Below are positions 1 to 64,000 of a stretch of DNA of 64,000 nucleotides, one piece after another; position 1 is the stretch's first letter; each line of letters opens with the position of its first letter. The stretch spans positions 1 through 64,000 of the forward strand of contig NHNW01000040.1 of NCBI GenBank assembly GCA_002786025.1, read 5' to 3'. The translations under genes and the position numbers were made by a program. This stretch comes from Zasmidium citrigriseum. Lineage: Eukaryota > Ascomycota > Dothideomycetes > Mycosphaerellales > Mycosphaerellaceae. Under the pieces are notes generated by a model. It was not told where the DNA came from. It did no database searches and worked only from the letters and a program-made list of their open reading frames with translations.

Positions 1-2340
1 CTATAGTAGCTTATATAAGGATAATTAGTTCCCGCGCCTATATCTATATTAACGAAGAACTTAGGCCTAGGAACTTTAAAACCTATACTCGAGCCTATAT
101 AGGCTACCTAGTTAGTTTTAATAGAAATAATATCTACCGTATCTAGATACCTTCCTAGTCGAAAGTCGTCCGTATAAGGGATATTATATTTAACGAGAAT
201 TAAATCTACTAGGGGAAGTACGATTTCGACCTCGGGTACGCCTATAGGGCTAAACTAAAGTATATAATAAAGATTTAACTACCTTAGGCTACGTATAAGA
301 ACTAGTTTAGCGATATTGTTTAGCTCTATAGAGGAATTAACGTCTACGTATAACCCCTAGTAAACCGCCCGGTTATACTAGAACTACTAATAGTCTCTCT
401 AGTACTAGGACGACTAGTAGGAGCCTATTAGGATTAACTAATCGACCTAATAACTAAGAATAGCGACGTTAAACTAGAAATCCCCTATAATAGGGAAGTC
501 TAGATAAGAGAAGATATCTACTACCCGCTAGTCTAATAGTAACTAATCTTTCTAGTTAGTAAAACTAGGGGGATAGAAATATATTAGCCCTAAAGATAGG
601 TTACTAGCTAATTTCTCCCTTAACTAGTTCTAGAGGTCTAAGAATAGGCTTAGAGGCTACTTAAATACTATCTACGACCTAGACTAGATAAGCTTAGCTT
701 AGATCTTCTTCGATAAATTAAACGACCTTAGTAGAAGGTACTAAGTATATTTATAGTCGATATAAATAACTCGTTACTACCTAAGAACCCTATTAGGACT
801 AATATCCGGTCTTTACTACTTCTACCTATAAGATAGAAGAGCCTTCTAAAGTATAAGTATACTAAATACTTTAAAGCTACTACTAAGAAGGAATAGTAAA
901 AGGTAAATAATATAGAAATATAGGTTAAAATTAAAGAATACGAAGCCGACTCGAAACCTATCCCTTTAAAGTAGGTATAGGACTATAAAGGAGATAAGAA
1001 TAACCTTCTAGATAGATTTAAGGCGAGAATCTACCTAAGGGGAGATCTTTAGGACATATTTAACGATATATTTACTACGACCCTTACTATAAGGGTTTTT
1101 AGGCTAATTATAGCTATAATTAGCTACTTTAACCTAGCTACTATATAACTAGATATTATAAATACGTTCCTAAACGCTAATCTACCTTAACCTATCTATA
1201 TAAGAGCTCTAGAACCCTACTATAAGCCTAGGAGGTTACTAAAGCTCCTAAAAGCTCTTTATAGGTTAAAGGAAGCCCTAAACTTATAGTATAATCTATT
1301 TAGAGCTACGCTATATAGTTTAGGGTTTAAGGATATACTTAAATACCTTTATATAAGAGGTACTCTACTTATTTTCTTCTTTATAGATAACATTTACTTA
1401 ACCTATCTACCTAAATATAAGGTAGAAGCTTAATAGGTAAAAGCTAAGCTTATAGAAGCCTTCGAGATCTAAGATATAGGTAAACTAGAATAGTTCTATA
1501 GTATTAAGGTCGTTCGCGACCGAGAACGACGCTATATCTAGCTAAGCTAGGAAGCCTATATTAATAAGATTACCTATAGGTACGAAGTTACGGTAATTAA
1601 CGATATTAAAATACTATTACTATATAATTTCGACCCTAGCCCTACCTTAGGGGAGGCACCTACTACTAGAATTAAGTAGTTCGATAGTATAGTAGGTAGT
1701 ATTAACTTTACTACTATTTAAACTCGACCTAATATTACCTTTACGATATTATAACTTACTTAGTACCTAAAGAATCTATTAGAGGCTTATATTATTACCG
1801 TAAAGTACCTTTTAAAGTACCTACTCTATATAAAAGATAGGTCTTTAATATATAGACCCTAGTACTCTAAATAGGAGTTCTATAGCGCCTCGGACGTATT
1901 ATATACGGACGATACGACTACTAGGCGATCGAGTAAAGGATTTCTCTTCTTCCTCTTTAGGAGACTAGTAGACTAGAAGGCCTATAAGTAAAAGATAGTT
2001 ACTAAATCTAGTACTAAAGCCGAACTCTACTCTATTAGCTATATAGCGACCGAGCTAATCTAGTAGAAGAGGACAATTAACTCGATTAACCTAAAGCTAG
2101 ATATATCGTCTAAACTATTCTACGATAACCTATAGACCCTTTATATAATTATAACCCCGAGTAGATAAATTAGTACGAAAATACGATATATCGATATATA
2201 ATAGTATTAGCTACGCGAACGATACCTTAATAGAGGACTAGAGGTAGAATAGATAGATATAAATAAGATACCTATAGATAGATTAACGAAACTTCTACCC
2301 GTATAAAAGTATTAGTAGTTTCTTAACTAACTATATATAA
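1..2340 (+). mobile_element. RIP-degraded Ty1/copia retrotransposon, pol remnant (left end outside window)
   Basis: Plus-strand conceptual translation shows copia pol landmarks in the expected order, all riddled with TAG and TAA. Near 90-220 is the post-integrase linker (GYLVSFNRNNIYRI then IPS). Near 1150-1300 is reverse transcriptase (LDIINTFLNANLP, later ALYRLKEALNL). Near 1380-1400 is FIDNIYL, a decayed form of the YVDD-box region. Near 1890-2060 is RNase H (YTDDTTTRRSSKGF, then KSSTKAELYSIS). CpA and TpG dinucleotides are almost absent while CpG persists, which is the mark of RIP. This also explains why ATG codons are missing. The element is dead, its left end lies beyond the window, and no LTR could be defined. 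Identification as copia rests on motif order; confidence is high. Confidence 0.88.
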
Positions 2341-2599
2341 CTAAATACGGTTAATAGATAGAGGATAAAGCGACTATAACGTCGTAAAAGGTACATTAAA
2401 AGATAGTTATCTACCTTAACGTAGATATATAGGTTTTACGTAATATAATAATTTTATACCTAGGAAATATTTACTTATATTACGTGAAAGAGGATAATAA
2501 AGCTACCTTTATATAAAGATTAAGAAAATTACCTACGAATTCGATATTACGTACGAGTATTCTAGAATACGCTAGTAGATATTACGTTATTACGGGCCT

Positions 2600-4240
2600 A
2601 TAACTAAACTTCTTAGGCCTAGAACTAACTTAAACCTTTACCTACTATCCCCTACCTAGTCCCCTACCTCGATCGACTTTAAGCCTTCTCGATTAACCTT
2701 AAAATCCACCTTAACTACTAGCTTATAGTCGATCTTAAAGAATTCGACTACTTTAACCGTAGTTCCTAAGACGATAGCGACTCTAATACGAGCGTCGTAC
2801 GCGACTCTACCTAGTTTAATAGCCTAAATAAGATCCCTAGAGTTAAAGACTACTATACTATAGCCCTAGAGACTCTACTACCCGCCGAGTAGACGAATAA
2901 TCGTCTTTAGTAAGAACTCGACGCCTAGGCTACTAACGAGGCTATAATAGCTAAGGTTAAGGCTAATACCGCTTAGGCTACTAAGGTCGATAATAACGCT
3001 ATCTCCGACGAAAAGTCCTTCGAAGACGAGGATATAGAGAGTAAAGATAACTTCGAGGAGACTATCCGCCTTAACGACCGCCTACTATTACTAGCCTAGA
3101 AGGCTATCGTCCTTAAGACTAAGCCTAAGGTTAAGTAGGAGGCTAAGAAGACCTCCCTTCGCTATAACGACTACCTAGAGCTATTTAAGAAGAGCTCTAC
3201 CTTAAAGCTAGCTCCTAAGCCGACTAGTAACCCTCTACTAGTAGTTCTAGACCTTAGCTAACTTAGCGCTATCCTCGCTAACCTAGAGGTTCTTAAGAGC
3301 CTCTCTACTATCTTTAACCTAGCTACCTCGACTATAAAGGCCCTTCCTAAGCCGAACCCTATTAAGATCGCCCCTACTAACGATAAGTAAGACGTCGCTA
3401 ACTCGAAGACCTAGCTAGACGACCCTAAGAAGAAAGCTAAGAAGGCTACCTAAGATAGATACGTACTAACTCGCTAAGTCGATTAACTTAGCTATTCCCT
3501 CTCTAAGTAGGTCGATAAAGTTAAGGTAGGAACCTAAGATAAGCTTAGTAAGCTTTATATCGAAGACCTTAAGGATAGAAACTACGTCGTTATTCGCTAT
3601 AAAGCCTTACTAGACTCTATTAATACCTTCTACTAGGCTATACTATTCGGCTCTCGTAAGTACTTCCTTAACGACTTCTTTAATAACTTTAAGGAAGCCT
3701 CTTACCTTCTTAAGAGTAGAAAGGCTAATAAGACTAAGGGTATTAGCGCTATCTACCCTAAGCCCGCTAATACGGAGACTATCCTCCGCCGTATCTAGAA
3801 TAAGGTTATTACGGGTACCTATATAAAGGTTAAGGACGACTCTAATAATAAGCGCCTAGCCTATAAGCGTAAGGCTCCTATTTAGGTTAACTCTAACGAC
3901 GATCGTCCCTCTTATAAGCGTAAGACTCTAGCTACCCTTAAGTCCGCTCGTAAAGTTAGTAAGAAGACGCTCGACTTTAATAATAACTCTAATAATAAGA
4001 ACGACGACCTCCTCTTCCTTAGTAAGCCGCTAAAGTATAACTCTAGCTCTATTAGAGTTATTATCGCCGCTAACCTCGTTTATAAAGCCGTTAACGACGC
4101 TAAAGTCGAGGTTACGCTCTAGATTAAGGACCTCGTCTCTACTAAGGTCTACTACGAGGTTATAGCCTATATAGATAAGATTAAGCTCTACTCTCGCTAT
4201 AAGTTTAACCTCGAGGTCGCTAAGCGCGATAACTTTAAAT
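2600..4240 (+). repeat. Second RIP-degraded repeat with a gag-like or unknown reading frame
   Basis: A long plus-strand frame of about 1.5 kb is interrupted only by TAG and TAA, the stops that RIP makes from CAG, CAA and TGG. The recoverable sequence is charged and lysine-rich, with pieces such as SDEKSFEDEDIESKDN, KKTSLRYNDYLELFKKSS and KLYSRYKFNLEVAKRDNFK. It follows the copia pol remnant on the same strand. In an intact copia element gag precedes pol, so this is either a neighbouring element or a nested one. I do not recognise a family. CpA and TpG are nearly erased here too. Confidence 0.6.
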
Positions 4241-5305
4241 AAGTTATTAGAGGGTGTATTAGACGAGTACGAGTCTTACCGAGAGGCTAGCTTCTTCTAT
4301 ACTTCTTTTTAGGTTAATATACGGCTAGTATATAGCTTCTATAGTAGGATATCGAGTGTCTTAGTAGCTACTAGTCGATATCTAAGGCTAGTATTTGGCT
4401 GCTAAGTTATATCGACCTCATTTGTGTATATTAGATTGGTCGATAGCTAAAGAATCGACCTTATAGTTCATTTCATGTATTATATCGCCCCCTATGCACG
4501 TACTCGCTCATCAACCCCGGACTTCCCCGCGCGTGTTTGCGACACACGAAAGAAACAGTCGCGAAGAGCACGAATGAGAGCGAGAGGAAGAGGGAGCTAT
4601 GACTGGGTATAATGGTGGCTGCAGGGTAAGAGCGATCCCCTCATTCGCCGCCACTTAGGGGTTCCCTGATTCGGACGAATCGGAGCCTGGTGACTCTCAG
4701 CTTCGAGCGAAGTCCAGAAGCCAGGCATCTTTGTGCTCGGGCACGGAAGTCCTTGCGAGCACATCATTTTAGAGAGCCTTTTGTGTCGACGGCGGGCCGA
4801 GATGAGATTTGAGTGTTCTCTCGGTCGGACCGCGAAAGCCAACTCGCAGCCTCGTTGTGACGTGCTGGCTGGGGTCGGGATCAATGTTGATTCTTGAACT
4901 TGGAGAAAGAATTGCTCAGCTGGCGCGATGCCACGCGGCAGCAGAATGCTTTGTTCTTAAGCTCTGTTGCGTTGCAAAACCACGGCTGAAAGGATTGCCG
5001 TCCCAAAACCCATTAACGAGCAGTCCCAGCTCAATGATCGCAAGATGCCTTTTTCACGCATCAAGAAATACTTGCCCCGCATCAGGAAGCAGATCACTGG
5101 GAACACCATGCGTACGAAAGCGAATGGGCCAGAGGATCTCACAGCAACACTCACAAAAGCGGAGCCTGATGTACCTGGAACTTCCAGAAGCGGACCCGCA
5201 TGGATTGAACCGCATACCAGGAACCGCATGAGGAGCTCTGATGCACAGTAGATCATCAAGCATCAGAGCAGCTCAAATACGACTTCTGAAACCCGCAGTC
5301 AATTC
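4241..5305. other. Edge of the RIP tract and intergenic DNA
   Basis: CpA and TpG dinucleotides begin to reappear from about 4250 and are normal by about 4440, so composition changes abruptly here. The rest is ordinary-composition DNA upstream of the monooxygenase gene. Short open frames on both strands overlap one another and show no recognisable domain. I see no gene. Confidence 0.5.
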
Positions 5306-5344
5306 ATGCCTTCCCTTCCATCTCGATCATCGCCAAACGCAAAC

Positions 5345-7415
5345 ATGGTGGCACAAACCAATCCAAAATTGAAGACCCAACTCTGGGAGTATGGACAACG
5401 CAAGAGGAAGGATGGCCCCTACGCCGACAATCTGGAGGTCGATGCTCTTGTCGTTGGGGGCGGCTTCGGTGGCGTCTTCTGCTGGTGGCAGCTTCACAAA
5501 GCAGGGCTGAAGACTGTCATCTACGAAGCTGGCAATGACTTAGGTGGAACATGGCGCTGGAATTGTTATCGTGAGCGTTGCCGTCTAGTCGACATTGCAG
5601 AATCCCTCACTAACGTCATTTCAGCTGGAGCCATGGTCGACTCTGAAGTCCCTGAGTAAGGCGATGTCATCAATGAATGACGTTGAAGACCGATCCGTAC
5701 TGATCAACAATCAAGGTACCAGCTTTCCATTCCAGAGACATGGAAGACGTTAGTCGAAACCCCAACGATGTTAGATGTCTTGCTGAGAACAGCTGCACAG
5801 ATACAATTGGCCAAACAACTATCCGAACTACAAAGTAGGAGCTCATACTTTTCGCGATGCGTAACTTGACTTGGCTGACGAAGACTCCAGGAACTCAGAA
5901 ACTACTTTGACCACTGCGACAAAGTCCTCAATATCAAAGCCAACACGGCCTTTTACAGCGTCGTCACTGAGGCTCAGTTCAACACTGACGAGGGTCGATG
6001 GCATGTCAAGACCGCCGACGGTCGCACCGCCAGAGCCAAGTACTTGGTTGTTGCCGCCGGATTTGCTGCCAAGCGTTACGTGCCCAAATGGGAGGGCATC
6101 GACAAGTTCGAAGGAGTTGTTCACCATTCTTCCTTCTGGCCCGATGAGGAGATGGATGTCAGCGGCAAGCGATGTGCAATCATTGGCACCGGTGCCTCTG
6201 GCGTTCAAGTCACCCAAGCCTGGGGTCCGACTGCCAAACACTTGAAGGTCTTCCAACGCACACCTAACCTCACCGTGCCCATGCGTCAACGAGAGCTCAC
6301 AGCCCAGGAGCAGGAGCAGGCCAAGAAGTGGTACCCTGAGCTATTCGATCTTCGCGAGCGATGCTTCGGTATGGTTCATCGGTGGTCATAATGTTCAAAT
6401 TGCTGATCGGTATAGGTGGTTTCCTCTATGACTTCTGTGAGAGGAAGACCTTTGAGGATACCCCCGAAGAGCGAGAGGCCTTCTTTGAGAAGCTCTGGCA
6501 GGATGGCGGCTTCCGGTATTGGCTCGGTAACTACAAGGACTACTTGTTCGACCCCAAGGCCAACCGTGCTGTCTACGACTTCTGGGTCAAGAAGCAGCGT
6601 GCTCGTATCAATGATCCAAAAGTTGCTGCGAAGCTTGTCCCGACGGAGCCGCCACACCCGGTAAGTGCGAAAGGAAAGACGATCGTTGCGGAGCTGTGAT
6701 GAGTTGACAATGGGACCAGTGGGGATGCAAACGCCCTTGCCTCGAGTATCGATACATGGAACAATTCAATCGTCCCAATGTCGAGCTCATCGACATCAAG
6801 AACAACCCGATTGACTCTTTCAATGCGAAGGGTATCAAGCTCAAGGATGGGACACAGCACGATCTCGATGTGATTTGCATCGCCACAGGCTTCGATGTTG
6901 TCACCGGCGGAATGACAGCCATGGGACTCAAAGCCTTGAACGGTGAGACTCTGGAGAAGCAGTGGCAGAAGGCAGCAGAGACTTACCTCGGGACGACTGT
7001 GGCCGGGTATCCCAACATGTTCCATCTCTACGGGCCTCAGGGACCAACGCTGCTCTCCAACGGACCGACTTCTGTCGAGGTCCAAGGCCGTTGGATTGCC
7101 GATGTCATCAAGCAGTGCGAGCGAGATGGCATCAAGTACATCAACCCGACGGAGTGGGCAAGCAAGGAGTGGAAGAAGAAGATCAACGCCTTGAGTGACA
7201 TCTCGCTGTTCCCTCAGGTCAAGAGCACGTAAGTCTTAACACCGTCGTGCTCCAGCATTGAGACCATCTGCTAATCTGTCATCAGGTACATGGGTGGCAG
7301 CGACCCGAACAAGGTGATGGAGATGACTTGTTATGCCGGTGGTCTTTACAATTACGGCAAGGACATCCGAGCAGTTCTGCCGGAGCTTGTCGGCTTTGAG
7401 GTCGTCAAGGCTTGA
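5345..7415 (+). CDS. FAD-dependent Baeyer-Villiger-type monooxygenase (flavin-binding monooxygenase family)
   Basis: Predicted NADPH- and O2-dependent flavoprotein that inserts oxygen next to a ketone; substrate unknown. The N-terminal FAD Rossmann motif is GGGFGG, followed by GTWRWNCYPGAM across intron 1. The Baeyer-Villiger fingerprint FxGxxxHxxxWP is complete (FEGVVHHSSFWP), followed by the NADPH-binding GTGASG. Eight exons are inferred with introns 5571-5624, 5656-5715, 5749-5800, 5835-5890, 6369-6415, 6661-6719 and 7229-7285. All have GT-AG ends and all keep phase, giving about 561 residues, which is typical. The start at 5345 has a better context than the in-frame ATG at 5306, which would add 13 residues. 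No biosynthetic partner gene is adjacent. It is the first intact gene beside the RIP-destroyed tract. Confidence 0.9.
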
Positions 7416-7806
7416 TGGATGGGGGTGATGAGAACGTGTCTCCCTGCGATTGATTCGTGCCACTTAATGATCTTTGCGGAAAAGTATGTTTGCTTTCCAT
7501 CGCAGCCTTCTTGTCTTCCTTTACCCCATCACTGATGTTCTCTCGATGAAATGGGGAGTGGTCTCGTACCGCAATCCTCTATCCGTCATGTGGGCAGCCT
7601 CGAAGTACACCTTTGTCCCCAATGATCCCAGTGACTGACCACTTGTCTCGGTCTGCCATCGGAATCGTTGCCGTCCTCTCTTGTACGCATGATCGTACAA
7701 CAGTGGAGCACTAAGGAGTATGGCATGACGTTACTCCAACGTTGGGCATTCAATCCAATGTCGACTTTTTACAATAGAACATAAGCAGAAATTGCGCACT
7801 CCAAGT

Positions 7807-7925
7807 ACATTCGGCCACAGGCATTTGAAAACAGACGATCCCGTCCGCTCTCGTGTACTTAAGCAAGTGACCGCCTGATTAGTACTATAGTGGGTGACCA
7901 TATGGGAATACCGGGTGCTGAATGT
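7807..7925 (+). rRNA. 5S ribosomal RNA gene
   Basis: A 119-base match to the fungal 5S pattern. The 5' ACATTCGGC pairs with the 3' GCTGAATGT to form helix I. Inside are the conserved stretches GAAAACAGACGATCCCGTCCGCTC and the internal promoter region around ACTTAAGCAAGTGACCGCC, then TGGGTGACCA. T-rich runs follow directly, as expected for a Pol III terminator. It stands alone between protein genes, as is usual for the dispersed 5S genes of Pezizomycotina. The 3' half has slightly unusual bases (CATATGGGAATACC), so a mildly divergent or pseudogene copy cannot be excluded. Confidence 0.9.
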
Positions 7926-8209
7926 TTTGCTTTTTTGCTCGGTGCGTGGCTGAAGTTCGGTGAGTGAATGAAAGCCGGCTTGGCGTCTCAGCCTGGTGCC
8001 CTGTTGAGAAGTCAGTAGCCATCAGTCGATTTGGAAAACATTCGTGACTGCATTCGTGTGTCGAGTAGGTAGTATGTCCTTGATATTGTATCTTGGAGTC
8101 TCAGCCCGGCGCTGTGCTCGCCAAACTTTTGCCCGATTCTACACTCTTTACACTCGTATCATGTATACAATTCACTCACGACAGAAGAAACCTTTCCCTT
8201 CGTGGGATG
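7926..8209. other. Pol III termination tract and intergenic DNA
   Basis: T-runs directly after the 5S gene (TTTT, then TTTTTT) are likely terminators. Beyond them nothing is recognisable up to the stop codon of the minus-strand secreted-protein gene. Confidence 0.5.
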
Positions 8210-9105
8210 CTACATGAACGTGAACTGATGCATCTTCGCAGAGTCCAACTTCCACGTCTTTCCACCATCAGGAGTGTAGAAGTTGGTGACGTCGGCGTTC
8301 TTGGAGCCAAAAGTGTTGCTGTACGTTGGATCAGGAAGATCCATAGTGATGACAATATCGATCCATTCTATTGCAAGATTAGAGGTGGACACAGGCGCCT
8401 CTCCGTTCGGACATACCATGCGCTGGAACGGTGCCACAGTCAGTCCTGGCGCATTCGACGGCAGAGCCGAATCCTCGAGCATGTCCGGAAACTGTAACTC
8501 GTGTCACTTGACGGAGCTCAATGAAATGGATTTAAGGATTTGCATACGTGTACTCAAAGCTGACACCTGGCGTCCGTTGAGATAGGCGTATTGGTCGTAG
8601 TGACCAGTTCTATCGTTGAAGACATCTATGCAAAGTCAGCAGGAGGCGAAAAGTACGCTTGAATTTGATGGTCTTACATCGCATTGTGAAATGATCACCG
8701 GCTTTGAGCGCCGCTTCCTGACCCATGATTTGCTGGCCGGTTCTCTTTAGCGTGTAGGTGAAACCACACCACTGGTCGTCAGAGGTGAGGTCCTCACAGA
8801 TGGTGCCGCTAAGATAATTTCGTCAGGATAGTTAGTCACCACGGCAAGGTTCAGTCGTACCCAACTCCTCGATGTCTGTTACAAATGGCCTGAATGAGGT
8901 CTCCGCTCGAGGTTCCCATGCCAACCCACAGAGACGCATATCCTCCCAAGGGAAGGTTTCCCAAGGGAACGATCAAAGTGCTCCTAGCTTCACGAATAAA
9001 CGTGTTGTCGGCGGTTGGTCCCGTTGAAAAGGCAGGGCCGAATGCAGCAAGAGCGGTGCCGCAGAGCGCAACGATCACGAAGAGACTGGACTGGTAGACA
9101 CTCAT
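8210..9105 (-). CDS. Small secreted protein of unknown function
   Basis: Five exons are inferred (introns 8809-8860, 8626-8677, 8492-8547 and 8368-8416, all GT-AG and phase-consistent), giving about 228 residues. Residues 1-20 (MSVYQSSLFVIVALCGTALA) are a clear signal peptide. The mature part holds cysteines in the contexts QAICNRH, GTICEDL, DQWCGF, VECARTDCG, and ends in a WKLDS...QFTF segment. The alternating polar and hydrophobic pattern suggests a beta-rich fold, perhaps concanavalin-like, but I do not recognise the family. It may act outside the cell or at the wall. The clean splicing and codon phase argue for a real gene. Confidence 0.75.
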
Positions 9106-9539
9106 TGTTGTAACGCCTGAACATAAGAGCAGTGAGAACTCAGCGTGGGCTTGGATGACTTGAGACCTCGAGTGAGATGTCTTTAAATGGTACTTGAGGA
9201 GAGCCAGCAATCTGTCTCAAAGTAAAGCACAGGGTGAAGCGACGATCTTCGGCTCGCCGCCGCTACTACCACAAGCGTTTCAGCTGTTAGGTAGGCTCTT
9301 GACGGCAGCAACGGTATCGTTTCAGATGAAGAAAGGCTGTAACTATCTTGATTTGTATTACCGACTTCTTCTTCCCTAGCTTACTAGCATTATCTTGCTC
9401 TCGTTACTACTACTGTTTGTACCACTCGCTCTAGGCCTAAGTTGAATTCCTCCGTATATTTCTTATTCCATGTTGTTAATTCATCAACTATTTACTATTA
9501 TACTATTCTAATAGTAGCCCTAGGCAATTTTCGTGAGCC
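9106..9539. other. Intergenic DNA, AT-rich toward the right
   Basis: The left part is the promoter side of the secreted-protein gene. From about 9350 to 9535 the sequence is AT-rich with many CTA and TAG triplets, resembling a mildly RIP-affected relic. No coding motif can be read in it. Confidence 0.4.
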
Positions 9540-10295
9540 CTAAGTGGTCGACGCATCCAACATCCATTCGGCTACCCCGATAGCATGAAGCTTATTTGTA
9601 TCAAACAGGGGAACCCCTACATCCTCTGCTTTCAGTGCGAACGCCAGATCTGTGCTTCCTAGGACTACTCCTCGCGCTCCACGCTCAACCATATTTCGTG
9701 CAGATGAGATTAGTATCTCACGAAGCTCGTTCGATACTCTTCCGCTCGGCAGGTTCTCCATTAACTCGGTATGGATCGTGTTTCTTGTCTCTTGATCTTC
9801 CGGGACAAGTACTTCAACGCCATATTTGAGCTTCATACGGTCTTTAATATAGCCCTCTTCCATGACGGCTTTGGTCCCAAGCATCCCCACTTTTCGCTGG
9901 CCCTGGCGCAAAATCTCCTCTGCCGTGAAGTCCGCAATATGAAGGACTTCGAGACCGCTCATCTCCGCAACTTGCGTAGCCACTTTGTGTGGGTAGTTCG
10001 CGCAGATTGCAAACGCTTCTGCGCCCGCATTCTTCATGTGCGATAGTGCAGAGACGAAATCGTGAACGACATCGTCCCATCGATTTTGATTCATGTGATT
10101 CAGAAGCGGGTGAAAGTTGAAGGAGTGGAGGATGAGAGCGGCGGAATATCGTCCACCGAGTTGTTGGCGTATGTGGTCATTGATGACTTTGTAGTATACC
10201 GCCGATGCCTCGTACGTCATGCCTCCCAGAAGCGCGACCGTTTTTATCGTTCTGACAGTCATCTTGCGGCCGTTTTCGGCCTGAGAAAGCAGCAC
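9540..10295 (-). CDS. Aspartate/glutamate racemase family protein with one catalytic cysteine replaced
   Basis: A single-exon protein of 251 residues, a normal length for the family. The N-terminal GGMTYEAS..YY segment matches the aspartate racemase signature. The first catalytic cysteine is present at C98 in ICANYPHK. At the second position the family normally has GCTE, but here it is GSTD, with Ser214 for Cys. Two-base racemases use both cysteines, so true racemisation is doubtful. It could be a one-base racemase, an isomerase or a decarboxylase relative. The start could also be the internal ATG twelve codons in, at MTVRTIK, which is closer to bacterial N-termini. No amino-acid pathway neighbours are present. 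Confidence 0.85.
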   Translation of the reverse strand: MLLSQAENGRKMTVRTIKTVALLGGMTYEASAVYYKVINDHIRQQLGGRYSAALILHSFNFHPLLNHMNQNRWDDVVHDFVSALSHMKNAGAEAFAICANYPHKVATQVAEMSGLEVLHIADFTAEEILRQGQRKVGMLGTKAVMEEGYIKDRMKLKYGVEVLVPEDQETRNTIHTELMENLPSGRVSNELREILISSARNMVERGARGVVLGSTDLAFALKAEDVGVPLFDTNKLHAIGVAEWMLDASTT

Positions 10296-11271
10296 AACTG
10301 CTGATTGAGTGAGATGTATTTGAAAAATGGAAGGAGGAGGCTCAGATGTGAAGTTCTCTGAATGGCGCCACCGAAGCCTTTAACAGCTTTCCACGCGCCC
10401 TATTACATGTGGCACCCTGAATCACATTGACATCGATGACTGTGAATGAGATGGAGCTAGAAGATCTCAGCAAAGTCTTTCCAAAAAGCCGAATTCGACA
10501 ATTAGACGTTGATCGTGAGTGGATCAGAAGTTGAATGTGAGACCGGAGCGGAGGATCGTTGCGCCGAGTGAGTGAATGGATTCATTACCCGGCCAATCGG
10601 GTGTATCCGTATGCTTGCTCCTCTTCGAACGTTCCACTTTCGCGTTTCTGTTTCTCCTTCCGTCTCATCGCACGACAACATCATCACCGCAACCATCGAA
10701 TAACACGACAGCCATCCGATACGTCTCTTACACCACCCGCATCTTCGGTTTGAAAGGGTTGTCAAGCGCCTACTTCAGATGTGTCACGCGTGTGCCCTTG
10801 CAGGGCGGCGCGTACATACCACAGATAAGTTCGAATGCTTCAACAGGCTCAAACACGACACTTTGACAATCGCAGTGTATTCAAGCAACTACTGTGTTGG
10901 AAGTAGAAGCAGGGGGATCCCCAAATAGCTGCAGCAATCACTGAGCTTGCGAAGACCGCTGCGATACCGTGATTGAGGGACTTCGAGTGTGACATGCTGC
11001 AACTATGCGGCACAGCGGCGGTAACAATGGTCATTTTCGTCTGCCGACCACCTTCAAACGCTGCACCTTATGTTTGAGGCTTTCGTTCCCCCATCATCGT
11101 TTCAACACGCTGGTACCGGAGCCTGACGACCAGTCGTGCGGCCTGAAGAAGACTTTTCAACCATGCCGCTTGCTTCGTCTCTTCCACTCTGCATTCTGAT
11201 TTTGTTCATGACTTGGCTATAAGGTCTCCCACACCACCCTCGCTGTCTGGACTCACTTCATTGAACGAATT
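10296..11271. other. Intergenic DNA between divergent genes
   Basis: Roughly 1 kb separates the racemase-like gene from the dynamin-like gene, which point away from each other. Short open frames here have no recognisable protein features. It probably contains both promoters. Confidence 0.4.
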
Positions 11272-11367
11272 TTGCACACTATTCTACAGCCCTGTTCTTC
11301 GCATTTCCTGCCCTCCACACCAACTCATTCTACACATTTCGTAAAACTCTTTCCTCGTTTGATCGAC

Positions 11368-13755
11368 ATGTCGACCGATGCCCTCGAGCAGCTTCAGTCG
11401 CCAGCGCAGATTGAGCTGCTAGATGCAATCGACAAACTCCGCCTGGAAGGATGCGGCAATGGCGAGCTGGACTTGCCTCAACTCATCGTCTGTGGCGATC
11501 AGTCTTCCGGCAAAAGCTCAGTGTTGGAGGCGATCTCTCGAGTACAGTTTCCTGCTTCCGATACGTTCTGCACCCGATTTGCATCTGAGCTGGTATTGCG
11601 GAAAGCTGCGAACTCGGACTTTTCCATCACCCTTGTTCCTTCTCCGGATCGACCTGAAGAAGAGAAACGATTCATCTCAGCATACACTCCACCTTCAGGC
11701 ATGACCGCGTTGGAAGACTTTCCGAAGGTCGTTCAGCTTGCCGGCGAGCACATCGATGAATTGCCAAAGAGTGGACAACGGAAGGCCGCTTTCCACACCG
11801 ACAAGCTTGTCGCTCACATCCGTGGACCTCACCTACCTCCTTTGACACTCGTCGATCTTCCGGGCTTGATACATACATCAGGTGAAATGCAAACGTCACG
11901 AGACATTGCCATCGTCCGAGAAATCCTCAACGAATACATGAGCGACAAGAGCAGCATCATCCTCGCCATACTTGCGGCTGACAACAACAAGGCAAATCAA
12001 GAGGTGCTCCAGCTCGCGAAGAATCATGACGAGGATGGAGCGCGAACGCTCGGCATCATTACCAAACCGGATAAGGTAGATGCAGGTTCGAACAATGAAG
12101 ATGAATGGATCAGACATGCACAGAATCGGGCATCACCACTGCGTTTGGGCTGGCATGTTTTGAAGAACAGATCTTTTGAACATAAAGACTCCACTCCCGA
12201 TGAACGCGATGCTCTGGAAACCAAGTTCTTCGGGACAAGCAACTGGGCTGTCGTACCCAAGGAATGCCGCGGTGTAGCATCCCTTCGAGTCCGCCTCAGT
12301 AACGTCCTCCTGCGATCTGTACGCGATTGCTTGCCGCGGATCTCGAGAGGCATCGAAGACAGCATACGCACTTCCAGGACCAATCTCGAGAAGCTTGGGC
12401 ATCCAAGATTGACTGCTGTTGAGCAGCAAAAGTATCTGACCGATATCAGCTTCAGACTTTTAGAGATTATCAAAGCCAGCGTCCAAGGTCGTTACAGTGG
12501 AGACTTTTACACAGCAGACGGAAAAGACCCCGAGGGAACCCGAAAGGTGCGATCTAGGATCCAGGATGCTCTCGACGACTTCGTCACAGAAATGGGAACT
12601 CGCGGACATCTGTTTCAAATCAAAGAAGATGAACCCCAGGCTACGCAATCATACAGAGCTCGGGCAATAGACCTTTCATTGATGGCACGCAGCACCTCAG
12701 AAGGTGCCAGAACACCCGTCGAGATATCGAGATCTTCGTTTCTCGAAAGCATTGCATTGTACATGAAGCAAAACCGTGGGTGCGAGCTTCCCGGGATTCT
12801 GAGTTCGGAGGTCGTCACATACCTGTTCCAACTCCAATCAAGCTCCTGGAAGAGTCTTGCTGAGGACTGCATCGACCGCTGCTGGACGCAAGTACGAGAC
12901 TTCTTTCGAGAGGGTCTCGAACATGTCGCGCCGACACATACAGCTGAGTCGATCATGGAGAATCTTGTCGCAGACCGTCTTGACGAAATCAGAAGCCGTC
13001 TTTTCGTCAAGCTGGGTGAGCTATTGCAGCCGTATAGAAGAGGTCATCTTGTTACTCTGAACAAGGGTCATTTTCTGGACTTATGCCAGTCTGCACCTCG
13101 CACGTCGAGGGCTGATGAAGATGGCAAAGAGGCCAGTGCCTGGTCTCGCGATGAGTCAAGCACCCAAGTGGCAGGCGCCTCACAAGCGCTGGCTTGTATG
13201 CAGGCTTATTATCACGTAAGTTCCGGTCATTCAGTCGAGATGCTTTCTTCCTGTACTGATCTGTCTAGATTGCCGGGCTTACCTTCATGGAAACTGTGGC
13301 TACCCTGGCCATCGAGAACTGCCTGGTGGAGGGATTACTGAATCTCTTCACTCCGATTACAGTGCCAGATCTCGACGGAGATATGCTGCGAACCCTTACT
13401 GCAGAGCCAGAACATGTTACCTTTGAACGGGTCAAGAACCAGAAGCGGCTGAGAATACTCGGCGATGTCCGCTCCACCATTCGAAAGCACGCAGGCCGCG
13501 GTGGTAAGCATTCTCTATCAATTCGGAATACGAGTCTACTAACCCATGAAATCAGATGCCGTTACAAGTGCAGACCGTGTAGGGACTCACTCGCATGATC
13601 TTGCCACCGGGGCACCTCATGTCGATTTGTCCGCCAAAACTGGAACGACGACAAGAGGTCCTGAGATGGACGACCTTGAAAGCTCAAAAAGCCCTCGACC
13701 ATACGGCTTCCCTCCAGCAAACGTTGTTACACCTCCACAAACACCACCCCGATGA
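11368..13755 (+). CDS. Dynamin-family large GTPase
   Basis: A self-assembling GTPase that remodels or tubulates membranes; the target membrane is unknown. GTPase motifs are G1 GDQSSGKSS (residues 43-51), G3 DLPGL (about 161) and G4 TKPD (about 232). A dynamin stalk follows, and a GTPase-effector segment near the C-terminus reads YYHIAG...IENCLVEGL. Three exons are inferred, with introns 13216-13268 and 13504-13555 in phase, giving about 760 residues. The ATG at 11368 (MSTDALEQ) is preferred over the in-frame ATG at 11272, whose extra 32 residues look like translated leader. A Pro- and Ser-rich tail ends the protein. It lacks a visible PH or proline-rich domain and resembles the fungal Mx-like or Vps1-related group rather than classical dynamin. 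Confidence 0.9.
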
Positions 13756-14373
13756 TTCAAATTCGAAAATCATACCGCAGCCAGCCTTGTCAATGATACT
13801 CTCTCATGGATCTCATAAACCCGGCGGGAAGAGACCCAGCAGGGCCTTGGTCCAGTGAGTATGCAGCAATCAGGATGCGAGTTAGGAGTTAATGACAAGT
13901 ACTTTGTGATGAGCAATGACTCGATAGTTCAACTTTGAAGATGCAGGGCGTTTAACGAAGCACTCCGAATCATTCCGTTTTGTCCACTCGTAAGTACAGG
14001 GGACGGTGCCCGCGCGTGACTTTGTACACAAAAGATGTACCTTCCCCGCCGTCCAGATTGCTTACGGTACGATTGACTTCGCAGACTCTGTCAAGGAACA
14101 GACATGGATGAGCTCGCCAGATCCAGCAAGTCTTCGGTGCAAGACCCGACTCACGCCACGTTGAGGATCTTACCACTCTTCTTACATTGGAAAACTGCTT
14201 CCATCGTCCTTCCACCATCGCATCTCTTGCGACAATTTTCAAGATTTCGTCAAACATCAGTAACTGACTTCTCCTCTCAGCTACCTCTTCTCCTAGGGAA
14301 TCTGATCTTGTTCATAGCCATCGAGAAGCTCGAACGAACGGGCCATTCAGCAGATACGGGCCGTTCAGCAGAT
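13756..14373. other. Intergenic DNA and possible leader of the CmcJ-like gene
   Basis: No independent gene is seen. The frame of the next gene stays open upstream to an ATG at 14104, so part of this stretch may be translated or may be its 5' leader. Confidence 0.35.
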
Positions 14374-15476
14374 ATGGAAGAAGCACCAAAGTCCTCAAAA
14401 ATCTACGGCACTGTGCGATTCATCGACCCGGATCTTTCGGTTCCCGCATACGACAGAGCCATCTTCGCGGGGCCAGCCGCAAAATATGCCAAAGATCAAG
14501 AAGTAGAGCTGCACGATCTCCGCACCTCGAAAGACGTGGCCAAGGGCTTCAAGGGATTGGATGTACAGGGCTTCACATACGTCAACCACAAGTTCTCGCT
14601 GGACGCAGACGAGATGCTCGAGGGAAGCAATGCCGAAGACGTCTATGCCAAAGAGGTCCTAGATATGATGCTCAATCTTACAGGAGCCTCGCGAGGCATC
14701 ATTCATAACATTACTTTCCGGAGAGCACTGGCGAAGCGACAAGCTGATCTGTATAATGTCAATCGTCGTGGAGCCGCAATCGATCAAGCGATCGCTAAGC
14801 TACCGAAAGATCGAGTACTTGGTGAGTCGAAGCGACATGGATGATAGCCCTCACGCTAACCAAAGCTGAGAAGTCAACGGAAGGGGCGACTATAGTGACG
14901 AGCCAGCACGGCATGCTCACTGTGACCAGACACTGGATTCTCTGCGAGACACTCTTCAGATGTGTCGAAAGGATATCTATGAAGCGGGCAAACCGTCCCT
15001 TGATGCGGAAGATATGAGAGCCAAGGGAGCGATTGTCAAAGTACCAAGATATGCCGCCTATAGCGTTTGGGTGAGCTTTGTAATCTCTATGCTATCTCCA
15101 AATGCTGACTATTATAAAGCGTCCCCTGAAGACGGTAAAGCGCGACCCAATCGCCGTGCTCGATTACCGGAGCATCGACAAGTCGGACTTGACCATTACT
15201 GATTTCCGAGTGCCAAGTGAGCTCACCGAAGAGGGCGATTACGTGGCGAGGGCCTGGCTACACACTCCTCCAAAGAATCCCGAAGCTCTGAAGTTCTACA
15301 TTATGCCAGAGCAGAAGCCGGACGAAGTGTGTATCATCAAGTTTGCCGACTCAGCATCTGCAGAAGACGAGAGCATTGCGGCAGCATGCATCCACTGCTC
15401 GCCAGCTATTCCCGGTACAGAGAACGAGCCGGTCAGGGAGAGTGTGGAGACGAGAGTCTACTGTTTCTGGGACTAA
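14374..15476 (+). CDS. CmcJ/AsaB-like (GA4 desaturase family) putative hydroxylase or desaturase
   Basis: Fungal family related to CmcJ, AsaB and GA4 desaturase, often found near secondary-metabolite genes; chemistry is usually assumed, not shown. Three exons are inferred with introns 14822-14870 and 15071-15119, giving about 334 residues. Visible family features are YVNHKFSLDADEML in the N-terminal half, HAHCDQT in the middle, then DPIAVLDYRS and YIMPEQKPDEVCIIKFADS. The C-terminus has the usual PVRESVETRVYCFW ending. HAHCDQT occupies the place of the family's HxD-type motif. An in-frame ATG at 14104 could extend the N-terminus by 90 residues, but homologs usually begin near the chosen site. 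It ends 44 bases from the stop of the convergent P-loop kinase gene. Confidence 0.85.
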
Positions 15477-15520
15477 GAATTTCTATTTGACGTTGGATAG
15501 GCAGATTGTACGGTCAATTC

Positions 15521-16157
15521 CTACTCAGCATACTCGACAACAATCTCACCCTCTCCCTTAGGATGCTCAAAGCCTTCCACATACATCTTGAACAAGTCCT
15601 CCGAGATCTCGAGGGCACAATTGGCATCCACGCCCTTCTTCCTTCGCTCGCCGATCCTCCGCCAAAGTACTGCCTCGTCTACTACTATATGCACCAAGAC
15701 CCACCTTGCACCGTGCTTTTCAACAATGGATTTGAGTTGGTCACGGTCTTCCTTGGCGTAAAAGGCTCGATCGAGTACCACGTCAGCTTTGTCCTCTGAG
15801 AGCAATCGATGTAGCTCTTGGAGGTAGATTCCAGCAGCCTCGTCGGAGTATTCCTTGTGTTTGCTTGGGTCGTAGTCGATGTTGTAGATGCCGTGTTTGG
15901 AAGCAATGATCTCGTCGATTGAGAGACGTTGGTAGTGTGGGTGTGTTTTCATGACTTCTTTTGAGAGGGTCGTCTTGCCAGCACCTGTGGTATTTGTCAA
16001 TGAGATAAGTCTCCGAAACGTTGCTGTGCAAGTTACCTGCAATACCGCAAGTCATGAGCACTACTGGTCTTTGATCCTGCTCTGTCCGTCGAAGCCGTTT
16101 GGACAGCTTGCGGACTACTTCCTTCGGATCATTGCTCCTGATTGCCGTGTCTTCCAT
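15521..16157 (-). CDS. P-loop ATP-dependent kinase-like protein (AAA_33 / zeta-like fold)
   Basis: A small NTP-binding protein of about 194 residues in two exons (intron 15985-16036). The Walker A motif GIAGAGKTT (residues 38-46) is split by the intron and restored on splicing. SIDEIIA follows, and then VVLDRAFYAKEDR, which matches the DxxF..R lid region of AAA_33 kinases. These kinases phosphorylate small hydroxyl-bearing substrates; the substrate here is unknown. A relation to zeta-type kinases is structural only and nothing suggests a toxin. It is tail-to-tail with the CmcJ-like gene. Confidence 0.85.
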
Positions 16158-16392
16158 GATCCAGTCCTGAAGTGTTGCAACAGAGATGTTGCTCAGGGAT
16201 GTCGATGCTCTGTGTGCTACCAGCTGGGCATCTTGTGGTACACGGGATGAGTCATCTTACGAGTGACGCATGAAAGGTACTTGTTGTCTGGGAACACGAT
16301 GTGAGAAGTGATGATTCCTTCCATACCACCTGAAAATAAACAGCATTTGCTATACGTACAATAAGCCTACCAGCATCTGTCCACTTGTGGGT

Positions 16393-18284
16393 TCACACGA
16401 CCACACCAGAAACCTGCTGATCCATTTTGCGAACGTCGACATCCTCCCAAAACATCGGCATGATCAATGTGATGACATTCAGACACGACGATGCAATCAG
16501 CATCAACTTCTGAGTATCACCATAGGCATGGTTGATTCCAGTCCTTGCTGGAGATCCGACCGCATAGCCCGACTGAACATTGATATCCGCATAGATCTTC
16601 GCCAGATCCTTCTGAGCATCGGCAGGCAGGTACTTCATAAGCTTAGATGGAAAGATGCCAGTCCACATGGCTGCAGCTACGGTGGAGCCGATCGAACCAC
16701 CGATGAGGGCTACCATGCCTTCCGTTGCCAAAAGAGCTGGAATATCCTGTCGTTTCGAGACGGCCTGAACGGTCATTTGCTCGCAGAGGACCAGAGTACC
16801 GCCGCCAAGGGCAATGAAGATCTGGCAGAGGACAATCAATCCCACCGGGCTGCTCGGCTGACGAAACGGAATCATCAAGGCATTACCCAGAAGGGTGATG
16901 GGTGCGCCAAAGAGGACGGCCTGCCACTTGATTCGTCCCCAGTATCTGAACATGATTCCAACGATGACGGCCCAGAATGTGCTGCCAATTGTGTAGATGT
17001 TCGTGATGTATGTTGCATCCTGGACAGAAAGGTCGAACACGACGATCAGGAAGGAGTAAAAATAGTTGTCCCAGACGTACCAAGCCGTGTATAAGGAGCC
17101 GACCATTGCGAATGTGAAGAAGACGGTCCGATTTTTGAGTAGCGGCCACGGAACGAAGGTGACTGGTGCCAGAAATTTCTCGTAGAGCGCGAACGCAATG
17201 ATCAGCAGCCCACCAAAGATGATCAGGCATATGATTAGGGGCGAACGCCATTGTTCGGGCTGGTAAGAGTAGAGACTGAACGGCAGAAGGAACAGAGCCA
17301 GTCCAGCAGAGAGCAGCAGAAGGCCGATGATATCGAACTCCCGGCCGTAGTAGACGATCGATTCCTTCCACGTGCGGTTGCCTTTAGGCTGAGAGATCAA
17401 GCCAGCCTTCTTGGCTTGAACGTGATAGTACCAGAAAAGTCCGAATAGGGGCTATGCACATTGTGTTAGCACATCACGTCCCGCATGTCAGCCATTCAGC
17501 ATCCACATACGGCGCAGAAGATAGGGTAGAGGATTGCCCAGATGCCAAAGCCCCAGCGAAATCCAATTCCGCCAGGAGCGACAATATGCCCTGCTGCTGG
17601 ACCATAGGCCCACACCGTCGCAAGATAAGGCGTTGCGGAGAATGCAAACATCAGCCCACGGTTTCTGAGCGTAGACGTATCGACAATGAAGATGTTCATG
17701 ACGAAGCTAATCATGTTGTAGCCGCAAGTGTAGAAGACTTGTGCTGCCGCGTATGTTTTCACATCCTGACACGCAGCCATCATGATAAGGCCAACGGTCA
17801 GGAATCCAATCCCGAGGCCGAAGCATTGAGTACGGCCCCAGATGTCGATGAGCTTGGAGAATGGCAGCTTGATGATGCCGCCGATGAGGGAGGACACGAT
17901 GGATGTTGTAGCCGTCAATGAGTGATACTGGAATGCACTCGTCACGTAGGGTGTCAGCGTCGAAGTTATTCCACTGGAGAAAGCGTGCTGCGCGGAAAGG
18001 CTCGATTAGCCAAGACATCACTGCTAAATGCCGACGTTGCTCACCATGAAGTTAATGACCCATATCAAGATGTACGCCGCCACCAGATGCTTCCAGCTCC
18101 AGAGTTGTGTAATTGCATTGGCCTCCTTCACACCGCCTTGAAGGTGGTCACTCTGGTCATCGGATGTAACTTGCTGGGTAGACTCTTCGGCGGGCGTCTT
18201 CTCATCGAATCGACTGTTGACTGGTGGCATCGATTCGGCTACCGGGGTCTCTTGTTGAGGCTTGAAGCGGGAGAAGATAGCCAT
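16393..18284 (-). CDS. MFS siderophore-iron transporter (SIT/ARN family)
   Basis: Predicted plasma-membrane proton symporter that imports ferric siderophores. About 591 residues in three exons (introns 17988-18044 and 17452-17510). An 80-residue polar, cytosolic N-terminus is followed by a multi-pass MFS body. The sequence across intron 1 (SSGITSTLTPYVTSAFQYHSL) matches the first loop of fungal SIT proteins. LIDIWGRTQ gives the MFS loop signature, and a C-terminal NHAYGDTQ follows. A consensus iron-GATA site lies about 250 bases upstream (see separate entry), consistent with repression when iron is plentiful. No siderophore synthetase gene is in the window, so uptake of another organism's siderophores is possible. 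Confidence 0.92.
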
Positions 18285-18535
18285 ATTGACGGTCCCTCAG
18301 GTGGAAGCTGAAAGAAAGGGGAGCTGCCGTTATCAAATGAAAAGACATGCTGGTACTTATGTTCCGTCCCAGTTCTTCCCGCCCTATCGTCCGAACGAGA
18401 AAACACTGGGGTGTAGATCCTTCGCGTTCCACGACTCTGGCCAGAATGGAAAGCTCTAACTGCATTGACAGCGAGGTCCGTCTCCCTGGCGCCATGGTAC
18501 CAGTGGTGTGTCGAGAGCTATGACTGGCGGCAAAA

Positions 18536-18557
18536 ATCTGATAATCTAATCAGATCC
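18536..18557. promoter_or_regulatory. Iron-regulatory GATA factor site (SreA/Sre1/Urbs1 type) plus a partial second copy
   Basis: ATCTGATAA at 18536-18544 matches the ATCWGATAA consensus bound by fungal iron-sensing GATA repressors. Just downstream, ATCAGATCC at 18549-18557 matches seven of nine positions. The pair lies about 250 bases upstream of the siderophore-transporter ATG, the place such sites occupy in known iron-repressed genes. Binding is inferred from sequence only. Confidence 0.65.
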
Positions 18558-19460
18558 TGATGCATTGTTGGCCTACGCCTCCGTCGAATCAACGTCGATG
18601 GTCATTTGCCGATGTTGCGCCAACGGGTAAAGAACAAATCTTGGCATCGCTGTGGTGTGTTGCTTCCCTGCTCCGATGGCGGCCTCATGCGTTTGGCAAG
18701 CGACGTTACATCCTCTTGCCCTCAACTACAGAACTTTCATGTGATCGCTATGGTGCGTGAGAATCCCATACCCTTTGCGGTATGGCATGGCGCACATCCG
18801 AAAACTCCAGGAGCGTTCTTCCTCGGTATTTCTGGAGACTGAAGATGGCAGGAGCCTGTCAAAAATTTGCTACTGTTTCCACTTCGTGACAACTCTTGAG
18901 AAACGCGATCCGGGCGACCGATATGTAATGTCCAGCGAAACTTGGGTCTTCGTATTCCTGGTCTTCCATGTCAGCAAGGCAAAGGTGAGGAGTCGATTCG
19001 AAATGCTCAAATTAAAACAGGAAACCTTCATCCAGCGTCGCTTGCCTCATGCGTTTGAAATCTGACACCACAGACCAGTGGTCGCAGTGAATCTCGGCGG
19101 CAAGTCAAGCAGAGGCCACCGAGAGCTTTCAAAGTTGGAAGGCGATGTTTTGGTGGCTGAGGATGGATAAAGTGGAAAGGAGATGACATCGAAGAGAGAG
19201 AAAGTCAATGCTCGGACCAGCCACCAAATTGTTCACGTGATCAACTTCTCAGCCGTGGCGCGGAAGGATTCGAGGAAGACCTCCTCTCGTACGTGGCCAT
19301 CGCTCAGCATCAGCTTACGACGAGGCAAGTGAGCCTTGGCTAACGAGATGGGCTTCTTCACGTCTTGTTACCAGTCTTGTGGAATACTCACAACCCAGAA
19401 GGAAACGTCAAGAAGCAGTGACTGAAACAGTCGCCGGGAAAGGAGCTGAACGGAGTCATC
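18558..19460. other. Intergenic DNA
   Basis: No gene could be supported. Several short overlapping frames occur on the plus strand, but none has a domain, signal peptide or consistent splice sites. Confidence 0.4.
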
Positions 19461-20018
19461 ATGGAAGTCGCAGACTGCTTCAGCTCACCAAGGCATCCGC
19501 CTTCGTTCCACAAAGAGAGTCACATACCAAATTTGTGCCATGGCCCCGATAGCAGTGCAGATGAACCGGGTACTCCAGCAAGCTCCAGCCAAAACGAGAT
19601 GCCAGAAGAGCAACGAGATCTCGAGCGATGGACTACAGACATCGTAAACGCCATGACGGCCTGCGACTTCAAACACCCAGTACTCGACCGCCTAGTCCCC
19701 GAGTTCAAATCCGATCGTGAGACCATCGAAGGCGTTGACTGTCAGCCGACATGCAAGGCCCAATACTTCTCCAAACACAAGCTGTGGAAAGTCAATGTCC
19801 CTACTCGTACTATGACGATACTACAAGTAGTGTCTGACTACAACGAGGCTAAAGGCAAGGCGGAGGTCTGGGTGTGGTTGAACATTACGGGTTGGGGCTC
19901 CGCAAGGATGTGTGCTGAGAGTGTCAGCTGTTTCAAATGGAAGCGAAGTCAAGATGTTTGGTGGTGTCATCAGCATACTGGACTGCGTGGTGTGCCGCCG
20001 CTTCAGGCTTCCTACTAG
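19461..20018 (+). CDS. Hypothetical protein, possibly SnoaL-like
   Basis: An uninterrupted frame of 185 residues. From about residue 47 (MPEEQRDLERW) it looks like a compact globular domain. It has an alpha-helical start (DIVNAMTACDF), then alternating beta segments (MTILQVVSDYNEAKGKAEVWVWLNIT) and an ending FKWKRSQDVWWCHQHTGLRG. This layout resembles small fungal SnoaL-like (NTF2-fold) proteins. The second methionine at 19599 may be the true start, since the first 46 residues are Ser-, Pro- and His-rich. Function and family are uncertain. Confidence 0.5.
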   Translation: MEVADCFSSPRHPPSFHKESHIPNLCHGPDSSADEPGTPASSSQNEMPEEQRDLERWTTDIVNAMTACDFKHPVLDRLVPEFKSDRETIEGVDCQPTCKAQYFSKHKLWKVNVPTRTMTILQVVSDYNEAKGKAEVWVWLNITGWGSARMCAESVSCFKWKRSQDVWWCHQHTGLRGVPPLQASY

Positions 20019-20727
20019 AAAAGTTGGAATCAACTTTCCAAATTCTCTCGGCGGTCACTTGAAATCACGATCGAAATGCCAACATTCATGGACGTCTCCC
20101 AGATCGATAAGCCAAAAATTTCGAATTGAACCATCGAGGATCGATGAGTTCGAAGCGGAACAGATCTCAGATGATCATAACTCAAGCAACGATCACTCGC
20201 GAATCCAAATCCAGGAGCAAAAAGGAACGCCCTCCTGGTCAATGTTTTTGTGCGCCGATGTTGCTGCCAACACATCTCCTCTAGGTCTTCTTGTCTGCAG
20301 ATCACCCCAGTCTCCTCTTGCTGGTTTTTTCGTGTTGCATGTTGCGAAGCCGTTTTCATGAGCATGTGTCTTATCACAGGGTCTTACGCTGTACCATTGC
20401 GCCATGTTCATTCAGTTATGAGCCCGGTGACTTGTTGGACGGGTCGTTCCTTGCTTAGCAGCAAATTCTGTTCGGAGTTATACGTTGTCTGACACGTCCG
20501 ATGAGCTACCGATTGCCATGCTCCTTGGGATCCTTGAGCGCTGCCGAAGTCATCACGAAGTTAAGTTGATTCACAAAAGAGAAGGCTGATAGCTTTAGCA
20601 ATTGGATCTATTGAGAGGCATGTGTTACCTGCAGTCTACATTGAGTTGAAATTGGGCTGAGATTAGGCTGTGACTCTATCAACACAAATCTCCAGCTTCA
20701 CAGCGGCTTGCATCACACTGATCGTAT
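20019..20727. other. Intergenic DNA
   Basis: Short antisense and sense frames only. Nothing recognisable lies between the SnoaL-like candidate and the 3' end of the alpha/beta hydrolase gene. Confidence 0.4.
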
Positions 20728-22022
20728 TCAAAGTTTCGCAAGCCTGCTCATGATCTCTTCATTGACCTTATAATGATCAATGGCAGATGACATCTTCCGC
20801 TCATCCATCTTCCTGAGCCAAGCCTCTTGGATCATCTTCGACCACTCAGCAGCGGCTTTCGCCAGCTCCTTAGGCTTTTCGAACGGGATGTGATGGTGTG
20901 CGCCAGGAATTGTTGCTTCCGTGACCTGCCCCTTTGCTTTGCCTCCTGACCCACCATGGCCTGTGCCGAGAACATCGGCAATATATTCTCGGTTGGAGAA
21001 GCGTTTCTTGCCAAACAGCTCGGACTCCTCGCCCCACACGAGTAAGACGGGCGGGTATACATAAAACAGAGAGGGCCATGTGTGTATTGCTTCGGGACGT
21101 CCAAAGCCAGGTATTGGATTCACATGCTCGTCCGGTATGTCGTCTCCTGGATTTGAAGGGAATCCGTGCAACTTTGGCCGAGGATGCACCCATATCGACG
21201 TGGTGATGGACCTGGGTGTTGTGAGTGTCACAGCGTTGGCTGGAACGTCGCCCTCACTTGCTGATTGGAATCTCTCGGGCACAGAACCGACATCTATGAG
21301 GTCATGCCGGACGATTTTGTCGACTACTCGCGGATCGTAAGTTCGATAGAGTGGGCTCTTGGCGAACGCTTTGCGTGCTTCTTCCCGTGATGGCCACGTC
21401 TCTCGACGCTTAGCGACCAGAGCCGCAGGATACATCTTGTCACTTGTCGGCCATTTGAGATCCTTTCGTGGACCGTACGCTGGCTCGGTGAGAATCAAGC
21501 CCGTGAACAGTCTCGGATGCCAGGTTGATAGGATTGTGAGAAGAGTTCCGCCCAGCGAATGGCCGATGCCTATGATTGGGGGAGGCATGAGCTCTTGGAA
21601 GTAGTTGATCGTATGTAAGATGTCGCGAGGAATGTCAAACCAGTTTGGCTCATCACCAATTGTGTGATGATTAAGCAGGAATGACTCTCCATAGGTGGCG
21701 GGATCGATAGTCCAGATGCTGCGAATCGCTGGGGAAAACTGCGCAAGAAGATCGTCGAAGAAGGGTTCGAAGGTCTCTTTGGAATTGTCGATTCCGCCTG
21801 CCATCACGAACGTGACATCGCCTCGGCTGGCATTTTCATGGCGTTTTGGTGTGTGTTGGTTTACTGCGAGCCGTAACGTGGCCGTGGCTTCGTCTCTTTC
21901 TCCCCGCTCGAATCTGCTCTTGATTAGCCATTCTGATTGTTGAGTTGCTTATACGTTACAAACCCTCGGATGTGAGAGGCGGGAATGGTATGCGTGGTGA
22001 CCTCCCAAAGATGGCTGGACAT
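20728..22022 (-). CDS. Alpha/beta hydrolase fold protein
   Basis: About 415 residues in two exons. The nucleophile elbow is GHSLGG (Ser near residue 140) and the catalytic His is likely in GAHHHIPFEKP near the C-terminus. The first exon (MSSHLWEVTTHTIPASHIR) matches the usual N-terminus of this fungal family. It is joined by a short intron to LRLAVNQHTPK and GDVTFVMAGG. The intron boundary is not certain. GT at 21963 with AG at 21917 (47 bases) keeps phase. GT at 21959 with AG at 21919 (41 bases) also does. Without splicing the frame is stopped. Substrate unknown; it is probably an esterase or hydrolase, and no neighbours help. Confidence 0.85.
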
Positions 22023-22957
22023 TTTGGCCGATTCACTGCTTGAAGATCAATACCTGTGCGTCCAAAGCTCGACGCTGGCTTTGAGGCAAGTGGACAAGGG
22101 GAAGGGAAAAGGAGGGCGGTCGTTGCAAAGATAGTTAACTTCGTGCGTGGCGCGAACTTCTTCTCATAAAGATTGAGCGTGATCTGCGATTCGAATATTC
22201 AAAAATCGCGCCCCGTTCCTACTTCCAGATCAGGCTTGAATCGGCCTACTTCAGCCGCATGGGATTGCGGGCATGTGGGAGCGAGCATTAGACCTTCTTG
22301 TCCATGGCTGTGAGCGCGTTGAGCGCACCGATCGTAGATTGCTACCACATGGTTCTGCTGGCAGTATGGTCGCAGCGGTACCACTACTCGTATTCGCATG
22401 TGTCGGTCATCGTAGCTATTGCTCTTTGTGGAGAAGGTTGTTTTCCTCGTTGTCGTACAACAGGAGAAGGTGGTGTGTTGGGGCGCGATTGGCTAAGCTG
22501 CCGACTTCCTGAGTCTGTGCACTAGCGCCCGATGTGTCATCCCTTGGCGAACTCTAATCAAGTGAAGAATGCTCTGTCCCGAAGTACATGCGTTAGCCGC
22601 GGCAGCAGCCGTGCCAATGAATTCGAATCACGCTTCCTACTTTCTCCAACTCGACCCTACCGTCTCTTCAACCATCTTGAGCCTTCACGCATCGTCACCA
22701 TCAACTTTTAGCAGCACTGAGATGCTACGCGATCTCCACCATTCTGGATCTGGACGCATCAACGTCACATTTGTCCGTGGCGAACAATCTGAATTCTAGA
22801 GAGAAGACTCTGACGCTGACATTGTTGCTCTCTTCTGACTCCGTGAAAGCGTCTCTGGGATTTGGACACTCTTGAGCCGCCAGACGCTAGGACAAGACAA
22901 TTGAGAATATAAGTTGCGGAAGAAGTCGAAAGATAACGTTCGCCACAAGGGGAGTTT
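22023..22957. other. Intergenic DNA
   Basis: Ordinary composition with small frames only, including a 76-codon plus-strand frame at 22569-22799 that shows no domain. I see no gene. Confidence 0.4.
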
Positions 22958-23833
22958 CTATCTATCACGAAGCAGACGCGGCAGTCGCCCAACCAATGTA
23001 CCCATTCGATGATGCGACAGGCCACCAATCAAGCCCGCCTTCCAAGTTGCCTTGATACGACGAACCGACCCTGGTATGTCGGTCATTCCACGCAATACGC
23101 GATTGAAGAGGTCAATTCGAAGATCATCCAAAGCTGGTGCTTTCCCAACGACCTTGTTGAACTTGCCGCGGACCGCCTTCACAGCGGCATTGGTACGAGT
23201 GTACGCTCTATATCCACTATAGAGCCCGTTGAGCTCCTTGTTCTGGTCCTTCAAGATGTTCTTGCAGAGCTCGATGATGAAGGCTTGGCAGTTGTTGATG
23301 ACAGCGTCGTATTCACCGAAAGCCTTCTCGATGATGTGGTTGCCTTCCGGCAGTCAGCATGCACCAGGACTCAGATCTCGACCACCGAAATACTTACCAA
23401 TGTATTCGATCTGATCATCGGTCAAGAACGTTGATCCGACTTCCCGGGAGATGTCTTTCATCGGCTCAAATCGTATCGACGACGTTTCCCAATCGGTTGT
23501 CCTGAACTCGCCCGAGTGGAATATCGGATCCTGGTGAAGATCGAAACATTTCGACCCAACTTGGACGGCCCAGTGCATGGTGGATTCGAATGCTTTGCCA
23601 GTTGCCTCGTAGAACTTGCGATGAGCGGCTGCTCTATGGCCTTCGTTTGCCTTGTTCTTCGCGAAGCGGAACTCCAGACGGACTGGTCGTAAAGTGATAC
23701 TGGGGCTGGATCTTTTCATCTCTTCAATCAGTGGGCATATTGGGCCTTCCGTTGGATGTCCGACCGTTTTTGGGGAGCAGGGGCATTGCCTGTTCTCAGT
23801 CATTGTGGTGACTCTGGCTTGACCAACTGTCAT
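22958..23833 (-). CDS. LRAT/PPPDE-like (papain-related thiol fold) putative protein
   Basis: Two exons (intron 23344-23397) give about 273 residues. The central region holds an HW motif (MHWAVQVGSKCFDLHQDP) followed, about 80 residues later, by YDAVINNCQAF. The pair resembles the His...Asn-Cys layout of LRAT/NlpC and PPPDE thiol proteins, in which His and Cys are catalytic. The C-terminal third is basic and helical. The start could be the internal methionine at residue 11. If the catalytic pair is real this could be an acyltransferase or a deubiquitinase- or desumoylase-like enzyme; neither can be chosen from sequence alone. Confidence 0.6.
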
Positions 23834-24503
23834 GGCAAAGACATGCTTTATATGACCTCAACTTCGGCAGTCGCAGCATTTCGAAGCCTTGTTCCAGGCC
23901 TAACAACATCCAACAGCAAGAAGAGGGCAGGCCCAAACAGCCACGAACGGACCCACAAGCTGGGCATGAGAGGCTGTCGCGGCTGAAACCAACACTACAT
24001 CGAACTCAGGCAACAATGTGACTTGCAGAATGGCATCCAAGTTCTTCGGTAAGGCCGCCTACTGCAGCGTGTGGTCTACGGGGGCTCAGCTCTCAGCTAA
24101 GAACAATGCGGCTGGTGCATGTTACACAAGAGCACGCCATCCGCTAATTCGGTGAGTACAATTTCAAACCCCATATAGGGCTCTCTGAAGTCCTCTTATT
24201 ACTTGCCATGCCCTACATTCCGTCCTCCTAAACTCCCGCAACTGCGACGATTGCTACGACTTTGGCGCTGCGCTCTTTCGGTCTCTCCGAGATCGTCCTT
24301 GCTGAAGGCGAGTCTGACCACCATTCTGGCAGAGCCTCCTTCGGGCAGTTTGCCTTCCGGTCTTGGCTGAGGCAGAGAGACGACATGTAGGGTGTCAGGT
24401 GCAGCTGAGCCTTCCCACCTCTTGAAGACTCTCTTGGCCTCAGATCTTTAAAAGCCAACACAGATGACCCCAAAAATGCTTCGATAGCGAAGGAATCTCG
24501 ACA
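23834..24503. other. Intergenic DNA between divergent genes
   Basis: No gene is visible. The stretch separates a minus-strand gene from a plus-strand gene and probably carries both promoters. Confidence 0.4.
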
Positions 24504-25270
24504 ATGTCGAAGCTCCCATCTTTGTTGGGCGTCCCATTCCAAGCCTGGTCCAGTACGAGCTCAATCATCACACAGATAGTAAAAACTACGAATGCGGACG
24601 ACCTTGCTGCCCTAGCACATAAATGGAGGACCCAGAAGCAAGAGGAACTGAAATACGTCGGACTCACGGTAAGTCGAACACTCAGAGATCTGTCATTCAA
24701 CTTGCTGACATCTCGATGACAGAGCGCTCTCATCGCCGGAACAGTCTCGGCGTCATTCTCCTGGAGCAATGTCGCACAAGCACCAATCGCGACCATCGCG
24801 TGCTGGTATTCTGCCTTGATCATGATCTTGATCAGTATCACCACCGCTACTCAGCAACACAACACTTTACAAAAGATTGCTTGCCAGGAGGATTGGGCTA
24901 CGAGGATCCAACAGCTCCTGTCTCGACGAACTTCGAAATCAACAATGCCATCAACAGACCCGATTCAGCATTTCATCTGGCAGACTCCGATCATGCTACT
25001 GAACTTTGGGATCTTTTTGTATATCACTGGTCTTCTCGGTCTGGTCTTCAATCATCCATTTATGGGAGATTCAGACAGGCAAAGCGATGTCGGGGTATGT
25101 CTCTACGTTAATGCCATTGCAGATGTGATGCTGACTGTTCGCAGGTGGAAATCGTCTTTGCAGTAGCTACTGCATTCACCATCGGGAGCTACTTTGTGGC
25201 CTGGCTGGGAGTGTCCAGCAAGCTACAGGATGGGAGAACAAAAGCACAAGCTCCTGCCGTTCATGTTTGA
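24504..25270 (+). CDS. Small multi-pass membrane protein of unknown function
   Basis: Three exons (introns 24669-24722 and 25095-25144, both GT-AG and in phase) give about 220 residues. After a soluble N-terminus of about 55 residues come hydrophobic segments around SALIAGTVSASFSW, ATIACWYSALIMILIS, PIMLLNFGIFLYITGLLGLVF and VEIVFAVATAFTIGSYFVAWLG, so three or four membrane spans are likely. A DPIQHFIWQTPIMLLNF stretch precedes the third span. The layout resembles small fungal membrane proteins with no assigned function. I do not recognise it further. Confidence 0.7.
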
Positions 25271-25723
25271 AACAAGATTATGAGCTCACGCAATACGCTT
25301 GAGTGGTTTCAATTGCCATGGATCAGTATCCCGCTGGGAGCTCCTACCAACTGGGGAAAGTCGAACGAAGTGTTCTTGGCGGTCGATAAGAAGGGCAAGA
25401 CCTGAGGTCAAACCGTTCGGTTGCTCTCGCAATTGGTACGCTTACTACTATGACACGAGGAAAAGATGTTCATCGACCTTTGTAAGAATCTAGTTCGGTA
25501 AGTGACAGAATCTGTTGCCTTTTAGAGCAACAGCGTCCATTGCAAGCACAAGCCGCTAGACCAGTCGGATCCGCGTACAACCAATCCTGACAAGGATCCT
25601 TCGCGTTCCCGAGCCCGGTTCGCAGGTTAGCTCGAACTCAAAAGGTGGCAATAAGTTCAGCTGGAAGTCCAACCTCAGACCTCAAAATCAACAAAACTTA
25701 GAAAAGACAGAAGAAGAGCCAGG
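25271..25723. other. Intergenic DNA
   Basis: Nothing recognisable; it contains the 3' region of the membrane-protein gene and the promoter of the sulfotransferase-like gene. Confidence 0.4.
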
Positions 25724-26617
25724 ATGGCGCTCGCTTGGCTACCACCAAAACCAGGCTGTGAGATCAAAGTCATCGGAGCAGGTACGAATCCAGCAATCAC
25801 CTATCCTGGATTGAATCTCACCACTTCCCAGGTCTCCCCAGAACAGCCACGAACTCGTTCTGTGCTGCTGTGGGAATCTTGCTCGACGGACCTGCATATC
25901 ACGCGGGTGTTCAATATGGATCGCCTGAGACTCCGAATGAGAGTTACATCCTCACCATGGACGAAGCGGCGAGATCTGTAACTATGCCTCCTGCGCAGAA
26001 GAAGAAAGCCCTACAGAAGCTGTACAATATCCTCGATGGATATGTCACGACCAATGACCCACCTCTATCCCTCCTCGTTCCTGAGTTGATGGAGATGTAC
26101 CCCAATGCCAAGGCAAGCGAATCCTCTGCCAACACAGACACACAACTAACAACCCCAGGTAATCTGCACAACCCGCGACCGCGAAGCCTGGATAAAATCC
26201 ATGCTCCTCGTCGTCAAAACCGCAAACCCAACCCTCGCCGGCTTCCTCTTCTTCTGGATTCCCTCAATGCGGCACCTCCCGCGCCTGGCAAACTCCCTCA
26301 CAGACCTCTTCTACATCCGCTACGGCGTCCGAGTGCACGACGAGGAGACCGCGAGGATCTGCTGGGAGCGGCATATGGCGTGGCTGGAGGAGATTGTGCC
26401 CAAGGAGAAGCTATTTTACTTCAATGTGAAGGATGGGTGGGAGCCGCTGTGTAAAGCGTTGGATGTGCCGGTGCCGAATGTGCCATTTCCGAGATTGAAT
26501 GATGCGGAGGAGTTGGAGGGGTATTTTAAGAAGGTGGCGATGAAGGGGTTGATGAGGTGGGCTATGGTTTTGGGATCGATTTGCTGGATTGCTGGGTTGC
26601 TTTGGTGGTTGATGTGA
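25724..26617 (+). CDS. Sulfotransferase-family P-loop protein with C-terminal membrane anchor
   Basis: About 265 residues in three exons. The PAPS-binding-type loop GAGLPRTATNS is formed across intron 1 (25782-25831). VICTTRDREAW, the PSB'-like segment, begins exon 3. Intron 2 (26113-26158) starts with GC, not GT (AAG|gcaagc). Only this boundary preserves the family sequence. The last residues (WAMVLGSICWIAGLLWWLM) form a hydrophobic tail, common in this fungal family and often mis-named as an NAD epimerase. Whether it really sulfates a substrate is unknown. Confidence 0.82.
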
Positions 26618-26981
26618 GTGCTGAGAGCGCATTTCGAAGCTCTCAACACCATATTCGAGCCTGAGCAGAAGGTCTTTGCGATATTAGAAGCAGTTCTTCT
26701 GGACCATCGCGTCGAGATGTCCGCTGCGGAGCTAGAAGAGCGGCATCGATTGGCTTGATGCCAGACTTCTCAGAGCCAGCAATGTCCCAGATCGATGGTC
26801 CCAAAGTTCACTTGCTCGAATTTTGATGTATTGAAGAGCTCATGATGGACGAGAGAATCGAGTTCGCTGGCAAAGCAGAGCTAAAGTGACGTCGTTTCTC
26901 CAGAGGCCCGTGCGTTCGAGTGAAACAACTCCAACATCTGGACTTCGCAACTGTTCGTGCAGCACTCGCCCACCAGCGACG
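26618..26981. other. Intergenic DNA upstream of the dihydroorotate dehydrogenase gene
   Basis: No gene seen. The next frame is open from an ATG at 26886, but the first 32 codons look like leader. Confidence 0.4.
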
Positions 26982-28967
26982 ATGCTGGCCACTCCGCGCC
27001 TGTCGGGCGCCTCAGTCCAGCTCCTACGGCATACCTTGGGTCTCAATCGATCTCAATCCCGAAGTCTGCAGCGCCAATGGCAGCGACAACTCTCCCAATC
27101 CTCCCGCCAACCTCCCCTAATCCACCACCTCCGAGCTTCGCGAAGATGGCAGTCCAGCACGACCGAAGCTGCTAAGGATGCTGCAAAAGATGCCACAGCT
27201 ACTGCGGCAAAGCAAGCTGCTGCTCAGACTGCCAAAAACACCGCTGAGTCTGCCAAAGACACGGCACAGACTGCTGCGAAAGCAACAGCTTCAGGCGGCT
27301 CGCGAGCGATTGCCTACATCTACGGTACTGGACTGGTCCTTCTACTATCCTTCGGCTACCTTTACATCACCGACACCCGCGCCAGTGTCCACCAATACCT
27401 CACAGTCCCTCTCGTTCGCTTCATACACCCAGACGCTGAGGAAGCACATCACGCTGGCATCCGCTACATTAAGGGCCTCTACGACTTTGGATTAAACCCC
27501 CGGGAACGTGGCAATCAAGATCAAGAGCTAGGTGATCTGCGAGTTGAGGTCTTTGGACATGTTTTGGACAACCCAATTGGAACATCAGCGGGCATTGACA
27601 AGAATGCTGAGATCCCGGATGCGCTGCTTGCGCTAGGACCTGCGTTGGTGGAGGTCGGAGGTGCAACGCCTCTGCCACAAGAGGGAAACCCCAAGCCCAG
27701 AGTGTTCAGGATACCAAGCCAGAATGCCCTCATCAACCGATATGGGCTCAACTCGGATGGAGCAGAGCATGTTGCCATGCAGCTAAGGGAACGTGTGCGA
27801 CAATTCGCGTATGACAATGGCATGGGTATCACGGCCGAGAGCGAACGCATCGTCCTGGACGGCGAGGCACAGGTACCACCCGGCAGTCTGGTTCCTGGGA
27901 AGCTGTTGGCCGTGCAAGTTGCGAAGAACAAGACGACACCGGACAACGACATTGCTGCAATTGCCAGGGATTACGTCTTCTGTGTCGATCGTCTGGCCAA
28001 GTATGCGGATGTACTTGTGGTGAATGTCTCTTCCCCAAACACGCCTGGACTTCGAGACCTCCAAGCCGCTGCTCCCCTGACCGCGATCCTCACAGCTGTC
28101 GTTGACTCTGCAAAGTCTGTGGACCGCAAGACCAAGCCAGCAGTCATGGTCAAGGTCTCACCAGACGAGGACAGCGACTCGCAGATAGAGGGGATTTGTA
28201 ATGCAGTCTGGGCCTCTGGCGTTGACGGCGTCATTGTTGGCAACACGACCAAAAAGCGACCGGATCCCATACCACAAGGATACGTCCTACCCGCTGCTGA
28301 GGCGAAGATGCTGACTGAAGTTGGAGGATACTCCGGACCACAAATGTTCCAGCGCACGCTTGACCTGGTAAAACGATATAGATATAAGCTTGATCAGGGG
28401 CCCCAGGACGACGCACCATCACAGACATATCCATCAAAGGCACCACCGGTTGACGATACGAACAAGTCTGTCGACGATACGGTAAAGCGAGACGCTAGCA
28501 GATTAAAGCCAGACACGGCAGAAGCTGAGAAAGAGAGCAAGCAGCCTTTGGTGCAGCTGCCAGACCTTCATTCCGCTGAAGACAAGGCGAAGTCCATCGG
28601 CGAGGCTGCAAAGACAGATTCGCCGCTCAGCGCTTCCTCTCCCCAAACACCACCGGCACTTACCGAAGGCGAGAAAGGAACGACGAGACAAGCTGCTGAA
28701 GGTGCCCTACATAAGATCATCACTGACGATGGCGCCTCGAAGCAGTCATCTGCGGATTCGAAACCAAAGCCAGCACCAACGCAAAGCCCTGCCGACCTCC
28801 CGGCCAAGGTCATCTTTGCCACCGGTGGTATCACCAATGGAGAGCAATGTCTCGATATTCTGAACGCAGGCGCCAGCATCTGTCAGGTCTATACGGCCAT
28901 GATGTATGGTGGCGTAGGTACCGTGACGAGGATGAAGAGCGAGATGCGAGATGCCATCAAAAAGTAG
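26982..28967 (+). CDS. Dihydroorotate dehydrogenase (quinone), mitochondrial
   Basis: Class 2 dihydroorotate dehydrogenase, the fourth step of de novo UMP synthesis. It oxidises dihydroorotate to orotate and passes electrons to ubiquinone at the inner mitochondrial membrane. A single exon encodes about 661 residues. The N-terminus is Arg- and Ser-rich (mitochondrial targeting), followed by an Ala/Lys/Thr repeat linker and one membrane span (IYGTGLVLLLSFGYLYI). Core motifs include GTSAGIDKNAEIPDAL, NRYGLNSDG and NVSSPNTPGLR with the class 2 catalytic serine region, ending in FATGGITNGEQC and QVYTAMMYGG. A low-complexity insert of about 130 residues (about 470-602) interrupts the C-terminal barrel, making the protein much longer than the roughly 440-residue yeast-type enzyme. 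The ATG at 26982 is preferred over that at 26886. Confidence 0.95.
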   Translation: MLATPRLSGASVQLLRHTLGLNRSQSRSLQRQWQRQLSQSSRQPPLIHHLRASRRWQSSTTEAAKDAAKDATATAAKQAAAQTAKNTAESAKDTAQTAAKATASGGSRAIAYIYGTGLVLLLSFGYLYITDTRASVHQYLTVPLVRFIHPDAEEAHHAGIRYIKGLYDFGLNPRERGNQDQELGDLRVEVFGHVLDNPIGTSAGIDKNAEIPDALLALGPALVEVGGATPLPQEGNPKPRVFRIPSQNALINRYGLNSDGAEHVAMQLRERVRQFAYDNGMGITAESERIVLDGEAQVPPGSLVPGKLLAVQVAKNKTTPDNDIAAIARDYVFCVDRLAKYADVLVVNVSSPNTPGLRDLQAAAPLTAILTAVVDSAKSVDRKTKPAVMVKVSPDEDSDSQIEGICNAVWASGVDGVIVGNTTKKRPDPIPQGYVLPAAEAKMLTEVGGYSGPQMFQRTLDLVKRYRYKLDQGPQDDAPSQTYPSKAPPVDDTNKSVDDTVKRDASRLKPDTAEAEKESKQPLVQLPDLHSAEDKAKSIGEAAKTDSPLSASSPQTPPALTEGEKGTTRQAAEGALHKIITDDGASKQSSADSKPKPAPTQSPADLPAKVIFATGGITNGEQCLDILNAGASICQVYTAMMYGGVGTVTRMKSEMRDAIKK

Positions 28968-29207
28968 AGTAAGGGGTCTTGATAAGTGTCCCCTCTTCTT
29001 GTGTACATGTATCCACCGGCTTAAAAAGGAATAGAGACCTTCTTGCAAGATGCTTACAAGGAAAGCATCAAGAAGAGAAGACGTTTCATTCCAAGACCAA
29101 TTGAGCTTGTCCACGCTACTTGGCATCTGCCCAAAGCCTTTGCATCCGAACGCCGTCGCTGAATTAAAACGCAGAACAGACGCAGCACACCCTCCCCAAC
29201 CCCTCCC

Positions 29208-29682
29208 CTACCGCCCCTCCTCCTCCCACACAACCCCCTTAACCCCATATCTCCACCCAAGATAACCCGCAACCCCAACCAAACTCCCCACCCCCGCAGC
29301 GCCCATACCCCTCACCAGTCCCACCCTTCTCACACCGCCCCAAACACCACCCACCAAAGTCCCCACCCCGGAAAAATCATCCACCTCCACCTGTCCCCGA
29401 TTCTCCAATAATCTCCAACTGCGATCTTTCCACTCTATATCCTCCCTTCCCCTCATCCTGAAATACAAACCCGGGATCATCAATCCTGTCATGGCGAGAC
29501 TGGAAATGCCGGTGGTTCGTAGGAGGTTTGTTGGGCGGCGGATAAGGTGCGTGAGGGGTGTTATGAGGAGACCGAGCGTTGCGCCTGTTTGGAAGGCGCG
29601 GTAGAGGACGTGGGTTGTTAGGATTGTTTTGGAGAGGGGTTGGTCTTCGGCGTAGGGGGTGTGGGGGGGCGAATCTTGACAT
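29208..29682 (-). CDS. Small conserved membrane protein, apparent frameshift near its start
   Basis: The coding-quality part reads TILTTHVLYRAFQTGATLG, then two or three hydrophobic segments (ISSLAMTGLMIPGLYF; GMGAAGVGSLVGVAGYLG), ending WRYGVKGVVWEEEGR. The natural start codon at 29682 gives MSRFAPP but is out of frame with the body by one base, beside a run of seven C. The body's own frame is open upstream to an ATG at 29852, but those 60-odd residues look like translated leader. Either one base is wrong in the C-run or an unusual start is used. Convergent with the dihydroorotate dehydrogenase gene. Family not recognised; a DUF-type fungal membrane protein is likely. Confidence 0.6.
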
Positions 29683-29852
29683 CTTGAGGGTATTGAATGG
29701 TGAAGTGATGGCTCGGTATTGGGGAGTCGTCTCGCCGGAATTCTTCGTGCTCGTCCACGCTGCTCTCTTTGCAGTGAATGATATATGTGTTGCTCGATAC
29801 TCGTCGTTGTATTATAACAATCTTCCACGCGAGCGGAGTCGTCGAGCCCCAA

Positions 29853-30635
29853 AGTGGCTTACGGTTCCAAAGTATCGCATCCCTACACCCGCGACCTCAC
29901 TTCTATTAATAATTTTTCTCTACAGAACGTTCCATGTCTAGTCGTGCGTAAGCAAAACCACCTCGAACGGACGAGGGAGGACAAAGCCATCCCGTACGGC
30001 CGCAGAAAAGCAAGCCAACCAAAGAGGTGACGTCTCAAGCTGGAGGATGCCCACGTGGCTGAACTCAATTCCTCCGTTCTTGTTCACATGAAAGAAGCTC
30101 TCTTTCAACACCAGTATGGAAGACCTTTGCTTCGTATATATACCAGCCTGTACTGCTATACCCAGTATCACTACTTCAAACATTACACGTCAAGGCCCCT
30201 TCCCTTTCACTCTCTCCAACAATCACTTCTTGCAGAATCGAAGCAGTCCACAGATCGGGAGAGTCGTTAAGTCATACTCATTTTTGGATAATCCCCATTC
30301 CCAGTTCCCATATTACGTCTCATAAGCAAGCAATAGTAATGGATTAGTTGTATCCATCTCTCTGCCCCAGTCATCCTGTCAAACTCCCGATGCGCCGTCG
30401 CCCATATTCGTGACAATGTTCCATACACTTTTCATCCAGTGGCTTTCTGTTTTCCGTTCGATTTACTCCGGGCTCGTATGGGGAACTCCCATTCCACGCC
30501 ATCAATTCGTCCGACTTTGAATGATACCCTCTTAGTAGTGGTAGGCGCCGGAGAGACATTACCCTCCACCCGCGCCGTGCAGCTTTCCCTCCTCTCTTTC
30601 CCAGCCTCCTCTTCCGGAATCGACCGACATCCCTT
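29853..30635. other. Intergenic DNA
   Basis: No supported gene. Small frames on both strands lack domains. The stretch includes the 3' side of the coiled-coil protein gene on the minus strand. Confidence 0.4.
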
Positions 30636-31855
30636 CTAAGTGTAGTTCGGCGAGACCGCACCACCAGCCGTGGCCTGGCCGTGCATGCTGCCGTCCCGCA
30701 TGACTTCCAGCGTCTGTGGGAAGTAAGGCTCAACGCCCCAGTTGCGGAGGTATGCGCCGGTCTTCTCGATCCTCTTGATTTCTCTCTGCACACCCCAGCT
30801 GTCACCCTCTTCTTTAAAGCGGCCTTTGACGACGTCGACCATGGCTTCGTCGAGGCGGCCGTAGAATGCTCTTCGCTCGCGCAGGTCGTCTTCGTCGCCG
30901 TTCTCGAGACCGCCATGGGAGTTGAGGTTGCCGCCGAGCTTGAGGAGCAGATCGAAGGCGTAGCGTGGTCCCGATGGGAGGGAGGAGAGGCGTGAGATGT
31001 CGGGAAGGAATTTGAGCATGCATGCGGAGAAGGATGGAGTGGGGAGAGAGTCGTTGAGGTCGTCTTGTAAGCGATGAAGGTCGAAGTTGACAATGGTGAT
31101 CTTGCGGTCTAGCTGTGCGTTGAGTGTTGCTGCGGCGTGTGTGGGTGATGCAGCGTGAGAGGTGGAGTCCATGATCTGCGCGATGCTTGCCGGCACATCT
31201 ATAACAAAGGATTAGTACGATATTACTAGCGCGACAGCTTTTGGTAGTGGTACTCACCTGGCCTCAATCCTCTCTTGTCAATCCACGCATGCACTTCTGT
31301 CCGCTGACGCTCGAGCGCATCGATGTACGCCTTCAGATCACCAATTTCACTCTCCAAAGTCTCGATCTTGTCTGAATAAGGTCGAATGGCTTGGTTGAAA
31401 GCTTGCAGCAAAAGATCAGGGGCTGGCTCGTTCTTGAGCGAACCGCTGGGCGGCGCATCAGGATAGCCCTGACTTCCTCCCATACTCCCACCGTAGCCGT
31501 TGCTCATGTTCCCACTCCGCGACTGAGGAGGGTAGTTATTAGAGTGATAGCGATCCTGCGAGCCAACTTCGGTAGGACGGTCTCTCCGCGCGTACATGGC
31601 TTCGGCACCAGCACCAGTCTCCTTTCCCAGGGGATCACCGAGCTGCGGTGCGTTGTTACTCTGGCGCGAGGCGGGCAGGGCGCGGGCGTCGTCGTGGTCG
31701 GGCTCAATGGGCGATACCACCGGGGCGTTGTTGTACTTGTCGTCGTACGAGGCGGAATTGGTCTTGGAGTCGTGGCGCGAGTCGTAGCTGGGGTCTCGGT
31801 CGACGTAGGACTGGGAGTTGCTGCGACTTCTGGAGAGGCGCTTGAAGAAGACCAT
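30636..31855 (-). CDS. Conserved fungal coiled-coil protein of unknown function
   Basis: About 386 residues in two exons (intron 31199-31257). The N-terminal 130 residues are disordered: a basic start (MVFFKRLSRSRSNS) and then Ser-, Asp-, Tyr- and Gly-rich sequence. A coiled coil follows (IETLESEIGDLKAYIDALERQ). WIDKRGLRPDVPASIA is formed across the splice, and a helical C-terminal domain ends near YLRNWGVEPYFP. The ATG at 31855 is preferred; an in-frame ATG at 31900 would add 15 residues. The basic, disordered head and coiled coil suggest a scaffold or membrane-associated role, but I cannot assign one. Confidence 0.75.
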
Positions 31856-32936
31856 GCTTTCAGAGGAAAGAAGAAGCGGGAGGGAAGCTGGGCGGCGCAA
31901 AGGCAGAGGCGGCGGTTATAGGGCCGCTGCGGGAACAGGAAATGATTGTGGGTGGGCGGTTTGGCGAGCCGGTCGCGCGCGCAAAGTCTAAGGCGAAGTG
32001 TGTCGGCAGTGGGCGAAGCGAAGGCGTCGTAAGAGAGCTGGTTCGTGGACTGTAGCGAAGGATGCGGGAGTTGAGAGGAGGCTGGCAGTCCGAAGTGGTG
32101 ATGGCGATGGGGGAGGTTAGGAGATGCGATGGCCCCTGTCGCTACACAGCACCAAGCCAAGCTATTTCAGCCCAACCTGCAGACCTCCCGAGCGTAGTTC
32201 TCGTGTTCCCGTGCTGCAGCTGTGCTGTGCTCCTTCACGCAGGTACAAGTGCAGCTCTGCATTTTCATGTGAAAGAGGGCGGCTCGAAACAAGATGTCCA
32301 ATGCGATCGGCATTGGAGCATGTCCGGGCCGAGGCGACCGGAGAAAGCGCTTGGGCCTCCGGCTGGCTTTGATGGCCGGGAATCACGAAGGAGGCTGGGA
32401 CTTCACTTCGTCCATCAACAATCGATGCTGCTATTATGATGAGGATCCGCTGTGGACTTTTGCCCCTGCCTGCCACGTCTGTCTAATATCTTGGCTCTTT
32501 GTTTGTGCTGTTCAGGAGAAGTGGGATGTTGCAGGCCGGGTGGTGAGGAATCGAGTAGGAGAGATGGCGAAGAGAAGAAGGACTTCCGTACGAACAACGA
32601 TGGGAGTCCTAGTTGATGGATATTCGCCCTGAGTAAGGACTGGAGTACTTCAGCGCCGATCAAAGGATCCAAATCTTACGGAGAATGCAGTGCTACGACT
32701 GGGAGTTGAGGTAGAATGGAACCGGGGAGGGTCTTTCTGTCAAGATTACGTTGATTACCAGGTCTTAGCAAGTAAGTACAAGCTCCTGTCGCTCTCAATG
32801 GCCTTTCGCAATGCTTCGAGATCAATCTCGCCAACTTTCGCAAGCCTCTCTAATGCGTGTGTAGCAAACCAATCCCAAAAACGCCTTTCAATGTCCGATC
32901 CGTCTCGTGTCAACGTGGGGTATCAAGAACGCCGTC
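31856..32936. other. Intergenic DNA
   Basis: About 1 kb without a supported gene. It holds the promoter of the coiled-coil gene on the left and the 3' region of the 2EXR gene on the right. Short frames overlap without domain content. Confidence 0.4.
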
Positions 32937-34103
32937 TCAGTTGTTGAAGTACACTTCCTTGCAGTGCTTGCACTTGGGCAGGTGCGTCGTCCACTGCTTC
33001 GTCTTGTGCGTGCGCCACACAAAGTCCGAAAACTCCTCGGAGTCGACGAACTCCTGCACCAGCGAGCCCACCGAAAGATCCTTGTCGAAGAACTTGCGCT
33101 TGTTCATCTGGCCGATCAACTTGTCGAGTGGGCACTGGCAGATCTTGCGATCGCCCTTCTCGTGCTGCTCGAGCGAGAATGCACCATCGTCGCCCTTTGG
33201 CGGGTAGAGCGTGAAGGTGTACGTCAGGTATTCGATGAAGGCGTCGCGGGCATAGATTGGGCGCTGGAGCTCGAAGCTGAACTCGTGGATAAGGTCTGCG
33301 TACGAGCCCAGGGTGCGCAGGTAGTTGTTGACGCAGCACTGTCGGACAACACCGTCGTCGAAGATGAAGCGCTTGTTCTCGGCCAGGAAGATGGGTGCGC
33401 TCTCCCAGCGGAGCTGTCTGCAGGTGCTGGCGATGCCTGGCAAGTTGGAAGATACTTTGCTGTGGATGCAGGCGCCGCTCGTGCAAGTTCCAGGCTCTGT
33501 CTTGACGGTGACGGACTGCGTGTCAGGCTCGAGCATGGCGAGACGGTAGATGCGGTTGCGAATCTCGCCGGGGAGCTTGCTGAAGATGCCGATGTTGGAG
33601 GATGGGCAGCCGGGGGCGTTGTCGGAGGTCTTGGTTGGTGCGTTTGGTGAAGTGACGGACGGATCCAACATGGCCACGTCGCGGTCCTCGGGCTCAGGAG
33701 TCTTGGTGTCGCACTTGGGGGTGTCTGGGAACCACTCCTCCATCGCCGCCACCTGCTCGTCGCGGTTGCCGGACCTCCAGACTGTGGCACGGCGCAGGCT
33801 CCTCAGCTCCCGCGACATGCCCTTCAAGGCGGGTGGTGCTGGGATGGGGCCGTAGGCATGGCGGTGTCCCTCGTGTGGAAGTGGGATGAGGTGGACGACC
33901 GAGTCGACGGAAACTTGAGGGTTGAGCTCGATAGCCAGTGGATTAGACATCCAGCGCTTAAGATGAGGAATGTCAGTAAGTGTCTCAGACATGCAGCAAG
34001 ATGAAGGGCTTACGGGAGAGTTGAGGTAGACGCCGGGGGCGACTTGGCCGTACATGGTGGTGATGATGGGGTGGGCGGGGAGTGGGTGCAGTGGCAGTTC
34101 CAT
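32937..34103 (-). CDS. 2EXR-domain (F-box-like) protein
   Basis: About 388 residues if unspliced. The diagnostic segment is FSKLPGEIRNRIYRLAM, followed by ASTCRQLRWESAPIFLAEN, the usual 2EXR order. The C-terminus carries CQCPLDKL and CKHCKEVYF. A stretch at 33957-34013 has a GTAAGC donor, a CTGAC-like branch site and an AAG acceptor, is 57 bases long and has no stop. It is therefore likely a phase-0 intron whose removal shortens the protein by 19 residues (joining NSP to RWMSNP). Function unknown: 2EXR proteins are widespread in ascomycetes and resemble F-box or LRR-less adaptors. It is a distant relative of the array at 47-57 kb. Confidence 0.8.
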   Translation of the reverse strand: MELPLHPLPAHPIITTMYGQVAPGVYLNSPVSPSSCCMSETLTDIPHLKRWMSNPLAIELNPQVSVDSVVHLIPLPHEGHRHAYGPIPAPPALKGMSRELRSLRRATVWRSGNRDEQVAAMEEWFPDTPKCDTKTPEPEDRDVAMLDPSVTSPNAPTKTSDNAPGCPSSNIGIFSKLPGEIRNRIYRLAMLEPDTQSVTVKTEPGTCTSGACIHSKVSSNLPGIASTCRQLRWESAPIFLAENKRFIFDDGVVRQCCVNNYLRTLGSYADLIHEFSFELQRPIYARDAFIEYLTYTFTLYPPKGDDGAFSLEQHEKGDRKICQCPLDKLIGQMNKRKFFDKDLSVGSLVQEFVDSEEFSDFVWRTHKTKQWTTHLPKCKHCKEVYFNN

Positions 34104-34427
34104 GAGTTGCGCTTTCCTCGCCGGGAGGATGAGGTATTTGAAGGGAGGAGCGACGGGTGGGTGATTAGGAGCAAGTCACTGCGCGCGGCTTCCCGCTGCT
34201 TCACTCGCGCTAACAAGCTTCACTGGTCGCCCATCCCTGTCGTCTGCTTCACTTCAGCTTTCACACCTGCGACCCCAAACAGGAAGGCACGCTTTTTGCG
34301 AATGACTTCTTCTCTGCTCTCGTCACTTTCACTCCAGCATTGACAACTATTGCACCCCACGGAAATCCTCTCATCGACACCGAGAACCATCCATCCACAA
34401 CAACAGATCGACTCTGAAACAACGAGC
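34104..34427. other. Intergenic promoter region between divergent genes
   Basis: The stretch separates the minus-strand 2EXR gene from the plus-strand CxxC...H gene. An ATG at 34350 is in frame with the latter, but its first 26 codons look like leader. Confidence 0.4.
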
Positions 34428-35435
34428 ATGGACGACTACCTCGAGCAGGAAAATCGTCGCATTGAGCGGCGACTCTTCCTCATCCAACAGGAGAATGATC
34501 TCCTTCTCCGCCAAGATGAGGTCCAACGCCAAATGCGGACAGCTAGAGGTCTCGCCCCTACGATGCCACCAACTCGACAATCCATTCATGGCCTACCTTT
34601 TCCCACTCTCGGTGCTGCGATCTTGGGTTCGGACGCGAAACCGGTCGACCTCACCACGCCTCCGCCAGAGCAAGGATCTGGACAGGCCGAAGAGGGTCAG
34701 GGCGGCATTGGTCGCGCTCCAATCTCCAACTCCAACGACCATCGTCACCAACCTATTCAGGTCTCCCATCCATCTCAGTCGGCCCGTCCTGCTCAAATTG
34801 CCCAGCAAATGCCCCCTATGCCGACGGAGCCAGCGGCTACTCGCGGTGGCATGGCTCACACTGGTCAAAGTGCCAAGCGAAAGCGTGAACCAAAGGGGAA
34901 TGCGTCGAAGAGAAAATCATCAAAGGGGGGATCGTCGAAGAAAGCACCGCTGAGGACGACGACACGATCTTCAAGCTACAACCCTGCGGTCGATGATCCT
35001 CGGTATGCGAGCATCGTCCGTGATGGAGAGGATCTTTTCGAGCTGCACTGCTACGTGTGCAATGCCAATGCCACTGGAACCCGAACCAGGAGTGCCTTCT
35101 TCCGTGGCGTTCATGGTCTGGTCAGCCACATCAATCAAGCACATCCTGATGATATCTCGAACCGCCTTACAGCAGCAGTGGCCCTTCAGCGTGGCAAGAA
35201 GAGAAAGCTTACTCAGGCTGAAGTTCAAGCCGTGCAAAACAAACGGCACAACGAGTTCGTTGTCGAGAGAGTGCTCAGAGGTAAGACCAGGGAAGATATT
35301 TCTGAAACTGATTGGGCTATTAACTCTCGTCAGGTGCCTAGTTACCAGTGTTTCCTGCACACGACACGAGCGACTGAGTGTTCTCCAAACATTCACGGAC
35401 AGCATGGCCACGGAACACCCAGTATCAACAATTGA
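34428..35435 (+). CDS. CxxC...HxxxxH zinc-finger-like protein (pair member 1)
   Basis: The N-terminus is a charged coiled coil (LEQENRRIERRLFLIQQEND). A long Pro-, Gln- and Ser-rich region follows, then a basic patch (KRKREPKGNASKRKSSKGG) that could be a nuclear signal. Near the C-terminus, CYVCNANATG and GVHGLVSHINQAHPDD give a Cys-x2-Cys ... His-x4-His arrangement like a C2H2 zinc finger. A likely intron at 35281-35333 (GTAAGA donor, TTAAC branch, CAG acceptor) would end the protein at VLRGA with a stop at 35339-35341. Read unspliced, it continues to 35435. The next gene has the same finger layout. Probably nuclear; function unknown. Confidence 0.65.
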   Translation: MDDYLEQENRRIERRLFLIQQENDLLLRQDEVQRQMRTARGLAPTMPPTRQSIHGLPFPTLGAAILGSDAKPVDLTTPPPEQGSGQAEEGQGGIGRAPISNSNDHRHQPIQVSHPSQSARPAQIAQQMPPMPTEPAATRGGMAHTGQSAKRKREPKGNASKRKSSKGGSSKKAPLRTTTRSSSYNPAVDDPRYASIVRDGEDLFELHCYVCNANATGTRTRSAFFRGVHGLVSHINQAHPDDISNRLTAAVALQRGKKRKLTQAEVQAVQNKRHNEFVVERVLRGKTREDISETDWAINSRQVPSYQCFLHTTRATECSPNIHGQHGHGTPSINN

Positions 35436-35878
35436 CTGACACATACGGACACAGTGGACTGGATTGGGATTTTGCTATAATACAACATGGATTTCTCATA
35501 AGTTTTGATTTCAGAGGCTTGGGAAGGTTTTAGGGGAAGACTTGGGGATATGTCGATGGAAGTGATGTCTAGCAAATGAAAGGTTGGTTCAGTTTCATCT
35601 GTTGCCACTCGATATCTCTTCACTTATGCTGCTTCCAGCATGTGACAGACCCTTAAAGCAGACTACAAAAGGGTGCTTTTCTTCCGTCTGCTTTCTCTCT
35701 TCTACAACCCACTTCCAACACTCACCATCCACTTCATCTCTCAATACCACCATATCCAACGACGAACACACGACTGCTGCACACCAAATTCACTAACGTC
35801 CGCAATCGCCGGCTCTCTACACCTGGCACCCGACTGAACCCTCCACAGGAACCAAGGGCAGTCTCAAGTCACGTCACC
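35436..35878. other. Intergenic DNA between the paired finger genes
   Basis: No gene seen. It holds the 3' end of the first and the promoter and pyrimidine-rich leader of the second finger gene. Confidence 0.4.
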
Positions 35879-37492
35879 ATGGTGACCATCGCCGACATCA
35901 GAGCCGACAACGTGGTGCTCAGTAAGCTGGAAAAGGATCGACAAGAAGCGAAGCGGAACCTGGAGAGAATCAAATGGGAGAACACGTTGGCGGAGATCGA
36001 ACAGACTGAGGCGAAGATCAGAGAAAAGCATAAGGAACCAGTCGACATGACGGATGACCGGGAGCTACAGGAGGACCAGGAGGACCAGAAGAATCAGTAT
36101 GATCAGGACGACCAGAATAACCAAGTGACGAAGATCAAAGAGGAGTACGACGACGACGAAGACCAAAATGTTCGCGAGGCATCGGTAGACGCCACCGACG
36201 AGATGCGTCGCGGCAATCAGCCATACCAGGATCCACGACGGTATCAGTGGCATGCGAACCAGCAAACTCCGGCCGCCAATGCCGCCCATTACGGATACGC
36301 GGCACCGGTGCAGCACCGGCTTCGAGCTCACGATATGCAACAGCAAGGCCACACTTTCGGTCAGTTGCACCAAGGCGTCCACCAAGCTCAGCAAGGATAT
36401 GGTCGAGACTTTGCGCCAAGACAAAGCCACGGTCATTCTCACCTGGGTAGACTGCCAGAATCCAACTATGGCCCCTACCCTCCTGTCAACCACACCACGC
36501 CACGGGTCCCATACGATGCCCGAAGATGGCAAGGACAGCATATGAGAGGCGACTCACCATACAACAATCAACGTCGACCACTTCTGCCTACCCCCGAAGC
36601 GGAGGCGCAGCCCAGGGATATCCCGCCACATCGTGGCGCTGCTGAGCTCTTCCAGTATGGCCGAGATCCTGCGCGGTCACCGGTTGAAGTACATCGCCAT
36701 GGGTCGAACAACCAGCTTCGTACACCACAGCACATCCCAGAAGCGACCGCTGGACAGGTCGCTTCAAATGCAAGACCATCGACTGCAGGATTCGGCAACG
36801 CAAACGAGCAAATATTCGAGCAGCAAGCAGCTACAGACGGCACCGGGTCCGACACGGGACGATACACACACCTCTACGATTATGTGAGACAGTTCCCGAC
36901 TTTGGTAGAGAAGCCAGACGGCACTGGATATTGGGAACTTCGGTGCAAATTCTGCAATGGCAACATGGCAAGATCAGCATCCAAGGCGAAGCATGGCAAG
37001 CCAATTGCTGGCATTCCCGGCTTCAGATTCCACATGAAGTTCTGCCACCCCGACAAGTTCGCCAAAGGCCAGAGTCTTGATGCAGACACGGTCCTCGACA
37101 TGTGCATCAAAGAGTGCGACCTTACGCACAAGCAAGTCCTCGACATGAAGAAGGGCAAGAAGGGAGCGTATCAGATCGAGCTTACACCTGGACCCCCTGC
37201 TCACGAGGACGCTAGTGTGAGAGCCGCGCGCGCGAAGAGACCACGAAAGGTTGGGAAGCGGAAGAAGCGAAGCAAGGACGAGGATGAGCACGAGGCGGTG
37301 AAAGTCCAGTCTAAGCGGAGGCGTAGTGCTGCCACTGCACAAGAGGAGCAGCTGGAGAGCCCTCATCCCAATCACGACTACCAACCTGAGGAGGTCGACG
37401 AGGACTCGGATTTCCAGCTGGACGATGACGATCCACCACACAGGGGCAAGAAAGTCCAAAAGACGAGTGAAGACGAAGACTCATACGAATGA
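35879..37492 (+). CDS. CxxC...HxxxxH zinc-finger-like protein (pair member 2)
   Basis: A single exon of 537 residues. The N-terminus is coiled coil (KLEKDRQEAKRNLERIKWE), followed by a Gln/Asp/Glu-rich stretch and a long disordered Gln-, His- and Pro-rich region. From about residue 325 comes a folded part: DYVRQFPTLV, then GYWELRCKFCNGN and GIPGFRFHMKFCHPDKFA. This repeats the Cys-x2-Cys ... His-x4-His layout of the upstream gene. C-terminal basic clusters (KRPRKVGKRKKRSKDE; QSKRRRSA) are probable nuclear signals, and the tail is acidic. This looks like a nuclear, possibly DNA-binding or chromatin protein. Confidence 0.75.
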   Translation: MVTIADIRADNVVLSKLEKDRQEAKRNLERIKWENTLAEIEQTEAKIREKHKEPVDMTDDRELQEDQEDQKNQYDQDDQNNQVTKIKEEYDDDEDQNVREASVDATDEMRRGNQPYQDPRRYQWHANQQTPAANAAHYGYAAPVQHRLRAHDMQQQGHTFGQLHQGVHQAQQGYGRDFAPRQSHGHSHLGRLPESNYGPYPPVNHTTPRVPYDARRWQGQHMRGDSPYNNQRRPLLPTPEAEAQPRDIPPHRGAAELFQYGRDPARSPVEVHRHGSNNQLRTPQHIPEATAGQVASNARPSTAGFGNANEQIFEQQAATDGTGSDTGRYTHLYDYVRQFPTLVEKPDGTGYWELRCKFCNGNMARSASKAKHGKPIAGIPGFRFHMKFCHPDKFAKGQSLDADTVLDMCIKECDLTHKQVLDMKKGKKGAYQIELTPGPPAHEDASVRAARAKRPRKVGKRKKRSKDEDEHEAVKVQSKRRRSAATAQEEQLESPHPNHDYQPEEVDEDSDFQLDDDDPPHRGKKVQKTSEDEDSYE

Positions 37493-37957
37493 GACAAGAA
37501 CAAGCAGCACGAGTCTGGTCTGCTCAGTCAAAGCATCAACAAACGGATTTTCTCAAGTTTCCTGTCCGCCGACGGAGATGTTGATTCGAATCCTCTCAGT
37601 TGGTGTAACGACAAAACAGCCACCCGGATATTGTCTCAACAACCCAGAAATTGTCATCTCGTCTGTGACGGCAGAGGCGAGCTCGTCGAGCGAAACCTCC
37701 GTCAACTCAGAAGACGACTTCTCAACTTTGAGCACAGCTCAAAGGCCTGACAAGGCGACTCCTATTCATGACGAACGACATCAACAACACTCTTCAAAAA
37801 CCACACATTGGCACAAAAGTTCTGATTTCCATGGCGACAAGAAAAGGTCTCTACAGCAACATCCCCACAGCGGAAATACTTTATATTACTAGCAACACTA
37901 GATCAAAACCCCCAAGAAAATGAACATATTTATCAAAAACCCCAACCCTTCCCCCTC
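37493..37957. other. Intergenic DNA
   Basis: No gene seen between two convergent transcription units. Short frames here show no domain. Confidence 0.4.
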
Positions 37958-38417
37958 TCAGGTCCCCTCCCCCATCTCCAAAAACCCCTCACAAGCCCCC
38001 GTATCCAAAAACTGCCTACACCCCACAACCTTCTCCCCACACTCATCAACCTCAGCCATCCAAACACACTCCATAACCATCTCCCCATCGTCCTTCAACT
38101 TCGTAATCTGCTGCACCCAACACCAACCCTGCCTCTTCCGCTCATCGATGACGGTACCAAAGACTTTCATCTCGATGTCGGTGTATTTTGCGTATTCGAT
38201 AGCGGCGTGGGCTTCGTATTGGGCGTTTGTGAAGCCGTGGGTTGAAGGGTCGGCGTTTTTGGAGAGGAGATAGGTTAGGGGGGCACGGTGCGGGTGCAGG
38301 TTGGGCTGAGGTGGGTTGAGAGGTGGAAGGGTTGCTGGGTCTGGGCGGCGAGGGTGTGGGAGTGCAGGAGGGGGTTAGGGTTGATTGGATTTTGGTGTAG
38401 AGGTCTGAGGAGGGCAT
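37958..38417 (-). pseudogene. Small protein gene with apparent frameshift in a C-rich stretch
   Basis: The C-terminal two-thirds read as a good protein (LLSKNADPSTHGFTNAQYEAHAAIEYA, then MKVFGTVIDERKRQGWCWVQQI, ending DTGACEGFLEMG). That frame lacks a start codon: it is stopped upstream by TAA within a C-rich stretch. The nearest ATG with coding character (38417, MPSSDLYTKIQSTLTP) is in another frame, and the two frames meet at an ACCCCCTCCTGC stretch. No GT-AG intron reconciles them. One base is probably missing or extra, or the gene is newly broken. I do not recognise the family. Confidence 0.5.
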
Positions 38418-38829
38418 TGTTGGATTGTGGTGAGATGAAGGCAGAGGTGACGAGAGGAAAAGACACTTGGGATGAGAGGTCTTACAATCGGTCACGAGTG
38501 GCATGTGGGATCAGCTTGCCGCTGAGAAAGGAGATAGAAGCGCGAGCGCAGAGCTATCCTCGGACTACCTAAAAGCCGTGTGGACGACAGTGTAGTTGAC
38601 TGTTGTATGGTAACATGATGTCCAGGAGCTTGGCGTCCCTGTGAATAAGGCTGCGCTCAGGGGTAATCCACCCTTCGCCAAACTCCCGACTGCTTTTCCC
38701 AACTCCACAACATTGATACTCCAAGTCTACAACTACGAAACTGAGGAACAGCTGCGAAAGCTCTCCAATCCAATCGCCAATCCCTTGCGAAATCGTTGAA
38801 GCCAACCATAACCACCAACCCCACAACCC
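38418..38829. other. Intergenic promoter region between divergent genes
   Basis: No gene seen. The stretch separates the minus-strand frameshifted gene from the small plus-strand membrane-protein gene. Confidence 0.35.
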
Positions 38830-39162
38830 ATGGCACTCACGGCCTCCCCCCTCCTCCTAATCACCCTCTCCCTAACCCTCTTCTTCAACACCGAAACCCT
38901 GATCGAATTCCTCACGGGCCTGCATCTCGAGGACTCCTTACTCGCTCTCCTCCTCACCGCGATAGTAAAACTCCTGCTCACAGTAGCAATTTTCTACGGC
39001 TTTCTGGCATTACTCGAAGATCCTGTGGAGCAGAGTCCGACTTGGCATGAACGACAGATGGCGAATAATGGTGGGGGAAGGGGTTGTTGTGGGGGATTGC
39101 AGTATGGAACGGTGAAAGGCGAGAGAGATGTTGGGAGGGAGAGGAGTAGGAGTATGCCCTGA
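38830..39162 (+). CDS. Small membrane protein of unknown function
   Basis: A 110-residue single-exon protein with two hydrophobic segments in its first 63 residues (MALTASPLLLITLSLTLFF; LLALLLTAIVKLLLTVAIFYGFLALL). A polar, Gly-, Cys- and Arg-rich tail (GGGRGCCGGLQYG, then RERSRSMP) follows. The size and layout suggest an ER- or mitochondrial-membrane accessory protein. Its stop lies about 100 bases from the stop of the convergent GT90 gene. No family recognised. Confidence 0.6.
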   Translation: MALTASPLLLITLSLTLFFNTETLIEFLTGLHLEDSLLALLLTAIVKLLLTVAIFYGFLALLEDPVEQSPTWHERQMANNGGGRGCCGGLQYGTVKGERDVGRERSRSMP

Positions 39163-39260
39163 GGCGTCCTCTCTCAAAGCGCTATGTACAATGCACGCTC
39201 GAACGCTCAGAATCTATGTACAACACAACAGCAAATTTCACGCCATGCATACAACCTTCA

Positions 39261-42200
39261 TCACGAAGTCATCCTAAACCCCAACTCCGCCCTCCTATCA
39301 TCCGTCAACCGTCCCCACTCCAACAACAACCGAAAAAAGTAAATCTCCATATCCTCTTTCCTGAGCGCCTGCTCCGCCCATTCCCTCCCACCCTCAGCAA
39401 TCCTCTCCGCAGCCTGAACATGCGGATCGACTTTAACTTCCACAGTCCCACCATCAAGCGTCCCGTCAATACCCTGGAAATACGCCAGCGTGGCCCAAAA
39501 GCCTTGACCCCTCAGATCGAGAGGAACAAAATGCGCCCAGGGCGTGATGCGACCATCCCACCACTCGCGGAAGAGCGCAGCCTTGAAAGGCAGCGAGCGG
39601 GATTGTAAGAATGGCAAAAAGCGGCCGGAAAATCCCGCGCCATCGAGATCGAGGAGGTACTTATACTTCCAATGATCCTGGAAATCCGAAGCCGGGACCA
39701 AAGGCGCGAATTCCTTGGCTTGATTCTTGCAATCCGGTCCGGCGCAGCGGGCGATGCTATCGACGACGTGGATGTCGGTTTTGAACATGGAGGTGAGTTT
39801 TGAGGAGGGGAGGCTCCAGTAGGAGTACTTTCTGCTCTTTTCGGTGGGGAGGAGTAGGGGCTGGGGTGGGGCGGAGTTGTTGACGTTGTTGGCGAGATGG
39901 ACGAAGCGCTGGCGGGTCATACCGCGCCATTGGCCTCGTCCTTGGGATACGCCTTCGGAGGTGGCCCCGCGCCAGAAGATGGTGTCGTCTTTTTCGGCGA
40001 AGGGCTTGTCGGGGCGCTCGTCGTTGGGAGCGTATTTTGCTTTCTCCAGGTAGTTCCATGCGGATGGATAGAGGATGTCGTTGAATCCGTGTGCTTTGGA
40101 TTGAGAGAAGAGCGGGTACAGCTCATGTGTTCCTTTGAAAGAAGCAGGCGAGAGGTAGAGACCATGGAGATCTGCAAGGTCGGGCTGATGGCAGATGTCT
40201 GCTGCTACGGTCCAGTTGGCCAAGAAAGCGCCCAGAGATTGTGGATGGGCACATTCAGTGCAGAAGCTGCCGGTGTCCCAGTGTCGTACTGTGCGCGCTG
40301 GAGAACCCGGCGGGCAGACTACGCTTCCGAAGCGGTGGAAAATTTGCTGCCACGACACTTCTTGGAGCGGCGAGTCTGGGATATTATCTTCAGAGATGGG
40401 CTTCCACTGCCCAGCACGATCGTCACTGAATGATGTTCGCAGTTGATCTTGCGGTTTCTTCAGGAGATCCGCCTTTTCAAATTGTGCAACACCCAACATT
40501 TTGGTGAGATCCTCGTGTGGCACAGTGACTCTGCATTCATCGTTTAGGTTGAAGGCAAGATCCATATCTGGAAGCCACTGCGCAAACTTGCCAATCAGTT
40601 CTGCAAGTCCGTCAGGCATCCACTTATGCGTGGGAACAATGTTTGGAGCAACAGTGACTTGACCGTTGCGAATACTGATGCCCGCGACGTCATTCCATTG
40701 ATTGGCTATCATCTCCCATGTTCGATCTCTGATCTCGTGCGGCTCGAGGGCGTAGAACGGCTCCAAGTCGCGGTAGATGCTGTCAAAATCGTCGATCACT
40801 GTAGAGTTTCGTTCTGTAGCATACCGATACCAGTGGTCGAAGCCAGGTGGTGGTTGCTGGCCATATCTGTCCCTGTAATGATTGACGGCCTCTGCGAGAC
40901 TGGTACTCGCAGACGTCTGGTTGAGATATACCTGATGATGCCGCTGTGCTTCAAACATGAGCATATCGATGGGGTGGTAGTTGACTTCTGTCCTGGACGA
41001 GGCCCACAAGCCGGTCCACACAAAGAATAGCACGAGCATCGTCAAGTAGAATGCTGACGGCACCTTGCGGAACAGCGACCCGGGGGTATACTCGCTCCTG
41101 GTGTCTTGCACGGTCTCCAAGTGGAAATAGGTCATTAGACCAAGCATGGCGAGTGAAGCGCCAAGGAAAGCCAGTCCTGTAGAGTGTGGCGGAAATGGGT
41201 GTCCGTTCGCCCATGCAGCAGCAGTCGCAGCAGTCATGAGGGAGGTGAAGGTTGTTAATACAGTCGTTGTCATGACGCCTACTTGTAGGATCTAAAAACG
41301 TCAGCTTTGGGCGTAACACTCAATTGGACTTGACTCACCATGACCATGGCACACAGCAAAGTGCAAGCAATGAATAGGTCCAGTTTCAAAACGCTCCAGA
41401 AGTACTGATGGGGTATCGTCAAAATCCAAGTGCGATCGTTATCTTGAACGATGTAGTATACAATGCCGATAAAAAGCAAGACAGCGGCTGCTGACTACTT
41501 GCTATTAGTCTCTGTTGGTACTTCAAAAGGTATGTGCTGTTACTTACAAGCAGAGCATAGCCGACTGAAGCAAAGCGCAACGCGGCGTTCCTGGACGCTC
41601 GCGCATCCTGTGCCGTCAACAAACTGTAAATGCAAAACACAATGGCCACGTCCAGACCGGTCCCCAGACGCTGCAGTTGGGGCACCAGCCATCGGAATGG
41701 CAGGCCAGCAGCGCATATAAAAGTCGAAGCTGGACTTGAAACTGAGCTCATTGCCAGCATACAGCCCAGGACAGTCAATGCGACTGTAGCAATGCAGCTA
41801 TAGGGCGATCGAGCGATGGCCCGTTCCAGCGATTCATAGACGCTGGAGTCCAAATCGTCATCGTTCGCAGTCCTTCTCTTCTTCCTTTGCACTGTCCAAT
41901 AGTCCCAGGCAGCGAACGCGAGTGGTAGAAGGGGTTCCCAACTCGTTTGCGAACACTGAACGTTCCGTAGGACCTCTCTGAGCAGCTCCACTCTTAGACA
42001 GAGCAAAGCCACCAGCAAGAGAAAGACTATCCGCAGCTTTCGCAGACTGCTCGGGTATGCCACATCCTCAGGGTACGGACTAGGTTCTCTTGAGGCATGC
42101 GGTTGTCCAACCTCCGCCAGCGGGACTGCCTCATATCTCCCACCTCTATGTGACCTGCCCCCATCCCGCGGTAACCACCTGCTCAGACCAATTACAGCGC

Positions 42201-42388
42201 CGCCGGAACACGCGAGGGTAGCGATGGAGGGGTGGACGGTCTTGTCGAAGGCGATGGTGGACTTGGCGGCGATGGTTACGGAGATGGTGCCGAGGACAAG
42301 GCCGCGGAGGGGGTGTTAGCGACTACCAAACTGAGCGGGAGGATGTTGAGGTGTCTTACAGGAAGGCCGGCCACTTCGCACGGTCCAT
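39261..42388 (-). CDS. GT90 (CAP10/CAP59-like) glycosyltransferase, multi-span N-terminus
   Basis: Family GT90 enzyme, typically a UDP-xylose- or glucose-using transferase in the secretory pathway; related to cryptococcal capsule-associated proteins. The C-terminal catalytic part holds TIFWRGATSEG, KYKYLLDLDGAGFSGRF and a typical end near EMEIYFFRLLLEW-like sequence. The N-terminal half has many hydrophobic spans and lies in several exons. Introns 41495-41547 and 41292-41338 are clear, GT-AG and in phase. The first exon probably begins with ATG at 42388 (MDRAKWPAF), with a good donor at about 42359, but no AG acceptor fits the clearly coding stretch that begins at LRGLVLGTISV. The 5' end is therefore uncertain. 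Total about 950-1000 residues. Confidence 0.85.
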
Positions 42389-42956
42389 GACATTGCTGGA
42401 GGTCATGTATCAGACAACCTTGTCCTCATGCCAAGCTGCCCGTTCCTGGAGTCGTCGACGCCTGGGTTGGCTGGCCGGCAAACAAGGTTTGTGTTTGAGG
42501 CGATCCTACTGAGTCGATATGGTATCCGTTGCGCTCTCGATCTGGAAAGGTGCTCGGGTGGTCTATGCTGTTCGTATGGGAGAGTCAGTGGCGGTATGGA
42601 GGTATGAATGCCGTCTTCAGCCTGCGTCCGCTTTCAATCTCTTCGGCTGCCGGTGGCATGCCACTCGGTTCGGCAATCTCGCCCGGCTCGGTCGGCCCGA
42701 TCCACGTGGCGCCGATCTTGTGGAGAAAGCTTGTTTTGGCTTTTGAGACGAACTTTTGTTCCGTTCGATTTTCAGACCTCACTGTACGATCATATACGAC
42801 GGCTGTTGACGAGGCGCTCGATATTCACCTGGAGACTAAGACTGGCGCTATGGGTGAAATGCAGTCACGATAGCACGGCGCGGGGTGATCTGACAGTTTG
42901 GCCTGCTGAACAAACATTTGCGATACCACCACTCCAGACGAACTCCCACCGCAGCC
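42389..42956. other. Intergenic promoter region between divergent genes
   Basis: The stretch separates the GT90 gene from the RNA acetyltransferase gene. Short open frames here have no domain. Confidence 0.4.
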
Positions 42957-45900
42957 ATGCCGAAGAAAGCGATCGACGCCCGCATCCCGGCCCTCATCCG
43001 CAATGGCATGCAGGAGAAGAAGCGCTCCTTCTTCGTCATCGTCGGTGACCGCCAAAAAGATGTCATCGTCAACCTCTACCACATCCTGCTGAACCTGGAC
43101 ATCAAGCTCAACAAATCCGTACTATGGGCGTACAAGAACAAGCTGCTAGGCTTCACATCACACCGAAAGAAGCGGGAGAAGAAGATCAAGAAGGAGATCA
43201 AGAGAGGCATAAGAGATGCAGACACTGAGGATCCATTCGAGCTGTTCGTCAGCACGCAAAATATCCGATACGTGTACTACAAAGAGACGGAGAAGATTCT
43301 GGGAAACACATTTGGCATGTGCATTCTGCAAGACTTCGAGGCGATAACACCGAATCTGCTGGCGAGGACCATGGAGACAGTTGAGGGTGGTGGACTAGTC
43401 ATCCTGCTACTCAAGGGCATGAATAGCTTGAAGCAGCTGTACACTTTGAGCATGGACATTCACTCCAGATACCGGACAGAGGCCCACGGCGATGTTACCG
43501 CAAGATTCAATGAACGATTCATCCTCAGTCTTGGAAGTTGCGAAAGCTGTCTGGTCATTGACGATGAAATGAACGTTCTGCCTATTTCAGGTGGAAAGAG
43601 CGTTGTTGAGAAGCAACTAGAACAGGATGAAGGAGAGAAGGCAAAGTCAAGAAAAGAGCTGGAGCAGATCAAAGATGACTTGTCAGACACGAAACCAGTT
43701 GGTGACTTGGTCAAGCTCGCAAAGACAGTCGACCAGGCCAAGGCTTTACTTACCTTCGTCGAAGCAATTGCAGAGAAGACACTGGCGAGCACAGTCACTC
43801 TGACGGCTGGACGTGGACGAGGAAAGTCTGCAGCTCTGGGAGTAGCAATCGCAGCAGCCATAGCGCATGGTTACAGCAATATCTTCATCACCTCACCTTC
43901 ACCCGAGAACTTGAAGACGCTCTTCGAGTTTGTGTTCAAGGGCTTCGATGCGCTTGGCTACATGGACCATCAAGACTACACCATCATTCAATCTACCAAT
44001 CCCGACTTCAACAAAGCCATTGTCAGAGTCAATGTTCACAGACAACATCGACAGACAATCCAATACATCCAACCACAAGACTCATACACTCTGGGTCAAG
44101 CTGAACTGCTGGTCATTGACGAGGCAGCAGCGATTCCTCTTCCATTGGTGCGGAAGCTGATGGGTCCGTACCTTGTTTTCATGGCTTCGACTATCAACGG
44201 TTATGAGGGCACGGGACGATCACTATCTCTCAAACTCATACAACAACTGCGAGAGCAGTCGAGAGGAGCCTCCAAACCAAGCAGCGATGAGAAAGTGGCG
44301 GACCGATCAAACTCGAAATCTACCAGCGACTACACTCCTCGATCGGCACGATCACTACGAGAAATCACACTCTCAGAACCTATCCGATATGCACAAGGCG
44401 ACGGCGTGGAGAAATGGCTAAACCGACTACTCTGCCTGGACGCCACCCTACCACAACGATCGAACATCCACGGTACTCCTCACCCGTCACAATGCCAGCT
44501 ACTGCAGGTCAACCGGGATACACTGTTTTCCTTCCATCCCATTAGCGAGAAGTTCTTGCAGCGAATGATGGCTCTATATGTGGCATCTCACTACAAGAAC
44601 ACGCCGAACGACCTCCAGCTCATGTCTGACGCACCAGCACATCAGCTCTTCGTGCTTGTACCTCCAGTCTCCAATGACGCCAAAGAGCTTCCAGAGATTC
44701 TTTGCGTACTACAAGTGGCGCTCGAAGGTCAAATCAGCCGCGAAAGTGTGATCAGCAGTCTTTCGAGAGGTCAGAGAGCCGGTGGTGATCTCATTCCGTG
44801 GCTGGTAAGCCAGCAATTCCAGGACTCTGACTTTGCCGGTCTCAGCGGTGCACGAGTCGTTCGTATTGCTACAAATCCGGACTACGGCAACATGGGATAC
44901 GGATCAAGAGCGATGCAACTTCTGACCGAATTCTACGAGGGCAAGCATATCAACCTGTCCGAGTCTGAAGAACTGACATCGGTGCATGAGGAGGAGATGG
45001 TTCGAGTGACCGATGCTGAGTTGGAACAGAGCAGCCTCCTGGCCGACAACGTCAAGGTGCGAGACATCCGATCTATGCCGCCACTCTTCGCCAGACTATC
45101 GGAACGCAAGCCTGCCAACCTGGACTATCTTGGTGTATCGTACGGTCTTACGCAACCGCTTCACAAATTCTGGCAGCGGGCAAATTTCGTCCCTGTCTAC
45201 TTGCGTCAAACAGCGAACGAGCTCACTGGAGAACACACCTGCGTAATGCTCCGAACGCTGGACTCAGCAGCGAGTGACCCAAGCTGGCTCGGAGCCTACG
45301 CGAAAGACTTCCACCGCCGCTTCTTGAACCTCCTTTCTTACCAGTTCCGCAACTTTGGCGCCGTGCAAGCTCTGGCCATCGACGAAAGCGCCAATAAGGG
45401 CATTGCTCTCCTCGACGAGTCAGATAAGGCCAAGGCGTTGGACAAGCAAGCCCTGGACGACCTCTTCACGCCATTCGACCTCAAGCGTCTGGACTCGTAC
45501 GCAAATAACATGCTTGACTACCACGTCATCCTCGACTTGATGCCAACGATCGCAATGCAGTACTTCACCGGACGGATGAAAGATGCGAATGGAGTCAATC
45601 TCAGCGGCATTCAAAAGGCGCTGATGTGCGCCATTGGCCTGCAGCGCAGAGTGCTAGAAGATCTGGAGAAAGAGCTTGGTCTGCAAACCAGCCAGCTTCT
45701 GGCCATCTTCGTCAAAGTGGCACGCAAGATCAGCGTGCATTTCAGAAACTTGCAGGAGGGCGCCATCTCCAAGACCCTACCCCAGCAGAACGGTGGCTCG
45801 GCACCGGATGATGAGAACGTCGAAGACGAAATCGACGCCGAGAAAGTCCGCAAAGATCTCGCAAACGACCTTGCCGAAGGAGCAGAGGAGTTCGACGAAG

Positions 45901-46169
45901 CCGAGCGGAAGCGGAACCGCGCCATCATCGACTCGCTCCCCTTGGACAATTACGCCATCCAGAACGGCGATGCCGGGTGGGAGGATGCGGAACGCCAAGT
46001 TCGAGAGGCGGAGAAGAAGGGCAAAAAGAGCACGGGTGCAACAATTGCGGTCAAGAGTGGGAAGAGTGAGGATAAGAAGAGGAAAGCGGGCGAGGCATTG
46101 GCTGAGGCACAGAAGGAAGCCGAGAGGTCGAGCGGAAAGAAGTTGAAGAAGTCGAGGGGTGGGAAATAG
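42957..46169 (+). CDS. RNA cytidine acetyltransferase (NAT10/Kre33 family)
   Basis: Makes N4-acetylcytidine in 18S rRNA and in tRNA using acetyl-CoA and ATP; acts in the nucleolus during small-subunit assembly, and on tRNA with a Tan1/THUMPD1-type adaptor. A single exon encodes about 1070 residues, close to the yeast (about 1056) and human (about 1025) proteins. The order is conserved: an N-terminal DUF1726 region, then the Walker A loop AGRGRGKSAA (about 284-293), DEAAAIPLPLV (about 385), the GNAT acetyltransferase region around TNPDYGNMGYGSRA (about 638), a tRNA-binding C-terminal domain and a Lys-rich tail. The ATG at 42957 matches the conserved MPKKAIDARIP start; the in-frame ATG at 42918 is rejected. 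Confidence 0.97.
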   Translation: MPKKAIDARIPALIRNGMQEKKRSFFVIVGDRQKDVIVNLYHILLNLDIKLNKSVLWAYKNKLLGFTSHRKKREKKIKKEIKRGIRDADTEDPFELFVSTQNIRYVYYKETEKILGNTFGMCILQDFEAITPNLLARTMETVEGGGLVILLLKGMNSLKQLYTLSMDIHSRYRTEAHGDVTARFNERFILSLGSCESCLVIDDEMNVLPISGGKSVVEKQLEQDEGEKAKSRKELEQIKDDLSDTKPVGDLVKLAKTVDQAKALLTFVEAIAEKTLASTVTLTAGRGRGKSAALGVAIAAAIAHGYSNIFITSPSPENLKTLFEFVFKGFDALGYMDHQDYTIIQSTNPDFNKAIVRVNVHRQHRQTIQYIQPQDSYTLGQAELLVIDEAAAIPLPLVRKLMGPYLVFMASTINGYEGTGRSLSLKLIQQLREQSRGASKPSSDEKVADRSNSKSTSDYTPRSARSLREITLSEPIRYAQGDGVEKWLNRLLCLDATLPQRSNIHGTPHPSQCQLLQVNRDTLFSFHPISEKFLQRMMALYVASHYKNTPNDLQLMSDAPAHQLFVLVPPVSNDAKELPEILCVLQVALEGQISRESVISSLSRGQRAGGDLIPWLVSQQFQDSDFAGLSGARVVRIATNPDYGNMGYGSRAMQLLTEFYEGKHINLSESEELTSVHEEEMVRVTDAELEQSSLLADNVKVRDIRSMPPLFARLSERKPANLDYLGVSYGLTQPLHKFWQRANFVPVYLRQTANELTGEHTCVMLRTLDSAASDPSWLGAYAKDFHRRFLNLLSYQFRNFGAVQALAIDESANKGIALLDESDKAKALDKQALDDLFTPFDLKRLDSYANNMLDYHVILDLMPTIAMQYFTGRMKDANGVNLSGIQKALMCAIGLQRRVLEDLEKELGLQTSQLLAIFVKVARKISVHFRNLQEGAISKTLPQQNGGSAPDDENVEDEIDAEKVRKDLANDLAEGAEEFDEAERKRNRAIIDSLPLDNYAIQNGDAGWEDAERQVREAEKKGKKSTGATIAVKSGKSEDKKRKAGEALAEAQKEAERSSGKKLKKSRGGK

Positions 46170-46304
46170 AAAGAAAGTTGCTCGGCATCGATATCGATCA
46201 TACCCTGTACAAAAGGATTCACCTACGATCCAAGACTTGCCAACAACAGAGCTAGAACCCACCACCATCTTTGCATCTTCCTCTCCCCAGATCGGCCGCG
46301 CCAT

Positions 46305-46800
46305 CTACAACCCCAACGCCGCCAACAACCCACTCAACAACCCCCATCGACTCCCACCTCTCCCTCGACCCCTCCCTCGTCCACACGCCTTACTTCCCAA
46401 AAGCTCATTCCCACTCCCACGGCCACCCTTAGCACTACTCTGGATATCACACAAACAATTCCCATCATCGCCGTTCTTGGAGAAGCCGTCGGCGGTCTGC
46501 GCCCAGCGGCAGCCCGGTCGACTGCAAGTCTCGCGGAGCGAGGGGATGCCGGCGTAGCAGTAGAGCTAGATGTGGGGTGTGAGGTTAGTGGAGAAGGGAG
46601 ACGAGGGGTAAGGGGTTAGGGAGATGAAGGTTGAAGGGGATAATAGGCGTACGTGTTGACTGTAATCCGCACTGCAGATGTGGCCTTCGCCGATGGAGCC
46701 GGCACTGACTTGGGAGACATTGTGGGGCCGGTGCCGGGGATGGGTTTTGGGCGGCTATTAGGCGCAGGAGGGTGAGAAGGAGTGAGGGCGGTAGGAGCAT
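46305..46800 (-). CDS. Small secreted cysteine-rich protein, possibly GPI-anchored, with apparent frameshift
   Basis: The start at 46800 gives a signal peptide (MLLPPSLLLTLLRLIAA). In another frame, one base away, follow NVSQVSAGSIGEGHICSADYSQH and, after an 87-base intron (46566-46652), LYCYAGIPSLRETC, RPGCRWAQTADGF and GNCLCDIQSS. Six or more cysteines cluster here. The C-terminus is Gly- and Arg-rich then hydrophobic (WGLLSGLLAALGL), as in GPI-anchored proteins. The frames meet at a C-run near 46726, and one missing base would join them. This may be an assembly error or a real break. Small cysteine-rich secreted proteins in fungi often act at the wall or in host contact; the role here is unknown. 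Confidence 0.6.
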
Positions 46801-47157
46801 GTTTGCGATACGGTATGTTTTTGGCGGGCTTCTCAAGGTGGTGGGTGTCTTATGGAGGAAGTATAGGAATATATTCTGTTGAAGATGAGGCTGAACGACA
46901 TGATGGTAGAGACATGAATATCGTTGACGAGTGCGGCGAGTGCGATGTTCTGAAAGTCTAACACTCGACCTTTCCCAGGACATTAAGTTTTAGCGTATAG
47001 TTCTTAAGGTGGAGATGGCATAGATCTCTACGATGCTAATTATATGGCTCCAATTTAGGAGCACGGCATAGAGACTTGGCTTGTACTAATGTAACTAAGA
47101 TTGCTCTTGTCATGCTATTAAGGCTAAATAATCAAAATCGGCCAGGGGAAACTAGAT
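46801..47157. other. Intergenic DNA, partly AT-rich
   Basis: From about 46985 to 47140 the sequence is AT-rich with TAG- and CTA-rich blocks, like a faint RIP relic. No coding motif can be read. Confidence 0.35.
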
Positions 47158-47168
47158 AGAGAGAGAGA

Positions 47169-47213
<45 letters not shown>
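47158..47213 (+). repeat. GA-dinucleotide microsatellite
   Basis: A (GA)n tract of about 56 bases with one or two interrupting G bases. It lies just upstream of the CATGTGAAAA box in the promoter of the 2EXR-like gene at 47451. Such purine tracts can be length-variable. Confidence 0.9.
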
Positions 47214-47214
<1 letters not shown>

Positions 47215-47222
47215 AGGCTTGA

Positions 47223-47250
47223 CATGTGAAAATCAACTAGCGCGCCAAGC
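47223..47250 (+). promoter_or_regulatory. Shared 2EXR promoter block (CATGTGAAAA ... TAGCGCGCCAAGC)
   Basis: CATGTGAAAA at 47223-47232 is followed by TAGCGCGCCAAGC at 47238-47250, in the direction of the gene starting at 47451 (228 bases downstream). The same CATGTGAAAG-type box stands upstream of four array genes in the same orientation relative to each gene. The 13-base TAGCGCGCCAAGC recurs exactly at 52536-52548. The role is inferred. Confidence 0.5.
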
Positions 47251-47450
47251 AATGTGAGTCAGCAAGACGCTCTTCCCTTTGCAGGCCGGACGGAAGGAAG
47301 TCGCCGCACAACAAACAAACTTGAAACTTCGACATTCACCTTTCCACTGGATTGCTTCTAACGGCACCACACATCACCAGAAGCTGACAAGTGAAGTACC
47401 GAAAACGCATACCCTCACAGGAGTCTTGATCTCCGCGAAGGCCAGCAAAA

Positions 47451-48311
47451 ATGCCTGACATCGGCGAACTCACCCTGAGCGGCCTTCTGTATGAGGGCAA
47501 TCTCGAGGAATGGCGTCCAAGAATGCTCGCATGCCTCGGCATCAACGAATGTCGAGTATGGATCCAACCAGACGACCCGGCGAACGAAACATCTTCGAAA
47601 GCTGCTTCTATCATTCGCTCCATGACGAGCCCTGCGATGTTGCGGCGTGTACTAGATGAGCACCGAGACCATTCCGGCAAGCTTCTTGAGAGCTTGCGAA
47701 ACCTGGCCACTCCATTCCGGCTACTTGACCTCCCTGCTGAAATTCGAGACATCATCTACGATATGCTCTTCTTCCCTGGATACCTGAGAATATTCGAACC
47801 CGGAGCGAGGAACTTTCAGAGTTGCAGCCCAGACCCAATTCCCAAGATCATGCACGTCAACTCCCAGATTCGACAAGAAGCGGCCTACATGCTCTACAGT
47901 AGCCGAGAAATGGATATTCTCCTTCACTCGGGCAACCTCTTGCCTGCAAACTACTCCGAATCCCACAGTACCCTCACCCGTTGGTCACAAGCGGTGGTCG
48001 GTGAGTACGTCAAGCACTTGAGGCAGATACTGCTGTGGCTCAGCGACCAATCCATGATTCGAATCGAGTTCGCACATTGTCGGCTGAGACTGTCCTTCCA
48101 TTGCGAGTATCCTTATCCCTGGAGGGTCCAATGGCTCAGCGAAGACGGTTGTCGACTGCTAAAGCAGCATGAAGAGAAGATTGAATCGATTCGAGAGACA
48201 CAGAGTCTGAAAGGCGAGGGAACGATCTTGGCACTTCTTGAGGACTGGCAGCTCTGGTGGCGGCTCGCTCAGGAGATCAAGGGGACAGATGATGAGGAAG
48301 AGGAGACTTGA
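47451..48311 (+). CDS. 2EXR-like (F-box-like) protein, left member of a duplicated pair
   Basis: A single exon of 286 residues. An N-terminal block (LSGLLYEGNLEEWRPRMLACL) and SPAMLRRVLDEHRDHSGKLLESL precede the 2EXR-type core LDLPAEIRDIIYDMLF; then come HVNSQIRQEAAYMLY and a helical end with LLEDWQLWWRL. The gene starting at 50135 repeats this layout block by block, so the two are paralogs. An alpha/beta hydrolase gene lies between them. Function unknown: probably an adaptor or recognition protein, by analogy with F-box-like proteins. Confidence 0.75.
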   Translation: MPDIGELTLSGLLYEGNLEEWRPRMLACLGINECRVWIQPDDPANETSSKAASIIRSMTSPAMLRRVLDEHRDHSGKLLESLRNLATPFRLLDLPAEIRDIIYDMLFFPGYLRIFEPGARNFQSCSPDPIPKIMHVNSQIRQEAAYMLYSSREMDILLHSGNLLPANYSESHSTLTRWSQAVVGEYVKHLRQILLWLSDQSMIRIEFAHCRLRLSFHCEYPYPWRVQWLSEDGCRLLKQHEEKIESIRETQSLKGEGTILALLEDWQLWWRLAQEIKGTDDEEEET

Positions 48312-48864
48312 GCTTCATATTGAGGCTCGATAGCCTTACGATTCATGAAGAAGAGAGCGGTGGTCCAAGCATCCTGAGACAGCAGATCAACACTTCGCTC
48401 AACAAGGATTCAAGTCAGGTCGGTGTCGAGAGCTACTCTGCGATCAATCGGGTCCGAATGTATCCAGCCAAGATTCTTTTGGCTACGAGACCGATACATG
48501 GAAGTGGCATAAACTGCGAATTGTTTCATTCACTTCGCTTTCGGTACGGTCTGCCCCGAACCAATTGGCGCCAACCAAATCTTACCGCTGGGTTTGCCGA
48601 CGCCCGAACTAAACCTTAAGCATCTCCTGACTGTATATCTTGCCTTCGTATAGGTCCTCTTCTGAATAGAGCTTAGGCAACAACACCTTAATACCTTACT
48701 GCTGCCTTTAGGCATTCCGCAAGTCATGTTTCGGCCTTGGCACTTCGCAGCGAATACGAAGAGTCTAAAGCGAGACAACATATATATACTCATGATGGTC
48801 GATTCCACAAGAGCATTGATACTTTCTCAGTTCGAACGTGTGTGCGACCTGACATCTCATCGCA
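48312..48864. other. Intergenic DNA, partly AT-rich
   Basis: No gene seen. The part from about 48600 to 48720 is rich in TTA and CCTTA words, possibly a decayed repeat fragment. Confidence 0.35.
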
Positions 48865-49950
48865 ATGCCCGACAGTCCAGCGATCGCGCCAGAGTGGCTA
48901 GAGGTACGATACTCTCACTTACAACTGCAAAGTGCATTTGACTAACAATGAAGCAGTTCGAACGTCAGAATGGCGGCCGTGCGTCAGTCACCAGCACCGA
49001 CATCCACACATCTCGGGAAGAGCACGAGAAGTTCTTCGAAAGCATGAAGCCACTTCAACCCGCACCACCATCATCCGTGAAAGTCATCGACGAGACTCTG
49101 GAGTCTGGCCTGAGAGTCCGTATCTACACTCCGAAAGAAGCGGCCGAACCTCTCCCGCTAGGCCTCTACATCCACTCCGGCGGTTGGGCCATGGGTTCGA
49201 TCGAAGCCGAAGACTACCAATGCAGACTCATCGCCCACCAAAGCCCGATGATTATTGTCTCCCCAGAGTACCGCCTCGCCCCCGAGAACCCCTTTCCGGC
49301 GGGCTTGGAAGACTGCTGTGCTGCATACAAATACATGCATCGCGAGGCTGGACGATTGGGAGGAGACCATCGCCTCAAATGTATCATGGGTGGTTCTGCA
49401 GGTGGGAATCTGACGCTTTGTGTTGCGTTGAAGTATGCCGTGGATCCTGAGCTGAAGCCTATTGGGCTCATCGCTGCGTGCTTCATCTGTTGTGATCCAG
49501 CGGCGCTACCAGAGAAATACAAATCTCGGGCAGAAAGCTTTCAATACGACAGCACTCCTGTGATTACGTGGGAATCTGTTGTCAAGGCGCGAGGCAAGTC
49601 AATCCACCTTCCCTTCCCATCCCTTTACCTCACTGACCTGCATTCTAGAATGGTACCAAGCACCGCCCGCCGATCCACTCCATTCGCCTCTACTGCATCC
49701 AAACATCAAGCACCTTCCCAAAGTGCATGTCGCGGCTACGACGGCGGATCCGACGTATGGTGAGACGCTGTTCTTTTATGAAGAGTGTAAGAGTCAGGGG
49801 GTGGATGTTGAGCTTTGCGAGTGGTTTGGTCTTCCGCATTTCTTTTGGGTTATTCCGAGTTTGTCGCAGTCGGAGGTTTTTATGGAGAAGTGGTGTGGTG
49901 CTTTGAGGGAGATGGTTGAGGAGGGGACGAAGAGGTTGGAGGCGAAGTGA
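48865..49950 (+). CDS. Alpha/beta hydrolase, HSL-type esterase/lipase
   Basis: About 325 residues in three exons. The oxyanion motif HSGGWAMG (His near residue 86) and the nucleophile GGSAGG (Ser near 160) fit the hormone-sensitive-lipase family. Asp is likely in TTADPTYGET and His in GLPHFFW. Intron 1 (48904-48956) is GT-AG. Intron 2 (49594-49648) begins with GC (CGAG|gcaagt) and only this boundary restores EWYQAPPADPLHSPLLHP. The start (MPDSPAIAPEWLE) is a short first exon. It lies between two paralogous 2EXR-like genes. Substrate unknown. Confidence 0.88.
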
Positions 49951-50134
49951 GCAGAAGTCTGAATCAACTCGCTCCTTCCTGCGTACATTCCCACCATCCG
50001 CGTTCCTTCCTCGAGCAAGATCAGAGCCCAAAATCAACCCTCTCAAGCTCTCATTTCCTGTCACATTCTCTCACATTCGTCTCAAATCACACCATCATCA
50101 CCAAAACCACGAGACCTCTCCGAAACGGTATGCC

Positions 50135-51058
50135 ATGCCAATGCTGTTAACCCACCCTCCGTCACCCGAGTCCACTCTCGGCGACCTTACCGCCAGCGGC
50201 GATCTCTACGAAGGCAACTTCCACGAATGGCGGCCCCGACTGCTATGCTCACTGCGACTGCGCGACCTGTCCAACTTTGCCGACCCGAACTTCTTCATCA
50301 CAAGAATCGGCTCGCGGACTACCAAGCAAGCGGCCGATCAGACCTGCGGCATGATCAGTCCTGCATTGCTGCGGCGCATACCAGATGAGACCAAGGAGCA
50401 TTGCGGCAAGCTCATGAAGGCCCTGATGAGGTTTGCGACACCATTTCGATTGAAGGACTTGCCTGTGGAGGTCAGAGGGAGGATATACAAGTTGCTCACA
50501 CCCACAACCTGGGGTACCACCGGAAAGCTACCAACATGCTTCAAGATCAGCTCTCGAATCCAAGAAGAAGCACTGCCTGTATTCTATGCCAACACAAAGA
50601 TCATTGTCAGGTTGCAAGCAAAGACGTACTACTGGCACTATGACTATGACGACTGGCACGAGGCCAACATGAAGATACACAATCAATTGACGAAGTGGTC
50701 CAAATCCGTGCTGGCGGACAACGCAAAACATTTGAGATCGCTGGACCTCTGGATCAGTGATGGATGTAAGGTGGAGTTCAGATTGCAAAGTGGAACTCTG
50801 GATCTCATTTTCAAAGGAGACTCGCTCAACAGAAGGAATAATTTCCAAGACAGGCTTGACAGGCATGTGGGTGAGATCGAGCGGATCAGCAATATCGTCA
50901 GTCTCACGGGACAGTCGCTCATTCTGGCATTGCTCTGGAATTGGGAGCTCTGGACCGACTTGATGGATGAGCTTGTCATGGAGCTGCCTGCGGAGCAATA
51001 TTACGACAAGAGCGATGATGAAGAGAGGTCTGATGATGAGGCTTGGTCATCAGCATGA
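50135..51058 (+). CDS. 2EXR-like (F-box-like) protein, right member of a duplicated pair
   Basis: A single exon; starting at 50135 it encodes 307 residues. It mirrors the gene at 47451: LTASGDLYEGNFHEWRPRLLCSL, SPALLRRIPDETKEHCGKLMKAL, ATPFRLKDLPVEVRGRIYKLL, a long helical middle, and an end with LLWNWELW and an acidic tail (KSDDEERSDDEA). The frame is open far upstream, but the ATG at 50135 matches where its paralog's conserved N-terminus begins. I could not find the CATGTGAAAG box in its promoter. Function unknown. Confidence 0.75.
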   Translation: MPMLLTHPPSPESTLGDLTASGDLYEGNFHEWRPRLLCSLRLRDLSNFADPNFFITRIGSRTTKQAADQTCGMISPALLRRIPDETKEHCGKLMKALMRFATPFRLKDLPVEVRGRIYKLLTPTTWGTTGKLPTCFKISSRIQEEALPVFYANTKIIVRLQAKTYYWHYDYDDWHEANMKIHNQLTKWSKSVLADNAKHLRSLDLWISDGCKVEFRLQSGTLDLIFKGDSLNRRNNFQDRLDRHVGEIERISNIVSLTGQSLILALLWNWELWTDLMDELVMELPAEQYYDKSDDEERSDDEAWSSA

Positions 51059-51317
51059 AGGATCACTTTAGTAGACTTTGCATGAGACCGTCGATTTGCT
51101 TTGAAGGTGGCATCGATATCGAGACGACAGACTACGTATTCAGCATGTATGGAAGGCAATGTTTTCTGACGGAACGGGAGTAGAGATTCCAAATGCAGAA
51201 TAGAGTCGATTCATTACCATTCGAAGAAGAGAAACTTTGGCGCCGGCTTTTCCTTCTCAAAGCACCTCGCCGTGCCGTCGTAGAGTTAGCACGTCTGCTG
51301 TGATGTGCTGATCAGCC

Positions 51318-52070
51318 TCAGTGGTATGCTACCGGAATAGCAAATGTATGAATCAACTTCAGCAAAGCCGACTCTGGCTCCTGGCGAAAGACCTCCATAT
51401 CCATCGAGCCCAGCATGCATTTCGTCTTAACCACTTGTCCATTGACCACACTGCGAAAATGCTCTCGCAGGAAGTCTACCTGGTATAGGCTCATGCCGAA
51501 TTGATTTTCCACGGTCCACATATCCAAGACCGTATGCATTCGCTCCAAGCCGCCCTGACCGAAGTCGAGCAGCACGACGATATCGCCCCTTAAGTCCAAC
51601 ATGATCTCCATGTCCCAGAGCTGCAACACGATGCGCGGAAGACTCGACACCACCTCTTTCGGGCGGCTTGCAATCCATTGTGCCGCACTGCCCGCCGCAG
51701 CCACGACCCTTGGGCGTTGCACACCTTCGGTAACGACACGCAGCATGAAGGTATTCGAAGCATATGCGAGCTTGAGGGTGTCGTCGCGGAGCTGACGGCA
51801 GACCTGAGTGAGGCCAAACAGACGTCTGAAAGGGCGACGGCGCTGAACCGAATGGCAGTTGTGTTTCTTGTTGTCGTTGTCTTGAATGGTGATGTCCTCG
51901 GCGCTGCCGGTGTTGAAGATGCGGTCGTGGGGGAGGGCGAGGTCGTAGATCTCATTGCGAATCTCAGCGGGGAGTCTGAGGAACGGTTGTTGTTTGTTGT
52001 CGGACTCGCGCTGTTGGCGGCTGGCCTCGAGGCTCTGTGTCAGCGGCGGCGACTTGTTTGGGCGCTCCAT
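51318..52070 (-). CDS. 2EXR-domain protein, array member 1
   Basis: A single coding exon of 250 residues. FLRLPAEIRNEIYDLALP is the 2EXR signature, then FNTGSAEDI, LTQVCRQLRDDTLKLAYASNTFMLRV, WIASRPKEVVSSLPRIVLQLW and a C-terminal LLKLIHTF. The ATG at 52070 stands in CAGATG. A 53-base predicted 5'-UTR intron (52071-52123, donor GTATAC, TTACAG acceptor) ends exactly there. Upstream is a CATGTGAAAG box. This member lacks the C-terminal cysteines seen in its neighbours. Unknown function; protein-protein adaptor suspected. Confidence 0.8.
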   Translation of the reverse strand: MERPNKSPPLTQSLEASRQQRESDNKQQPFLRLPAEIRNEIYDLALPHDRIFNTGSAEDITIQDNDNKKHNCHSVQRRRPFRRLFGLTQVCRQLRDDTLKLAYASNTFMLRVVTEGVQRPRVVAAAGSAAQWIASRPKEVVSSLPRIVLQLWDMEIMLDLRGDIVVLLDFGQGGLERMHTVLDMWTVENQFGMSLYQVDFLREHFRSVVNGQVVKTKCMLGSMDMEVFRQEPESALLKLIHTFAIPVAYH

Positions 52071-52246
52071 CTGTAAGATTCGTGTCAGTTCATGGCGGTG
52101 GAGGATGTGTGCGAGGGGTATACCTTGCACGTGCGCGACCCGAAATTTTGGAGCTTTCGTTGGTGTTGTAAGGTATTTGCAGTGTAAGAAACGGAAGGAA
52201 GCATGACGAAGTTTAAGAAGGAACACGTGCCAAGACACTAGCTCAG

Positions 52247-52256
52247 CTTTCACATG
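52247..52256 (-). promoter_or_regulatory. CATGTGAAAG box of array member 1
   Basis: In the gene's direction CATGTGAAAG is followed by CTGAGCTAGTGTCTTGGC. It is about 186 bases upstream of the ATG. It matches the box upstream of members 2 and 3 exactly. Confidence 0.5.
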
Positions 52257-52436
52257 CGCGCGACTTCTTGCTCATCTCTGGGACAGGACTCCGGAAGTCA
52301 TATTTGAAGCTAATTGGACAACTGTCTAATCGAGCGACGGGGCTGTTTGATCATTCAACCGTCGATACTGTGACGCGGAGTGCGCATATGCAACCATCAA
52401 CTCCAGATGAAGTTGTGACACAAGAACGATGCATAC

Positions 52437-52561
52437 CTTTCGCGAAGTCGGCTGACCGTTGTTTCTTGTTGCGGCGTTTGTGATGTGTGACGATGAAAGG
52501 AAAGACGGAACTTCGCAAAGCTGGAAGGAACTGGATAGCGCGCCAAGCCACTTGTCACATG
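52437..52561 (-). pseudogene. Orphan promoter and leader of a 2EXR-type gene without coding body
   Basis: In the minus direction CATGTGACAAG (box at 52555-52561) is followed by TGGCTTGGCGCGCTA, a pyrimidine-rich leader and a leader-exon end CGCGAAAG|GTATGC with donor at 52436. The leader is about 125 bases, close to that of member 1 (about 133). No CAGATG and no 2EXR coding sequence follow; downstream is short non-coding DNA up to member 1. It looks like the remaining 5' end of a lost paralog, though an unrecognised alternative promoter for member 1 is possible. Confidence 0.45.
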
Positions 52562-52662
52562 CAAACAAACGCTGGTGACTGACTGACTCCGCACCAAGCC
52601 GCGTGTCGTTCCAACTTCGAGATCTGAAGAGTATCAAGCTTAGCCTTTCAATGTCTCTCATT

Positions 52663-53547
52663 TCAATCCCCTGGGTCCTGCGATCTACAATGATCCAGCG
52701 ACTCGTACAACAGGAAAGCATTCTGCTCTTCTCCTATGCTAAAACAGTTGCGAAAGGGCTGCACCAGCTCGAGTAGCTTCTCCCTAGTCTTTCTTCCCGA
52801 ACTTCCCACCTTGTCTCCTTTGATGAGCTCGTCGAAGTTGTTCTTCCTCTGACTCTCGATGACATTGCGACAGAATGGCGACATTGGATCCAGGAAACAG
52901 TCTGGCCTTCTGTCACCCACAGGCGGACAAGAACAGAATCCAGCACTCTTGGCGAACACCACGCTGGAAGTGCCCGCTTTGAGGTGAAATACAGCCATGT
53001 CGAATCCCCCATTCGTCCAAAGGCCACTTGGATCATGGTGCCAGACCAGCACGACTCGAGAGATGCGTGAAAGTGCTTCTGCTGGGCGGCTAAGGATCCA
53101 GGTATGTGCCGGTGCAGTCTTCCGAGAGCGTTGTGGGATCGACTTCGTGTGTTTCATCATCTTCATGTCGCTGTTTTTCGGAACGTGTAGCATGAAAATG
53201 TTGCTGCTATACACCATTGGAAGAGTCTCGTCCCGAATCTGCCGGCACACTTGAGTGATTGCAAACTTCTGCTTATGTGCCTCCTTTCGCTCAATGCTAG
53301 TGCAGGGATAGGTGACGCCATCCTTGATACCTTCAACGCGGGCACCATCGTAGAAGTCACGGAAGTCGGTGTTGAATAGCTCGTCTTGAGGAATCGCAAG
53401 TTCGTAGATCTCGTTGCGCAGCTCGCCTGGTAGCTTGAGCAGAGGCGAGTCTTCGTTCTCAACCTCACGATTTTGACGACACAGCTCTTGCTGTACTTGA
53501 TGGCGGTCTGGCTTCTTCGTCTTCGGCCGGGCGCTTGGGCGAGCCAT
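52663..53547 (-). CDS. 2EXR-domain protein, array member 2
   Basis: A single coding exon of 294 residues: a basic start (MARPSARPKTKKPDRHQ), LLKLPGELRNEIYELAIPQDELFNT, ITQVCRQIRDETLPMVYSSNIFMLHV, WILSRPAEALSRISRVVLVW, then FCSCPPVGDRRPDCF and LLELVQPFRNCF. The start codon is in CAGATG, preceded by a 58-base predicted 5'-UTR intron (53548-53605, donor GTATGT, branch GCTAAC, acceptor ACAG). The CATGTGAAAG box is upstream. Function unknown. Confidence 0.82.
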   Translation of the reverse strand: MARPSARPKTKKPDRHQVQQELCRQNREVENEDSPLLKLPGELRNEIYELAIPQDELFNTDFRDFYDGARVEGIKDGVTYPCTSIERKEAHKQKFAITQVCRQIRDETLPMVYSSNIFMLHVPKNSDMKMMKHTKSIPQRSRKTAPAHTWILSRPAEALSRISRVVLVWHHDPSGLWTNGGFDMAVFHLKAGTSSVVFAKSAGFCSCPPVGDRRPDCFLDPMSPFCRNVIESQRKNNFDELIKGDKVGSSGRKTREKLLELVQPFRNCFSIGEEQNAFLLYESLDHCRSQDPGD

Positions 53548-53754
53548 CTGTAGTCTGTATGTTAGCTTGAGTGGCGATGGGAAAGGCGACGCAAGATGAA
53601 CATACCTCGACCGAAGCTTGACCCGAAACGGTCACTTGCGGTGAAGTCGGGGTGTTTGGTGAGGGAGAGAAGAGAGAAGAGGAAACAGCGCCGAGAATTT
53701 TGGAAGGAGCAACCAAGCGTATCGGCCCGCACCGGACGCTAGCGCAGCATTCGA

Positions 53755-53764
53755 CTTTCACATG
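53755..53764 (-). promoter_or_regulatory. CATGTGAAAG box of array member 2
   Basis: CATGTGAAAG in the gene's direction, about 217 bases upstream of the ATG and followed by TCGAATGCTGCGCTAGCG. Nearly the same distance as in member 3. Confidence 0.5.
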
Positions 53765-53912
53765 TCAAAAAGCTGCCGCAGTGGCTCCTCAGTGACACTG
53801 AGTTGCAGGAGAGTGTGATGAAGTCTTGGATAAAAGTCCATTTGCATGCACATCGAAAGCAACTAGAAGAGTCTTGCAAGCTAAGCTAGACCATTTTGTC
53901 GGTCCCGCCCAT

Positions 53913-54758
53913 CTACCACACTCTGCCTTTGCAGCTGTCCCGAAATGCTTTGATCAGCTGGAGAAGCCTCTGTTCTGGTCCACCTGGGCCCACTGAGTTT
54001 CGAACAGTCTCTATGACTTCGTCAAAGACCTGCTTCCTGTTGCCGCCGTTCTCAAAACACTCCGGACAATTGATGTAAAGTCCCTGACTCTTGTTCACCA
54101 CCTTCTGGTACTCCTCGCACGAGACAATGTTTGCGAAGGACATTGGTCTGCCGGTTGCTGCCTCCATATCAAATAGCGCCATACGGCCCATCAGTATGCC
54201 CTGGGCGTGTCCTCTGCTGGAAGCTAGTCCCCAGTATTGGAGGACAATGCGGTTACAGCTGGACAAGGCCTTGGAAGGTCGGCTCATGATCCATCGCTCT
54301 GCTGAATCTTGTCCGTGTAGGACTTCCTCGTTCGAATGCTTTGCCTCAGGAGCCACAACACGTAGGAGAAAGATGTTTGACTTGTAGAATATTCCAAGGG
54401 TCTCCTTTCGCAGCTGGCGACAAACTTGAGTCATGCCGAACTCGCGCTTGCAGGCCTCTTGCTTGCGAATTGCGGTGCACTCATAGTGCTTGACCTCAGT
54501 ATGATCCTGGTCGTGTGTGGTGTCGCTCTCGTGCAGATACTTGTATCTAGCACTCGGTGTCCAGTCTTTGATGCCGACCTCATCCTCGCTCGCAGTGTTG
54601 AAAACTTCATCATACGGGATTGCGAAGTCGTAGATGCGATTGCGGAGCTCTCCAGGCAGCTTCAAGAAAGGCGCAGAGCTGTTGTCGGACTCACGCTGCT
54701 GACGACGAGCTTCATATTCGTGCTTGCCTGTGGGCTGCGGAATCTCGTCGTCACCCAT
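53913..54758 (-). CDS. 2EXR-domain protein, array member 3
   Basis: A single coding exon of 281 residues: FLKLPGELRNRIYDFAIPYDEVFNT, MTQVCRQLRKETLGIFYKSNIFLLRV, WIMSRPSKALSSCNRIVLQYW, then INCPECFENGG and LLQLIKAFRDSC. The ATG at 54758 stands in CAGATG; a 69-base predicted 5'-UTR intron (54759-54827, donor GTCAGT, acceptor TTCGCAG) ends at it. The in-frame upstream ATG at 54797 lies inside that intron and is rejected. Function unknown. Confidence 0.82.
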   Translation of the reverse strand: MGDDEIPQPTGKHEYEARRQQRESDNSSAPFLKLPGELRNRIYDFAIPYDEVFNTASEDEVGIKDWTPSARYKYLHESDTTHDQDHTEVKHYECTAIRKQEACKREFGMTQVCRQLRKETLGIFYKSNIFLLRVVAPEAKHSNEEVLHGQDSAERWIMSRPSKALSSCNRIVLQYWGLASSRGHAQGILMGRMALFDMEAATGRPMSFANIVSCEEYQKVVNKSQGLYINCPECFENGGNRKQVFDEVIETVRNSVGPGGPEQRLLQLIKAFRDSCKGRVW

Positions 54759-54964
54759 CTGCGAAAAAAGTGTCAGTGCGACGGGGAAGAAAGGCACCTG
54801 GGCAGCAAGTAATGATGAAGAACTGACCTCGAATGGAGACCGATGATGTAGCGCGAGAGTTGTTTGCGGTGCGCAAAGTGATGAAGAGAGGAAAGAGCTG
54901 ATGGAGTTTGGAAAGGCCGCGTTTGCCTAGCCCGGATCTAGTCGGCTTTAGCGCATTGACCGCA

Positions 54965-54974
54965 CTTTCACATG
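54965..54974 (-). promoter_or_regulatory. CATGTGAAAG box of array member 3
   Basis: CATGTGAAAG in the gene's direction, about 216 bases upstream of the ATG and followed by TGCGGTCAATGCGCTAAAGC. Flanks also resemble member 2. Confidence 0.5.
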
Positions 54975-55128
54975 GCAAAAACATCCAAACTCTACTCTCA
55001 ACATATCGGGCATCGATGGAGGTAAATATGATTGCAACAACAACATACGGGAAGTGCTGATACGGATTCCACTGGGACTTTTCAGATTATCGACGGCTAC
55101 CTCCCTGGCCCAGAATCTCATGCGTCAT

Positions 55129-55953
55129 TCACTCCTTCTCCTTCTCCTTCGACGGACACTCAACCCGCTCACGAAACATCCGCAGAAGCTCAATCAACTT
55201 CTTCCTCGACACCGTCTCTTCTCCAGTATTCTTGCCCACCTGCAAGACATCCTCAAAATCCAGCCCCCTCTCCTTCAAATAGCACCAACACTTATAGCTC
55301 AACGTCGTCCTCTCACAAAAGCACTTCTTAAGATTATGATGATCGACCTCCAGAAAATTAAACTTCCCCCTGACAAGATCAAAAAGAACGACATCCGCGC
55401 CCGTGAAATTGCACGCCCCGCCCCACGGCCACATGACAATGATCCGAGACAGACTCGCCAGAGCGTCGTCTGGGAGACTCTTGATCCATTCTTTGGGCGC
55501 CTTAGCGTCTATGTGCCGTCGATGGGCATTTATCGAGGCTCGCTCATAGACATTCATCCGTCGATAAGGATTTCGCCGTGGATATGCACCATGCCCGTAA
55601 CGGCCGCCTTCCCCACTGGGTCCCACGATGCGCAGGAGAAAAGCGTTCTTCCCGTAGAAGAATTTGCGGCTTTCGACGCGGAGCTGGCGACAAGTCTGTG
55701 CAAGGGCGAAGTACTGGCCGTGGGCTTTGCGTTTCTTGATGCTCCGGGTTCGGTGTGTGATACCCTTTGTGATGCCTTTGATGCCAAGGTTGTCGATGCT
55801 GTCGACGCTGAAGACTTGGTCATTAGGGATGAGGTATGTGTAGATGTGATTGCGGAGTTCGCCGGGGAGACTGAGAAGAAGAGAGTCTTGGTCTTGGGTT
55901 TCGGTTTCTTGGAAGATGCTGTAGGGGTTGTGGATGGGGTTGCGTGGGCGCAT
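55129..55953 (-). CDS. 2EXR-domain protein, array member 4
   Basis: A single coding exon of 274 residues: LLLSLPGELRNHIYTYLIPNDQVFSVDS, LAQTCRQLRVESRKFFYGKNAFLLRI, WIKSLPDDALASLSRIIVMWPW, then CFCERTTLSYKCWCYL and LIELLRMFRERV. The ATG at 55953 is again in CAGATG. The frame extends upstream to 56016, but homology begins at 55953. Unlike its neighbours I see no GT donor for a 5'-UTR intron, and its promoter box is correspondingly closer to the ATG. Function unknown. Confidence 0.8.
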   Translation of the reverse strand: MRPRNPIHNPYSIFQETETQDQDSLLLSLPGELRNHIYTYLIPNDQVFSVDSIDNLGIKGITKGITHRTRSIKKRKAHGQYFALAQTCRQLRVESRKFFYGKNAFLLRIVGPSGEGGRYGHGAYPRRNPYRRMNVYERASINAHRRHIDAKAPKEWIKSLPDDALASLSRIIVMWPWGGACNFTGADVVLFDLVRGKFNFLEVDHHNLKKCFCERTTLSYKCWCYLKERGLDFEDVLQVGKNTGEETVSRKKLIELLRMFRERVECPSKEKEKE

Positions 55954-56077
55954 CTGGACGAGTCTGATGCTGTTGAGAGGGAAGTCTGGCTTGGACGGCC
56001 TGAGGAAGTAGCTCAAGGAAAGTTGTCTTCGGAACGGTGGGAATTATCAATGGCTTGATGCCAAGCCGCTAGTGTTC

Positions 56078-56087
56078 TTATCACATG
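56078..56087 (-). promoter_or_regulatory. CATGTGATAA box of array member 4
   Basis: CATGTGATAA in the gene's direction, about 134 bases upstream of the ATG, followed by GAACACTAGCGGCTTGGC. This resembles member 1's CTAGTGTCTTGGC block. Confidence 0.4.
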
Positions 56088-56480
56088 CGATCGAACATAG
56101 AAGCTTCGCAAACATTGAACTGCGTCAAAGCCAATTCGCAAAGACTTTGTAGGCTTTCATTTGCAAGATATGAGTTGCATTGACAGCGTCGAGGAGAAGT
56201 TTCCTTCCTTTGCCATTGCTCAAGAACACCCATTTCTAACCTCTCAAGGACAAAACGACCCTTTTCCATTGGCAAACTTGCGTATAGGGTAACTCTTTCA
56301 ATCGCAGGAATCTTCTCTACGTACTGGTCTTCCGCTCAAGCTTGAAGACATGCACATTGGTCCCCGAATTTGCCGCCGAGCGTCGAGAGTGCGTCGAGAC
56401 CTTCAAGCGTTCGGCGTTCTGGTCCTGTCCGGGGAGAGCCAATCCCCAAGTTTGACCGGGACATTGAGAGCAGGATACGT
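56088..56480. other. Intergenic DNA
   Basis: No gene seen; it lies between the promoter of array member 4 and the stop codon of member 5. Confidence 0.35.
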
Positions 56481-57494
56481 CTAGGAATCGGCGTCAGACC
56501 GACTCCCAAGCACAAAGCTCTCTCGAAACGCCTCAATCAGCCTCTCAAGCCTCTCACGCCTCCCGTCCTCCGCTCCTATGTCCTTCAACACACCAGCAAG
56601 GTCATCATAGCTTGTCTTCATCTCAGGGCAAAAACAATCAATGTCGTACGCGATCACTTCCCCAGCCCAATTGCGGCCATACTTCAAGTACTCACAAGGG
56701 CAGCGCAGCCGCCACGGACGACTCCAATTCTCCCGCACCGAAAGTGGCCTACAATTCCCATCCTCCAGGTCGAAAAGCGCGAGGTTGGACCTTAGGTGGA
56801 GGCCATCTGAGTAGAGAGTTGAGGGATGCCAGACCAGGACCACCCGCGTGAGGTTTGCGAGAGCCTCGGGCGGGCGAGTCGTCATCCAGTTTTCTAGCGT
56901 CGCTCTCAGCCTCTTGTTGAACTCTGGCGGCCCCCGCACGTGCAGCATGAAAATGTTGTCAGTGTACAAGAGGGGTAGAGTTTCTTCCCGGAGTCGATGG
57001 CAGACTTGTGTGATAGCGAAGTGTTCTTGATAGGGCTGCTTCTTTCTAATGCTGATGCAGCGAAGGATGTTGTCATCGTAGTCGCTGTCGTCGTCGTCGT
57101 CCTCGTCGTCGTTATTGATGCTGTTCTCGTATGTGCCGTCATGTTCAGTACTCCAGTCTTCGATAGCACACTCATCGACATCGTAGTGATTGAAGTCGTT
57201 GCTCTCGATGTCCTGGTCTTCGACGCCATCGTCTCCGGGGCCGTCGATGGCAGTGTCATCGTCGTGAATCTCCTCATCGGCGAAACCATCGATGCTGATA
57301 TCGTCGTCGTAGCCTGTATTGAACAGTTTCCCCTTCGGGAGGGCGAGGTCATAAATCCTATTGCGAATCTCACCGGGGAGCTTCAGAAATGGGCAATCCT
57401 CGTTCTCCATCTCGAAGTACTGCAGCCGCATCGTCTCTTGAATAAGACGCTGGCTTGGCTTTTTTGGTCGCGAGCGGAAGTTCGGACGAGGCAT
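56481..57494 (-). CDS. 2EXR-domain protein, array member 5, with large acidic insert
   Basis: A single coding exon of 337 residues: a basic start (MPRPNFRSRPKKPSQR), FLKLPGEIRNRIYDLALPKGKLFNT, then an Asp/Glu/Asn-rich insert of about 80 residues, then ITQVCHRLREETLPLLYTDNIFMLHV, WMTTRPPEALANLTRVVLVW, RCPCEYLKYG, DCFCPEM and LERLIEAFRESF. The ATG is in CAGATG with a 56-base predicted 5'-UTR intron (57495-57550, donor GTATAC, acceptor GGCAG). The insert sits where other members have a short linker. Function unknown. Confidence 0.82.
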   Translation of the reverse strand: MPRPNFRSRPKKPSQRLIQETMRLQYFEMENEDCPFLKLPGEIRNRIYDLALPKGKLFNTGYDDDISIDGFADEEIHDDDTAIDGPGDDGVEDQDIESNDFNHYDVDECAIEDWSTEHDGTYENSINNDDEDDDDDSDYDDNILRCISIRKKQPYQEHFAITQVCHRLREETLPLLYTDNIFMLHVRGPPEFNKRLRATLENWMTTRPPEALANLTRVVLVWHPSTLYSDGLHLRSNLALFDLEDGNCRPLSVRENWSRPWRLRCPCEYLKYGRNWAGEVIAYDIDCFCPEMKTSYDDLAGVLKDIGAEDGRRERLERLIEAFRESFVLGSRSDADS

Positions 57495-57792
57495 CTGCCT
57501 GTAACATCAGTGTCGTATGCAGAGACAGTGCGGAGGTGGGATCAGTATACCTTGAATGGGGTTTGGAAGCCGTTATGTGTGTTGGTGATTGTTGATGTTG
57601 TAGGTTGGAGAGAAGTAGGCAAGGAAAAGACGAAGATCACCAGGGTATTTGAAGGGTGAAATTCAATTTGATGCGGAGAACAGAATGAGGGCGGCCTTTC
57701 GAGCAACTTCCACCGACCCTGTACAATGATCAGTCTGGTCCTCGCGTTTGAACATGCTTAGCGTACCACCTCGTCGAATGATTGCCGTTGCC

Positions 57793-60071
57793 TCATTCAA
57801 GTACAATCTCAACCAACTCCCCCTCATCCCCAGCCCAAGCCTCCCCCATCATAATCCCATGCACATACGCCTCTCCAACAAACTCAAACCTCCCCTCCCC
57901 AAGCGGTCTCAGGACATAAGGTACGTAACCCCCGGCAAGCAACCACACCTCATCCCCCTCTCGTAACGTCTCAAATCCCATCCCAAGCCGCTGATCACTA
58001 GTAGAGAACATCCGGCGATGCGCTTCTCTTGCCTTGATCTTGGGAGTAAGGGAGACGAAGTCGGTGTAATCCTCACGGAACGCGAGGATGTCCTCTTCCT
58101 GGAAATAGCCGTCGGCTAGGATCTCCGGGTTTAGCGAAAGGTAGTGCTCTATGTCGGGGAAGATGTGGACGGCGTTTGGGTCTTTTTCTTGAAGGCGGCT
58201 GATTTTGGAGGCGAGCGCGCGGTATTGATGTTGTTGTTCTGCTGTCATGTTTTGGCCGGTGAGGAGCTCGGGCTGGAGAAGCGTGACGTAAAACAGGACG
58301 AGGAAGTATGCTGATATTTCTCCAGGCGGTCCGTATTGTCTTTGGTCCTGTTGGCTGTCGTACATGTTGTGGATCAAGGTCCTCCAGAAGGTCTCGGCGA
58401 GTGACTGACCAGGTGGTAGTTCAAGCTGCAGCAGAACATCCAGTCGCTCCGATAAGCCTTCCCACTCGCAGGCACTTGCCGATGTCTTGGCAACTCTCGC
58501 TACCCGTCCGCAGAACTTCCCCTTGACGGGTAGCAAATGCGATGTGGCGTGAGTTTCAATTGGGATGTACACACTGCCCTTCGTGGCGTCGAAGATCTTG
58601 GGACAGCGTGATAGATCTGGCTGGTATTCTAATGGTTGGGGTCGTCCATCGTAACGATCTAGGGACGAGTAATTCGGACACCATGAAGGGAGCTGCTGCG
58701 TAATAGTATCGGGAGCCTTCTGATGAGGATGTGCCGTGATGCTCAAGAAGTCAAGGGAACGTGACGCCTCAAGGTGCTGCCTAGTCGCTCGGATGTACGT
58801 AGCGCTAACTTGTTCGTTGTAGTCTGCGGCAAAGCCGGTCGAGAACTCATCAGCAATCGCCATGGAAGCGTATATCTTGTCTCTCGGGTCAGAGCAGTGA
58901 GTCGCTGGGTATGTATAGGCTTGCAACGACAGGAATGGGAAGCCTTTCCCTTGCTTCAGCCCCTGCTTGATATTGTAGATCAACGTAAACGGATGGGCGA
59001 GAAGGGTACGTGTGATGAAGTCGAAGCGGCTTGGCGAGTAGCGTTCCCTTAGCGGTGCACAGATGTCCACGCTCCAGAGGGTGATGTATGGCAAAACATT
59101 CAAGAAGGCGTCAGCCTCTAGCGCGGTCGTGCCACAGAGGCATATTGCGGGTTTGGCCACCAAGGCGATCTCCTGGATGACCTAGTTGACGTCAATGACG
59201 ACTCGCTAAGCAACATGAGTACCACTTGACTTACCCACGTTCTCGTGAACCACTCCCGGCACAGCAATTCGGTCAAATCGTACCATTGCTCTGTGGAAAG
59301 AGGAGCAATGCTGCAGCGCTGCCAAAAGCTCTCGTCATCAAAGGATTGCGGAGTGACCCTTTCTCCAGTCTTTCGGGCAGCCGCTCCAAGCCTCACAAGC
59401 TGGTCCAACACATGGAAACCGCTTCGACTGCGATTGTCATGACCTCCTAGCCAGGCCAATACAAGCTTGGCTCTACTGTAAATCTGACCCATGAACGAGA
59501 TCTGCTGATTGCGCTCATCGATATCGTCCTGGTTTATGCAAAGCTCGTCGATCCAGACGTGGATGGCCATTGACGTTTTCATCATCGACTGGAAGAGTTG
59601 CTGGTCCTGAGAGGTCGACCGCCATCCTCTAAGGTTTACCAGAGCGTCGCGGAGATTCCGTGTGACGTGCAAGAGCTTTGCTCCGCAATACACTGGATAG
59701 TATCTCGGGACCCTCGTGAAAATCTGCGCGGCGTCTCTCTCTTTGGCTTCCACAGTCGGAGGACCCCAAGTATAGGATAAAGCATCGAAAGGGAGGTCCT
59801 GTTCGGGATCAACGACATGCAGACTTATGACCAAGGGCTCATAAGGCGATGTCGTATAAGGGTAAATCTTCAGAAGTCGGATCGTGCGCGGTGGCAATTT
59901 CCTGTAGTCGAAAGGCTCTGGGACTCCATCACAGTCGTCCTCATCCTGCATTGAGGAGAGTTCGTGTCTTATCAGTTCGCGCTGTAACAGTGCTAGTTTT
60001 ATCATTGATGTGTCTGCTGGGCTGGACGTGTGCTCAAGATATTGCGGCAACTCGTCGAAAACGCCGTCCAT
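57793..60071 (-). CDS. HET-domain (heterokaryon incompatibility) protein
   Basis: HET domains trigger fungal cell death when partners differ at incompatibility loci. About 741 residues in two exons (intron 59182-59234). The three HET blocks are in order: FDALSYTWGPP, then VWIDELCINQDD with QIYSRAKLVLAWLG, then REWFTRTW joined by splicing to VIQEIALV. A long C-terminal region of about 450 residues has no recognised repeat or NACHT domain and ends in a wall of charged residues (GDEGELVEIVLE). An in-frame ATG at 60113 would add 14 residues. It sits directly upstream of the 2EXR array and points the same way. No incompatibility partner is evident. Confidence 0.9.
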
Positions 60072-61208
60072 CGTTGCCAAAGAAGACGTGGTGAAACGAT
60101 TTGAATGGAACACAGAGGGTCTTTGTTCATGCTCGAATACTTACTATCACATGCAGTCAGACTTTGTGTGAGCAAGGCGTCACTTATCTCGACCCACTTC
60201 TTATGGGCTTAGGCCACTGGGAACGGCCCTGTGATCTTTTTGGCGAGGCCAGCCCTTGAGCATTGTTTTGAGATGTGAGAGAAGGAAGTCGTTATCGTGC
60301 ATTGTTTTCTAAGGACATTACTGTCGACTCGCGGTAGCTTGAATCGTGCATGCCTGGTACCTTGCCGGAAGAGTCGCCGAGCTCGTTCTCATCGCATCCT
60401 TCGCGGAGCTCTCAGCTGGTGTGAGGTTGGACGAGCTGTGGATCTGGCCAGCTGTGGCTGGCATGCAGGCGCACCAGTTCGTGGAGCGGCTGAGCAGTGG
60501 AACAATAACAACTTGAAAGAGAGCATGCCAATGGCGATATATTGGGCGTGACGTCGACAGTGGGTTCGCAAGTCATTGTCCCGCGGGGCCCCACTGATTC
60601 ATGGTTGTGCGTGAATTGCAGGATAGTGGACACGGCAAAAGCAGAGAGTGAAGACAATTCGGCGCGGGCGTTGCCGCCGAGGCCGGGTGGCGCGCTGAAC
60701 GAGCAGAAGCAACAGAAGGAGGCAGAGATACTTCTGTTCAATGTTCCTGTGTACTTATCAACCCCCTCACCACCCACTTCCTCTCCGGATATTGCTCCTC
60801 CGACCTGGGGCCGGTGTCGCGTGAGGCAATTCAAATACCGGCCAGCATTCGCCGCCCACCCGCGGTCGCTGCGAGAGCTGCACTCCATTGGCCGACACAG
60901 GCTCGAGCGGACAGCCTCCATCCAACAGGACCGGCCGCGTTTGCCATCCAATGTGGAATCTTGGGAGCGCGTGAAATCATCGATCTGGATCTGGCTTGTC
61001 TGCCAGCAATCGCCTTCGCTCGCTCTTATCTTGGTTGCTGGCCCCGGGGTATTGCTGCTGTTGGACCAACCCAGCGCCTAGCATCACACGCCCCTCTCCT
61101 CTCCGCCTCGCCCGACCGACCGTCCGTCCGTCAGCCGCCGCGCTTGGCGCCTCAGCAGCGAGTCTACAGAGCGTCTGACACACCCGCTCTACCACGGCCA
61201 CGCTCACC
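60072..61208. other. Intergenic promoter region between divergent genes
   Basis: About 1.1 kb lies between the HET gene and the RING gene. Overlapping frames near 60542-61362 are GC-rich and lack domains; they probably reflect the RING gene's leader. Confidence 0.4.
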
Positions 61209-62564
61209 ATGGCCTCGACGTCGACCACCAGCGCCGCCATGCCCTCCTCCACCGACAATGGTGGCGGAGGCGGCGACAGCGGCGGCGGGCCCACCAACTC
61301 GCCGCTGCTCTTCTTCGTCGCCCTGGGCTTCGGCGTCGTCTTCACTAACCTCTGGTATGTAATACTAACGATATGCCTGCGAATACCCGGCCGATTCCGC
61401 CGTCTTAGTCGTACATGACGCTAACCATCCCTCACCTACAGGATCATCGTCGGCGTTAAGTATTGCTTCAGATATAACCAACGCAACCGCGCTGCCCGTG
61501 CCCTGAACGAACATGGCGAACCCGTCGACCTCGCCCAAATGCCGCACCCACGCCGAAGACGACGCGAGAAGAAGCTCATGTCCATGGAAGAGGTCAATGA
61601 GCGCTTCCCATTGACCAAGTACAAAATCTGGCGCTCGAGTAGAGAGGCCGAGGGACTGCCCGCCGCCGGTGGCGTAAACCCGCAGAGCAGACCAGCCAGT
61701 ATCAAGGAAGAAGAGGGCACTATCGATACACAATACCCGAAACAATCTACAGACACCGCGCGACCGCAGACCGCTCTCAGTATCGCGCAGCAAGACCATG
61801 CCAATGCGATACGACCCGAGTCGCGAGCCGAAGCGACATCGAGTTCTGAGAAGGTACCAGAGAAGAGCGTGGTCGAGAGAACAGAGGCAGTCGAGTCAGC
61901 AGAAGATCGAAACGCATCAGTAGCAAGTGGACTAGATGATGAAGACGAAGACGATCCCATTCGCACCGCTGCGCCGCCGGAGATGCTGGCAGCACCAGGC
62001 GACTCATGCGCAATCTGTCTCGATACACTGGACGATGATGATGACGTTCGAGGATTGACTTGTGGCCACGCCTTCCACGGTTCATGCGTTGACCCCTGGC
62101 TTACAAGCAGGAGAGCATGCTGTCCGCTGTGCAAAGCCGACTACTACGTGCCAAAGCCGCGACCTGAAGGCGAAGATCCGTCAGCAGATCCCCGACGACG
62201 CGGACGATACGCGAACGTGCAAGCGCCACCGACCGCATTCATAGGAGGACGAGGCATCGCGATGAGAGGGCGTATGATGTTCGCTCCTCGAGTATTATTC
62301 CTGAACGACAACAACACGAGTCAGTTTTACGCCCCCCATGCAGCCCGGGAGGACCGATTGAGGCGGGAACGGGAGGCACAGAACACTTTCTACCAGGATC
62401 CCGCGACACAGCGGCAAGGTCAGCAGGAACAACAGTCGACCACCCGCTCGTGGCGAAGTCGGTTACCCACAATGCCGAGATTTGGTCGACGAACGCGGCA
62501 GAACCAGCAGGAAGAGGCACCACAGCCCACAGCCGGTGAGCTCGAAGCTGGAACGAGGACTTGA
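61209..62564 (+). CDS. Membrane-anchored RING-H2 E3 ubiquitin ligase candidate
   Basis: About 422 residues in two exons (intron 61355-61441). A Ser- and Gly-rich N-terminus leads into one membrane span (LLFFVALGFGVVFTNLW continuing IIVGVKYC across the splice). A basic stretch (HPRRRRREKKL) follows on the cytosolic side. The RING-H2 finger (about residues 238-279) has CAIC, then CGHAFHGSC and CPLC with C3H2C3 spacing. The rest is disordered, Gln- and Arg-rich. Similar fungal proteins ubiquitinate membrane proteins at the ER, Golgi or vacuole; the substrate here is unknown. Confidence 0.88.
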
Positions 62565-63193
62565 AATCGGTAGAACACTGCCTTTTCTTGTCCACCTGTA
62601 CTATTATGACGACCCCAGGCGGACTAGTGCCCTTTGCTCTACCCTTTCGCAGAGATTGAGAACGAAGACGAATCTCCTACTGTCCACGAGCGACTGAGCG
62701 AGAGAAACCCCACGACCCCGAACGACTTGACGATGAATCAGCACCACACCCTTGAAGCGTTCTCGCACTCTCAGCAGCATTGGCTGCGCCCCGCGGACGC
62801 TCTATGCACGGTGTCCTTTTCTTTCACTTCGCATGACGCACAGGTGGCTTCTTGTGCCCTCTTCTGCTGGTGGCAGCATTCTGGCTGTCGGCATTTTCAG
62901 ACCTGCGCTGGGCCAGGCCGGTTACCGCATGAGGAGTTTGAGCTTCCTCTGGCTAGGGCTTTTGTAGCGTGGAGTAGCATGTGACAGGATCGAGGAGGCA
63001 CTCGAGATGAAATCTACAGCTTTTGTCATCCCTTCAGATTGATACCACATCGTTTTTTTCAACATTCATACGAGAGTGAAGAAGACGGCGAGGCGAATGT
63101 GTATAGATCGTTTTATGAAGTTTATGATTGGCTTCCCAGTTTCGAATACCCTTTCCCTTTTCCGTCAAAATTGTCCGCGATCGATTTCTACAT
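62565..63193. other. Intergenic DNA between convergent genes
   Basis: No gene seen; it carries the 3' regions of the RING gene and the NmrA-like gene. Confidence 0.4.
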
Positions 63194-64000
63194 CTACTTC
63201 CTCCACGCAACTTTCCCCTGCATGTCCTCAATCCCCTTCAACACGCTCCTCGGTTTCCCATCATACCCGACCCTGCGCATCCAATCTTCGAGATTCTTAA
63301 TCCGGTTCGGATGGATTTTATCCAGGAATTCCATATCCCTTGTCGCGCCTTTTCCTTCGCTCCAGTATCGCCACCAGGCGGAGAAGTTCTCGCGCCAGGT
63401 CATCACGCTTTCATCTCGTGGGGCGCTGGGGTCGAAGGCCCAGTTTGCGTAGGCGTTTGGGTAGGGTTCTGCGAGGGGGAGGTAGGTCTCGAGGGGGATG
63501 TACTTGTGGGTGGAGGGGATGGAGGTTACGCGGGTGAAGGTTTGGGAGATTTCGGCGAGGGAGACTTGGTCGGTTGCTACTTCGAGGTCGAGGCCTGGAG
63601 GAGGGTTAGTGATAAAAGGGGGTAAAGAGGGGAAGGAGAGGAAAGTGCTTTACCGGCTGCTTCGGTTGGGTTGTTGAGAAGCCAGAGGGAGTAGTGGCCG
63701 ACGTCATCGAGGGCGATGAGGGGGATCTTGCCGTCAGCTAAAGAGTGGCGTTAGTGTTGAGGGGAATGAGGTTGTGTGAGATGGGGGAGACGTACAAGCC
63801 GGATTCGCCCAAACAAAACTCCCATCCTCCTGCTGCTGTGGTTTGAACATGCCATCAAACAACATATCCATATACGGGCCTGTGGTCAGACAGCTCGAGA
63901 TCATTGTCCCGTCTTTTTGGTCGTGGCCGAGGATCAGATCTCCAATTCTGCCCTTGGCGTCGTTGTGGCCCCAGTGGTATTTCTCATCCCAGCCGGCTTT
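63194..64000 (-). CDS. NmrA-like NAD(P)-binding family protein, 3' part (5' end outside window)
   Basis: Only the C-terminal portion is in the window. The exons are joined by introns 63738-63795 and 63595-63653 (both GT-AG, in phase). Readable sequence includes WDEKYHWGHNDAKGRIGDLIL, TMISSCLTTGPYMDMLFDGMF, IPLIALDDVGHYSLWLLNNP and GLDLEVATDQVSLAEISQTF, then a C-terminus rich in Trp (WRENFSAWWRYWSEG). These resemble the substrate-side half of NmrA-like proteins, whose Rossmann N-terminus would lie beyond 64000. NmrA-like proteins bind NAD(P) and act as redox-sensing regulators or reductases; which applies is unknown. Confidence 0.78.

Follow-up and report, generated by a model that had tools for sequence, protein, structure and literature searches.

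Are five similar genes lying head to tail in a fungal contig the product of a recent burst of duplication, or are they members of a family switched on together? The window analysed here, a stretch of 64,000 nucleotides from a genome closely related to that of Zasmidium cellare (Mycosphaerellaceae), had been predicted to contain a recently amplified, co-regulated array of 2EXR genes with a common promoter motif and leader intron, perhaps encoding an adaptor or recognition set.

The array and its family assignment

The five minus-strand reading frames were all found where the original prediction had placed them, and CAG directly precedes the ATG in 5/5. Also listed below are two genes on the plus strand, overlooked before, that belong to a second 2EXR subfamily. 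A HET gene, at 59118, adjoins the array.

51318..52070, minus strand: 2EXR gene 1, 250 aa (ORF; PF20150 31.1 bits, over cut-off)
52663..53547, minus strand: 2EXR gene 2, 294 aa (ORF; DUF7730 29.7 bits, over cut-off; 2EXR 23.7 bits, below cut-off)
53913..54758, minus strand: 2EXR gene 3, 281 aa (ORF; PF20150 26.0 bits, over cut-off)
55129..55953, minus strand: 2EXR gene 4, 274 aa (ORF; below both cut-offs)
56481..57494, minus strand: 2EXR gene 5, 337 aa (ORF; DUF7730 28.6 bits, over cut-off)
47451..48311, plus strand: second-subfamily 2EXR gene, 286 aa (ORF, tree)
50135..51058, plus strand: second-subfamily 2EXR-like gene, 307 aa (ORF, tree; no Pfam match at E<=1)

All five array proteins match the 2EXR core and align with each other. 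At the curated cut-off of PF20150 (2EXR; 24.8 bits), genes 1 and 3 pass and genes 4 (19.2 bits) and 5 (22.8 bits) join gene 2 below it; at that of PF24864 (DUF7730; 27 bits), genes 2 and 5 pass and genes 1, 3 and 4 score 23.4-25.2 bits. The predicted order of motifs holds, but the proteins are looser than the consensus as it was written: LPGE(L/I)RNxIY reads LPAEIRNEIY in gene 1, and in the alignment of the five proteins exact CRQLRxET occurs in gene 3 only and exact SRPxEAL in gene 2 only.

The predicted role as an adaptor or recognition set is possible. F-box-like_2 (PF13013) matches 13/16 members of alignment A2, the five array genes included, with a best E of 9.4e-10; the array proteins themselves score 15.9-20.5 bits (E 0.0005-0.014), all below the cut-off of 21.6 bits. 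PF00646 and PF12937 gave no match at E<=1 in these five proteins. Structure models were weak (pLDDT 65) and had no PDB match, and fold searches with them returned no F-box among the matches listed. The literature found gives no function for 2EXR proteins, with DPCfam alone looking relevant by title, and nothing was found for DUF7730. An adaptor function is our reading of the protein sequences.

Age of the array and its leader introns

Recent tandem amplification is not supported, given low identity between the copies and an interleaved tree. The other array proteins are only 26-39% identical to gene 1, and the highest identity of gene 2, in the tree alignment, is 42%. Three intron-bearing sister genes about 220 kb from the array (locus L052) interleave with the array genes, and gene 1 clusters with genes at that distance, in a tree that has long branches.

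The leader intron had been predicted to span 53-69 bases and to end exactly at the ATG of genes 1, 2, 3 and 5. A well-formed predicted intron does lie at the ATG or a few bases before it in all four; its exact end is uncertain in genes 2 and 5, because a second acceptor stands 7 and 4 bases earlier, respectively. In the lines below, slashes mark predicted junctions.

52071..52123, minus strand: predicted leader intron, gene 1 (AAG/GTATAC...CTGAC...CAG/ATG, pattern match)
53548..53605, minus strand: predicted leader intron, gene 2 (GAG/GTATGT...CTAAC...CAG/ATG, pattern match)
54759..54827, minus strand: predicted leader intron, gene 3 (GAG/GTCAGT...CTGAC...CAG/ATG, by eye)
57495..57550, minus strand: predicted leader intron, gene 5 (AAG/GTATAC...CTGAT...CAG/ATG, pattern match)

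The introns of genes 1, 2 and 5 (53, 58 and 56 bases) fit a donor/branch/acceptor pattern, with the branch CTRAY 16-18 bases from the intron end; gene 2 has an alternative of 88 bases. That of gene 3 (69 bases) failed the pattern for its donor, GTCAGT, and was read by eye. By the same pattern no leader intron was found in gene 4.

A lax form of the pattern is passed by 18/149 CAGATG words in the DNA examined, 2EXR starts included, and by 6/39 2EXR starts versus 0/54 other ORF starts. Of these six starts, five are from the array clade; the sixth, L056, lies outside it. On the array's contig, C84, all eight CAG/ATG genes (five in the window, three in L052) fall within one clade of 11 rows (support 99/95), and seven of the eight have a predicted leader intron, counting gene 3 by eye; 3/11 rows of the clade lack the trait. 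Outside the clade, CAG precedes the ATG in L056_1518, which passes the intron pattern, and in L043_1275. The leader intron seems to have been inherited within one clade and not to belong to a regulatory code, because other subfamilies have the promoter module described below without the intron.

A promoter module in the window and across the genome

As predicted, CATGTGAAAG stands at -186, -217 and -216 from the ATG of genes 1, 2 and 3, and a variant, CATGTGATAAG, at -134 in gene 4. Neither CATGTGAAAG nor CATGTGA occurs within 600 bases upstream of gene 5. With one mismatch allowed, the window holds eight matches to CATGTGAAAG, a count reached by 17/100 shuffles and so not beyond chance; the argument therefore depends on where the motif stands and on genome-wide data. 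CATGTGAAAG is the core of a composite, in which CATGTGA is followed 2-24 bases on by a CTAGCGC or GCGCTA form. This second half of the motif had been overlooked.

52228..52256, minus strand: promoter module, gene 1, CATGTGAAAG..GCTAGTG..CTTGGCA (outside strict pattern)
53740..53764, minus strand: composite promoter, gene 2, CATGTGAAAG...GCGCTA (composite scan)
54949..54974, minus strand: composite promoter, gene 3, CATGTGAAAG...GCGCTA (composite scan)
56059..56087, minus strand: promoter module, gene 4, CATGTGATAAG..CACTAGCGGCTTGGCA (outside strict pattern)
52437..52561, minus strand: orphan composite promoter and leader exon ending in donor AAAG/GTATGC, no ORF of its own found (composite scan, leader alignment)
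47223..47243, plus strand: composite promoter, CTAGCGC form, of second-subfamily 2EXR gene (composite scan)

The orphan between genes 1 and 2, also overlooked before, could be either the relic of a lost gene or an alternative first exon of gene 1. The gene at 50135 has no plus-strand CATGTGA from 47230 to its start, the nearest upstream being that at 47223.

Among 36 pairs of leaders, three (genes 1-4, genes 2-3 and gene 2-L052_7690) aligned better than all 200 shuffles, which preserved base composition only, and each did so by a narrow margin. The aligned piece in all three is the module; around it, the paralogue leaders have diverged past easy alignment. Plain carry-over of whole leaders as the source of the shared module is rejected, since they align only there.

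Across the genome there are 535 CATGTGAAAG sites versus 70 for the reversed word, and 7136 CATGTGA sites versus 2522. This enrichment rules out CATGTGAAAG as a motif of 2EXR genes only. The composite is more sharply enriched: CATGTGAN{2,24}CTAGCGC has 38 sites versus 0 reversed, the GCGCTAGT form 17 versus 1, and CATGTGAN{4,16}GCGCTA 46 versus 9. A 2EXR gene lies in sense within 1 kb downstream of 13/87 composite sites, compared with a mean of 1.18 and a maximum of 6 in 2000 runs of a shifted control, and with 1 in a strand-flipped control. The composites that precede 2EXR genes are on contigs C84, C94 and C46 only, before several diverged subfamilies, and module-bearing genes are spread over several separate groups of the tree. 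The strict form accompanies 9 of the genome's 89 Pfam 2EXR matches, all on C84 and C94, and so marks only a subset of the family.

Our ORF analysis took in 49 of these 89 places, a sample tilted to clusters; at the other 40, no strict composite lies within 1 kb. CATGTGA was found in sense within 500 bases upstream of 16/39 2EXR ORFs versus 3/57 other ORFs (17 per 18,993 bases versus 3 per 25,895), and a relaxed composite upstream of 10/39 versus 0/57, the other ORFs being a weaker control because they may include internal exons. Gene 4 is absent from the 39 because an ORF on the opposite strand, being longer, took its place; that ORF is one of the 57. Exact CATGTGAAAG precedes 7/59 LPxELR matches in sense and 1 in antisense.

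Many composites stand elsewhere. For 72/87, the 1 kb downstream is free of 2EXR matches and of F-box and BTB matches by Pfam, a count that falls to 70/87 if two L063 proteins, F-box-like by eye and without a Pfam F-box match, are admitted. Composites precede F-box-like genes in L025 and, twice, in L063. By Pfam, an F-box lies downstream of 1/87 composites and of three among the first 100 CATGTGAAAG sites listed, and a BTB domain downstream of 1/87 composites, with one further protein below threshold (19.4 versus 20.5 bits). An RRM gene and a gene for an ArAE_2 transporter also have the module upstream; the L067 protein is DnaJ-like by eye. No composite was found within 2 kb before the 150 HET matches scored, out of 282 candidates. 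Literature searches yielded no CATGTGA promoter paper on fungi that fitted by title, none on fungi by title for CTTTCACATG among the matches listed, and, for F-box expansions and Zasmidium F-box proteins, nothing on the CATGTGA/CTAGCGC module among the matches listed.

A shared oriented cis-element, present beyond chance upstream of a subset of 2EXR genes, is thus well supported at the sequence level, and suggests that part of the family is turned on together. The predicted co-regulation gains backing from a motif that is commoner before 2EXR genes than before others; CATGTGAAAG itself, however, is a genome-wide promoter word, and the strict composite marks a subset of the family only.

Interpretation and comparison with known systems

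Our best explanation, to which as a whole we give an even chance, is that these 2EXR genes form a long-standing tandem cluster with continuing turnover, within a co-regulated, module-driven subset of adaptor genes that are F-box-like and evolve by birth and death. It would work as follows. Four of the five array promoters and those of several other 2EXR subfamilies share an oriented proximal module: an E-box-like CATGTGA(AAG), then, after a few to about 24 bases, a word resembling CTAGCGC or GCGCTA, and often GCCAAG or CTTGGC. With a bHLH-type factor bound to CATGTGA and its partner to the second word, the subset would be switched on together. Transcription would start in a CT-rich stretch downstream of the module, and a short leader intron would be spliced out just before the ATG. 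The proteins may be substrate-recognition adaptors of the F-box kind: LPxE(L/I)RNxIY would form helix 1 and FxhTQVCRQLR helices 2-3, separated by a variable insert, and the C-terminal part, which evolves fast, would bind the target.

The promoters and leader introns might instead have been copied in tandem duplications and not yet decayed, with no selection for co-regulation. The restriction of 2EXR-linked composites to three contigs on which these genes form arrays would fit such a history, as would the narrow margins of the leader alignments. However, when proteins are this dissimilar and leaders beat all shuffles in the module alone, unselected promoter words should be gone; the module also occurs in separate tree groups, and its second word in both orientations, which plain copying does not predict. 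We consider mere inheritance quite unlikely. Rather unlikely, too, is the view that CATGTGAAAG serves promoters of the lineage in general and that 2EXR genes have it simply as ordinary Pol II genes. The genome-wide excess of CATGTGAAAG and CATGTGA over their reversed words is what such a general element would show; among 30 CATGTGAAAG sites examined, a sense frame of >=110 aa begins 100-350 bases downstream at 10, against 4 at the mirror position, and all but one of the first 100 sites listed lack a Pfam match to 2EXR in the 1 kb that follows. The density of CATGTGA before 2EXR genes and the enrichment there of a composite not found before HET genes argue against it.

The adaptor role is the part most easily doubted. 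That 2EXR proteins are not ligase adaptors, their ExR motifs doing something else such as binding nucleic acid or serving allorecognition beside HET, is a serious possibility, which we rate somewhat short of even. It agrees with the fold searches and with the origin of PF20150, which the accessible part of its description (PMC9621593) traces to unsupervised clustering, as a group that has two ExR motifs and is predicted to be mostly unstructured. The adjoining HET gene points the same way but means little, because HET genes are so numerous; those scored lack the composite, and the PF13013 matches in A2 speak for adaptors. Going further, 2EXR, F-box-like and BTB-like genes under a single module of CATGTGA and CTAGCGC might together supply ubiquitin-ligase adaptors, evolving fast and defined as an arsenal by their promoters, for intracellular recognition or defence; in one clade the acceptor at the ATG would make a portable coding cassette for any upstream leader exon. 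We think this speculation very unlikely to hold.

For a family as large as 2EXR is in this fungus, a module shared by a subset, and common to some F-box-like and BTB-like genes, offers a handle: it predicts co-activated genes, and with them a condition and partners to test. Leaders that align in the module only, before proteins about one-third identical, suggest that regulation outlasts protein identity.

Among known systems, PF20150 and PF24864 have in common with the array the core LPxELRNxIY ... CRQLR, with gene 4 under both cut-offs; the accessible part of the PF20150 description (PMC9621593) gives neither a function nor a promoter signature. SCF F-box adaptors are matched through PF13013 over the same region in all five proteins, and UniRef names the relatives in Z. 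cellare and Cryomyces minteri 'F-box domain-containing protein', but in the array proteins the would-be helices are set apart by a long variable insert. In the intracellular pathogen response of C. elegans, according to the portion of the source available (PMC11238739), F-box adaptors and SCF parts (cul-6, skr, fbxa) form a co-induced set. That response was shown by genetics, whereas the fungal case is drawn from promoter sequence alone in another kingdom, and the likeness is one of analogy, not kinship. The best-scoring database relative, Zasmidium cellare PRZ48_009501 (P0001), contains two units whose identity is 34-37% with gene 2 and 34-35% with gene 3. It differs in being a single model of 512 aa, its units joined at the Met of the second one as if spliced into an acceptor just before that ATG, and is probably an annotation fusion of tandem genes.

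The array and its divergence

The source genome amounts to 44.4 Mb in 148 contigs. The window carries a Kre33/NAT10 gene with 94% identity to its Zasmidium cellare ATCC 36951 counterpart, so the source organism is closely related to that species. The original prediction was right in recognising a five-gene minus-strand 2EXR array:

51318-57494, minus strand: genes 1-5, five ORFs of 250-337 amino acids, head to tail

In a Pfam profile search, genes 1 and 3 scored above the cut-off for 2EXR (PF20150) and genes 2 and 5 above that for DUF7730; gene 4 reached neither cut-off. The genome contains at least 89 PF20150 matches, many of them clustered. A second 2EXR subfamily (N-terminus LYEGN..EW) adjoins the array on the plus strand, at 47451-48311 and 50135-51058.

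A tree covering 55 2EXR ORFs, taken from the window and the fetched loci, puts genes 1-5 into a single 11-row clade (support 99/95), together with three long-branch rows and three genes of locus L052 on the same contig (C84:273-277 kb, about 220 kb off). Gene 1 clusters with two of the distant L052 genes (99/94) and genes 2 and 5 form a pair (94/84), a branching order from which the array duplications look older than the separation of the two clusters. The array was originally taken to be recently amplified; it is not recent, given that genes 2-5 are 26-39% identical to gene 1 at the protein level and that the window genes are interleaved with their distant sisters. A word-based search of the protein database returned Z. 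cellare PRZ48_009501 as the top-scoring relative; it shares 34-37% identity with genes 2 and 3, as compared with 94% for Kre33. With PRZ48_009501 as the putative counterpart, the natural reading would be fast divergence or turnover of the array relative to Z. cellare.

Predicted leader introns at the start codon

Six genes fit a pattern of donor, branch word (CTRAY or YTRAY) and acceptor ending at the ATG: three members of the array and each of their three L052 sisters. Their predicted leader introns are 53, 58, 56, 56, 56 and 61 bases long, with the branch 16-21 bases before the end. For gene 3, a 69-base leader intron with donor GTCAGT was predicted by eye; gene 4 has none by the same pattern search. 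The distance from CATGTGA to the ATG is 134 bases in gene 4, which agrees within a base with that of gene 1 after subtraction of its intron (186-53=133). This match fits intron loss in gene 4, with an exon ending in AG, and the CAG|ATG of gene 4 may thus have an origin separate from that of the other genes.

As a control, the pattern was found at 6/39 2EXR starts (five in the array clade and one, in locus L056, outside it) versus 0/54 other ORF starts. Other 2EXR subfamilies mostly have different start contexts, and the leader intron looks like a trait of a single clade. The Z. cellare gene model fuses two units precisely at the Met of the second, indirectly suggesting a gene predictor's response to an acceptor just before the second ATG.

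A composite promoter module and its genes

Genome-wide, CATGTGAAAG occurs at 535 sites versus 70 for the reversed word, and CATGTGA at 7136 versus 2522. At 10 of 30 fetched CATGTGAAAG sites a sense frame of 110 amino acids or more begins 100-350 bases downstream, versus 4 at the mirror position, so CATGTGAAAG looks like a general promoter word. CATGTGA is more frequent at 2EXR genes: the 500 upstream bases contain it in sense at 16/39 2EXR ORFs (gene 4 left out), versus 3/57 other ORFs of at least 200 amino acids at the same loci; within 800 bases upstream of 59 LPxELR matches, some with overlapping windows, it was found 31 times in sense and 10 times in antisense.

Word counting also yielded GCGCTAGT and CGCTAGT. 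The composite, CATGTGA followed within 2-24 bases by a CTAGCGC or GCGCTA form, is oriented: 38 sites versus 0 reversed for the CTAGCGC form, 17 versus 1 for the GCGCTAGT form and 46 versus 9 for the GCGCTA form, or 87 distinct sites for all forms together. An identical 36-base composite sequence, perhaps part of a dispersed repeat, occurs three times on separate contigs (C58:783119, C135:31306 and C136:84100).

Thirteen of the 87 composites sit in sense within 1 kb upstream of a 2EXR Pfam match or LPxELR ORF, versus a mean of 1.18 (maximum 6 in 2000 runs) for sites shifted by 2-20 kb and 1 for strand-flipped sites. With Pfam matches only, 9 composites precede 9 of the 89 2EXR matches (shifted mean 0.71; 0/2000 runs reach 9). 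The 13 are distributed over contigs C84 (7), C94 (5) and C46 (1), and the genes behind them are spread over several tree groups. Alignment of the leaders gave 3/36 pairs (genes 1 and 4, genes 2 and 3, gene 2 and L052_7690) that beat all 200 base-composition shuffles, each by a narrow margin, and three more that were marginal. The aligned segment is the module in all three, and outside it the leaders have diverged. We consider it very probable that the shared promoter is a real regulatory signal. The proposed co-regulation probably holds for this subset of 2EXR genes. One of the 13 is an orphan copy before gene 1:

52437-52561, between genes 1 and 2: composite, pyrimidine-rich stretch and donor AAAG|GTATGC

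No gene of its own was found for this copy, which could be what is left of a sixth gene, or else an alternative first exon able to splice to the gene 1 acceptor at the ATG.

Other families were also scored. Of 282 HET candidates, 150 matches were scored, and none had a composite in the 2 kb preceding it. Pfam F-box and BTB matches had one each; two further composites precede tandem genes whose proteins are F-box-like by eye, with no Pfam F-box match. Nine additional loci, picked from the CTAGCGC-form list with their content unseen, yielded one BTB-like ORF (19.4 bits against a cut-off of 20.5), one 2EXR-like ORF under the cut-off, one RRM gene, one ArAE_2 gene, one DnaJ-like frame (by eye) and four loci without a clear gene. 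The composites of L064 and L065 have no clear downstream gene. Given these varied genes, the module is not exclusive to 2EXR; among the tested families (2EXR, F-box, BTB, HET), 2EXR is its commonest neighbour.

Several individual loci are worth recording. The neighbouring gene at 47451-48311 has a composite at -228; that at 50135-51058 has no upstream CATGTGA closer than this one. CATGTGATAG lies 82 bases upstream of a HET-domain gene (59118-60071, minus strand). Near C84:273.2 kb, in L052, a minus-strand 2EXR composite promoter is head to head with a plus-strand 2EXR promoter. L064 (C72:382500-386300) has four same-strand CATGTGACGATGAC modules within 3.8 kb, mostly followed by a CTAGCG-like word, with a fifth CATGTGA on the opposite strand and an AT-rich TATA-like stretch after the first two modules; it contains no ORF longer than 113 amino acids and no Rfam match. 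Of six tandem paralogues at C54:555-575 kb, F-box-like by eye, two carry the composite promoter. BTB matches, some with internal stops, cluster at C105:907-911 kb and C61:1523-1544 kb, and a composite site stands 331 bases upstream of one of the C105 matches.

Possible function of the array proteins

The PF13013 profile (F-box-like_2) hits the same core in each of the five array proteins, below the cut-off, and also matches 13 of the 16 members of an alignment of these proteins with 11 relatives (best E 9.4e-10). Classical F-box models matched none of the five, and two structure predictions, both of modest confidence, found no counterpart in the PDB. The excerpted text of the PF20150 origin paper describes two conserved ExR motifs and an AlphaFold prediction that is mostly unstructured, and gives the family no function (PMC9621593). 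Tentatively, an F-box-like adaptor is the single most likely function of the array proteins. The intracellular pathogen response of C. elegans, as described in an excerpt (PMC11238739), includes inducible F-box adaptors; if the 2EXR family is a co-regulated, fast-evolving, adaptor-like set, it would resemble these in kind, by analogy only.
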